Assembly (NCBI GenBank): GCA_902766365.1
Contig: CACXDC010000216.1
Coordinates: forward strand, 1 to 43,630
Origin: an uncultured Lachnospiraceae bacterium
GTDB taxonomy: Bacteria; Bacillota; Clostridia; Lachnospirales; Lachnospiraceae
Length of the DNA: 43,630 bases
Direction: 5' to 3'
Of this stretch, positions 1 through 43,630 are shown piece after piece. The first letter of the stretch is position 1. Each line of letters starts with the position of its first letter. The position numbers and the translations under genes are program-made. A model generated the notes under the pieces. That model worked only from the letters and a program-made list of their open reading frames with translations, was not told the DNA's origin and made no database searches.

Positions 1-36
1 ATAAAAAGGATATATTTTTGATCCGCATTATGTTAG

Positions 37-75
37 AATAACACTGGTTAGAAAAAGCTAACCGGTGTTATTTTT
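37..75 (+). terminator. Rho-independent terminator of the gene upstream of the window
   Basis: A 15-bp stem (37-51 against 58-72, one G-U pair) with a 6-base loop is followed by a T-rich tail. It would end a transcript entering from the left edge and isolates the gene at 97. The arms are near symmetric and the left side is preceded by A-rich sequence, so it may also work in the other direction. Confidence 0.85.
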
Positions 76-96
76 GTGTGACCAGAGGAGGAAAGA

Positions 97-780
97 ATGA
101 AAGAGGAACAGAAAACAAAAATCATGCAGTTATTATGGTATGGAATCGCAGGAGCAGTGCTTACCATGATCGGGGATTTCCTGCTGCTTGGCGTAGATTC
201 GACCGGAGCAGAAGGAGCCATTTCCCAGTATCTCATGGCAGCAGAAAAGATTTCCTATACGAGGATAGGACTGGCAGGGTTCTTTGGCTTTGTAGGAATA
301 CCGGTTACCGCTTTTGGTTATTATGCGCTGTATCAGATGATGGAGGATCGGAAAAGTGCAGCCGCCAGATGGTATAAGGCTTCTGTTTACGGGTATGTGG
401 CATTTGGCGGAGCCATCCATATCATATGCTGTTATCTGGTAACAGGTATGAAAAAGGCACTGGAAACAGGAACAGAAAGCGGAGATATACTGGCCATGAT
501 CCTGAAGGAGCAGGGTGGATATCTCATCCCCTGTTTTGTTGTCTTTTTTGCTTTTTATCTGATCAATGTCATCATGCTAATTTATATCATAGCGAAAAAG
601 AAAACACCCCTTCCGGGCTGGATGTGGATCTTAAATCCACTTTTTTTCAAGATCCTGATCAATGGATTTGGGAAACTGGGAACCAGTGCATTCTTTAACG
701 GAACAGCCTGCTCCAACATGAGCCTTGGTGCACTGATCATACTGGTGGCATGGATGATTGTGATAAGGAAAAGAAAATAG
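97..780 (+). CDS. DUF6796-like integral membrane protein
   Basis: A 227-residue protein of unknown function. It starts at an ATG seven bases after a strong GAGGAGG ribosome site. About five or six hydrophobic segments are visible, at roughly residues 12-32, 57-78, 92-117, 140-167 and 202-222, and the C-terminus is basic (IRKRK), consistent with a cytoplasmic end. Conserved-looking features are a GDFLLLG motif in the first helix and an Asn/Gly-rich loop near residues 190-205 that also carries a Cys. The overall pattern recalls the DUF6796 family, which is my best guess from memory rather than a search result. It stands alone: a terminator precedes it and a non-coding, decayed stretch follows. 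Nothing in the sequence indicates a substrate or partner. Confidence 0.75.
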   Translation: MKEEQKTKIMQLLWYGIAGAVLTMIGDFLLLGVDSTGAEGAISQYLMAAEKISYTRIGLAGFFGFVGIPVTAFGYYALYQMMEDRKSAAARWYKASVYGYVAFGGAIHIICCYLVTGMKKALETGTESGDILAMILKEQGGYLIPCFVVFFAFYLINVIMLIYIIAKKKTPLPGWMWILNPLFFKILINGFGKLGTSAFFNGTACSNMSLGALIILVAWMIVIRKRK

Positions 781-788
781 AAAAGAGA

Positions 789-884
789 ATGAAGAAACTG
801 ACAAAATATACGCCGGAAAGAACTTTTACCATTGAAAAAGACAGATTTCATGGAACCTATTATAAGCAGGGAAAAGGCCTTTGA
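789..884 (+). pseudogene. Short open frame, probably the decayed 5' end of a lost gene
   Basis: A 31-codon frame opens at ATG 789, just after the stop of the preceding gene. Its start (MKKLTKYTPERTF) and a following charged segment look like the beginning of an enzyme, possibly an acyl-CoA thioesterase/BAAT-type alpha/beta hydrolase, but it stops early. The next roughly 90 bases hold no continuing frame. A remnant is more likely than a working small gene. Confidence 0.3.
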
Positions 885-977
885 GGACACGATGAAGTAT
901 TGAAACAGGAATATGCTGGAAAAATATTGGATAATTGCCGTTAAAATGCCGAATGCCATAAAGTCTAATACGAGTAG

Positions 978-1007
978 CCAGTCTGTGAAAAACAGGCTGG
1001 TCGTTTT
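978..1007 (+). terminator. Rho-independent terminator
   Basis: An 8-bp stem (978-985 against 993-1000, one G-U) with a 7-base A-rich loop is followed by TCGTTTTT. It closes the transcript of the membrane gene at 97 and the remnant behind it. Confidence 0.75.
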
Positions 1008-1081
1008 TATAGAATAAAACGGGACTCCCAGCTTGCTTTTACCCAGAACTTTACCATTAGTTACCTGACATAAAATACAGC

Positions 1082-1098
1082 TTATCGAAAAACGATAA
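1082..1098. promoter_or_regulatory. Perfect 6-bp palindrome just upstream of a promoter, likely an operator
   Basis: TTATCG-AAAAA-CGATAA is a perfect inverted repeat with a 5-base A-only spacer, ending 7 bases before the -35 box at 1106. There is no T-run after it, so it is not a terminator. Its place and symmetry suggest a binding site for a dimeric regulator, which is inference only. Confidence 0.4.
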
Positions 1099-1105
1099 AA
1101 ATTTA

Positions 1106-1134
1106 TTGACAGTCAATCTGCATGGTGATATAGT
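1106..1134 (+). promoter_or_regulatory. Sigma-A promoter with extended -10
   Basis: TTGACA (1106-1111), a 17-base spacer, and TATAGT (1129-1134) preceded by TGA, giving an extended -10. This is close to the full vegetative consensus and drives the two-gene unit 1224-3346. The stretch 1008-1223 otherwise holds no gene. Confidence 0.8.
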
Positions 1135-1223
1135 ACAGTTACATTGAAAGTATCAGGTCATAAAGTCTGAGAATCTGATCATGTTCATCATTGAAACTGT
1201 CAGGCACCGGGAGGAGACTGTAT

Positions 1224-2474
1224 ATGAAAAGGAACAGGAAATTTGTTTACATCGGGCAGATCATAGGATCACTGCTACTGGGAGTGACTGGATCTTTTGT
1301 GATGGGCATGGTCAGAGGAGAGAAAATGCCGGGACTCAGTTATCTCCTGATGGGGTGTCTGTTTTACGCACCATTTCTGTGTTATCCGTTTTTCCTGACA
1401 GCCTATGAAGTCTATCTGCTGATCAGCAGGATGTGCAGACGTACCGGGCAGGAGCCTGTAGAATCGGATCCGCTTTTCTATGATTTCTATGTGATGATGC
1501 TGGCCTTTTTCTATGAAATATTTTATCTCTTTTTGGGAAAAAGTATCGCATTCCGTGCAGACTGGCAGAAGCAGCTGATCAACGCAGAGATGCACACACC
1601 AATTTATACGGGATCAGTACTGACAATACTCGTGATCGCCTGTGTGGCACTGATCGGATTTCTTATCCTGAAGATCAGTGATGCTTCAAAGACACCGCCG
1701 CTTGTTACTGTGCTTGCCATGGCAGCAGTTTATCTTGGAGGTGCTCTGCTTGTGATATTTACCTGGCAGGTATATGCGGACTGGATGGATCTGTATCTGG
1801 TACTGGTTCCGCTGAATTATTTTCTGATCACAGCACGGCTGATCCTTGTGAAAATGGAGGAATACAGGGAGGATCCAAATAGAAGCAGTAAGATTGACAG
1901 CGTTCCTTTCCTTGGGGCTGTCAACCGTCTTTTAAAAGAAGCAAAGAGCTGGCCGGCAGCGGCACTGATCCTGATGTGGCCTCTTCTTGGGATTCTGATC
2001 CTGATTCTGCTGCTGTTTGGACAGGCACCGGATGCAGTGATCAAGGCTTTTACAGAAACCAGTGATTTCAGGCTTTCCATGCGGGTCGCCCCGCAGAATG
2101 TTATGGTGGATGAGCATTATCTCTGCACGGTGGCAGCAGGAGGAGATAGAAAGATCGTGCACCCCATCAGACGGGGGATCCGTCATGGCCATGAGGTGAC
2201 AGTGAACAGGCAGCTCTGTGTTGCCAATGCTTTTGAACAGATCCTGGAGGAGAGGACACCAGAGCTTCACCGGAGAGTACGGCATTTTTATGATACCTAC
2301 GGATTTCCGGTAGCCAGGATGATCCGGAAAAGATGGATTGCAGATCTGGTTTATCTGCTGATGAAGCCGCTTGAATGGTTCTTTGTTATCGTATTGTATC
2401 TGACAGAAGTCCATCCGGAGGACCGGATCGCACTACAGTATACAGGAAAGGGATTACAGGACTTTGCAGGATGA
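1224..2474 (+). CDS. Polytopic membrane protein of unknown function (DUF6688-like)
   Basis: A 416-residue protein. I start it at ATG 1224, which has GGGAGGAG eight bases ahead; an upstream in-frame TTG at 1191 lacks a ribosome site. About seven hydrophobic segments fall near residues 8-30, 37-66, 90-108, 132-156, 163-186, 192-210 and 250-272. After these comes a soluble, His/Arg-rich stretch (about 285-370, with CTVAAGG, RRGIRHGHE and HFYDTYGFP), then a last hydrophobic helix near 372-395. The soluble motif block resembles what I remember of DUF6688. Its stop overlaps the start of the next gene by the four bases ATGA, so the two are translationally coupled and probably act together. No catalytic residues can be assigned. 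Confidence 0.8.
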   Translation: MKRNRKFVYIGQIIGSLLLGVTGSFVMGMVRGEKMPGLSYLLMGCLFYAPFLCYPFFLTAYEVYLLISRMCRRTGQEPVESDPLFYDFYVMMLAFFYEIFYLFLGKSIAFRADWQKQLINAEMHTPIYTGSVLTILVIACVALIGFLILKISDASKTPPLVTVLAMAAVYLGGALLVIFTWQVYADWMDLYLVLVPLNYFLITARLILVKMEEYREDPNRSSKIDSVPFLGAVNRLLKEAKSWPAAALILMWPLLGILILILLLFGQAPDAVIKAFTETSDFRLSMRVAPQNVMVDEHYLCTVAAGGDRKIVHPIRRGIRHGHEVTVNRQLCVANAFEQILEERTPELHRRVRHFYDTYGFPVARMIRKRWIADLVYLLMKPLEWFFVIVLYLTEVHPEDRIALQYTGKGLQDFAG

Positions 2475-3346
2475 AAAAGAACGGATGGATTGTTATTATT
2501 GCTACACTGGTCGCTTTGCTGCTGCCGGCAGCTGGCATACAGATCGCATTACATGGTAAAACAGTGCCGCTTGACAGGGGGCAGCAGGAAACGGACATGG
2601 ATGGAATACAGAGCGGCGAAGCAGTAAACGGAACACAGACTGACACAGCAGGAAATGGGACGCAGACTGATGCAGCAGCGGATGGCACATCAGATGGGAT
2701 GTCTGGAAACCAGAGCCAGGGGCAGGAAGCCGGAGTGGCTCAGAACGATGACGGAAAAGAAAATATATCGGAAGAACCGGCGCCGACTTCTGTGACAGAA
2801 GAGCAGAAAGCTTATTATCTGTCGCTGGAAGCTGCCTGCAGTGATACACTTTCCGATGGCACAGAGATGCGTCTGCTTGCGACAGACAGAGCCTGCGGGA
2901 GCAGCTATTATACACTGATCGGGGTGAAGGACGGTACATGTACCTTTGTCAATACTGATCCGTTTAATGGTTCCGGCGGAGAAGCACTTTTTATTACCTT
3001 TCCTGATCAGGAAACAGAACGGAGAAAGAACATTGGCTATGCCGGGCTTGCCTACAGCGGCGGAAGTCTTGGAAGCTTTTATATCACAGAGGACGGTGGC
3101 AGACATTTTCAGGCACTGGAGATCAGTGAACCGCGGATTCCCCTTTCTGATGATACCACGTACTGTCCCTTTATCATGCCGGAAGAGGTCTATGAAGAGA
3201 ATGGAGCTGTTTATCTTGTCATGGGACAGGGGCCGGATGGAGATTATCATGATGAGACCGGTTATCCAAGCGGCCTGTACCGGGCAGAAGACGGCCGGAC
3301 CTTTCAGTATGTGAAAAGTATATACAGAGAACGGACAGAGGACTGA
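2471..3346 (+). CDS. Membrane-anchored extracytoplasmic protein with an Asp-box-like motif
   Basis: A 291-residue protein starting at ATG 2471 inside the stop of the upstream gene (ATGA overlap). Residues 4-22 form a hydrophobic signal/anchor helix with no lipobox Cys. Residues about 35-100 are a low-complexity linker rich in Gly, Thr, Asp, Gln and Asn with imprecise repeats (NGTQTD), typical of a spacer outside the membrane. The C-terminal part (about 110-291) is beta-rich. Near residue 200 it holds SFYITEDGGRHF, which fits the Asp-box (BNR) turn of sialidase-like propellers, and a second, weaker copy lies near residue 275 (LYRAEDGRTF). One or two Asp-boxes are too few for a full propeller, so a catalytic role is not claimed. 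It is probably the outer partner of the coupled membrane protein. Confidence 0.75.
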   Translation: MKKNGWIVIIATLVALLLPAAGIQIALHGKTVPLDRGQQETDMDGIQSGEAVNGTQTDTAGNGTQTDAAADGTSDGMSGNQSQGQEAGVAQNDDGKENISEEPAPTSVTEEQKAYYLSLEAACSDTLSDGTEMRLLATDRACGSSYYTLIGVKDGTCTFVNTDPFNGSGGEALFITFPDQETERRKNIGYAGLAYSGGSLGSFYITEDGGRHFQALEISEPRIPLSDDTTYCPFIMPEEVYEENGAVYLVMGQGPDGDYHDETGYPSGLYRAEDGRTFQYVKSIYRERTED

Positions 3347-3371
3347 AGTTACCTTCAGTCCTTCGTTTTTT
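3340..3371 (+). terminator. Rho-independent terminator overlapping the stop codon
   Basis: A perfect 9-bp stem (3340-3348 against 3353-3361) with a 4-base loop is followed by TTCGTTTTTT. The stop codon of the upstream gene (3344-3346) lies inside the 5' arm, so the hairpin is built from coding sequence. Confidence 0.85.
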
Positions 3372-3473
3372 CTGATAAGAAAATGTACAGATTCATAAAT
3401 CTGCAGGAAATCGCATACAGTATCCTATATAATGACTGCAGGGTCAGGAACCCGAAAAAGGGGACATACATTT

Positions 3474-4352
3474 ATGGATCAGAAAAAGAAAAATCAGAAA
3501 AAGAAAAATCATCAAACAAAAAGCCAGACTTCTTTCTTACTGCTGCGGTTTCTGCAGGGGGCACTGATCGGTCTCGGAGCCGTACTGCCGGGGATTTCAG
3601 GCGGTGTTTTAAGTGTGGTATTTGGCGTGTACCAGCCCATTATGGAGCTGCTTTCCCATCCGGGATCCGCCATGAAAAAGTATTACCGGATGCTGATCCC
3701 GCTGATCCTTGGCGGTGGCTTCGGATTTGTTGTGGTAGCCAGGATCCTTGGCTTTCTGCTTACCAGATATCCGGATCCTTCGGTCTGTCTGTTCGTGGGA
3801 CTGATCGGCGGCATGCTGCCATCGCTCTTCCGGGAGGCCGGAAAGAAGGGAAGGAAAAAGAGCGATCTGCTGATGACGGCGGTCTGCTTTGGAATCGTCC
3901 TGACACTGCTGAGCTTACTGCAGATCATCCAGGTCAGCATAGCGCCATCCTTTCTCTGGTATCTGTTCTGCGGCTTCTGCATTGCCCTAAGTGTGATCGC
4001 ACCCGGTATGAGCTTTTCCACGCTGCTGATGCCGCTTGGGCTGTATACACCGCTTGTGGAAGGGATCGGAAGACTGGACGCTGCAGTCCTGATACCGGCA
4101 GGGATTGGAGCACTTCTTACCGTGCTTTTGCTGGCAAGGGCAGTCACGGCATTGATGGAGCATCATTATGCCATGGTATTTCATGGGATCGTTGGCATTG
4201 TCATGGCAGCTACACTTGTGATCATTCCTTTCCAGAGCTTTACGGTGAGTACCTTTTCCTGTGTGAACAATCTGCTCTGCCTGGCAATCGGAATTGTGGC
4301 AGCCCTGCTTCTGGATCAGTTTAACCAGAAGATCGAAGTACCTGAGGACTAA
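3474..4352 (+). CDS. popT: DUF368 family undecaprenyl-phosphate translocase (PopT-type)
   Basis: A 292-residue polytopic membrane protein. The DUF368 family was shown (as PopT) to return the lipid carrier undecaprenyl phosphate across the membrane for reuse in peptidoglycan and other surface-polymer synthesis. The family marks are clear: GAVLPGISGG near residue 40 and a second half-repeat with VIAPGMSFST near 180, an internal duplication as expected for an inverted-repeat transporter, plus GLIGGMLPSLF between them. Eight or more hydrophobic segments follow a Lys-rich cytoplasmic N-terminus. I start at ATG 3474 with AAAAGGGG about ten bases upstream; an in-frame codon at 3432 has no ribosome site. 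It stands between a terminator and the holA gene, with a TATAAT at 3428-3433 but no convincing -35. The gene name is given by family, not proven orthology. Confidence 0.85.
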   Translation: MDQKKKNQKKKNHQTKSQTSFLLLRFLQGALIGLGAVLPGISGGVLSVVFGVYQPIMELLSHPGSAMKKYYRMLIPLILGGGFGFVVVARILGFLLTRYPDPSVCLFVGLIGGMLPSLFREAGKKGRKKSDLLMTAVCFGIVLTLLSLLQIIQVSIAPSFLWYLFCGFCIALSVIAPGMSFSTLLMPLGLYTPLVEGIGRLDAAVLIPAGIGALLTVLLLARAVTALMEHHYAMVFHGIVGIVMAATLVIIPFQSFTVSTFSCVNNLLCLAIGIVAALLLDQFNQKIEVPED

Positions 4353-4379
4353 ATGCGATCCGGGAAGCGAAAAAAGAAT

Positions 4380-4407
4380 TGATTCCCTGTGAGGATGTGA
4401 TAAACTG
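4380..4407 (+). promoter_or_regulatory. Possible promoter for holA
   Basis: TTGATT (4380-4385), a 16-base spacer and TAAACT (4402-4407) lie in the gap before holA. The match is moderate. No terminator is seen between the translocase gene and holA, so read-through is also possible. Confidence 0.35.
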
Positions 4408-4447
4408 AGAAGGTAGAATTTTGTAAGGACTTCTGAAGGCAGGACAC

Positions 4448-5422
4448 ATGCAGAGGATCAATGACGATATCAAAACAGGACAACTGAAAAAGATCTACCT
4501 TCTCTGTGGTGAGGAAGCCTATCTCCGGAAGCAGTACAGGGACAGACTGAAGGAAGCCATCATCGGTGATGATACCATGAACTATTATTACCATGAAGGA
4601 AAGGAGCTTTCCGTAGGGGAGATCATTGATCTTTCCGAGACGCTTCCCTTTTTTGCGGAGCGGAGGCTGATCCTTCTGGAAAACAGCGGTCTGTTCAAAA
4701 GCGGCGGTGAAGAACTGGCAGACTATTTAAAGGGGGATACCGGGAGCACCTATTTCGTTTTCGTGGAAGCAGAAGCAGATAAAAGAAGCAGACTTTACAA
4801 GACGGTAAAGGATGCCGGCTATGTGGCCGAGTTCAAGGTGCAGGAGGAAGCAGTTTTAAAGCGGTGGATCGTATCAAGGGTCAGGAAGGAAGGCAAGGAA
4901 ATTTCCGGACAGGCAGTTGATCACCTGATCCGGATGACAGGCACTGATATGGAGACGATCAGCAGGGAGCTTGAGAAGCTGTTCTGCTACTGCCTTGACA
5001 GACAGGAGATCACCAGCAGTGACATGGATGATATCTGCGTGAAGCAGCTGACCAGCCACATCTTTGACATGGTAGGAGCCATCGCCGAGAAGAAGCAGAA
5101 AAAGGCATTATCTCTTTATTATGAGCTGGTGGCACTGAAGGAGCCGCCTATGCGGATCCTGTTTCTCGTGGCAAGACAGTTCAATCTCCTTCTGCAGGTG
5201 AAGGAGCTGAAGAAAAAGGGCTATGCCAATAAGGCGATCGGAGAAAAGGTGGGACTGCCTGCTTTTATTGCCGGAAAATATATGACCCAGGCGGGGGGCT
5301 TTTCAGAGGAAGAACTGAAGGAAGCCCTGAGGGCCTGTGTGGAAGCAGAGGAAGCCGTCAAGACAGGAAGAATGAATGATAGCATGAGCCTTGAGCTTTT
5401 GATTATCAAATACAGCAGTTAA
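4448..5422 (+). CDS. holA: DNA polymerase III delta subunit
   Basis: A 324-residue clamp-loader subunit. Delta opens the beta sliding clamp and, with the DnaX and delta-prime subunits, loads it on primed DNA. Length and layout fit the family: an N-terminal AAA+-like fold beginning with IYLLCGEEAYLR (the degenerate P-loop region typical of delta, which does not hydrolyse ATP), a middle segment with AVDHLIRMTGTDMETISRELEKL (about 158-180) and a C-terminal helical collar domain ending near the stop. The start at ATG 4448 follows a modest GGCAGGA site. In many Firmicutes rpsT lies directly behind holA; here a YqeY-type gene follows after 20 bases instead. Confidence 0.93.
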   Translation: MQRINDDIKTGQLKKIYLLCGEEAYLRKQYRDRLKEAIIGDDTMNYYYHEGKELSVGEIIDLSETLPFFAERRLILLENSGLFKSGGEELADYLKGDTGSTYFVFVEAEADKRSRLYKTVKDAGYVAEFKVQEEAVLKRWIVSRVRKEGKEISGQAVDHLIRMTGTDMETISRELEKLFCYCLDRQEITSSDMDDICVKQLTSHIFDMVGAIAEKKQKKALSLYYELVALKEPPMRILFLVARQFNLLLQVKELKKKGYANKAIGEKVGLPAFIAGKYMTQAGGFSEEELKEALRACVEAEEAVKTGRMNDSMSLELLIIKYSS

Positions 5423-5442
5423 CAGGAAAGGAAGTAACGATC

Positions 5443-5898
5443 ATGAGTATGGCAGACAAAGTACGCAGCGAAATGGTTGCGGCAATGAAAAACAAGGAAA
5501 AGGACAGAAAGGATGCACTTTCCATGCTGCTTTCTGCACTGAAGAACAAAGCCATTGACAAGAGAGAGGATCTGACAGAGGCTGAGGAATTTGAGGTAGT
5601 CAAGAAGGAGATCAAGCAGACGAAGGAAACCATGGAGCTTGCACCGGCTGACAGAGCAGATATTAAGGAAGCCTGTGAAAAGAGACTGGCAGTTTATCAG
5701 GAGTTTGCCCCGGAAGAAATGAGTGAAGAGGCTGTTCTTGCAGAAGTAAAGGCTGTTCTTGCAGCACTTGCTATTGATGCACCTTCCATGAAGGACAAGG
5801 GGAAGGTCATGAAAGAGCTGATGCCAAGAGTCAAGGGAAGAGCAGACGGCGGCATGGTAAATAAGATCGTAGGAGAAGTGCTGAACGGTGAAAAGTAA
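5443..5898 (+). CDS. GatB/YqeY domain protein
   Basis: A 151-residue free-standing YqeY protein. The family matches the C-terminal tRNA-binding tail of the amidotransferase subunit GatB, and its role as a single protein is still not well settled. The sequence shows the usual helical pattern: DKVRSEMVAAMKNKEKDR at the start, the central ETMELAPADRADIKE, and a C-terminal half with VMKELMPRVKGRADGGMVN followed by the final helix, as in GatB tails. The start at ATG 5443 has AGGAAAGGAAG about seven bases ahead; a second Met two codons later is possible. It overlaps the next gene by 11 bases, so the two are probably translated together. Confidence 0.9.
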   Translation: MSMADKVRSEMVAAMKNKEKDRKDALSMLLSALKNKAIDKREDLTEAEEFEVVKKEIKQTKETMELAPADRADIKEACEKRLAVYQEFAPEEMSEEAVLAEVKAVLAALAIDAPSMKDKGKVMKELMPRVKGRADGGMVNKIVGEVLNGEK

Positions 5899-6928
5899 GT
5901 TGACCACTCTCTGCTACATTGAAAAAGAGAACTGTTACCTGATGCTCCACCGTGTGAAGAAGGAACAGGATATCAATAAGAATAAATGGATCGGTGTAGG
6001 CGGTCACTTTGAAGAAGGAGAGAGTCCGGAGGACTGTCTCCTTCGTGAGGTCTTTGAGGAAACAGGCCTTACCCTGACCTCTTACCGGTTTCGTGGGATT
6101 GTAACTTTCTGCAGTGAGAATTATCCGACAGAGTATATGTGCCTTTATACGGCAGATGGGTACACGGGAACCCTGACAGAATGTACAGAAGGAGAGCTTG
6201 CATTTATCGCAAAGGAAGAGATCACGAAGCTGAATCTCTGGGACGGGGACAGGCTGTTCCTTGAACTGTTAAAGGAAGAGAGACCCTTCTTTTCCTTAAA
6301 GCTCTGCTATCACGAGGATGGAACCTGGTACAGGGCGGTACTTGACGGACAGGAGATGGAGCTGTTTGATATCTGCGATGAAAAGGGAGAACCGACAGGA
6401 GAAGTGATGGAGCGGAGCATGGTGCATCATTATGGAAAGATGCACAGGACAGCCCACATCTGGATCGTGAACCGGATGCTGGATGGCTCTTATCAGGTAC
6501 TTCTGCAGAAACGGAGTCAGAAGAAGGATTCCTATCCGGGCTGTTATGATATTTCTTCAGCAGGGCATATCCATGCAGGAGACACCTATCTGCCGTCTGC
6601 ACAGAGGGAGCTTGCAGAAGAGCTGGGAATCGAAGCGGGAGAAGCGGATCTGCAGCTGATCGGATATCACAGGGCAGACTTAAAGACATCCTTTTATGGA
6701 AAGCCGTTTCTGGATCAGGAGATCAGTGCGGTTTATCTTTATGAAAAGCCGGTCCGGATCTCTGATCTTATCTTCCAGGAAAGTGAAGTGGAAAGCGCAG
6801 CCTTTTTTGATCTTGAGGAGGCACTTTCAAGGGTCAGAAACGGCACCCTGCCAAACTGCATCTATGAGGATGAACTGCAGATGGTAAAGGATGCCCTTAT
6901 TTCGATGGGAAAATACCAAGGAGACTGA
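5888..6928 (+). CDS. Tandem Nudix hydrolase (two Nudix domains in one chain)
   Basis: A 346-residue protein starting with GTG inside the end of the YqeY gene. The N-terminal domain (about 1-150) resembles MutT/8-oxo-dGTP diphosphatases and carries a perfect Nudix box, GX5EX7REXXEEXG, beginning GHFEEGE near residue 38. The C-terminal domain (about 160-346) resembles the YfcD/isopentenyl-diphosphate-isomerase branch (DEKGEPTGEV, then HRTAHIWI). Its box begins GHIHAGD near residue 225, with Asp in place of the first Glu but an intact RELAEELG. Two different Nudix types fused in one chain suggest one cleans nucleotides and the other acts on a different diphosphate, but the substrates cannot be read from sequence. 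Its 3' end overlaps the convergent plsY-like gene by 32 bases. Confidence 0.88.
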   Translation: MKSKLTTLCYIEKENCYLMLHRVKKEQDINKNKWIGVGGHFEEGESPEDCLLREVFEETGLTLTSYRFRGIVTFCSENYPTEYMCLYTADGYTGTLTECTEGELAFIAKEEITKLNLWDGDRLFLELLKEERPFFSLKLCYHEDGTWYRAVLDGQEMELFDICDEKGEPTGEVMERSMVHHYGKMHRTAHIWIVNRMLDGSYQVLLQKRSQKKDSYPGCYDISSAGHIHAGDTYLPSAQRELAEELGIEAGEADLQLIGYHRADLKTSFYGKPFLDQEISAVYLYEKPVRISDLIFQESEVESAAFFDLEEALSRVRNGTLPNCIYEDELQMVKDALISMGKYQGD

Positions 6929-7556
6929 CAGAGAGCTTTTCTTCCTGTCTGGCAGCCAGGTGCTTGCCAATGGAGATCAGGGAGATCAGAAGTGCACCGA
7001 GCCGGATGGACAGAAGCGGGACTTCCAGAAATACGGTCAGGGCAAAGCAGCAGAACGTCAGAATGGACCGGTAGAGATGGGGCCTTATGACGATCACGGT
7101 AGAGAAGAAAATATAAAAGAAGGCAAGTGCAAGAAGCGGCGTCAGCATGGGAAAGAGCGCCAGCATCACACCAAAGGAGGCAGCGATCGCTTTGCCTCCT
7201 TTGTGTGCTTTTAAGGGCAGCACGAAATCTTTTCCCTTCGTCAGAAAACGGATCAGATAAAAGAAGGGAAAGGCATGTCCAAGCACCGGGGCAGCCATCA
7301 CAAGAGCAAAGGGAAGGGCAGAGGGATCTACCCGTTTCATGGCCAGAAAAACAGGCAGGAAGGCCTTCATAAGCTCAAGCAGGATGACTGTGCAGCCTGC
7401 AGCAAAGCCGGCATATTTAAAGGCATTTGCAGTGCCTGGATTCCCGTCGTCACTGACCTCACAGATATCCACGTGGCAGAAGCAGAGCGGGATCAGGTAA
7501 GCGTACAGGATGCTTCCGGACAGATAGCCAAGGATGATATAAAACAGATATCTCAT
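6897..7556 (-). CDS. plsY: PlsY-like acyl-phosphate:glycerol-3-phosphate acyltransferase
   Basis: A 219-residue integral membrane protein. PlsY moves an acyl group from acyl-phosphate to glycerol-3-phosphate, the first committed step of phospholipid synthesis. About six hydrophobic segments are present. The three family motifs can be recognised but are divergent: DGNPGTANAFK (about 37-47) in place of the usual SGNIGATN, GHAFPFF (about 93-99) for the glycerol-phosphate loop, and HKGGKAIA (about 117-124). Between the last two lies a longer Lys/Phe-rich insert than in typical PlsY. The start codon overlaps the stop of the glycosyltransferase by ATGA, so these two lipid genes are coupled. Given the altered first motif it could be a specialised paralogue, with the housekeeping copy elsewhere. 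Confidence 0.8.
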   Translation of the reverse strand: MRYLFYIILGYLSGSILYAYLIPLCFCHVDICEVSDDGNPGTANAFKYAGFAAGCTVILLELMKAFLPVFLAMKRVDPSALPFALVMAAPVLGHAFPFFYLIRFLTKGKDFVLPLKAHKGGKAIAASFGVMLALFPMLTPLLALAFFYIFFSTVIVIRPHLYRSILTFCCFALTVFLEVPLLSIRLGALLISLISIGKHLAARQEEKLSVSLLGIFPSK

Positions 7557-8671
7557 AATTCATTCACTTTCTTTTCTACGAAATCTACAATATCAGCCGC
7601 TGCAGAGGGCTTCGCAAAGTGCCTTTGTGTTTTGATCATGGCATCACGGAGATCTTTGTTGCCTGTCAGTGTCATACCCTGGGAGATCTGTGTATATACA
7701 TGATCAGAGGCAAGGGCAAGGCCATTGGAAACAAAGAACTCCCGGTTCCTTGTCTCGCAGCCGGGGATCGGCGCTGTGAACACAATGGGGATATTCTTTA
7801 CCAGCGCTTCTGTGGAGGTCAGGCCGCCGGGCTTTGTGAAGATCACATCACTGGCATCCATATATTCGGATACATGGTCGGTGAAGCCGGTGACGTGGAT
7901 ATTTTTGTTCTTACGGTAAGTATAATTCAGGATACGTCTGGATTTGGTATTGTTGCCGCAGATGATGATAAGCTGTTCGCCGTCCGTCAGCCTGCGGGAA
8001 AGCTCATAGACAAACAGGTGCATTTTGCCAAAGCCCATACTGCCGCTCATGACAAGATAAACCGGTTTGTCAGCAGGGAGATGAAGCCGTTCCCTGGCTT
8101 TATCCTGGCTGATCTTTTTCGTAAAGGCGCTGCTGACAGGGATGCCAAGCGGATAGAGCTTATCCGAAGGGATACCACGGTCTACATCCTCCTGTACCAA
8201 AAATTCATGGGGTACAAAATAATAATCGCATTCAGTTTCTTCAAAGAAAGGAATGCAGGTATAGTCTGTGCTGATCACAAAAGTGGGTGGAAGAGGCACG
8301 TGCCGTCTCTTTAAGGCAGTCATGATCTCTGCCGGGAAGAGATGGGGCATGACGATGGCATCAAAGCTGTTTTCGGAAAGGAACTGCCGGAAACGTCTGA
8401 CCATCAGGGCATTGGCAAAGTATACGGGAGACTTGTGCCTGCTTGAACTGATCTTTCCGCCAAGTTTATATAAGGTACCAAAGAAGCGGGGGGAGTGGCT
8501 TGCTATCCTGATATAGGTTTTGCCGACTTTCCCTGCCAGACGGTCACTTTTCAGGGAAAAGGGATCCATCATGTGTACGGTGTGTCCTTTTTTCTCAAAT
8601 TGTTCGCAGACAGCCCTGGCAGCCGCATTGTGTCCGCCGCCGGTACTGCAGGAAAGAAGTAATATGTTCAT
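7553..8671 (-). CDS. MGDG synthase/UgtP-like diacylglycerol glycosyltransferase (GT28)
   Basis: A 372-residue protein of the family that adds sugar from a UDP-sugar to diacylglycerol to make membrane glycolipids and lipoteichoic-acid anchors. The N-terminal half begins MNILLLSCSTGGGHNAAA, the GGGH acceptor-side motif of MGDG synthases. The C-terminal half has the GT-B nucleotide-sugar region with VMSGSMGFGKM (about 218-228), HVTGFTDHVSEYM (about 265-277) and FTKPGGLTSTEA (about 283-294). I start at the ATG reading down from 8671 because AGGAGG lies seven bases ahead of it; an upstream in-frame start at 8704 lacks such a site. It leads a two-gene operon with the PlsY-like gene. The exact sugar and acceptor are not determinable here. 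Confidence 0.85.
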   Translation of the reverse strand: MNILLLSCSTGGGHNAAARAVCEQFEKKGHTVHMMDPFSLKSDRLAGKVGKTYIRIASHSPRFFGTLYKLGGKISSSRHKSPVYFANALMVRRFRQFLSENSFDAIVMPHLFPAEIMTALKRRHVPLPPTFVISTDYTCIPFFEETECDYYFVPHEFLVQEDVDRGIPSDKLYPLGIPVSSAFTKKISQDKARERLHLPADKPVYLVMSGSMGFGKMHLFVYELSRRLTDGEQLIIICGNNTKSRRILNYTYRKNKNIHVTGFTDHVSEYMDASDVIFTKPGGLTSTEALVKNIPIVFTAPIPGCETRNREFFVSNGLALASDHVYTQISQGMTLTGNKDLRDAMIKTQRHFAKPSAAADIVDFVEKKVNEL

Positions 8672-8692
8672 AATGATCCTCCTGTTTTTAAC

Positions 8693-8721
8693 AGTATAGA
8701 GCATGGAAGGAAAACTGACAA
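8693..8721 (-). promoter_or_regulatory. Leftward promoter of the glycolipid operon
   Basis: Read on the minus strand: TTGTCA (8716-8721), a 17-base spacer, TATACT (8693-8698). It sits correctly for the operon beginning at 8671. Only four bases separate its -35 box from that of the rightward promoter. Confidence 0.75.
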
Positions 8722-8725
8722 GAAT

Positions 8726-8754
8726 TTGCTTTTTTCCGGAAAGAGGTGTAAAAT
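8726..8754 (+). promoter_or_regulatory. Rightward promoter of the GT2-HAD-GH125 unit
   Basis: TTGCTT (8726-8731), a 17-base spacer, TAAAAT (8749-8754), about 22 bases ahead of the start at 8777. It is back to back with the leftward promoter. Confidence 0.6.
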
Positions 8755-8776
8755 CTCATATTTAAGGAGTGATATT

Positions 8777-9604
8777 ATGAAACAGCCATTGGTAAGTATT
8801 ATTGTACCAGTATATAATGGAGAAAAATCGATCGAAAGATGTCTTCGGAGCATACAGAACCAGACCTATCAGAATATTGAGGTCATTGTAGTCAACGATG
8901 GCAGCACAGACCACACGGATCGGATCATCCGTAAATATGCAGGGCAGGATCCCAGATTCTGCTATATCAAAAAGGAAAACAGCGGTGTTTCTGACAGCAG
9001 GAATATTGCCATGAAACGGGCGAGGGGAGAATATTTCCAGTTTGTGGACGGAGATGACTGGTTAGTCAAGCAGGCCACAGAGGAGTTTGTAAGAACCGCC
9101 CTTCTCTATGACTGTGAGATGGTGATCTCGGATTACAACAGGGTAAGAGGCAGGACCATCATGGTGAGAGGCCACGTGGAGGCAGGCCCGGTTCTGACAA
9201 GGACCAGATTTGCGGAAAACATGATGGCGGCACCAGCCAATTTTTACTATGGGGTTCTCTGGAACAAGTTTTACAAGGCAGACATTATCAGGAGATTTGC
9301 CCTTCAGTGTGATACCCAGCTTGACTGGTGTGAGGATTTCCGGTTTAACCTGGAATATCTGCAGTATGTAGGCAAGGTCGGGGTGATCAACAAACCACTT
9401 TATTATTATGTAAAGACCAAGGGAAGCCTTGTGGATACCCAGGCGGGCAGCCTGCAGCTGACCATGAAGACCAAGCGGAAGCTGTTTGATTATTATAAGG
9501 ATCTGTACCAGACACTGGATCTGTATGAAGGAAATAAATTCCGGATCCAGATGTTCTATTTCTCCTTTGCACACGATAAAATAAAAGGAATTAAGACCGC
9601 ATGA
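8777..9604 (+). CDS. Family 2 glycosyltransferase
   Basis: A 275-residue GT-A fold glycosyltransferase that moves sugar from a nucleotide-sugar donor, probably onto a cell-surface polymer or lipid. The N-terminus (PLVSIIVPVYNGEKSIERCL) is the classic GT2 start. It is followed by VVNDGSTDHTD near residue 37, the NSGVSDSRN donor-binding segment near 73, and the metal-binding FVDGDDW near 93. I start at ATG 8777, with AAGGAG eight bases ahead; the longer upstream frame lacks a site and would cross the promoter. The C-terminal part has no obvious membrane helix, so it is soluble or peripheral. Its stop overlaps the start of the HAD gene by ATGA. Confidence 0.9.
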   Translation: MKQPLVSIIVPVYNGEKSIERCLRSIQNQTYQNIEVIVVNDGSTDHTDRIIRKYAGQDPRFCYIKKENSGVSDSRNIAMKRARGEYFQFVDGDDWLVKQATEEFVRTALLYDCEMVISDYNRVRGRTIMVRGHVEAGPVLTRTRFAENMMAAPANFYYGVLWNKFYKADIIRRFALQCDTQLDWCEDFRFNLEYLQYVGKVGVINKPLYYYVKTKGSLVDTQAGSLQLTMKTKRKLFDYYKDLYQTLDLYEGNKFRIQMFYFSFAHDKIKGIKTA

Positions 9605-10329
9605 CAAATTATATTTTTGATCTCTATGGAACTCTGATCGACATTCATACCAGTGAAAGCAAAGCCTCTCTGTGGAAGGAAGTGGCTTTGCTTTTTTCGA
9701 TGAATGGTGTGCCCTATATGGAAACAGAACTGCGTAAAAGCTATCTGAGGCTCTGCAAAGTGGAGGAAGGACGCCAGTGGGACAGACAGAAAAAAATGAG
9801 AGATGGAAGCCTTCTGAAAAGAGAGATTGAGCTTCCGCTTGACCGGGTATTTACAGAGCTCTTTGCAGAAAAAGGCATAGAACCGTCAGAGGAGAAGCTC
9901 AGACTCATGGCGACAGCCTTCCGGGCACTGTCTGCTTATTATATCAGGCTTTATGACGGCGCAGAGGATCTTCTGAAGCGGCTGAAAAGGTCCGGAAAAA
10001 AGATCTATCTGCTTTCCAATGCACAGCGGATCTTTACAGAGCCTGAGATGAAAATGCTGGGAATCTATGATCTCTTTGACGGGATCATGTATTCTTCAGA
10101 TGCAGGAGTGAAAAAGCCATCCCATTATTTCTTTGAGGATCTTTTCCAGAAGTATGGACTTAAGAAAGAGGATTCTGTTATGATCGGGAATGAATATGAG
10201 GCAGACATTCTCGGAGCGGATGCGTTTGGTATTGCCAGTATGTATGTCCATACCAGCCAGTCCGGCAAAAGACCGGAGAAGCTGCCGGATAGCTGCATAG
10301 AGATCGCAGCCATCGGAGAAGTATTTTAG
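9601..10329 (+). CDS. HAD superfamily hydrolase, haloacid-dehalogenase-type motif I
   Basis: A 242-residue HAD protein. Motif I reads FDLYGTLID (about 6-14): the nucleophile Asp is present but the usual second Asp of HAD phosphatases is Tyr, the pattern of 2-haloacid dehalogenases and their relatives. Motif II is LLSNAQ (about 138-143), motif III has DAGVKKP with the Lys (about 163-169), and motif IV is IGNEYEADI (about 197-205), with Gly-Asn-Glu where Gly-Asp is common. A helical cap domain lies between motifs I and II. It overlaps the GT2 gene by four bases and precedes the mannosidase gene by 23. It is probably a small-molecule hydrolase; dehalogenase activity should not be assumed from the Tyr alone. 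Confidence 0.85.
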
Positions 10330-10352
10330 AGAAAATACAGGAAGGAAAAGAT

Positions 10353-11657
10353 ATGGAAAAGAAAACCTATGAATCCATCGAGAAACTGATAGAACAGGTA
10401 AAAAGAAATCTTCTTGGACCTATCCCGGATGAGGCAGGGGCAGAAGAGAAGGAAATCGTACAGGTATTTGAAAACTGTATCTCCAATACCCTTACCACGA
10501 CACTGAAGGAGGAACCGGATGGATCTGTCTTTGTGATCACGGGGGACATTCCTGCCATGTGGCTTCGGGACAGCGCCTGCCAGCTAAAGCCCTTCCTGAT
10601 CCCGGCAAGAGAGGACAGACAGGTGCAGAAGCTGATCGCCGGCGTGATCAAGAGACAGATCAGCTGCATCCTGATCGATCCATATGCCAATGCCTTTAAT
10701 GAAGAACCAAACGGCAACTGTTACAGCCATGACAAGACAGAAGAAAATCCATGGCTCTGGGAGAGAAAATATGAGATCGACTCTCTATGCTATCCGGTGC
10801 AGCTTTCCTATCTGTTTTGGAAGGAGACCGGCTGCACAGAGCATTTCACGAAAGAGTGGAAGGAAGCGGCAGAGAAGATCCTTACCGTATTTACCACAGA
10901 ACAGGCACATGAGGAGGAGAGCAGTTATCTGTTTGAGAGAGAGAACTGTCCTTATACCGATACCCTTTCAAGAGGCGGAAAGGGAGCCCTTGTAAAGAGC
11001 GACACAGGGCTGATCTGGTCAGGCTTCCGTCCCAGTGATGATGCCTGCGTATATGGATATCTGATCCCTTCCAATATGCTGGCCAGTGTGATCCTCATGC
11101 AGCTTTCTGAGATTGCAGAGTTTATCTACGGTGACTTTGCGCTGGCAAAGAGGGCGAAGAAGTTCTCCGATGAAGTCAGGGATGCCATTGAGACATATGG
11201 CACGGTTCCCTTTGAGGAAGAGCCCTTTTATGCCTATGAGGCAGACGGCTACGGACAGTATCTGATCATGGATGATGCCAACCTGCCAAGCCTTCTTTCC
11301 ATGCCTTACATGGGATACTGCAGCAGGGAAGATAAAAAGTACCAGAATACACGGAAGGTCATCTTAAGCAGCAGAAATCCTTTTTACTTTGAAGGAAGTC
11401 ATGGAAGCGGGATCGGGAGTCCCCACACGAAGCCGGATTATTTCTGGCATATCGCTCTTGGCATGCAGGGTCTGACCAGCAGTTCGAAGGAAGAAAAGAG
11501 ACAGATGCTGTGTCAGATGATCCATACCACGGACGGAACAGGGCTGATGCATGAGTCCGTTGATGCCAATGATCCGCACAATTACTCAAGACCCTGGTTC
11601 TCCTGGGCCAATTCTGTATACTGTGAACTTGTCATGGACTATGCAGGGATCCGTTAA
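10353..11657 (+). CDS. GH125 exo-alpha-1,6-mannosidase
   Basis: A 434-residue protein of glycoside hydrolase family 125 (formerly DUF1237), metal-independent enzymes that release terminal alpha-1,6-linked mannose. The family mark [14 protein letters not shown] lies at residues 64-77. The acidic pair in RPSDDA (Asp229/Asp230) and Glu401 in MHESVDAND match the places of the general acid and base in characterised clostridial members. The ending motif [10 protein letters not shown] is also typical. There is no signal peptide, so the enzyme is cytoplasmic and must act on imported mannosides or glycan fragments. It is the last gene of a unit with a GT2 transferase and a HAD hydrolase; no transporter is adjacent. 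Confidence 0.92.
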
Positions 11658-11696
11658 ACGGGATACACGAAAGAATACCTGGCAGCAGAAATGGAC

Positions 11697-11725
11697 TTGA
11701 CAAGCAGGCATTTGCCTACTAAGAT
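11697..11725 (+). promoter_or_regulatory. Promoter of the valS T-box leader
   Basis: TTGACA (11697-11702), a 17-base spacer, TAAGAT (11720-11725). Transcription would start near 11732, just ahead of the T-box stem I. Confidence 0.75.
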
Positions 11726-11749
11726 AAATTTAATGAGTTTTGCAAAGGT

Positions 11750-12040
11750 AATGACAAAGAGGAGTACCTGTTTATTCAGGCATCAGAGAGGATATTCCAT
11801 CGGCTGAAAGAATATCCGGCAGTGAATGCAGGGAAGGTAGCTTTGGAACCGGAGAGCTGAACAGAGGTCTGATAGCTGCAGAGTTTTTTGCAGAATGAAG
11901 GAATTCAGGTAAGCTCCCACGGCTGATCCCCGTTAACGGATAGTGCTTTCGGCAGAGGCCGGCGGCAGTGAGTGACAAACAAAGGTGGTACCGCGTAGAA
12001 ATGACGCCCTTTACAGAAGAGATTCTGTAGAGGGCTTTTT
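11750..12040 (+). ncRNA. T-box riboswitch of valS
   Basis: The T-box sequence AAAGGTGGTACCGCG lies at 11981-11995 and is followed by an intrinsic terminator that its CCCTTT arm can escape by pairing with the T-box. In stem I the AGTA of the specifier loop is at 11763-11766, the helix CTGTT/AACAG pairs 11768-11772 with 11860-11864, and the triplet GTC (Val) at 11867-11869 sits where the specifier codon is expected. Uncharged tRNA-Val would pair with GTC and with the UGGN bulge and allow read-through into valS. The specifier assignment is inferred from position and the downstream gene. Confidence 0.92.
12006..12040 (+). terminator. Regulated terminator of the valS T-box
   Basis: A 13-bp stem (12006-12018 against 12023-12035, one wobble) with a 4-base loop is followed by five T. 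It is mutually exclusive with the antiterminator formed by the T-box sequence. The remaining 120 bases before valS hold no recognisable element. Confidence 0.9.
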
Positions 12041-12164
12041 GATTGCCAGGCATATGAAAAAATGATCCGGTGGATCCTTTTGGAATGGCTGCAGAAGGTT
12101 GTATGGCAGTTTGCCTGTACGCATCAGAAAGAAAATGTTTTGAGGAACAGAAAAGGAGAAGATG

Positions 12165-14825
12165 ATGAGCAAAGAACTTGCAAAGACCTACGATCCCAAG
12201 GGGATTGAGGACAGAATCTATGACAAATGGCTTACGAAGAAATATTTCCATGCAGAGGTGGATCATTCCAAAACACCGTTTACGATCGTAATTCCCCCTC
12301 CGAATATCACAGGACAGCTCCATATGGGACATGCCCTTGATAATACCATGCAGGATATTCTGATCCGTTATAAGAGGATGCAGGGCTACAATGCACTCTG
12401 GCAGCCCGGAACAGATCATGCCAGCATCGCCACAGAAGTTAAGATCATCGAAAAGCTGAAGGAAGAAGGCATCAGCAAGGAAGATCTTGGCAGAGAAGGT
12501 TTCCTTAAGAGGGCCTGGGAGTGGAAGGCTGAATATGGCGGAAGGATCATCGAGCAGCTGAAGAAGCTGGGCTCCTCCTGTGACTGGGACAGAGAGCGTT
12601 TCACCATGGATGAGGGCTGCAATAAGGCAGTTACCGAAGTATTCTGCAAGATGCACGAAAAAGGCTGGATTTACAAAGGCAGCAGGATCATCAACTGGTG
12701 TCCGGTATGTAACACTTCCATTTCCGATGCCGAGGTAGAGTACGAAGAGCAGGCAGGCCATTTCTGGCATATCAAGTACCCGCTGATCGAGGATGACGGA
12801 ACTGTAAGCACTACAAGATTCCTTGAGTTTGCGACCACAAGACCGGAGACCATGCTGGGTGATACTGCAGTAGCAGTTCATCCTGAGGATGACAGATATA
12901 AGGATATCGTTGGAAAGAAGCTGATGCTTCCTATCATCAACAGAGAGATCCCGATCATTGCAGATGCTTATGTTGACAGAGAGTTTGGTACCGGTGTGGT
13001 TAAGATCACACCTGCCCATGACCCGAATGACTTTGAAGTTGGAAAGCGCCACAATCTGCCGGAGATCAATATCCTGAATGATGATGCCACCATCAATGAA
13101 AACGGTGGCAAGTTCTGTGGTATGGACCGTTATGCAGCAAGAGAGGCCATCGTAAAGGAACTGGATGAGATGGGGCTTCTTGTAAGGATTGAAGATTATA
13201 CCCATAATGTAGGTACCCATGACAGATGTAAGACAACCATCGAGCCCATGATCAAGAAGCAGTGGTTTGTCAAGATGGATGAGCTGATCAAGCCCGCAGT
13301 AAAAGCTGTAAAGGACGGGGACATCCAGCTGATCCCGAAGAGAATGGAAAAGACCTACTTCAACTGGACAGACAATATCAAAGACTGGTGTATTTCCAGA
13401 CAGCTCTGGTGGGGACACAGGATCCCGGCTTATTACTGTGATGACTGCGGAGAAACTGTAGTAGCAAAGCAGATGCCGGAAAAGTGCCCTAAGTGCGGCG
13501 GCACTCACTTTACACAGGATCCGGATACCCTGGATACCTGGTTCTCATCAGCACTCTGGCCGTTCTCCACACTTGGCTGGCCGGAGCAGACAGAGGATCT
13601 GAAATATTTCTATCCGACAGATGTACTGGTAACCGGCTATGATATTATTTTCTTCTGGGTTATCCGGATGATCTTCTCCGGTTACGAGCAGATGGGAGAA
13701 AGACCGTTTAAGACAGTTCTGTTCCATGGACTTGTCAGAGATTCCCAGGGACGTAAGATGAGTAAGAGCCTTGGCAATGGTATCGATCCTCTTGAGATCA
13801 TCGATCAGTATGGTGCAGATGCCCTGCGTCTTACCCTGATCACCGGTAATGCACCGGGTAATGACATGCGTTTCTACTATGAGAGAGTAGAGGCAAGCAG
13901 AAACTTTGCCAACAAGATCTGGAACGCATCCCGTTTCATCATGATGAACATGCCGGAGGAAGGACTTCAGGTTACAGAGCCTGCCCTGCAGCCGGTAGAT
14001 AAGTGGATCCTATCCAAACTGAATACCCTGATCAAAGATGCTACCGAAAATATGGATCACTTTGAACTGGGAATCGCAGTACAGAAGGTATATGACTTTA
14101 TCTGGGATGAGTTCTGTGACTGGTATATTGAGATGGTAAAACCCCGTCTTTACAATACAGACGATCAGGAAAGCAAGAATGCGGCACTCTGGACCTTAAA
14201 GACAGTTCTGTTAAATGCACTGAAGCTGCTCCATCCTTATATGCCGTTTATCACAGAGGAAATTTTCTGTACCCTGCAGTCAGAAGAGGAATCTATCATG
14301 ATCTCAAGCTGGCCGGTATATCAGGACAGCTGGAACTTTGCAAAAGAAGAGCAGGATATCGAAACGATCAAGGATGCTGTCAGGGGTGTGCGTAATATCC
14401 GTACCGAAATGAATGTTGCGCCAAGCCGCAAGGCCATGATCTATGTAGTCAGCGATAAGGAAGAAGTCCGGAGAGCCTTTACAGAAGGAAAGCTGTTCTT
14501 CGCTTCCCTTGCAGGAGCTTCCGAGGTTGTGATTCAGGAGGATAAGAGCGGTATCGCCGAGGATGCGGTATCTGTTGTGATACACGGTGCGACCCTTTAC
14601 ATTCCTTTCGCAGAGCTTGTGGATATCGCGCAGGAGATCGAAAGACTGAAGAAGGAAGAGAAGCGTCTGACCGGCGAGCTTGCCAGAGTCAATGGCATGT
14701 TGAGCAATGAGAAGTTTATGGGTAAGGCACCCAAGGCAAAGATCGATGAGGAAAAGGCAAAGCTTGAGAAGTATACCCAGATGATGGATCAGGTAAAGGA
14801 AAGACTTGTACAGTTAAGCAAATAA
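12165..14825 (+). CDS. valS: Valyl-tRNA synthetase
   Basis: An 886-residue class I aminoacyl-tRNA synthetase that charges tRNA-Val. The HIGH-type motif HMGH lies at residues 53-56 after PPPNITGQL, and KMSKS at about 530-534. An editing (CP1) domain lies between them, with [17 protein letters not shown]. Two Cys pairs (CPVC near 182; CDDC and CPKC near 425-445) suggest bound zinc. The C-terminus ends in the coiled coil typical of ValRS (about 815-886). Two adjacent ATGs exist at 12162 and 12165; I choose 12165 because AGGAG (12154-12158) is then six bases away rather than three. It is expressed behind a T-box, so it responds to valine starvation. Confidence 0.97.
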
Positions 14826-14862
14826 AAAAGAGGAAACAGGAAGGAAGAAGGGAGTCATTTTT

Positions 14863-16173
14863 GTGACGGCGTTTGAACAGGCAGAACAATATATCAATGA
14901 GATACCGAGATTTGCCGGAAAAAATACAGTAGAGGATACGTCCCGTCTGCTTGCAATCGCCGGCTGTGACAGGCTCCCTTTTCCTGTGATCCATGTGGCC
15001 GGTACCAATGGCAAGGGCAGTGTATGTGCCTGCCTTGCCTCGATCCTGAAGGAGAGCGGCAGGAGAGTGGGGATTTTTACGTCTCCCCATCTTGTGGATA
15101 TCCGGGAGCGGATCCGGATCGATGATGAGATGATTTCGAAGGACAGGTTTGCAGAGGTATTTCAGGATGTCCAGGTACTGACAGAAGAAGGAAAGAAGGA
15201 GGGATTGTCACATCCTTCCTTCTTTGAATATCTGTTCCTGATGGCCATGATCTATTTCAGGGATGAAAAGCCGGATGCTGTGATACTGGAAACCGGGCTG
15301 GGAGGCAGACTGGATGCAACAAACAGTGTAAAGCATCCGGCACTCTGTGTGATCACGGAGATCGGGTTTGACCATATGCAGTACCTTGGCAATACGCTGG
15401 AGGAAATTGCGGGAGAAAAAGCCGGTATCATCAAAAAGGGAGTACCTGTTATTTTCCCGGACAGACGGCCTGAGACGACAAAGGTACTGGTGGATCGTGC
15501 AAAAGAAATGGGAAGCCGGGCGGTTCTGCTCGAAAAAAGCAATATTTTGGATATAAATACAGGGAATAAAAACATTGATTTTTCACTGCATACTGGTTAT
15601 TATAATTATATTGGTCTGTCACTTCATATGGTGGCACTTTACCAGGTGGAAAATGCCTCTCTTGCAGTTCTTGCAGCAGAAGAACTGAACAGGGAAGGAT
15701 ATCTGATCGGGGAAGAAGCCATAAGGAAGGGACTTTCGAGCGCATACTGGCCGGGGCGGATGGAAGAAGTACAGCCCGGCATTTTTTTGGATGGTGCGCA
15801 CAATGAAGATGGGATAGAGGCGCTGCTTGCAACAGTAAAAGCAATACCCTGCAGGGGAGAGAGAAAGCTTCTGTTTGGGGTGGTTGCGGACAAGCAGTAT
15901 GAAAAGATGATCAGGAGGATAGCAGAGAGCGGTCTCTTTACGGAGATTGCAGTCACGACACTTTCCTCTGACCGAAGTGCGTCTCTTACAGAACTTTCGA
16001 AGCTATGGAGGCAGTATGAATTACCCTGCCGCTTTTATGAAGATGCAGGAGAGGCCTTTAGATGGCTGCTTGCAGGCAGGAAAGAGGCTGACGTGATTTA
16101 TGTTGCCGGTTCGTTATATTTGATAGGGCAGATAAAGAGCCTTAAGAGGAGAACACCGGATGATAGATTTTGA
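14863..16173 (+). CDS. folC: Folylpolyglutamate synthase / dihydrofolate synthase
   Basis: A 436-residue Mur-ligase-type enzyme that joins glutamate to dihydropteroate or to folates with ATP. The P-loop is VAGTNGKGSVCA (about 45-56). Other family marks are LETGLGGRLDATN (about 143-155), GFDHMQYLGNTLEEIAGEKA (about 168-187) and the C-terminal FLDGAHNEDGI (about 308-318). The start is GTG 14863, with AAGAAGGGAG about ten bases before; no better ATG is in frame. It follows valS by 37 bases without a terminator, an order common in Firmicutes, so it is likely co-transcribed. Its end overlaps a small gene by 14 bases. Confidence 0.94.
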   Translation: MTAFEQAEQYINEIPRFAGKNTVEDTSRLLAIAGCDRLPFPVIHVAGTNGKGSVCACLASILKESGRRVGIFTSPHLVDIRERIRIDDEMISKDRFAEVFQDVQVLTEEGKKEGLSHPSFFEYLFLMAMIYFRDEKPDAVILETGLGGRLDATNSVKHPALCVITEIGFDHMQYLGNTLEEIAGEKAGIIKKGVPVIFPDRRPETTKVLVDRAKEMGSRAVLLEKSNILDINTGNKNIDFSLHTGYYNYIGLSLHMVALYQVENASLAVLAAEELNREGYLIGEEAIRKGLSSAYWPGRMEEVQPGIFLDGAHNEDGIEALLATVKAIPCRGERKLLFGVVADKQYEKMIRRIAESGLFTEIAVTTLSSDRSASLTELSKLWRQYELPCRFYEDAGEAFRWLLAGRKEADVIYVAGSLYLIGQIKSLKRRTPDDRF

Positions 16174-16318
16174 AGAAGAATTAAAGAAGTTTCACCCAAG
16201 TCTTGAGGTTGAAGATGCTGCAGAAGCGATCTATGGACAGGATCTGACGGATGTGGCAGATATTTTGATACAGATGGTAGAAAAGGCAAAAGAAAAAACG
16301 GAAACAGAAGAGGAGTAA
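16160..16318 (+). CDS. Small acidic protein, 52 residues, unknown function
   Basis: A short gene starting at ATG 16160 within the last 14 bases of folC and ending at TAA 16318. It has AAGAGGAG about nine bases ahead of the start. The product begins MIDFEEELKKFHPSLEVEDA, carries a central DVADILIQMVEKAKEK helix, and ends in an acidic tail. About a third of residues are Glu or Asp. Overlap on one side and a ribosome site of the next gene (AGAGGAG) laid across its stop on the other argue that it is a real, coupled gene of this operon. Function unknown; a small helical adaptor is possible. Confidence 0.7.
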   Translation: MIDFEEELKKFHPSLEVEDAAEAIYGQDLTDVADILIQMVEKAKEKTETEEE

Positions 16319-16322
16319 CGAC

Positions 16323-17744
16323 ATGATCTGTTATAATTGCGGCTGTCGTTTATCAGAGCAGGACTTCTGTACCGGATGCGGCGCTGATGTATCCCTTTAC
16401 AAAAAGGTGATATACCTTTCCAACCGTCTTTATAATGACGGACTGGATAAGGCATCGGTAAGAGATCTGTCAGGAGCGATCGCCAGTCTGAAAGAAAGTA
16501 TTAAACTGAACAAGAACAATATTGATGCGAGAAATCTTCTGGGACTTGTTTACTTTGAAATGGGAGAAGCGGTATCTGCCCTTGGCGAGTGGGTCATCAG
16601 CCAGAATCTCCGCCCGAAGAAAAATATTGCCAATGATTATATTGACATGATCCAGAAGAATCAGGCGAGACTCGATGGTATCAACCAGACGATCAAAAAG
16701 TACAATCAGGCACTTGCATACTGCTGGCAGGACAGCCAGGATCTGGCTGTGATCCAGTTAAAGAAAGTGCTTTCCAATAATCCGAAGTATGTCAGGGCAC
16801 ATCAGCTTCTGGCACTGCTTTATATGAACACAGAGGAGTGGGAGAAGGCCAGAAGAGAGCTGCAGAAATGTGAGCAGATCGACACCGGCAATACCACGAC
16901 ACAGCGTTATCTGAAGGAAGTCACGCATATGCTGACCCCGGAGGAAAACCAGAAGGGCAGTACGAAGAAGAAGGCTTCTTCTGATGAGATCATCCGTTAT
17001 CAGAGTGGAAATGAAACGATCATCCAGCCCGTCAACGCAGCGGAGAAGAAAGGGGTATCCTCCCTTCTAAATCTGGGGATAGGACTTGTGATCGGTATCG
17101 GGATCGCCTGCTTCCTGATCCTGCCGGCAAGGATCCAGAAAGCCAAGGCAGACATCAATAATGATCTGAGGGCAGTCAGTGAACAGTCGGATGCCAAGAC
17201 GGCGACCATAGACGAACAGGAGCAGAAGATCAAGAGCCTGACAGATGAAAATACACAACTGACAAGCCAGCTGGCAGCACTGGAGGGAACAGATGGTGCC
17301 CTGCAGGCAACAGATGGACTGATGATGGCAGTGAATGCCTATCTGACAGATCCGGAGGACATTGAAACGATCGCAGGTTACATGGAGGCTATGGAGCCGG
17401 ATGAAAATGGAGAGGAAGAGGTAAAGCATTCAAACTCCTATGAAACACTCCGTAAGCAGTTCCTGACACTGGTTTCTGAAAAACTGGCGGCTTACTACTA
17501 TGGACTTGGCAATGACAGCTACAGGAATGGGGATTACGAAGCAGCGATCCCGAATCTGCAGAGAGCCTTTACTTATGATAATACAAATGCAGACGCCCTG
17601 TTCTATCTGGGTAACTGTTACCGGGAGAACGGAGACGATGATAAGGCCAAGGAGATTTATGCACAGGTAATGGATGACTTCCCGGGAACAGACAGAGCTT
17701 CCAGGTCAGAAACCTATCTGGCAGAGATCAATAATCAGAATTAA
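16323..17744 (+). CDS. Zn-ribbon, TPR, single-pass membrane protein with coiled coil
   Basis: A 473-residue multi-domain protein. Residues 3-21 form a zinc ribbon (CYNCG then CTGCG). Residues about 35-195 are TPR-like helices (SLKESIKLNKNNIDARNLLGLVYFEMGE and a later YVRAHQLLALLYMNTEEWEKA block). A transmembrane helix lies at about 243-265 (LGIGLVIGIGIACFLIL), then a coiled coil at about 272-318, and a C-terminal pair of TPRs (about 390-473, YYYGLGNDSYRNGDYEAAI). The ribbon and first TPRs are probably cytoplasmic; the coiled coil and last TPRs would be outside, making it a trans-membrane scaffold. It follows the small acidic gene by four bases and ends at a strong terminator. The exact function is not known to me. 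Confidence 0.85.
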   Translation: MICYNCGCRLSEQDFCTGCGADVSLYKKVIYLSNRLYNDGLDKASVRDLSGAIASLKESIKLNKNNIDARNLLGLVYFEMGEAVSALGEWVISQNLRPKKNIANDYIDMIQKNQARLDGINQTIKKYNQALAYCWQDSQDLAVIQLKKVLSNNPKYVRAHQLLALLYMNTEEWEKARRELQKCEQIDTGNTTTQRYLKEVTHMLTPEENQKGSTKKKASSDEIIRYQSGNETIIQPVNAAEKKGVSSLLNLGIGLVIGIGIACFLILPARIQKAKADINNDLRAVSEQSDAKTATIDEQEQKIKSLTDENTQLTSQLAALEGTDGALQATDGLMMAVNAYLTDPEDIETIAGYMEAMEPDENGEEEVKHSNSYETLRKQFLTLVSEKLAAYYYGLGNDSYRNGDYEAAIPNLQRAFTYDNTNADALFYLGNCYRENGDDDKAKEIYAQVMDDFPGTDRASRSETYLAEINNQN

Positions 17745-17804
17745 AGGAAAAACCTGCAGCAGTTCCAGGCGGAAAATCAGGATTGCAGGATCAATATCGT
17801 TTAC

Positions 17805-17838
17805 AAAAGAGAACATGATAAGCATGTTCTCTTTTTTT
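17805..17838 (+). terminator. Rho-independent terminator before the spoIIA operon
   Basis: A perfect 12-bp stem (17806-17817 against 17823-17834) with a 5-base loop and a T-run ends the valS-folC-TPR transcript and separates it from spoIIAA. Confidence 0.9.
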
Positions 17839-17897
17839 ACGCCTTTACAGCTGCAAAAGTGGAGAAGGCCAGGGGAAGACAGAATAAGGAGGGAAAG

Positions 17898-18206
17898 ATG
17901 GAAGAGGAATTCAAGGTAATTGACAATTATCTGATGGTCAGGATGCCGGCAGAGGTGGATCATCACGCATCAGAATATATCGGACGGACTGCGGACAGAT
18001 ATATTCTGAAGGAAGGAGTAGGAAATGTAGTGTTCGATTTTGAGAAGACCCGGTTTATGGACAGCTCCGGGATCGGGATCATCATAGGGCGGTATAAGAA
18101 GATCACCTGTTTTGGCGGCAGGGTTTTTGCAGTCAATGCGGATGCAAGGATCAAAAAGACACTGATGCTCTGTGGACTGCATAAGGTGATTGAGATCATG
18201 GAATAA
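17898..18206 (+). CDS. spoIIAA: Anti-sigma F factor antagonist SpoIIAA
   Basis: A 102-residue STAS-domain protein. In its unphosphorylated form it binds SpoIIAB and frees sigma F in the forespore; SpoIIAB phosphorylates it and SpoIIE removes the phosphate. The phosphorylation motif FMDSSGIG lies at residues 53-60, with the target Ser expected at 57, equivalent to Ser58 of Bacillus subtilis. Length and order fit the family. Start ATG 17898 has AAGGAGGG close before it. It is the first gene of the three-gene spoIIA operon; the promoter is not obvious. Confidence 0.95.
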   Translation: MEEEFKVIDNYLMVRMPAEVDHHASEYIGRTADRYILKEGVGNVVFDFEKTRFMDSSGIGIIIGRYKKITCFGGRVFAVNADARIKKTLMLCGLHKVIEIME

Positions 18207-18247
18207 AATCAGAAAACAAAGAAAAAGAAAGGCATAAGGGGAAAACG

Positions 18248-18751
18248 ATGGAAACGGGAAGACGTCTGGAAAACAAACATGCAGGATCTGGAATGACGAA
18301 AAATGAGATGCAGATACAGTTCACTGCTGTGTCAGAAAATGAGGCATTTGCAAGGATTGCAGTGGCTGCTTTTGTAACACCATTAAATCCGACACTGGAG
18401 GAGATCGCAGATATCAAGACAGCGGTATCTGAGGCTGTGACCAATGCGATTATCCATGGTTATGATGGCATGACGGAAAAAGAACAGAATCAGGTATACA
18501 TACACTGTCTGCTGAACAGGGATGTACTGCAGGTGGAGGTCATAGACGAAGGAAAGGGCATTGAAGATGTGGAAAAGGCCATGGAACCCATGTATACCAC
18601 GAAACCTGACATGGACAGATCCGGTATGGGCTTTGCTTTCATGGAGGCTTTTATGGATGAACTGGAAGTGATATCGGAGCCTGGACAGGGAACTACGGTG
18701 CTGATGAGCAAAAAGCTGGGGACACTGCCATTTATTGACCGTGAGGAGTGA
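18248..18751 (+). CDS. spoIIAB: Anti-sigma F factor / serine kinase SpoIIAB
   Basis: A GHKL-fold kinase that holds sigma F inactive and phosphorylates SpoIIAA. The N-box is SEAVTNAIIHGYDG (about 60-73), the G1 box VIDEGKGI (about 97-104), and the G2-like segment DRSGMGFAFMEAFMD (about 120-134). I list the start at ATG 18248 with AAGGGG ahead, giving 167 residues. This carries about 15 extra residues compared with usual SpoIIAB, whose N-terminus corresponds to MTKNEMQIQF at codon 16 (ATG 18293). The inner start has only a weak site, so the choice is uncertain. Its last codons contain the ribosome site of sigF. Confidence 0.93.
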   Translation: METGRRLENKHAGSGMTKNEMQIQFTAVSENEAFARIAVAAFVTPLNPTLEEIADIKTAVSEAVTNAIIHGYDGMTEKEQNQVYIHCLLNRDVLQVEVIDEGKGIEDVEKAMEPMYTTKPDMDRSGMGFAFMEAFMDELEVISEPGQGTTVLMSKKLGTLPFIDREE

Positions 18752-18757
18752 TCTGGC

Positions 18758-19474
18758 ATGGAAAATACAGTACTGATCAGACGGGCACAGGCAGGAGAAA
18801 GAGAATCGAGAGAAGTACTGATAGAACAGAATCTCGGGCTGGTACACCATATTGTAAAACGGTTTCTGAACAGAGGATATGAAGCAGAGGATCTGTTTCA
18901 GATCGGGGTGATCGGCCTGATCAAGGCGATCGATAAATTTGACACAGGATATGAGGTGAAATTTTCCACCTATGCGGTTCCGCTGATCACCGGAGAGATC
19001 AAGCGGTTTATCAGAGATGACGGGCTTGTTAAGGTGTCGAGAACATTGAAGGAAAATGGCAGCCGGGTGAAATATGCCAGGGAGAGACTGCTCAAAAGCC
19101 TCGGAAGAGAACCAACACTTGAAGAGGTAGCCCTTGAGGCGGCACTGACGACTGAAGAAGTGATTCTGGCAATGGAGGCCGGTGCCAGGGTGGAATCTAT
19201 TTATCAGTCTGTATATCAGAGTGATGGAAATGAGATCTATCTGGTAGACCAACTGGCAGATGAAAAGGGAGATGAGCAGGAAAAGCTGCTGGACCGGCTG
19301 ATGGTGAAGCAGCTCTTAAAAAGTCTGCCGGAAATGGAACGGACACTGATCACGCTCCGGTACTTCAGGGATAAGACCCAGGCAGAGGTAGCAGGACTGC
19401 TCGGGATCAGTCAGGTTCAGGTGAGCAGGATGGAAAAAAAGATTTTGCTGGGATTGCGGGAGAGGATGATTTGA
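18758..19474 (+). CDS. sigF: RNA polymerase forespore sigma factor F
   Basis: A 238-residue sigma-70 family protein that directs early forespore transcription. Region 2 is clear (NLGLVHHIVKRFLNRGYEAE then DLFQIGVIGLIKAIDKFD, about 28-68), region 3 follows, and region 4 ends in the helix-turn-helix TQAEVAGLLGISQVQVSRME (about 208-227). The start at ATG 18758 has GAGGAG ten bases ahead, inside the end of spoIIAB. It is the third gene of the spoIIA operon, directly under control of the two upstream products. It marks the organism as a spore former or a lineage that retains sporulation genes. Confidence 0.96.
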   Translation: MENTVLIRRAQAGERESREVLIEQNLGLVHHIVKRFLNRGYEAEDLFQIGVIGLIKAIDKFDTGYEVKFSTYAVPLITGEIKRFIRDDGLVKVSRTLKENGSRVKYARERLLKSLGREPTLEEVALEAALTTEEVILAMEAGARVESIYQSVYQSDGNEIYLVDQLADEKGDEQEKLLDRLMVKQLLKSLPEMERTLITLRYFRDKTQAEVAGLLGISQVQVSRMEKKILLGLRERMI

Positions 19475-19533
19475 TTTACAATAGCGGGAAGAGATGTTAC
19501 AGATAAAAGAAGAGAAAAGGAACAGGAAACAGG

Positions 19534-20694
19534 ATGAAATTACTGCATACGGGAGATCTGCATATTGGTAAAACAGTAAACGATTTTTCCATGCTGGAGG
19601 ATCAGAAGGAAATTCTTTCACAGATCCTTTCACTTGCCAGAAAAAATCAGGTAAATGGTGTGATCCTTGCTGGAGATATTTATGACAGGGCAGTACCTTC
19701 CGGAGATGCGGTTCTTGTGTTCAATGATTTTCTGACTGCCCTTGCCAGAGAGGGGATCACTGTATATATGATCAGTGGCAATCATGATTCTCCGGAACGG
19801 ATAAGCTACGGCGAAGAGCTCCTGCGGGAGCAGGGGATCATGATCGCAGGGGTATACCGTGGTGAGATCACCGTGATCCACACGCAGGATGCTTATGGAG
19901 AGGCAGATATCCTGCTGCTGCCATTTATCAGACCTTCGGCAGAGGATGCAGGAACCAGTGAGGAGGCTGTGGCGAAAGCACTCCGGAAATACTGGGAGGA
20001 GGAAGAGGCACAAAGAACAAAGCTGCCACCCGGACAGAACAGGCAGGATACAAAAAGGCGGATACTTGTGACACATTTCTTTGTGACGGATGCCGGAAAG
20101 GAACCGGTGCTTTCAGACAGTGAAACGACAATCCATGTGGGCGGCATTGATAATGTGGATGCCTCTGTATTTGACGGGATGGATTATGTGGCTCTCGGAC
20201 ATATCCACAGACTGCAGCAGATCGGAGACAGACAGGTATATTATGCGGGTTCTCCGCTTTCCTATTCTTTTTCAGAAGCAGGACAGAAAAAGAAGGTATT
20301 ACTGGTTGAAATCAGGGAAAAGGGGAACTGTCAGGTGACAGAACTGCCACTTACGCCTCTCAGGGAAATGAGAAAGATCGAAGGCAGTATGGAGGAACTT
20401 CTGCAGCAGGGAGAAAAGGATCAGAACAGAGAAGATTATGTGCAGGCCATTCTGACAGATCAGAAGGAACTGGTTGATCCTATGGGAGTTTTAAGGAGCG
20501 TATATCCCAATCTGATGCAGGTAGTCAGGAAAGAAACGGCTGGCAGTCTGCAGTATACGGGAGAAGAACTGAAGCTGAAAAGAAGGGATCCGCTGACGAT
20601 CCTTGAAGATTTTTACGGATTTGTCAGAGAAGAGGCGCTGACGGAAGAAAAGAAAGCGCTTTTGGTACAGATGATAAAGGAGACAGAGGAATGA
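19534..20694 (+). CDS. sbcD: Exonuclease SbcD (Mre11-type nuclease)
   Basis: A 386-residue metallophosphoesterase, the nuclease half of the SbcCD complex that cuts DNA hairpins and blocked ends. The metal-binding motifs are GDLHIGK (about 7-13), AGDIYDR (about 47-53), SGNHDSPERI (about 76-85), THFFV near 180 and GHIHRL near 223. Its stop overlaps the sbcC start by ATGA, as expected for two proteins made in a fixed ratio. It follows sigF by 59 bases without a visible terminator. Confidence 0.95.
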   Translation: MKLLHTGDLHIGKTVNDFSMLEDQKEILSQILSLARKNQVNGVILAGDIYDRAVPSGDAVLVFNDFLTALAREGITVYMISGNHDSPERISYGEELLREQGIMIAGVYRGEITVIHTQDAYGEADILLLPFIRPSAEDAGTSEEAVAKALRKYWEEEEAQRTKLPPGQNRQDTKRRILVTHFFVTDAGKEPVLSDSETTIHVGGIDNVDASVFDGMDYVALGHIHRLQQIGDRQVYYAGSPLSYSFSEAGQKKKVLLVEIREKGNCQVTELPLTPLREMRKIEGSMEELLQQGEKDQNREDYVQAILTDQKELVDPMGVLRSVYPNLMQVVRKETAGSLQYTGEELKLKRRDPLTILEDFYGFVREEALTEEKKALLVQMIKETEE

Positions 20695-23315
20695 AGCCGA
20701 TCACACTGACCATCTGCGGGTGGGGACCATACCGGGATGAGCAGCCACCTATTGATTTTGAGGCACTTGGGAGCAGGGGACTATTTTTGATCACAGGTGC
20801 AACAGGAGCCGGAAAGACCACTATTTTTGATGCGATCACATATGCACTGTACGGGGATCTGAGCGGAAAAACGAGAGAAAAGGGCAGTGTCAGAAGTGAT
20901 TTTGCGGATCCTTCTACCCAAACTTATGTAGAGCTTGTAATGGAACATGGGGGAGAGCGGTACCGTATCCGGAGAAATCCGGAATATATGCGGCCAAGAA
21001 AACGGCAGTCAAAAAATGGTGAGCTGACGAAAGAGAAGGAAAACGCATATCTGACTATGCCTGATGGAAGCTGTATCGAAGGAAGCAGTGAGGTGACGGC
21101 AAGGATCAGGGAACTCCTTAAGGTAGACATCAATCAGTTCAGGCAGCTTTCCATGATCGCACAGGGAGAATTCACAAGACTTCTTACTGCACCATCTTCA
21201 GAAAAATCAAAGATCTTCCGGGAGATCTTTGATACGAAGCTTTATGAGAGGCTGGAGGCAAAGCTGAAGAGCAGCTCTGCAGAACTTTACAGGCAGGTAA
21301 TGGAATACCGCCATCGCATGGAAGAAGAGATTTCTGTATTTTCACCTGATGAAGAACTGAAAATGGAAGTTGAGGCACTTGTATCAGAGGCAGGTATCTA
21401 CTCGGAACGGCTTCTTCCCTTTCTTAAGGAGAAGATAAGTGTTTTCCAGAGCGAAGAAAAGAGGCTGCTTTCCGAGGAAAAGAAAGCGGAAGAAGAGATT
21501 GAAAGGCTTGCAGGTATCGTGAAAGAAGCAGAGCAGACAAAAGCACTTATGGAGCAGCTTGCAAAAGAATGGGAAAGCCAGAAGAACCTTGCAGAAAGGG
21601 AGCCTGATTACCGGCAGATGGAAGAACGTCTGCAGAGGGCAGGAGGGGCAGCGGCTGTGCGGGAATATGAACTGCTTTTGCAGAACCGGGAAGAGCAGAG
21701 GAAGACCTGTGAAAAGAAACTGCAGCTTTCTGAAAGGGAAACGGAAAGCCTCTTACAAAGGCAGGAGGAACAGCGTGCCCTGATGGAACTGGCAGAGCAG
21801 ATCACAGAGGCCTTTGACAGGAAGGAAAAGTGTAAGGAAGCAGAAAGGATCCGGCTGGAAAAAGAAACGGCACTTCAGAAAAAGAAACAGGAATTTGGTG
21901 CTTTGCAGATCAGGTATGAGAAAGCGGAGAAAGAGGCAGAAGCGTGTATTCATGACTATGAAAACGCAGAGAGGAGATACCGGCATGGCATTGCCGGCAT
22001 ACTGGCACAGGATCTGAAGGAAGGAGAGCCCTGTCCGGTCTGTGGAGCCCTGTCACATCCATGCAGGCAGGAAAAAGAGCAGGGTGTGCCAACGGAAGAG
22101 GAACTAAAAGAAAAGAAGCAGCTTTCAGAGAAAAAGAGGCAGGAACTTCTGAAGATCCATGGAGAAACGAGAGCCTGCAGGGAGGCCAGGGATCTGCTGG
22201 ATAGGGAAGTAAGGGAATGCGAGCAGATGCAGCAGGAGCTGACAGAGAAAATGCAGGAGCTGCCGGCAGAGATCAGGGAATATCCTGATCTCCATGAAAG
22301 ATCGGATTTCGAAAAGCAGAGGAAGGAAGCAGAGGAGATCTGTTTTCGCATTTCAGAAAAGAAGAAAACGGAAGAGGCACTCAGACAGGAAAGACAGGTA
22401 CTTTTGGAAAAAGAAGGGCTTGCCAGGGAAAACTTCCAGGACGGACTGCAAAAGGCAGGCTTTGCCGGGGAAGAAGAATACCGGGCTGCTTTTCTACCGG
22501 AACAGAAACGGAAGGAAGAGCAGGAGGCAGTCCAGGATTACAGACAGAGGTGCCATGCGCAGGAGCATCTGATCCATCATCTTGAGGAGGAGCTTAAGGT
22601 ACGGGAGCAGAGAAACCCGGCAGAGGAGCAGCAGAAGCTATCAGAGATCCGGAGGAAGAAGGACAGCCTTACAGAAGCCGGCAGCCGTCTCTGGAAAAAC
22701 AGGAATGAAACGGAAAAGCTGTATCGTTCCTTAAAGGAGAAGAAGGAAAAGAGCATGGCTCTTTCTGAAAGGTATGGCGCTATCAAGGATCTGGATGATG
22801 CCGTAAATGGAAATAATAAGAAACGTCTTGTGCTGGAGCAGTATGTACTTGCAGCTTATTTTGAGGAAATCCTGAAGGCGGCAAATCTGCGGCTTGCCAT
22901 GATGAGCGGTGGACGTTATACCCTGCACCGTACAAAAGAGGTGACTGACGGAAGAAGTAAGGACAGTCTGGATATGGAGGTGCTGGACTATTATACCGGA
23001 AGGTACAGATCTGTGAAAACACTCTCAGGTGGAGAAACCTTTAAGGTGTCATTATCCCTTGCACTTGGAATGAGTGATGTGGTACAGGCATACAGCGGCG
23101 GAATACGGGTAGATGCACTGTTCATCGATGAGGGGTTTGGATCCCTGGATCAGGAATCTCTTGAACAGGCGTGTCAGACGCTGATGAGTCTTGCAGAGAG
23201 TGACCGGATGATCGGGATCATTTCCCATGTACCGCTTCTTTCTGAAAAAATCGAAAATCAGATCCAGGTTAAGAAAACCAGTACTGGAAGTACATATCAA
23301 CTTGTGGTATTCTAA
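20691..23315 (+). CDS. sbcC: Exonuclease SbcC (Rad50-type ATPase)
   Basis: An 874-residue SMC-like ATPase partner of SbcD. Walker A is GATGAGKTT (about 35-43). Two long coiled-coil arms (about 180-440 and 460-700) flank a zinc hook GEPCPVCGALSHPC near residues 444-457, where CPVC is the dimerising CxxC. The C-terminal lobe has the signature LSGGETFKVSLSLALG (about 780-795) and Walker B ALFIDEGFGSLDQ (about 808-820). It is shorter than the Escherichia coli protein (1048), in line with shorter coils in Clostridia. It is coupled to sbcD by a four-base overlap. Confidence 0.95.
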   Translation: MKPITLTICGWGPYRDEQPPIDFEALGSRGLFLITGATGAGKTTIFDAITYALYGDLSGKTREKGSVRSDFADPSTQTYVELVMEHGGERYRIRRNPEYMRPRKRQSKNGELTKEKENAYLTMPDGSCIEGSSEVTARIRELLKVDINQFRQLSMIAQGEFTRLLTAPSSEKSKIFREIFDTKLYERLEAKLKSSSAELYRQVMEYRHRMEEEISVFSPDEELKMEVEALVSEAGIYSERLLPFLKEKISVFQSEEKRLLSEEKKAEEEIERLAGIVKEAEQTKALMEQLAKEWESQKNLAEREPDYRQMEERLQRAGGAAAVREYELLLQNREEQRKTCEKKLQLSERETESLLQRQEEQRALMELAEQITEAFDRKEKCKEAERIRLEKETALQKKKQEFGALQIRYEKAEKEAEACIHDYENAERRYRHGIAGILAQDLKEGEPCPVCGALSHPCRQEKEQGVPTEEELKEKKQLSEKKRQELLKIHGETRACREARDLLDREVRECEQMQQELTEKMQELPAEIREYPDLHERSDFEKQRKEAEEICFRISEKKKTEEALRQERQVLLEKEGLARENFQDGLQKAGFAGEEEYRAAFLPEQKRKEEQEAVQDYRQRCHAQEHLIHHLEEELKVREQRNPAEEQQKLSEIRRKKDSLTEAGSRLWKNRNETEKLYRSLKEKKEKSMALSERYGAIKDLDDAVNGNNKKRLVLEQYVLAAYFEEILKAANLRLAMMSGGRYTLHRTKEVTDGRSKDSLDMEVLDYYTGRYRSVKTLSGGETFKVSLSLALGMSDVVQAYSGGIRVDALFIDEGFGSLDQESLEQACQTLMSLAESDRMIGIISHVPLLSEKIENQIQVKKTSTGSTYQLVVF

Positions 23316-23392
23316 AAGAGTATGCGACAAAACCACAGAGTGAGTCCGGCCCGCAATACAATGCGTGTCAGCGAAGGAGGAAGCTTAGTTAA

Positions 23393-24796
23393 ATGGAAAA
23401 AAGAGCAGATGTTATTATTATAGGAGCAGGACCAGGAGGCATATTCTGTGCCTATGAACTGCTTCGCCAGAAACCGGATCTGAAGGTGATCGTCATTGAA
23501 AAAGGACGTTCCATAGAGAAAAGAGTGTGTCCAAAGAGAACAACCCTGCAGTGTGTAGGCTGCAAGCCCTGTTCCATTACAACCGGATTTGCCGGTGCCG
23601 GCGCATTCTCAGATGGAAAGCTTTCCCTTTCCCCGGATGTAGGAGGCAATCTGCCGGAAATTCTCGGCTATGAAAAGACAGCAGAACTGATCCATGAATC
23701 AGATGAGATCTATCTGAAATTTGGAGCAGATAAAAATGTTTATGGTGTAGATAAGCAGGATGTGATCCGTGAGATCAGAAGAAGGGCCATTGGTGCGAAC
23801 TTAAAGCTTGTCGAGTGCCCGATCAGGCATCTTGGAACAGAGGAAGGCTACAAGATCTATGCAAAGCTTCAGAAGCATCTGATGGATGAGGGAGCAGAAC
23901 TGATCTTTAATACCATGGTGGAGGAGATCCTGGTAGAAGATGGAAAGGCAGTTGGTGTCAGAACCGATAAGGGAGATGTTTACTACGGCAGGGAAGTGGT
24001 ATCCGCAGTAGGAAGAGAAGGTGCTGACTGGTTTAAGGATAAATGCGAAGAGGTTGGAATCGAGACCACACCTGGTACCGTGGATGTTGGTGTACGTGTT
24101 GAGGTCAGAGATGAGGTCATGCAGTATCTGAATGATAACCTGTATGAAGCCAAGCTGATCTATCATACCCCGACTTTTGATGACAAGGTAAGAACCTTCT
24201 GTACCAATCCTTCCGGAGAGGTGGCAACCGAATATTATGAAGGCGGTCTTGCCGTTGTCAATGGCCATGCCTATAAGGCAAAGGATCATAAGACACACAA
24301 TACCAATTTTGCGATCCTTGTAAGCAAGAATTTTACGAAGCCGTTCAAGACACCGATCGAATATGGCAAGCAGATCGCACAGCTTTCCAATATGCTCTGT
24401 GGCGGCAGGATCCTGGTACAGACGTTTGGTGATTTTAAGAGAGGCAGAAGAACTACAGAAGAAAGACTTTGCAGGAATAACCTGATCCCTACCTTAAAGG
24501 ATGCGGTACCAGGAGATCTTTCACTGGTATTCCCTCACAGGATCATGGTGGATATCGAGGAGATGCTGGAAGCGCTTGACAAGATCACACCGGGTATTGC
24601 CAGTGATGAGACTCTTCTGTATGGTGTGGAAGTAAAGTTTTATTCCAACAGAGTAATCGTAAACAGTGATTTTGAAACAAGCATTAAGGGACTTCGTGCC
24701 ATTGGAGACGGTGCCGGTGTAACAAGAGGACTGCAGCAGGCATCTGCTAACGGTATCAGTGTGGCAAGAAGTATCTTAAAGGGAATGAATGCATGA
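23393..24796 (+). CDS. FAD-dependent dehydrogenase of the COG2509 type
   Basis: A 467-residue flavoprotein of unknown substrate. The N-terminal Rossmann motif is IIIGAGPGGIFCAYEL (about 8-23), with the acidic end of strand two at VIEKG (about 34-38). A Cys cluster follows (Cys46, 54, 57 and 60, reading CPKR...CVGCKPC), then TTGFAGAGAFSDGKL, a hallmark of this family. The C-terminal FAD-binding part has AIGDGAGVTRGLQQASANG (about 437-455). The cluster could bind a metal or an Fe-S centre, but the family is poorly studied. AAGGAGG lies 12 bases before ATG 23393. It is coupled by ATGA to a parvulin-like lipoprotein. Confidence 0.88.
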   Translation: MEKRADVIIIGAGPGGIFCAYELLRQKPDLKVIVIEKGRSIEKRVCPKRTTLQCVGCKPCSITTGFAGAGAFSDGKLSLSPDVGGNLPEILGYEKTAELIHESDEIYLKFGADKNVYGVDKQDVIREIRRRAIGANLKLVECPIRHLGTEEGYKIYAKLQKHLMDEGAELIFNTMVEEILVEDGKAVGVRTDKGDVYYGREVVSAVGREGADWFKDKCEEVGIETTPGTVDVGVRVEVRDEVMQYLNDNLYEAKLIYHTPTFDDKVRTFCTNPSGEVATEYYEGGLAVVNGHAYKAKDHKTHNTNFAILVSKNFTKPFKTPIEYGKQIAQLSNMLCGGRILVQTFGDFKRGRRTTEERLCRNNLIPTLKDAVPGDLSLVFPHRIMVDIEEMLEALDKITPGIASDETLLYGVEVKFYSNRVIVNSDFETSIKGLRAIGDGAGVTRGLQQASANGISVARSILKGMNA

Positions 24797-25857
24797 AAAA
24801 CAGAAACAGGCGCATGGCAGCAGCACTTCTCATAGTGCTGCTCCTGCTTCTTTCGGGCTGTATGGATTCGCTGAAAGGCTCCAGGGTCGTGCTGACGACT
24901 GGATTTGAGAAGAATGAGGTATTCCGGATCGAGGATATGTCCTGTACCCTTCCGGAGGCCATGGTTTATCTGATCAATACCAAAAACCGGTATGAAAGTG
25001 TGTATGGAAGGGAAATATGGAATGTCAGCCTGGATGGTGTGACGCTGGAGGAAAATGTCAAGGAAACTGTCCTTGCGCAGCTTGCACAGCAGAAAACAAT
25101 GAATCTTCTGGCAAGACAGAACGGCGTGGTTTTAAGTGAAGAGGAAGAGGCCAGGGCTGCGCAGGCGGCAGAAACCTATTTCCAGTCCTTAAGCGAGGAA
25201 GAAAAGAACACTCTGCAGATCACGGTAAAGGATGTAGAGGAGCTGTACCGGGAATATGCACTGGCAAGAAAGGTTTACCAGTATATCATCAAGGATATCA
25301 ATCCGGAGATCAGTGATGATGAAGCAAGGACCATAACAGTCCAGTATATTTATTTCAGGACCTGTGTCCCTGACGGTACGGGAAAGAAGATCGAGTATTC
25401 TGAGGAAGAAAAACAGGAAATCTTAAGAAAGGCAGAGGAAGTCCGTTCCCAGTTGATAAAAGGAGAGGCAGATTTTGAAGAGATGATCCTGAAATACAGT
25501 GACAGCGAGGAAGGAACGTGTTCTTTTGGAAAAGGTGAGAAGGATCAGACCTTTGAGGATGCAGCCTTTAATCTGGAGACGGATGAGATCAGTGATATTG
25601 TAGAGACACCGGATGGCTATTACCTGATCAAATGTATCAGTACTTTTAACCGTACCGAGACCGATGCCAATAAGGTCAAGATCGTGGAGAAAAGACGGGA
25701 AGAGGTGTTTGGACAGGAGTATGAGGCCTTTGTTGCAACCCTGACCAGGAATCTCAATGAGGATCTCTGGCAGAATGTGACCTTTACGGGAACAGAGAAT
25801 ATCACGACTTCTGATTTCTTTGATGTCTTTGGTGAATACTTTGACGGAATTTTATAA
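24793..25857 (+). CDS. Lipoprotein with parvulin-type peptidyl-prolyl isomerase domain
   Basis: A 354-residue exported lipoprotein of the PrsA/SurA type, which helps secreted proteins fold on the outer face of the membrane. The signal peptide ends in LLLLSGC with the lipid-modified Cys23. Residues about 60-170 form the helical SurA-like chaperone part. The parvulin-like domain covers about 180-283 (GEADFEEMILKYSDSEEGT, then SFGKG, then FEDAAFNLETDEISDIV). The closing motif reads DGYYLIKC where active parvulins have GYHIIK, so the usual His is Tyr and isomerase activity is doubtful. Its start overlaps the FAD protein stop by ATGA. Confidence 0.88.
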   Translation: MKNRNRRMAAALLIVLLLLLSGCMDSLKGSRVVLTTGFEKNEVFRIEDMSCTLPEAMVYLINTKNRYESVYGREIWNVSLDGVTLEENVKETVLAQLAQQKTMNLLARQNGVVLSEEEEARAAQAAETYFQSLSEEEKNTLQITVKDVEELYREYALARKVYQYIIKDINPEISDDEARTITVQYIYFRTCVPDGTGKKIEYSEEEKQEILRKAEEVRSQLIKGEADFEEMILKYSDSEEGTCSFGKGEKDQTFEDAAFNLETDEISDIVETPDGYYLIKCISTFNRTETDANKVKIVEKRREEVFGQEYEAFVATLTRNLNEDLWQNVTFTGTENITTSDFFDVFGEYFDGIL

Positions 25858-25910
25858 AAAGTTAATAATTACCGGAAACACTGATATTTCCTGGTGTTCC
25901 ACATGATTTG

Positions 25911-25937
25911 TTAGCACTCATTAATAATGAGTGCTAA
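25911..25937. promoter_or_regulatory. CIRCE operator (HrcA binding site) of htpG
   Basis: TTAGCACTC (25911-25919), nine bases, GAGTGCTAA (25929-25937): an exact match to the CIRCE consensus. HrcA should repress htpG here and release it on heat shock. It lies just upstream of the -35 box. Confidence 0.95.
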
Positions 25938-25944
25938 TTTTATC

Positions 25945-25973
25945 TTGACTTTTCGGGTTGACAGAACTACACT
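25945..25973 (+). promoter_or_regulatory. Promoter of htpG
   Basis: TTGACT (25945-25950), a 17-base spacer, TACACT (25968-25973), eight bases after the CIRCE element. A TTGACA at 25958 has no -10 at normal distance. Confidence 0.55.
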
Positions 25974-26041
25974 ATTTCCTAGATGTAATGAACCGAAATG
26001 GAATATAAGCATTGATACAGGAAAGAAAAGGAGTGATTACC

Positions 26042-28096
26042 ATGGCAGAAAAGCATGGAAGCTTATCAATTAACAGTGAAAACATATTCCCGATTATAAA
26101 GAAGTGGCTGTATTCAGATCACGATATCTTTTACAGAGAACTGATCTCTAACGGCTGTGATGCGATCACAAAGCTGAAGAAGCTGGATATGATGGGAGAG
26201 TATGAGCTGCCGGAGAATTATAAGGCAAGGATCGATGTTGTAGTGGATCCGGAGGCAAAGACACTGACTTTTACCGACAATGGTATCGGTATGACCGCAG
26301 ATGAGGTAGAGGAATATATCAACCAGATCGCTTTTTCAGGAGCGACTGATTTCATCAGTAAATATAAGGACAAGACAGACAATGACCAGATTATCGGTCA
26401 TTTCGGACTTGGTTTTTATTCAGCATTTATGGTAGCAGATGAAGTACACATTGATACCCTTTCCTACAAAGAGGGTGCGAAGGCTGTTCATTGGGAATGC
26501 GATGGCGGTACCGAGTTTACCATGACAGAAGGTGACAAGGCAGAGGTGGGAACGAAGATCACCCTGTTTGTCAATGAAGATGTACTGGAGTTCTGCAATG
26601 AATACAAGGCAAGAGAGGTTATTAAGAAATACTGTTCCTTCATGCCTACCGAAATATACCTTTCCAAGGCAAATACCAAAGAGACAGAAACCATAAAGGC
26701 AGATGAAAAGCGCCCTGATGATGTGGTTGTAGAGGAGATCAAACCGGAGAAGGAAGGCGATGAGGAGAAGCTTAAGATCATAAAGAGACCTGAGCTTCTG
26801 AATGATACCAATCCTCTCTGGATGAAGAATCCCAGCGAATGTACGAAGGAAGAGTATCTGGAATTTTACAGAAAGGTATTCCAGGACTATAAGGAGCCTT
26901 TGTTCTGGATCCACCTGAACATGGATTATCCTTTTAATCTGAAGGGTATCCTGTACTTCCCGAGGATCAATATGGAGTATGAGTCCATCGAAGGAACCAT
27001 CAAGCTGTACAATAACCAGGTATTTATCGCTGACAATATCAAGGAAGTCATCCCTGAGTTCCTGATGCTGTTAAAGGGTGTGATCGACTGTCCTGACCTG
27101 CCGCTGAATGTATCCAGAAGCGCACTGCAGAATGACGGCTTTGTAAAGAAGATCTCTGATTACATTTCCAAGAAGGTTGCCGATAAACTGGCTGGTATGT
27201 GCAAGACCGAGAAGGAAGAGTACGACAAGTACTGGGATGATATCAGTCCCTTCATCAAGTTTGGTTGCCTGAAGGATGACAAGTTCTGTGAGAAGATGAC
27301 AGATTACATCCTGTTTAAGAACCTGGACGGCAAATATCTGACACTTCCCGAGTGTCTTGAGGTCAACAAGATCGATCCGGATGAGGCAGAGAATCAGGAA
27401 GAGGCAGAAGAAAAGAGTACAGATGAGAGCGCAGAAGCAGCAGAAACAGAAGCTGCTGACAAGGATGCTGAGGAAGAAAAGAAAGAGAAAGTCATCTATT
27501 ATGTAACAGATGAGAAGCAGCAGAGCCAGTACATCAATATGTTCAAGGCTGCCAAGATGGATGCTGTGATCCTGAACCATAATATTGACCAGCCGTTTAT
27601 TTCCCAGCTTGAGGCCAAGAATGAGGGCATTAAATTCAAGAGAATCGATGCTGACCTTACAGATTCCCTGAAGTCAAAGACCAGCAAGAAAGCAGAAGAA
27701 GAGCTTACAAAGGCTGCTGAGACCATTGGCAAGGTGATGAAGAAGGCTCTTAAGAAGGATAAGATCGAGATCAAGGTGGAGAAGCTGAAGAATAAGAAGA
27801 TCGCTTCCATGATGACACTTTCCGAGGAGAGCCGGAGAATGCAGGACATGATGAAGATGTATGCAATGCCCGGTATGGATATGGGAGATTATGGCAAGGA
27901 AGGCGAGACACTGGTACTGAATGCCAACCATCCGCTGGTACAGTATGTACTTGATCATACGGATGACAGCAATGTTTCCATGATCTGCGAACAGCTTTAT
28001 GATCTGGCACTGCTTCAGCAGGCGCCCCTTGAGCCGGAAGCCATGAGCAAGTTTATCACAAGAAGCAATGATATCATGCTGCTTCTGACCAAATAA
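26042..28096 (+). CDS. htpG: Hsp90 family molecular chaperone HtpG
   Basis: A 684-residue Hsp90. The ATP lid domain shows ELISNGCDAITKL (about 33-45, with Glu33, Asn37, Asp40), DNGIGM (about 79-84) and GHFGLGFYSAFMVAD (about 119-133). The middle domain follows, with FPRINMEYES and LPLNVSRSALQND. Two charged linkers stand out: one near 217-245 and a strongly acidic stretch of about 40 residues near 443-482 (Glu, Asp and Ala rich), which makes the protein longer than the 626 residues of Bacillus subtilis HtpG. The C-terminal dimer domain ends without an MEEVD tail, as in other bacteria. I start at ATG 26042 with AAAGGAGTGA eight bases ahead, rather than an in-frame codon at 26012. It is controlled by CIRCE/HrcA. 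Confidence 0.95.
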   Translation: MAEKHGSLSINSENIFPIIKKWLYSDHDIFYRELISNGCDAITKLKKLDMMGEYELPENYKARIDVVVDPEAKTLTFTDNGIGMTADEVEEYINQIAFSGATDFISKYKDKTDNDQIIGHFGLGFYSAFMVADEVHIDTLSYKEGAKAVHWECDGGTEFTMTEGDKAEVGTKITLFVNEDVLEFCNEYKAREVIKKYCSFMPTEIYLSKANTKETETIKADEKRPDDVVVEEIKPEKEGDEEKLKIIKRPELLNDTNPLWMKNPSECTKEEYLEFYRKVFQDYKEPLFWIHLNMDYPFNLKGILYFPRINMEYESIEGTIKLYNNQVFIADNIKEVIPEFLMLLKGVIDCPDLPLNVSRSALQNDGFVKKISDYISKKVADKLAGMCKTEKEEYDKYWDDISPFIKFGCLKDDKFCEKMTDYILFKNLDGKYLTLPECLEVNKIDPDEAENQEEAEEKSTDESAEAAETEAADKDAEEEKKEKVIYYVTDEKQQSQYINMFKAAKMDAVILNHNIDQPFISQLEAKNEGIKFKRIDADLTDSLKSKTSKKAEEELTKAAETIGKVMKKALKKDKIEIKVEKLKNKKIASMMTLSEESRRMQDMMKMYAMPGMDMGDYGKEGETLVLNANHPLVQYVLDHTDDSNVSMICEQLYDLALLQQAPLEPEAMSKFITRSNDIMLLLTK

Positions 28097-28103
28097 GAAA
28101 AGT

Positions 28104-28132
28104 AACAAGACAGATAACCCCTGCATAGGATA
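28104..28132 (+). promoter_or_regulatory. Sigma-K-like promoter of the cortex-lytic enzyme gene
   Basis: AACA (28104-28107), 16 bases, CATAGGATA (28124-28132) fits the sigma-K consensus mACm-N16-CATAnnnTA at every defined base. It overlaps the 5' arm of the htpG terminator, and transcription would begin near 28139 in the hairpin loop. Confidence 0.5.
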
Positions 28133-28158
28133 AAGAAAGACTATGCAGGGGTATTTTT
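28118..28158 (+). terminator. Terminator of htpG, ending at the next start codon
   Basis: A perfect 11-bp stem (28118-28128 against 28141-28151) with a 12-base loop and a TATTTTT tail. The 3' arm contains the only candidate ribosome site (CAGGGG) of the next gene, whose ATG begins at 28159. Confidence 0.9.
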
Positions 28159-29409
28159 ATGCCTGAGGAAAGTTTACAGACAGGGAGCGCCAGGGGAAGG
28201 CTGCAGATTAATGTCACGTCTTCTCTTGGACTGATCCCGGTGAAAGATGCTACCGTTACCATATCATATTCAGGAGAGCCAAATGCTCCGATAGAAAAGC
28301 TGAGTACGGATTCCTCCGGACAGACAGAACGGGTGGAACTTGCAGCACCGCCACTGGATTACAGCGTTGAGCCCTCTGAACAGAGGCCATACAGTGAATA
28401 TACGGTTCTTGTGGAGGCACCCGGGTATGAGTCTGCCGTGGTTTCAGGAACAGAGATCCTGCCGGATACCCTGGCACTGCAGCCGGTTTCGTTAAATCCG
28501 CTGGAAACGGCAGAAGGGGATATGGAAAGTGTGGTCATTCCTGATCATACCCTCTATGGGGATTATCCGCCAAAGATCCCGGAGGCTGAGATCAAGCCGA
28601 TAGAGGAAACAGGAGAGATTGTTTTAAGCAGGGTTGTGATCCCGGAATATATCGTGGTACATGATGGTGTGCCGGATGATGCCAGTGCACAGAATTATTA
28701 CGTGAAATACAGGGATTATATCAAAAACGTGGTTTCCTCCGAAGTGTATGCCACATGGGAAGAAAATGCCATTTATGCCAATGCGCTGGCAATCATGTCC
28801 TTTACCTTAAACCGGGTCTACACGGAGTGGTACAGAGGGAAGAATTATCCATTTACCATTACCTCATCTACGGCATATGATCAGAAGTGGATTTATGGCA
28901 GAAACATTTATTCCAACATAGACAGGATCATAGACAGTATTTTTGCCAATTATCTGTCAAGACCGGGTGTGAGGCAGCCGATCTTTACTTCCTACTGTGA
29001 TGGAAGGAGAGTGACCTGTAATGGCTTAAGCCAGTGGGGTTCCCAGTATCTGGCGGGGGAAGGCTATACGCCTATTGAGATCCTGCGTTATTATTATGGA
29101 AATGATATGTATATCAATACGGCAGAGAGCATTTCCGGTGTACCGTCCTCCTATCCGGGCTATGCACTGTCAACAGGCTCATCCGGTGAAAAGGTGCGTC
29201 AGCTTCAGAATCAGCTTAACAGGATCGCACAGAACTATCCTGCAATTCCGACAATTACGGCAGATGGGATCTATGGACCTAAAACAGCAGAAGCAGTCAG
29301 GGCATTTCAGAAAATTTTCAATCTGGAGCAGACTGGTGTGACAGATTATCCAACCTGGTACAGTATTTCCAATATCTATGTCGGAGTTACCAGAATTGCA
29401 GAGCCATAG
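28159..29409 (+). CDS. SleC-like spore cortex-lytic enzyme (SpoIID domain plus peptidoglycan-binding domain)
   Basis: A 416-residue protein with the layout of clostridial SleC, the lytic transglycosylase that degrades spore cortex at germination: an N-terminal beta-rich pro-region (about 12-110, with GLIPVKDATVTIS), a SpoIID domain (about 160-315) and a C-terminal peptidoglycan-binding domain (about 338-398, SSGEKVRQLQNQLN and TADGIYGPKTAEAVRAFQ). The likely catalytic Glu is Glu195 in VVSSEVYATW. The motif CNGLSQWGSQYLAGEG is typical of SpoIID. There is no signal peptide, which fits production in the mother cell. The only reasonable start is ATG 28159, directly behind the htpG terminator. No Csp-type protease gene is adjacent. 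SleC is assigned by architecture, not proven orthology. Confidence 0.8.
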   Translation: MPEESLQTGSARGRLQINVTSSLGLIPVKDATVTISYSGEPNAPIEKLSTDSSGQTERVELAAPPLDYSVEPSEQRPYSEYTVLVEAPGYESAVVSGTEILPDTLALQPVSLNPLETAEGDMESVVIPDHTLYGDYPPKIPEAEIKPIEETGEIVLSRVVIPEYIVVHDGVPDDASAQNYYVKYRDYIKNVVSSEVYATWEENAIYANALAIMSFTLNRVYTEWYRGKNYPFTITSSTAYDQKWIYGRNIYSNIDRIIDSIFANYLSRPGVRQPIFTSYCDGRRVTCNGLSQWGSQYLAGEGYTPIEILRYYYGNDMYINTAESISGVPSSYPGYALSTGSSGEKVRQLQNQLNRIAQNYPAIPTITADGIYGPKTAEAVRAFQKIFNLEQTGVTDYPTWYSISNIYVGVTRIAEP

Positions 29410-29422
29410 GAGTGTTTTGCCA

Positions 29423-29452
29423 TTGCAGAAGAGTACTTTCTAATGGTATACT
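29423..29452 (+). promoter_or_regulatory. Extended -10 promoter of the DUF5717/DUF5716 operon
   Basis: TTGCAG (29423-29428), an 18-base spacer, and TATACT (29447-29452) preceded by TGG, giving TG at the extended -10 place. It lies about 115 bases before the chosen start. Confidence 0.6.
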
Positions 29453-29566
29453 ATTAATTAATTATGGACATTTATGCCTTTAGGCAGCAGCCCTGTGCCC
29501 CGGATTTTTCAGGGTGGAAGGACTGTCTGTCTTCTGGCGGATAAGGAAGGAAAAGGAGCTACAAAG

Positions 29567-32500
29567 GTGCTGAGTGCAGTTGACAGGATATTGGCAGGCG
29601 AATTTAATAAAGAGAACCGTTTTCTGGATTTTTCCACACCGAGGATTGAATTGTCGGTGCATAGCGGAGAGATCAGCGAAGGCTCCTTTACCATATATGG
29701 GCCAAAGAATCAGCTTACTGAGGGCAGAGTGTCTTCCTCGAGACTCAGGATGAAATGCCTGACAGAGAATTTTACCGGTTATGAGGAAGAGATCAGTTAT
29801 CAGTTCGACGCTGCAGATCTGGAAGAGGGCGAGTGCATCAAGGGGGAATTTTCCATTATCTCCAATCAGGGAGAGTATACGATCCCTTATGAAGTCAATA
29901 TTATACCGGTCTATATGGAATCCAGCCTCGGAACGATCCGTAATCTGTTTCATTTTACCAATCTGGCAAAAACCAATTTTGAGGAAGCCGTCAATCTCTT
30001 TTATTCTGCACAGTTTAAAGAGATCTTTCAGGGAGTGGACAGACAGTATTACACCATATACAGAGGCCTTTGTGCAGGGGAAAGAAGAGAACAGAATGTA
30101 GAGGAATTTCTGCTTACGATCAAGAAGAAGCAGAAAGTCCAGTTTCTCCTGGAAGAGCCTGAGATCCGTATCGATTCACCGAAAGAAAATACAGAGTACA
30201 AAGTAGTGATCAACCGGAACGGATGGGGCTATAGTGACCTTTCCGTGACGGTGGAAGGCGATTTTCTGGTACTCGAAAAGGATCATATCAGAGATGAGGA
30301 CTTCCTTGGAAACTGTTACAGGTTACCTTTTTATCTGGCAGAGGACAGGCTTCACGGGGGCAGGAATTACGGGGTCATTCATCTGAAGAATGCCTATACG
30401 GATCTGGTTGTCACAGTACAGGTTTATACATCGTCAGGAGCAGGAAGGATACCAAACCTGCGGCTGCAGAAAAAACATGCGATCTTAAGTCTGATGCAGT
30501 ATTATGAAGCTTTCCGTACCAAAAAGATCAGTGCGGCATCCTGGATGCAGGAAACAGAAAAGATCCTGGAAACACTGGTCAGTGCAGATGAGAAGGATTA
30601 TGCTTCCAGACTGATGCAGGTGCAGCTCATGGTAACCCAGGAGCGTTACAGTGAGGCAAGCTGGCTCCTGTCCAAAACAGAGGAAGCCATGGCAGGGAGC
30701 TTTGATCCGGCACTTTATTGTTACGATCTGTATCTGACCACCCTGATCAACAGAGAAGAGTCCTACATAGACGAAGTGGCACTGCAGGTGGAGAGGATCT
30801 ATACGCAGAATCCGGATAACTGGCGGATCGCCTGGCTGCTTTTATATCTTTCTGAGGAGTATGGCAAGAGTCCGTCCGCCAAATGGATGGTACTGGAGGA
30901 TCAGTATAAGCTGGGCTGTATCAGCCCGGTGCTTTATATAGAAGCATATAATCTGATGAATGCTTCACCTACGCTTCTGATGAAGCTGAGCGGCTTTGAA
31001 CTGCAGGTACTGACCTATGCACTGAAGAAAGGGCTGCTGAATCCGCAGATCGCTGAGCAGATCGTATTTCTCTCCTTTAAGGAGAAACAATATCAGGAAC
31101 AGGTATACCAGCTTCTGAAGAAGTGCTGTGAGCTTGTACCTTCAGATGAACCGCTGCGTGCGATCTGCACACTTCTGATCAAGGGCAGTAAAATGGATGA
31201 AGAAGCTTTTGAATGGTATGCAAAGGGGATTGAGAAGCAGCTTAGGATCACAAGACTGTATGAGTATTATATGATGTCGGTGAAGCTTTCTGACAAGACA
31301 GTATTGCCAAAGATCGTACTGATGTATTTTGCCTTTGACAGCAGTCTTGACAATCTGCACAATGCATTTCTGTATGCTTATGTACATAAAAACAAAGAGA
31401 CTTATCCGGAGGTTTATGAGAGCTACAAGGAGCAGATCGAACGCTTTGTGGTCTTTCAGATGATGAAAGGAAAGAATAACAAATGGCTTTCCTATCTGTA
31501 CCGGAATATCGTAACAGAAAGCATGGTTACAGAAGAAACGGCAGGAGGCCTGGCTGAGGCGGTCTTTATTCACAGACTTCAGATCAGAAGGACGGATATC
31601 CACCGGGTTATCATCGTATATGAGAAGCAGAAGAGTGAGGTGGCATTCCAGGTAGGCAGCAGGGAGGTTTATCTGCCGGTTTATGGAAGTGACTGCCGTA
31701 TTTTCCTGGAGGATGGCAGTGGCTGCCGGTACTGCAGGGAAGAAGATTATGAACTGGAAAGAATGCTGATCCCGGACAAGCTTGCCAAAATGGCAGCAGT
31801 TTATATCACAGATGATGTGAATCTGGATATCTGGATGTGTGAAAGAGGACGCGTACTGGCTGTTATCAATGAAGAGAATGTGCAGCTCATGAAGCGTGTA
31901 TGCGGCTATGAGGTCCTGGAAGATAATATGCGCCGGGATATCCGTATGAATCTGATACGGTATTTCTATGAAAAAGACAAAATGCAGGAACTTGACAGTT
32001 TCCTTTCGGAAATAACCTATGAAATGGCAGAGAATTCCTGCTATGCAGAGATCCTCAGTTTCCTTATCATGCGTGGTATGTATGAAAAGGCCTATGAATG
32101 GATCCGCAAGAGAGGCGGAGAAGGAATCGATGCCAAAAATCTGATGAGACTCTGCAGCAGACTGATCCAGATGGAACTGGCAGAACCGGATCCCGTGTTG
32201 ACAGCTCTTGTCTATCTGGCATTCCAGAGTGGAAAATATGATGAAAATCTCCTGAAATATCTGAATAGCTATTATAATGGCTGTGTGAAGAACATGAGAG
32301 ATATTTACAAGGCAGCCGTGGCATTTGGCGTGGATGCCTATGCGATCAGTGAAAGGATACTGATCCAGCTTCTTTATACAGGAGCCTATATCAGTGAAAA
32401 GACGGAAATCTTCCGGTATTATGTGGCAGGTGGTGCGGGAACAGACGTGGAGATGGCGTTCCTTGCACAGAGCTGTTATGACTACTTTGTAGATGACAAG

Positions 32501-33115
32501 ATCACAGATGATTATCTGCTGAAGGAACTGCAGAAGATCATAGACAGGCGGGAGGAGGTACCTCTTGTATGCAAGCTAGCCTATACCCGTTATTACGCTG
32601 AAAACAAGGAACTTCTGGATAAGCATGTGACAGAGGATCTGATCCCGTATCTGCGGGAACTGATCGCTGCAGATCTCCTGTTCCCTTATTATAAGGAGTA
32701 TGCAGATAAGATTTCTTTTATGCGGCAGTTTGCAGATAAGACCATGATCCGTTACAGGCTGGAGAATGGTGGCAAGGCAGTGATCCATTACCTTCTGGAG
32801 GGAAGTGACGGAGAATATGTCATGGAGGAAATGAAGGAAATGTTTGGCGGTATCTGCGTGAAGCAGTTTATCCTGTTCTTTGGAGAGAAGCTGCAGTATT
32901 ACATTACGGAGACAGAAGAGGATAAGGAACACCTGACAGAGAGCGGTACCTTGAGCCGCAGTGATACAGACAGGGAGCAGAAGGAAAGTAAATACAGTCT
33001 GATCAATGATATTGCAATAGGCAGGACCCTGGATGATGAAAATACCATGGGAGATCTGCTCCATGAATATTTTGAGAGGGAATTTATGGTAGAAAAACTC
33101 TTCCATATTGTATAA
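29567..33115 (+). CDS. Giant DUF5717-like protein: beta-sandwich domains and alpha-solenoid
   Basis: A 1182-residue protein of unknown function. I choose GTG 29567 because AAAAGGAG lies eight bases ahead and the sequence after it (AVDRILAGEFNKENRFLDFS) looks like the start of DUF5717 proteins; an in-frame ATG at 29474 has no ribosome site. In order: a beta-sandwich (about 15-115, STPRIELSVHSGEISEG), a short helical part, a second beta domain (about 205-305), a long TPR-like alpha-solenoid (about 315-665), a beta-rich insert (about 670-780, VIIVYEKQKSEVAFQ), a second solenoid (about 800-1090) and a conserved-looking C-terminus (DENTMGDLLHEYFEREFM). No signal peptide or membrane helix is seen, so it is cytoplasmic. 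It is the first of four genes in a row; its size and repeats suggest a scaffold. The DUF number is from memory. Confidence 0.85.
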   Translation: MLSAVDRILAGEFNKENRFLDFSTPRIELSVHSGEISEGSFTIYGPKNQLTEGRVSSSRLRMKCLTENFTGYEEEISYQFDAADLEEGECIKGEFSIISNQGEYTIPYEVNIIPVYMESSLGTIRNLFHFTNLAKTNFEEAVNLFYSAQFKEIFQGVDRQYYTIYRGLCAGERREQNVEEFLLTIKKKQKVQFLLEEPEIRIDSPKENTEYKVVINRNGWGYSDLSVTVEGDFLVLEKDHIRDEDFLGNCYRLPFYLAEDRLHGGRNYGVIHLKNAYTDLVVTVQVYTSSGAGRIPNLRLQKKHAILSLMQYYEAFRTKKISAASWMQETEKILETLVSADEKDYASRLMQVQLMVTQERYSEASWLLSKTEEAMAGSFDPALYCYDLYLTTLINREESYIDEVALQVERIYTQNPDNWRIAWLLLYLSEEYGKSPSAKWMVLEDQYKLGCISPVLYIEAYNLMNASPTLLMKLSGFELQVLTYALKKGLLNPQIAEQIVFLSFKEKQYQEQVYQLLKKCCELVPSDEPLRAICTLLIKGSKMDEEAFEWYAKGIEKQLRITRLYEYYMMSVKLSDKTVLPKIVLMYFAFDSSLDNLHNAFLYAYVHKNKETYPEVYESYKEQIERFVVFQMMKGKNNKWLSYLYRNIVTESMVTEETAGGLAEAVFIHRLQIRRTDIHRVIIVYEKQKSEVAFQVGSREVYLPVYGSDCRIFLEDGSGCRYCREEDYELERMLIPDKLAKMAAVYITDDVNLDIWMCERGRVLAVINEENVQLMKRVCGYEVLEDNMRRDIRMNLIRYFYEKDKMQELDSFLSEITYEMAENSCYAEILSFLIMRGMYEKAYEWIRKRGGEGIDAKNLMRLCSRLIQMELAEPDPVLTALVYLAFQSGKYDENLLKYLNSYYNGCVKNMRDIYKAAVAFGVDAYAISERILIQLLYTGAYISEKTEIFRYYVAGGAGTDVEMAFLAQSCYDYFVDDKITDDYLLKELQKIIDRREEVPLVCKLAYTRYYAENKELLDKHVTEDLIPYLRELIAADLLFPYYKEYADKISFMRQFADKTMIRYRLENGGKAVIHYLLEGSDGEYVMEEMKEMFGGICVKQFILFFGEKLQYYITETEEDKEHLTESGTLSRSDTDREQKESKYSLINDIAIGRTLDDENTMGDLLHEYFEREFMVEKLFHIV

Positions 33116-33127
33116 AGGAGAAAAGTC

Positions 33128-34453
33128 ATGTTCGCAGGGGTAAAGGAACAGACAGAAAAGAAAAACGGTAAAAAAATAGCAGTCGGATATGATCTTGGCA
33201 GTGTGGCTTCCCAGATCAGTTACTGCACACTGGAGGAACAGAAGGTGGAAACGGTATCCAGTGTGGCAGGCACGGAGCAGTACAATATTCCCACTGTACT
33301 CTGCAAACGGAGAGGGGTAAACCAGTGGTTTTATGGTAAGGAAGCACTGAAATATGAAAGAGAGGAAGATGGTATTCTGATAGGGGATCTGGTGGAGCTC
33401 GCCAAAAGGGGAGAAGAGGTAGTCGTGGAAACAGAAAGCTATGATCCGGCAGCCCTGCTGACACTGTATGTCAAACGGAGCCTTTCCCTCCTTTCCCTTC
33501 ATGTTTCTTTAAGTCAGATCGAAGTGATGATGTTTACGGTAGAGGAACTGACACCGGAGATGGTCGATGTTCTTTCCAAGGTAGTGGCAGGACTTTCCCT
33601 GCAGACGAAAAAAGTGCTGTTTCAGAGCAGGGCAGAAAGCTTCTATTATTATATGCTGTATCAGCCAAAGGAACTGTGGCAGAACCAGGTCATGATCTTT
33701 GATTACAGCAGAGAGATGAAAAGCATCTGTCTTGAATGCAACCCCATGACAACACCACAGGTGGTACTGATCAACAGCAATATATATCCGGATATGGAGA
33801 GAGTTACCTTTGTCAGGGGAGATTCACCGGAGGCAGAGGAAGAACGGAAGCAGCAGGAGAGGGAACTGGATGAAAAATTCCTGCAGATAGCAGAAGCGGA
33901 GATGGAAGGCAGCCTGTTTTCCACGGTATATCTGTTGGGCGATGGATTCAAGGAAGGCTGGGCAAAGGAGTCCCTGCGGTATCTTTGCCGGAACAGAAGG
34001 GTATTTCAGGGAAATAACCTGTACAGTAAAGGAGCCTGCTATGGAGCCATTGAGAGGGTAAGCCCAGGCGGAGAAGGAAAAAAGTATGTATATCTTGGGG
34101 CAGATAAGCTGAAATCCAATGTAGGCATGAAGGTGGAGAGAAGAGGGGAGGATTCTTACTTTGCCATTCTGGATGCCGGGCAGAACTGGTATGAAGCAGC
34201 TACAGATTTTGAAGTGATCCTGAGAAAAGGAAACAGCCTTGACTTTCATATCACACCGCTGACAGGTGAAAATATCACAGATAAAAAGATTGAACTGGAG
34301 GGGCTGCCGGAGAGACCTTCTGGTACTACAAGACTTAAGATCCATGTGGAAATGGAATCTGTAAATCAGGTAACGGCAACCATAGAAGATATGGGATTTG
34401 GAGAATTTTTCCCATCCAGCGGCAAGGGCTGGCGCAAGACCATTACTGTCTGA
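33128..34453 (+). CDS. DUF5716-like protein with an Hsp70/actin-type fold
   Basis: A 441-residue protein, ATG 33128 with AAAGGAG before it and 12 bases after the giant gene. The signature blocks of Hsp70-type ATPases appear in order: phosphate-1 AVGYDLGSVASQ (Asp22), IPTVLC (about 56-61, as in PSVV), phosphate-2 MIFDYSREM (Asp192) and adenosine LLGDGFKEGW (about 269-278), followed by SKGACYGAI. The Gly-rich GGGT of phosphate-2 is replaced by SREM and the GG of the adenosine motif is broken. Nucleotide may be bound weakly or not hydrolysed. Residues about 315-441 form a beta-rich C-terminal domain in the place of the Hsp70 substrate domain. It is probably a partner of the neighbouring solenoid and TPR proteins. 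Function unknown. Confidence 0.82.
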   Translation: MFAGVKEQTEKKNGKKIAVGYDLGSVASQISYCTLEEQKVETVSSVAGTEQYNIPTVLCKRRGVNQWFYGKEALKYEREEDGILIGDLVELAKRGEEVVVETESYDPAALLTLYVKRSLSLLSLHVSLSQIEVMMFTVEELTPEMVDVLSKVVAGLSLQTKKVLFQSRAESFYYYMLYQPKELWQNQVMIFDYSREMKSICLECNPMTTPQVVLINSNIYPDMERVTFVRGDSPEAEEERKQQERELDEKFLQIAEAEMEGSLFSTVYLLGDGFKEGWAKESLRYLCRNRRVFQGNNLYSKGACYGAIERVSPGGEGKKYVYLGADKLKSNVGMKVERRGEDSYFAILDAGQNWYEAATDFEVILRKGNSLDFHITPLTGENITDKKIELEGLPERPSGTTRLKIHVEMESVNQVTATIEDMGFGEFFPSSGKGWRKTITV

Positions 34454-34471
34454 GGGAAAGGGAGCAGGTTC

Positions 34472-35305
34472 ATGGAGAATGTATTATTATGCACAGGTAA
34501 ATATGCAGAAAAACCATATTATTTTGAACATGCAGGTATGAATGTATACTGTGTGGAGGAGCTGTGCTATCTGCTGGCCAGTAATCCTTTTATGATAGAT
34601 GCAGGGATCATGGATAAGCAGTTGGTACAGTGGCTGTATGAAGAATGTGGACTGAAGGAGCTTTCCCATCAGCTTCTGCAGCTTTTCCAGCGTGGATGCC
34701 AGCCTGGAGTTTTCGTGGATACGATTCTGGATTATACCGGTTATTGCAGCAGGGAAGACAAGGAACGGATCGATGAGGTATTAAAGGGAAGCGCAGGACT
34801 TGATCAGTATGAGAAGCAGAAGCGTCAGGGAGATTATCTGATGAAAAATGGCAGGTATCAGCTTGCGGTACGTGAATATGAAAAGCTGCTTTCCATTCTG
34901 CCGGAGGCCGAAAAGGAGCTGATCCCGTCAGTGTATCATAATCTTGGTGTGGCCTGCTGCAGACTGTTCCGGTTTGAAAGTGGAGCCACTTATCTGAAGA
35001 AAGCCTATGAGCTTTCCGGAAGGGAGGAGTCAGGGATCCAGTATCTGGAAGCGCTGCGTGAGCAGCTGACAGAGGCAGACTATGTTTCTTTTATTGCTGA
35101 CCACAGAGAATATTATGAACTGTCCATGAAGGTGGAAAAACTCTATGAGATGGCAAGAGGACAGTTTGAGGCTACGAGGGAAAACCGTATGCTGTCAGCA
35201 CTGAAGATCTACAGGGATGAAGGAAATACGGGATCCTATTATGAGGAGATCGACAAGATCATAGCAAGACTTAAGGATGATTACCGGGAGAGCGTGGCAC
35301 AGTAG
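34472..35305 (+). CDS. Small TPR protein of the DUF5716/5717 operon
   Basis: A 277-residue soluble protein, 18 bases after the Hsp70-like gene, start ATG 34472 behind GGGAAAGGGAG. The N-terminal part (about 1-100) is alpha/beta with ENVLLCTGKYAEKPYYFEHA and a helical bundle. About residues 110-190 form two TPR-like repeats (GDYLMKNGRYQLAVREYEKL and VYHNLGVACCRLFRFES). The C-terminus is a long charged helix with TGSYYEEIDKIIARLKDD. TPR proteins usually act as adaptors, and its place behind an Hsp70-fold protein suggests a link between the operon's other products. I do not recognise a named family. Confidence 0.8.
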   Translation: MENVLLCTGKYAEKPYYFEHAGMNVYCVEELCYLLASNPFMIDAGIMDKQLVQWLYEECGLKELSHQLLQLFQRGCQPGVFVDTILDYTGYCSREDKERIDEVLKGSAGLDQYEKQKRQGDYLMKNGRYQLAVREYEKLLSILPEAEKELIPSVYHNLGVACCRLFRFESGATYLKKAYELSGREESGIQYLEALREQLTEADYVSFIADHREYYELSMKVEKLYEMARGQFEATRENRMLSALKIYRDEGNTGSYYEEIDKIIARLKDDYRESVAQ

Positions 35306-35318
35306 GTAAGGAGAGCAT

Positions 35319-36503
35319 ATGAGCTTTTTAAATAAGATATTTCCCTGGAAAAAGAACCGGGAAGACCCGATATATGAGATCGATGACTGGAGTGAGATCG
35401 TTTATGACCGGGACGATCTTCAGATCAATGATAAGCAGCAGAGAGAGGATTATATCAAAGGATGCCTCGAGCAGATCGCTGAAGCATCTACAGAACTGGA
35501 GAATCTGAAGCATGAGTATAACATGGTCACCTCCTATCTGAAGGATATGGAGGAGATCGAATCACTGCCGGAAGAGGAGATGCTCCTTCTGCAGAGCTAT
35601 GCCAGAAGGATCGAAGAACTTTCCGATAAGCAGTCAGACTATGCCAGAAGAGAACGGAAGCTGGATGAAGCAAAATACCGTCAGATGGAGCGGATGGAGG
35701 ATGAAGTCCAGGAGGGCTGTGAGAAGCTCCTGAAAGCAGAAGAATATCAGGAACTGATCAAAAGGGATCTGAAAAGGCTGGATGGAGAAAAACAGGCCTA
35801 TCAGTACAGAAAGGCAGAACTGCATCATATTCTGGAAGATTCCAGAAGTATGGCCATTATCTGTACCATAGCTGTGATCATCTGTATTTTTGTACTGCTG
35901 ATCCTGCAATATGGTTTTTCCATGAATACGGGGATCGGCTATGTGGCGGCGGCAGCACTCGGGGCAGCAGCGATCACGGCAGTTTTTCTCAAGTATAACA
36001 ATGCTTCCGAGGAGCTCTCCAGGGTGGAAAACGGGATCGGAAGGATTATAAGACTTCAGAATACAGTAAAGATCCGGTATGTGAACAATACGCATCTGCT
36101 GGATTACCTTTATATGAAATATCAGGTCAGCAGTGCCAGGGAACTGCAGAAGGATTATCAGGACTATCAGCAGGAAAGAGAAGAGAGGGAGCACTACTAC
36201 AGTGCAGAGAAGGATCTGGATGAATGTCAGAAGGATCTGATCCATGAACTGAGAAGATTCCAGATACAGGATCCCATGATCTGGATCCATCAGACCAGAG
36301 GACTCCTTGACAAAAAGGAAATGGTGGAGATCCGTCACAGTCTGATCATCAGGCGGCAGTCCCTGCGCCGGAGAATGGATTATAATAAAGAAGTGGTTGC
36401 CGGAAAGGCACAGGATGAGATCAAGGATCTGGCGAAGAAATACCCCAGATATGCAAAGGAGATCATGGACACCGTGGATGAATACGAAAAGGATTTTTCT
36501 TGA
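35319..36503 (+). CDS. Coiled-coil protein with a two-helix membrane hairpin
   Basis: A 394-residue protein, 13 bases after the TPR gene, start ATG 35319 with AAGGAG ahead. Residues 1-40 are acidic and contain NKIFPWKKNREDPIYEIDDW. Residues about 40-170 are a long charged coiled coil. Two hydrophobic helices at about 178-198 and 204-224 are separated by a short NTG turn, so both ends stay on the same, most likely cytoplasmic, side. A second coiled coil (about 228-355) and a helical tail follow. It is the only member of the four-gene set with membrane segments and so is the likely anchor that brings the other three to the membrane. No known family recognised. Confidence 0.82.
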   Translation: MSFLNKIFPWKKNREDPIYEIDDWSEIVYDRDDLQINDKQQREDYIKGCLEQIAEASTELENLKHEYNMVTSYLKDMEEIESLPEEEMLLLQSYARRIEELSDKQSDYARRERKLDEAKYRQMERMEDEVQEGCEKLLKAEEYQELIKRDLKRLDGEKQAYQYRKAELHHILEDSRSMAIICTIAVIICIFVLLILQYGFSMNTGIGYVAAAALGAAAITAVFLKYNNASEELSRVENGIGRIIRLQNTVKIRYVNNTHLLDYLYMKYQVSSARELQKDYQDYQQEREEREHYYSAEKDLDECQKDLIHELRRFQIQDPMIWIHQTRGLLDKKEMVEIRHSLIIRRQSLRRRMDYNKEVVAGKAQDEIKDLAKKYPRYAKEIMDTVDEYEKDFS

Positions 36504-36528
36504 CGAATCTACTCCTGCATGATAGAGT
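36500..36528 (+). promoter_or_regulatory. Possible promoter of the amino-acid ABC transporter
   Basis: TTGACG (36500-36505), a 17-base spacer, and TAGAGT (36523-36528) preceded by TGA. The -35 box overlaps the stop region of the coiled-coil gene. No terminator is seen between the two operons. Confidence 0.4.
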
Positions 36529-36593
36529 GATTATCGAACAGACACTTTAGTCTAATAAACTAATAAATCACTAAATCGGAAGAGGAGAACATT

Positions 36594-37469
36594 ATGAAAA
36601 AATTATTGGCAATGGCAGTGACCGCCGCATTTACGGTAAGCATGCTGGCCGGATGCGGACAGAGCGCAGAAACAGCAGATGCGTCAGCACAGGAGACAAC
36701 ACAGGAAACAGAATCCACTGACATAGAGACAGCAGAAACAGCGGATACGGCATCAGCGGATACAGCAGAGAGAACAACTTTTACTGTTGGATTTGATGCA
36801 GAATTTCCGCCTTACGGTTATATGGACGAAAACGGAGAGTATACCGGCTTTGATCTGGAACTGGCACAGGAAGTATGTGACAGAAATGGCTGGGAGCTTG
36901 TAAAGCAGCCTATCGACTGGGATTCCAAGGATATGGAATTATCCTCAGGAGCCATTGACTGTATCTGGAACGGCTTTACCATGAACGGACGTGAAGATGC
37001 TTATACCTTCAGTGTTCCCTATGTGGATAACAGCCAGGTATTTGTCGTAGCTGCTGATTCCGGTATCACCACCTTTGATGATCTTGCAGGCAAGAGCGTA
37101 GGTGTACAGAAGGATTCTTCCGCACTGGCAGCCCTTGAAGGAGATGCAGCAGACCTTGCGGCAACCTTTGGTGATCTGACACAGTATTCTGATTACAATA
37201 CAGCATTCATGGATCTGGAACAGGGTGCGATTGATGCTCTTGCCATTGATGTGGGCGTTGCTGATTACCAGATCGCATCCAGGGGAGAGGGCTTTGTCAA
37301 GCTTTCCGAGAACCTGGCAAGCGAGCAGTATGGTATCGGATTTTTACTTGGTAATGTAGAACTGAAGGATCAGGTAGAAAAGACACTGCTTGAAATGGCA
37401 GATGACGGCACCTTTGGAAAGATCGCAGAAAAGTATGGATTATCAGACAGCGTATGTCTTGGTAAATAA
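36594..37469 (+). CDS. Polar amino-acid ABC transporter, substrate-binding lipoprotein
   Basis: A 291-residue family 3 binding protein. The signal peptide ends SMLAGC with lipid-modified Cys21. A Thr/Glu/Ala-rich linker (about 22-62) with repeated ETAD units is followed by the binding domain, starting FTVGFDAEFPPYGYMDENGE, the family's typical opening, with FDLELAQEV and the later VGVQKDSSA. This family binds glutamine, cystine, arginine or other polar amino acids; the ligand cannot be fixed from sequence. It is followed by its permease and ATPase. A hairpin between the binding protein and permease genes suggests that more binding protein is made than permease. Confidence 0.92.
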   Translation: MKKLLAMAVTAAFTVSMLAGCGQSAETADASAQETTQETESTDIETAETADTASADTAERTTFTVGFDAEFPPYGYMDENGEYTGFDLELAQEVCDRNGWELVKQPIDWDSKDMELSSGAIDCIWNGFTMNGREDAYTFSVPYVDNSQVFVVAADSGITTFDDLAGKSVGVQKDSSALAALEGDAADLAATFGDLTQYSDYNTAFMDLEQGAIDALAIDVGVADYQIASRGEGFVKLSENLASEQYGIGFLLGNVELKDQVEKTLLEMADDGTFGKIAEKYGLSDSVCLGK

Positions 37470-37492
37470 AAAGAAAGTTGCACTGGATAAGA

Positions 37493-37521
37493 CGGGAGAG
37501 ATGAGGGTATCGTCTCTCCCG
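37493..37521 (+). repeat. Intercistronic hairpin between binding protein and permease genes
   Basis: A perfect 9-bp stem (37493-37501 against 37513-37521) with an 11-base loop and no T-run. It is probably a 3' stabiliser of the binding-protein mRNA or a weak attenuator, which would give the usual excess of binding protein. Confidence 0.6.
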
Positions 37522-37554
37522 CTACTTGGAAACAGGCAGAATGTGAGGATGTAA

Positions 37555-38202
37555 ATGACATTATCGACCATATTGTTACAGCTTATGAAAGGCATGGGAG
37601 TAACGGCAGAAATCTTTTTTCTGACGCTTCTTTTTTCTTTGCCGCTTGGTTTACTGGTGGCCTTTGGACGGATGTCGAAGAACGGCATTATCCGGACGGT
37701 CAGCAAGATCTATATTTCTGTACTGAGGGGAACACCACTTATGCTTCAGCTTATCGTGGTGTATTTTGCCCCTTTTTATGTATTTCATCTGAAAGTCGGT
37801 AATTACAGATTCCCGGCTATCATCATAGCATTTGCATTGAATTATGCGGCATATTTTGCAGAGATATACAGAGCGGGAATTGAATCCATGCCGGTTGGAC
37901 AGTATGAAGCAGCCAGGGTTCTTGGCTACAGCAGACTCCAGACTTTTGTAAGGATCATTCTTCCGCAGGTGATCAAACGGATCCTGCCGCCGGTGACGAA
38001 TGAAACGATCACTTTGGTAAAGGATACTTCCCTTGCCTTTGTGCTGGCCCAGGCAGAAATGTTTACCATGGCAAAGCAGATCGCAGCCAAGGAGACAAGT
38101 ATCATGCCACTCATGATCGCAGGCGTATTTTATTATCTGTTCAACCTGATCGTGGCAACAGTAATGGAACGGATCGAGAAGAGTCTGAATTACTATAAGT
38201 AA
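37555..38202 (+). CDS. Polar amino-acid ABC transporter permease
   Basis: A 215-residue HisM/GlnP-type permease. About five membrane helices are visible. The family EAA loop, which contacts the ATPase, reads YEAARVLGYSRLQTFVRIIL (about 121-140), and RGTPLMLQLI (about 59-68) is typical of the amino-acid group. Only one permease gene is present, so it should act as a homodimer. Start ATG 37555 follows TGAGGATGT. Confidence 0.93.
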   Translation: MTLSTILLQLMKGMGVTAEIFFLTLLFSLPLGLLVAFGRMSKNGIIRTVSKIYISVLRGTPLMLQLIVVYFAPFYVFHLKVGNYRFPAIIIAFALNYAAYFAEIYRAGIESMPVGQYEAARVLGYSRLQTFVRIILPQVIKRILPPVTNETITLVKDTSLAFVLAQAEMFTMAKQIAAKETSIMPLMIAGVFYYLFNLIVATVMERIEKSLNYYK

Positions 38203-38218
38203 GAGATGGAGGAAGACA

Positions 38219-38989
38219 ATGAGCGAAGAAGGCAAGATCCTGCTGCAGATAGAACATATGAAAAAAAGCTTTGACGGGGTAGAGATACTGAAGGATATTT
38301 CCCTTTCTGTCAGAGAAGGAGAAGTGGTTTCCATCATAGGTCCTTCCGGTTCCGGCAAGTCAACACTGCTCCGGTGTGCAACGATGTTAGAGACCATGGA
38401 TGGAGGAACGCTTTCCTATCTTTCTGAAAAGGCGGCATATGAGGAAAATGGCAGATGCGTTTACGCACCGAAAGCCAAACTGAAGGAGATCCACAAGAAT
38501 TTTGGACTGGTGTTCCAGAACTTTAATCTTTTTCCCCATTACAGTGTTATGAAAAATATCACGGATGCACCTGTTGTGGTGGATAAGGTGCCAAAGAAGG
38601 AAGCGGAAGAGAGAGCCAGAAAGCTTTTAGCACAGCTTGGTCTTTCAGATAAGGCAGATGCCTATCCATGCCAGCTTTCCGGAGGCCAGCAGCAGAGGGT
38701 ATCGATCGCAAGGGCGCTGGCCCTGCAGCCGAAGATCCTGTTTTTTGATGAGCCTACATCAGCCCTTGACCCGGAGCTGACAGGGGAGGTTTTAAAGGTC
38801 ATCAAGGAACTGGCCAGGGAACATATGACCATGATCATTGTCACTCATGAGATGCAGTTTGCAAGGGAATTATCGGACAGGATCATTTTTATGGAGCAGG
38901 GGATCATACAGGCGGAAGGGACACCGGAAGAGATCTTCCACTGTGAAAATGACCGTGTCAGGGAATTTATTGGAAAGTTTCAGTCATAA
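38219..38989 (+). CDS. Polar amino-acid ABC transporter ATP-binding protein
   Basis: A 256-residue GlnQ-type ATPase. Walker A is GPSGSGKST (about 41-49), the Q-loop is LVFQNFNLF, the signature is LSGGQQQR (about 151-158), Walker B is [11 protein letters not shown] (about 170-180), and the switch His is in VTHEMQ. Between Walker A and the Q-loop there is a longer insert than usual (about 60-92, with [15 protein letters not shown]). It starts 16 bases after the permease gene and closes the operon. No terminator is visible before the pur promoter. Confidence 0.94.
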
Positions 38990-38995
38990 GACGTG

Positions 38996-39024
38996 TTGAT
39001 TTATGACATGAGGTAGTATATACT
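38996..39024 (+). promoter_or_regulatory. Promoter of the purCFB operon
   Basis: TTGATT (38996-39001), a 17-base spacer, TATACT (39019-39024). I see no purine riboswitch in the 50-base leader. Confidence 0.65.
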
Positions 39025-39074
39025 CCACAATAGAGGTTATTTACTAAAACTTTACGAAAGGCAAGGAAACCAAA

Positions 39075-39782
39075 ATGAAAAAAATGGAACAGCTTTACGA
39101 AGGAAAAGCAAAGAAGGTATTTGCAACAGAGGATCCTGATGTTGTTATCGTGGATTACAAGGATGATGCAACTGCTTTCAACGGGGAAAAGAAAGGCACG
39201 ATCGTAGGAAAAGGTGCCATCAACAACCGTATGACCAATCATGTTTTCAAGCTTCTGGAGAAAGAAGGAGTACCGACACATCTGATCGAAGAGTTAAGTG
39301 ACAGGGAGACTGCAGTTAAAAAGGTGCAGATCGTACCGCTTGAGGTTATCATCAGAAACGTGGCAGCAGGCAGCTTTTCCAAGAGACTTGGTGTACCGGA
39401 AGGAACACCTTTTGCAGAGCCTACCATTGAATTCAGCTATAAAAATGACGAACTGGGTGACCCTCTGATCAACAGCTATTTCGCAGTTGCACTGGGACTT
39501 GCTACCTGGGAGGAGATTGATACCATCAAGAAGTATGCATTTAAGGTAAATGAAGTATTAAAGGCATATTTCCTTCAGGCAGATATCAAACTGATTGACT
39601 TCAAGATCGAGTTTGGACGTTTCCATGGCAAGATCCTGCTTGCAGATGAAGTATCTCCGGATACATGCCGTCTGTGGGATGTACATACCAATGAAAAACT
39701 GGATAAGGATCGTTTCAGAAGAGATCTTGGCAATGTAGAAGAAGCTTATAATGAAGTATTTAAGCGTCTTGGACTTGCATAA
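39075..39782 (+). CDS. purC: Phosphoribosylaminoimidazole-succinocarboxamide synthase
   Basis: A 235-residue SAICAR synthetase, which joins CAIR and aspartate with ATP in purine synthesis. The family marks are [10 protein letters not shown] (about 7-16), [13 protein letters not shown] (about 29-41), the RNVAAGSF segment (about 94-101) and [13 protein letters not shown] (about 192-204). It is full length for the bacterial form. It leads a purC-purF-purB operon; the enzymes cover steps 1, 7 (numbering varies) and the two lyase steps. Confidence 0.97.
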
Positions 39783-39802
39783 ACAGATACAGAGGTATGG
39801 AA

Positions 39803-41212
39803 ATGATTAAAGAGGAATGTGGCGTATTTGGCATCTATGATTTTGATGGAGGGGATGTAGCCTCCACCATTTATTACGGTTTACTTGCGCTTCAGCACAG
39901 AGGACAGGAAAGCTGTGGTATCGCAGTCAGTGATACAAATGGTCCTAAGGGAAAGGTACTCAGCTCCAAGGACATGGGTCTTGTCAATGAGGCGTTTACC
40001 CCGGAGATCCTGGAAAAGCTGAAAGGGGATATTGGTGTTGGACACGTCAGATATTCTACAGCAGGAAGTTCTACCAGAGAAAATGCTCAGCCTCTGGTAT
40101 TAAATTATGTGAAGGGTACCCTGGCACTTGCCCACAACGGAAACCTGATCAATGCTCCGGAACTGAGAAGAGAGCTGGAATATACAGGAGCGATCTTCCA
40201 GACAACCATTGACTCAGAGGTGATCGCTTATTTTATCGCAAGGGAGCGTCTGAATTCCAAAACAGTAGAAGAGGCAGTCGGACGTGCCATGAAGAAGATC
40301 AAGGGAGCCTACTACCTGATCATCATGTCTCCCCGTAAGCTGATCGGTGCAAGGGATCCTTTCGGATTCAGACCGCTCTGTATCGGTAAGAGAGACAATT
40401 CCTATGTGCTGGCATCCGAGACCTGTGCCCTTGATACTATCGGAGCAACCTTTGTCCGTGATGTGGAACCGGGAGAGATTGTAACTATTTCTCCGGAAAA
40501 GGGAATTGAGTCTGACAAGAGCATGTGTATTCCGAAAGAACAGCATGCCAGATGTGTATTTGAGTATATTTATTTTGCCCGTCCGGACAGCTTTGTGGAC
40601 GGCATGAGTGTTTATAATTCCAGAATCCTGGCAGGGAGATATCTTGCCATAGATTCACCGGTAGATGCAGACCTGGTGGTTGGTGTACCGGAATCCGGGA
40701 ACTGTGCGGCTCTTGGCTATGCCATGGAGTCAGGGATCCCCTATGGACAGGCATTTGTAAAGAACAGCTATGTGGGAAGAACCTTCATTAAACCGGGACA
40801 GAAAAACAGAGAGAGCAGTGTGCAGGTCAAGCTGAATGCACTGCGGGATGCAGTGGAAGGCAAACGTGTCATCATGATTGATGATTCTATCGTAAGAGGA
40901 ACCACATCTGACCGTATTGTCCGTATGCTGCGGGAAGCAGGAGCAAAGGAAGTGCATATGAGGGTAAGTTCCCCTCCGTTCTTATGGCCCTGTTATTTTG
41001 GTACGGATATACCAGCAAGAGACCAGCTGATCGCTTATAACCGTTCTGTGGATGAGATCTGCAGAGTGATCGGTGCAGATTCACTTGGTTATCTGAAGGA
41101 AGAGAGACTGTCACAGATCGTAGAAGGCAGAGAGATCTGCAGTGGCTGTTTCACTGGAAAATATCCGCTTGATCCGCCGGAAGGAGATATCCGGGGAGAA
41201 TTTGATTATTAG
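39803..41212 (+). CDS. purF: Amidophosphoribosyltransferase
   Basis: A 469-residue enzyme for the first committed step of purine synthesis: PRPP plus glutamine to phosphoribosylamine. The class II amidotransferase Cys lies in KEECGVFG near the N-terminus, behind a short propeptide that is removed to expose it. The PRPP loop is VIMIDDSIVRGTTS (about 355-368). Cys residues in CVFEYIYF, WPCYFG and ICSGCFTGKYP match the 4Fe-4S ligands of the Bacillus subtilis enzyme, so this is the oxygen-sensitive Fe-S type. I prefer ATG 39803 because AGAGG (39791-39795) is then seven bases away; ATG 39797 would be only one base from it. Confidence 0.96.
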   Translation: MIKEECGVFGIYDFDGGDVASTIYYGLLALQHRGQESCGIAVSDTNGPKGKVLSSKDMGLVNEAFTPEILEKLKGDIGVGHVRYSTAGSSTRENAQPLVLNYVKGTLALAHNGNLINAPELRRELEYTGAIFQTTIDSEVIAYFIARERLNSKTVEEAVGRAMKKIKGAYYLIIMSPRKLIGARDPFGFRPLCIGKRDNSYVLASETCALDTIGATFVRDVEPGEIVTISPEKGIESDKSMCIPKEQHARCVFEYIYFARPDSFVDGMSVYNSRILAGRYLAIDSPVDADLVVGVPESGNCAALGYAMESGIPYGQAFVKNSYVGRTFIKPGQKNRESSVQVKLNALRDAVEGKRVIMIDDSIVRGTTSDRIVRMLREAGAKEVHMRVSSPPFLWPCYFGTDIPARDQLIAYNRSVDEICRVIGADSLGYLKEERLSQIVEGREICSGCFTGKYPLDPPEGDIRGEFDY

Positions 41213-41224
41213 AGGGAGGAACTT

Positions 41225-42676
41225 ATGGAAACTGACAGATATGTAAGCCCGTTATCGGAGCGTTATGCCAGTAAGGAAATGCAGTATATCTTTTCTCCGG
41301 ACATGAAGTTTCGGACATGGAGAAAGCTCTGGATCGCACTTGCAGAGACAGAGATGGAGCTGGGACTGTCCCAGAACGGCAAGCCCGTTATCTCACAGGA
41401 GCAGATCGATGAGCTGAAGGCACACGCAGAAGATATCAATTATGACGTGGCAAAGGCCAGGGAAAAGGTAGTCCGTCATGATGTCATGAGCCATGTATAC
41501 GCCTATGGACAGCAGTGCCCGAAGGCAGCAGGTATCATCCATCTTGGTGCGACAAGCTGCTATGTAGGTGACAATACCGACATTATCGTGATGACAGAGG
41601 CTCTGAAGTTAGTAAAGAAAAAACTTGTCAATGTTCTTTCTGAACTGGCTGCTTTTGCTGATAAATACAAGGATCAGCCAACCCTTGCCTTTACCCATTT
41701 CCAGCCGGCACAGCCTACAACAGTAGGAAAAAGAGCAACACTCTGGATGCAAGAATTCTGCCTGGATCTGGAAGATCTTGAGCATGTACTGTCCGGTATG
41801 AAGCTGCTTGGTTCCAAAGGAACGACAGGCACACAGGCTTCCTTCCTTGAACTGTTTGACGGAGATCAGGAGACCATTGATAAGATCGATCCCATGATCG
41901 CAGCCAAAATGGGATTTAAAGAATGCTATCCTGTATCAGGACAGACCTATTCCCGTAAGGTGGATACCAGAGTAGCCAATGTACTGGCAGGTATTGCGGC
42001 AAGTGCGCATAAGATGAGCAATGACATCAGACTTCTTCAGCATCTGAAGGAGGTGGAAGAGCCCTTTGAGAAGACCCAGATCGGATCTTCTGCCATGGCA
42101 TATAAGAGAAATCCCATGCGGAGTGAGAGGATTGCCTCTCTGTCCCGTTATGTGATGATCGATGCCCTGAATCCGGCGATCACTTCTGCCACACAGTGGT
42201 TTGAAAGAACACTGGATGACTCTGCCAACAAGCGTCTTTCCATTCCGGAAGGATTCCTTGCCATTGACGGTATCCTGGATCTGTGCCTGAATGTAGTGGA
42301 TGGTCTTGTAGTATATCCGAAGGTGATCGAGAAGCATCTGATGAGTGAACTGCCTTTCATGGCTACAGAGAATATCATGATGGATGCGGTAAAGCTTGGT
42401 GGTAACAGACAGGAGCTGCATGAAAAGATACGTGAGCTTTCCATGGAGGCAGGAAAGACGGTCAAGGTAGAAGGTAAGGACAACAATCTTCTTGAACTGA
42501 TCGCGGCTGATCCGGCTTTCCCGTTAACATTAGAGGATTTGCAGAAGTCCATGGAACCTTCCCGATATATTGGAAGATCAAAGGAACAGGTTGATAATTT
42601 CCTTTCAAAGGTGATCAGACCGATCCTGGAAGAAAATAAAGACCTTCTTGGAGTGAAAGCAGAGATCAACGTATAG
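41225..42676 (+). CDS. purB: Adenylosuccinate lyase
   Basis: A 483-residue member of the fumarase/aspartase family that splits SAICAR and adenylosuccinate, so it serves the purC product and AMP formation. The signature loop reads SSAMAYKRNPMRSER (about 289-303). The other conserved regions are GATSCYVGDNTD (about 108-119), with the first active-site block, and THFQPAQPTTVGKRA (about 157-171), with the catalytic His region. Ribosome site AGAGGGAGGA sits just ahead of ATG 41225. It ends at a strong terminator. Confidence 0.97.
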   Translation: METDRYVSPLSERYASKEMQYIFSPDMKFRTWRKLWIALAETEMELGLSQNGKPVISQEQIDELKAHAEDINYDVAKAREKVVRHDVMSHVYAYGQQCPKAAGIIHLGATSCYVGDNTDIIVMTEALKLVKKKLVNVLSELAAFADKYKDQPTLAFTHFQPAQPTTVGKRATLWMQEFCLDLEDLEHVLSGMKLLGSKGTTGTQASFLELFDGDQETIDKIDPMIAAKMGFKECYPVSGQTYSRKVDTRVANVLAGIAASAHKMSNDIRLLQHLKEVEEPFEKTQIGSSAMAYKRNPMRSERIASLSRYVMIDALNPAITSATQWFERTLDDSANKRLSIPEGFLAIDGILDLCLNVVDGLVVYPKVIEKHLMSELPFMATENIMMDAVKLGGNRQELHEKIRELSMEAGKTVKVEGKDNNLLELIAADPAFPLTLEDLQKSMEPSRYIGRSKEQVDNFLSKVIRPILEENKDLLGVKAEINV

Positions 42677-42693
42677 GTGATCATAACGAAAGA

Positions 42694-42732
42694 ACAGCTG
42701 GCAGCAGTGAATGCATGCCAGCTGTATTTTTT
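42694..42732 (+). terminator. Rho-independent terminator of the pur operon
   Basis: A perfect 10-bp stem (42694-42703 against 42716-42725) with a 12-base loop, followed by ATTTTTTG. Confidence 0.92.
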
Positions 42733-42755
42733 GTATTATTTTTATAAAAAAGTAC

Positions 42756-42784
42756 TTTTCCTTTTCCAGATTGTGTTGTATAAT
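42756..42784 (+). promoter_or_regulatory. Likely promoter of rho
   Basis: A perfect -10 TATAAT (42779-42784) with a weak -35 TTTTCC (42756-42761) at 17 bases. Transcription would start near 42791, leaving a leader of about 165 bases before rho. Confidence 0.5.
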
Positions 42785-42816
42785 AGCCGCATAGAGTTCA
42801 TTTAGAGACATTTCAA

Positions 42817-42933
42817 ATGACAAGTCGAGATTTAAATCCCATTGAAGAAGATGATAGTGAAGGTTTGAGAAACGGTTTATTCACGATCAGGTGTATGAAA
42901 AAGCACAGAGACAATGAAACAACAGGACTGTAA
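42817..42933 (+). CDS. Putative 38-codon leader open frame ahead of rho
   Basis: An open frame from ATG 42817 to TAA 42933, inside the rho leader and ending 22 bases before the rho start. The product begins MTSRDLNPIEEDDSEG and is followed by a basic stretch with RCMKKHRD. The ribosome site is weak (TTTAGAGACA). It could be a chance frame. Enteric bacteria have a short rhoL leader frame in the same place, but no sequence likeness is implied. Confidence 0.3.
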   Translation: MTSRDLNPIEEDDSEGLRNGLFTIRCMKKHRDNETTGL

Positions 42934-42955
42934 GAAAAAGTGAATGGAGGAATTT

Positions 42956-43630
42956 ATGAGAGAAAAATATGAATCTCTTGCGCTCGTGGATCTGAAAGCG
43001 ATTGCAAAGGCAAGGGGCTTAAAGGGTACATCAACCATGAAAAAGAGTGAGATTATCGAACTGATGCTTGCCGAGGATGAGAAGGACAAGACAGCTGGTA
43101 AGGGTATGTATGCCAAGAGTGCAGAAAAGAAAGAACCGAGAGAAAGCAGCTATCGTCAGGAAGCAAGGGAAGAGAGCGAGAATAAGACAGACGATGAGGA
43201 AAAGTTCCCGGCTGAGCTTGACAGTGGAATCGCTGTCAATGGTATCCTTGAGGTTATGCCAGATGGATATGGATTTATCAGAAGTGATAATTATCTTCCC
43301 GGTGAAAGGGATGTTTATGTGGCGCCCAGCCAGATCAGAAGGTTTGGTCTTAAGACCGGAGACATTCTGGAAGGCAATACCAGAGTCAAGACACAGGGTG
43401 AGAAGTTTGCGGCTCTGTTATATGTAAAGAGCATTAACGGTTATACACCGGAAGAAGCAGCGAAAAGACGCAATTTTGAGGATATGACACCTATTTTCCC
43501 CAATGAGAGACTGCACCTTGAGCAGCCGGGGGCCAGTGTGGCAATGAGGATCATGGATCTGATCAGCCCGGTTGGTAAGGGACAGCGTGGTATGATCGTA
43601 TCCCCTCCGAAAGCAGGTAAGACAACCCTG
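42956..43630 (+). CDS. rho: Transcription termination factor Rho (5' part, cut by window end)
   Basis: The first 225 codons of rho, in frame to the last base. ATG 42956 has GGAGG seven bases ahead. The N-terminal helical domain (about 1-42) reads YESLALVDLKAIAKARGLKG. A charged, probably disordered linker follows (about 43-90, rich in Lys, Glu, Asp). The RNA-binding cold-shock-type domain is at about 95-165 (GILEVMPDGYGFIRSDNYLP, then VYVAPSQIRRFGLKTGD), and the linker with YTPEEAAKRRNFEDMTPIFP is typical. The window ends in the Walker A of the ATPase domain (PPKAGKTTL). Rho is a hexameric helicase that ends transcription; the linker insert is common in Gram-positive forms. Confidence 0.96.
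   Translation, partial: MREKYESLALVDLKAIAKARGLKGTSTMKKSEIIELMLAEDEKDKTAGKGMYAKSAEKKEPRESSYRQEAREESENKTDDEEKFPAELDSGIAVNGILEVMPDGYGFIRSDNYLPGERDVYVAPSQIRRFGLKTGDILEGNTRVKTQGEKFAALLYVKSINGYTPEEAAKRRNFEDMTPIFPNERLHLEQPGASVAMRIMDLISPVGKGQRGMIVSPPKAGKTTL

Follow-up and report, generated by a model that had tools for sequence, protein, structure and literature searches.

The four-gene operon on the forward strand of the window (the whole 43,630-nucleotide stretch of DNA that was analyzed) is rather probably a reduced, family-specific descendant of a multi-Hsp70 machine found at the level of the order, and it would now act as a nucleotide-independent housekeeping assembly scaffold. Three observations favor a derivation by reduction: an expanded operon occurs elsewhere, none of the additional genes of that operon (I, G, T, and W) was found at the loci of the window's family, and protein B is sister to the Hsp70 T. 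At the level of sequence, two operon forms, a conserved gene order, the erosion of the ATPase motifs in B, and fusions of B with C are established.

Gene A (DUF5717) extends from 29567 to 33115 and encodes 1182 aa from a probable GTG start, as judged from its Pfam families and the N-termini of its homologues; then come B (DUF5716, 33128 to 34453, 441 aa), C (a TPR protein, 34472 to 35305, 277 aa), and D (35319 to 36503, 394 aa). All four genes are on the forward strand, and the ORF coordinates confirm the head-to-tail order and the gaps of 12, 18, and 13 bases given in the preliminary description. The promoter proposed there can be read by inspection on the same strand at 29423 to 29452, as TTGCAG, an 18-bp spacer, and an extended -10 box TGGTATACT at 29444 to 29452; this box, however, is missing from the list of a consensus promoter scan, so the promoter stays putative. 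Read from the ATG at 29474, the ORF of gene A (29474 to 33115, forward strand) has 1213 aa. Translation probably starts not at this ATG but at the GTG at 29567, since 10 of the 15 other N-termini listed from the homologue alignment (41 proteins retained, of 1080 to 1260 aa) begin at the VLSAVDRIL of the window protein, with which this GTG, preceded by AAGGAG, coincides. In the gene upstream of A (28159 to 29409), a peptidoglycan-binding domain is combined with part of a SpoIID/LytB domain; a functional link with this gene was rejected, because such a gene is near A in only 6 of 47 loci and on either strand.

In other families of the order, the operon takes an expanded form. All 60 locus records (49 distinct), read from the neighborhoods of 20 B-matching genomes and from named loci, follow the order A(-A)-I-G-B-T-W-C(-D), either with the full set of genes or with some of them. 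In the order sample, 70 of 146 genomes matched in the search with B; 15 are same-family genomes with one match each, and 55 come from other families, 48 of them with at least two matches when pieces of one gene are counted apart. Among the carriers with a name are Defluviitalea phaphyphila and MAGs that bear the labels Candidatus Epulonipiscium and Defluviitaleaceae. In this form, A is either one gene or two, of about 390 and 900 aa. By Pfam, I, T, and W of locus L096 are HSP70 proteins, W with an additional vWA domain whose metal-site motif DxTxS is found in 39 of 39 W sequences. I, T, and W are lidless Hsp70s, the HSP70 matches of L096 stopping at profile positions 477 to 503 of 599, and their ATPase motifs are intact (43, 46, and 39 sequences, respectively). 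G of L096 and L101 is a long coiled coil that ends in a GrpE domain, over the PF01025 cut-off of 25.8 bits in both (42.9 and 37.6 bits, E 5.4e-11 and 2.2e-9). An occurrence of G-like GrpE proteins across the phylum was considered and rejected: none of the matches, from 17 of 398 genomes, begins before position 396 of 592, and their frames, 184 to 240 aa long, are those of ordinary GrpE; no match came from the five genomes of the window's family in this sample.

The reduced and expanded operons occupy the same genomic site, as seen from their valS and CobD-like neighbors. The valS gene directly follows C or D in 6 of 47 reduced loci, as A-B-C-(D)-valS, and it ends the expanded locus L086, A-A-I-G-B-T-W-C-D-valS; a gene for a CobD-like aminotransferase runs divergently from A in 17 of the 47 reduced loci and in 18 of the 60 expanded records.

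Some further features of the expanded loci were recorded. In L086 (genome G779), W and C are each read as two frames and G has only 279 aa (L086:5340-7384, L086:4205-5231); the B of this genome is the closest to the window B among the other families of the order sample. Eleven expanded records from 9 distinct loci (L155:3013-4308, L157:1446-2786, L169:440-1768, L140:2771-4156, and seven more records) encode, about one gene upstream of A, a protein of at most 461 aa. By eye, it combines several membrane helices with a long coiled-coil tail, a layout that gives the impression of MotA/TolQ-type proteins, and the four that were scanned had no sensible Pfam match over the cut-off. In one Candidatus Epulonipiscium MAG, a Cas6-like gene (L096:16032-16775; the same locus as L142) comes after the expanded operon.

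Protein B exceeds the cut-off of the Pfam family PF18980 (DUF5716_C) with 371.6 against 34.7 bits (E 2.9e-111), as its tentative naming as DUF5716 had anticipated. The Hsp70 fold assigned to it from the first reading is upheld by the predicted structure (mean pLDDT 78, pTM 0.68), whose best PDB matches are DnaK/Hsp70, and by intermediate sequences that connect B to Hsp70; in the Pfam search, the window B gives no HSP70 row up to an E of 1, and the expanded-form B of L096 matches HSP70 with E 3.3e-22. The fold comprises a nucleotide-binding domain and an SBD-beta-like strand domain, the latter at model residues 330 to 440; the model ends in these strands and no helix follows, so the alpha-helical lid is absent. 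Conserved phosphate and adenosine motifs were not found in B. The ATPase motifs are eroded in the B of both operon forms (56 and 45 sequences, from a motif table that was filtered by protein length and counts records, some of them duplicates), and in the reduced B (n = 45) the DLGTTN, K, E, and DLGGGTFD positions are scattered. B is probably not a working chaperone ATPase; it may retain residual nucleotide binding, as in most B the first motif still has its D and the third still has one G.

The split {T,B} versus {I,W,DnaK} has a support of 100/100 in a tree of 65 of the 239 motif-table sequences, mostly a random draw, and a second tree of 40 rows agrees, with long B branches and with long-branch joins flagged by the tree tool in both. 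Furthermore, DUF5716_C is present on T and absent from I and W (L096, Pfam). The tree and this shared C-terminal domain make B the sister of T. A gain of I, G, T, and W in the other families, instead of their loss in the family of the window, appears disfavored, for which the T-B sister relation is the one reason.

An alternative is that B is a nucleotide-sensing co-chaperone of DnaK, in the manner of an Hsp110-like exchange factor, and that C is a TPR co-chaperone that may bridge to HtpG. This would agree with the Hsp70 fold of B, with the Hsp110/Sse1 chains among the folds that it matches, with the presence of a DnaK-type Hsp70 in the window genome (in pieces on two contigs), and with htpG, which lies 1.4 kb upstream of the operon in the window. 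The match rows of B within 1 Z are tied, so that they show no special kinship with the atypical eukaryotic Hsp70s Ssz1 and Hsp110. However, htpG falls inside the fetched stretch at only 3 of 47 loci; its nearness therefore looks like chance, as the preliminary description had allowed, and a functional link between htpG and the operon was rejected. Since the ATPase motifs of B are eroded as well, and no J-domain was found by Pfam in the scanned operon proteins, the co-chaperone role is considered unlikely.

Protein A matches PF18984 and PF18983 (DUF5717_N and DUF5717) with 1033.9 and 325.3 bits against a cut-off of 25, over almost all of its length, and thus belongs to DUF5717 as first supposed. 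Its predicted structure (pLDDT 79, pTM 0.44) consists of two ASH/PapD-like beta sandwiches, a helical solenoid, a beta domain, a second solenoid, and another beta domain. The N-terminal part has the beta-sandwich fold of the HYDIN/CEP192/PapD type, and the search of the window A against Pfam gave no ASH/PapD-like family row at E<=1. The solenoids are TPR-like, and the sequence profile of A matched designed TPR/PPR proteins. No match was obtained from an NCBIfam search with A, B, and D. Short A proteins (1095 to 1106 aa), in which a segment of about 86 residues is missing, occur at L052, L053, L054, L056, and L080, and D is absent at all five of these loci.

The fold comparison also matches the N-terminal domain pair of A with eukaryotic axoneme and centrosome proteins. 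Together with the common fold of Hsp70 and actin, this would be in keeping with a B that forms actin-like polymers and with an operon that builds a cytoskeletal element. Nevertheless, ASH/PapD-like matches are common and no indicator of function, and B keeps its SBD-beta-like domain and clusters with the Hsp70 T, so that we regard such a polymer as quite unlikely.

Protein C was described as a TPR protein from the start, and Pfam agrees, with matches to TPR families from residue 118 on; its orthologues are present in the expanded operon. In L070 and L264, which represent two genera outside that of the window, B and C form a single ORF. The two fusion proteins are 24% identical and have different nearest relatives, and the fusions arose independently. 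The fusion in two genera suggests that B and C touch each other, and it does so for that pair only.

Protein D was described as a coiled coil with two adjacent membrane helices, and hydropathy agrees: the hydrophobic segments, at residues 178 to 196 and 206 to 224, are adjacent, and 30 of 30 homologues have exactly two. D has nothing over the cut-off in Pfam, and a sequence profile search gave no convincing match. Its presence depends on the lineage: D was found at 53 of 107 reduced loci and not found at 54, some of which are cut by contig ends. When 26 D-less genomes were searched whole, with six marginal matches (E 2e-4 to 5e-3) counted as absence, D was nowhere in 25, and the 26th had a second locus copy with D. 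Because D is missing from so many loci and genomes, tethering to the membrane does not belong to the core of the system, and the tether that D was first suggested to provide is not general. For the expanded form, D was found elsewhere in the genome in six of six cases in which the locus lacked it.

Within the family of the window, 200 genomes, one for each of 200 sampled genera, were searched. The DUF5717 C-terminal model matched 195 of them, and 162 of the 165 good ones, and the DUF5717_N model added two of the five misses, so that A is present in 197; one of the three A-less genomes has B, and neither A nor B was detected in the other two. In the phylum sample, DUF5717 matched 6 of 398 genomes, five of the same family and a sixth outside it whose match is weak (E 6.5e-4) and below the cut-off. 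All 6 DUF5716 matches in the class sample (196 genomes) are from the same family, and the DUF5717_N model matched 74 of the 146 genomes of the order sample, 15 of them same-family.

The expectation that the four genes stay together in other genomes holds for A, B, and C and fails for D. The order A-B-C is kept in 104 of the 107 loci of the family, which come from 106 genomes (G526 contributes two) and are a hand-picked set of mostly the best-scoring DUF5717 matches with listed positions rather than a random sample. The three exceptions are a locus at a contig end, an A-B pair without an adjoining C, and an A alone with B on another contig. As neither A nor B was detected in two of the 200 genomes, one splits them, and one has A-B without an adjoining C, the gene set is not strictly obligatory. 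The 107 reduced loci yielded no call of I, G, T, or W, and G is absent from five same-family genomes searched whole. An HSP70 search of 18 genomes of the window's genus returned DnaK-type proteins and MreB-like matches; other Hsp70s occur in 3 of the 18, and four of these proteins fall with DnaK in the tree and apart from I, T, and W.

The distances of A and B correlate with those of rpoB (Mantel r 0.66 and 0.37, 0 of 2000 permutations each) in 28 of 30 chosen genomes, 29 of which have rpoB, with mean identities of 26% for A, 28% for B, and 80% for rpoB; the valS distances show no correlation with A or B in 14 loci (r 0.10 and -0.14). A plasmid search gave no match to the operon, and the PADLOC models gave none for A, B, and C and a marginal one for D (DruC1, E 0.021). 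Because the divergence tracks rpoB and there is neither a plasmid match nor a PADLOC model for A, B, or C, a mobile defense system is unlikely. We read this pattern as vertical, housekeeping inheritance of fast-evolving proteins. Four records named 'Bacteriophage sp.' match A. Two of them, MT835486.1 (L276) and MT835988.1 (L277), carry A-B-C-D, followed by valS frames in the former, and for these reasons look like, and probably are, bacterial chromosome; a mobile or phage origin of the operon was rejected, the two of the four phage-labelled records that were examined both having bacterial content.

The nearest described systems are the HSP70/GrpE variants of the GAP1-N2 GTPase-centric conflict systems, which combine Hsp70, GrpE, vWA, and TPR/FNIII proteins and repeated beta-sandwich domains (Kaur et al. 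2020, PMC7159879). The operon might be an anti-phage or conflict system of this GTPase/HSP70/vWA type. A locus of that sort is present in a genome of the window's genus (L126:1417-12144, G916). It encodes two Hsp70s, one of them carrying vWA, along with a zinc-ribbon/TPR/fn3 protein, a DO-GTPase-like protein, and an unknown protein of 836 aa, and its adjoining genes look mobile-element-like. In addition, two of six expanded-form proteins, T and W, match the PADLOC candidate PDC-M61B (4.5e-10 and 2.7e-6), within their Hsp70 domain. Against this, the operon is family-wide, with the rpoB-like divergence and the lack of plasmid and PADLOC matches described above; Pfam finds no GTPase or GAP1 domain in A to D of the window or in ten proteins of L096 and L101; and the Hsp70s of L126 group with DnaK, not with I, T, W, or B. 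L126 is a different system from the window operon, for which a conflict role is very unlikely.

Pfam gives no function for DUF5717 and DUF5716. The open-access literature searched holds no paper on DUF5717 and, for DUF5716, one that by its listing concerns an unrelated subject, and a link of either family to Hsp70 or to the expanded Hsp70/GrpE operon is absent from it and from the family descriptions. The operon resembles the Hsp70/DnaK-GrpE system in the Hsp70 fold of B and, in its expanded form, in three motif-intact Hsp70s accompanied by a GrpE-domain protein, but its Hsp70s have no lid, B is without ATPase motifs, no J-domain is reported, and an ASH/TPR scaffold and a membrane coiled coil are added.

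Returning to the reduced descendant that we favor, the ancestral operon, A-I-G-B-T-W-C-D, would have encoded a large ASH/TPR scaffold (A), lidless motif-intact Hsp70s (I, T, and W), a coiled coil with a GrpE domain (G), a pseudo-Hsp70 from the lineage of T (B), an adaptor with TPRs (C), and a coiled coil with two TM helices (D). In the expanded form, I, T, and W would cycle ATP, with G presumably as their exchange factor; the window's family would have lost I, G, T, and W. In this family, B would bind little or no ATP and, docked on C, would be a rigid structural part; A would use its solenoids and ASH domains to gather B-C and clients; and D, where it is kept (about half of the loci), would anchor the assembly to the membrane. 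Of the membrane-tethered scaffold or chaperone-like machine first envisaged, the chaperone theme is thus strengthened by the expanded operon, while the tether is not core and B is probably not a chaperone ATPase. A bolder version, which we put forward tentatively and hold to be doubtful, is that of a near-universal cell-organizing scaffold built on a dead Hsp70 locked in a single conformation on its TPR partner and held by an ASH/TPR solenoid, with the motors stripped, the machine itself being kept in other families of the order, among them Defluviitaleaceae and Candidatus Epulonipiscium.

The proposed history would give an origin and a testable mechanism to the uncharacterized DUF5716 and DUF5717, one of which occurs in nearly all of the family's sampled genera (197 of 200). 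The ATPase-rich operon of the related families and the stripped operon of the window's family form a natural series, which lets one ask what role an Hsp70-derived protein has once its motor partners are gone.
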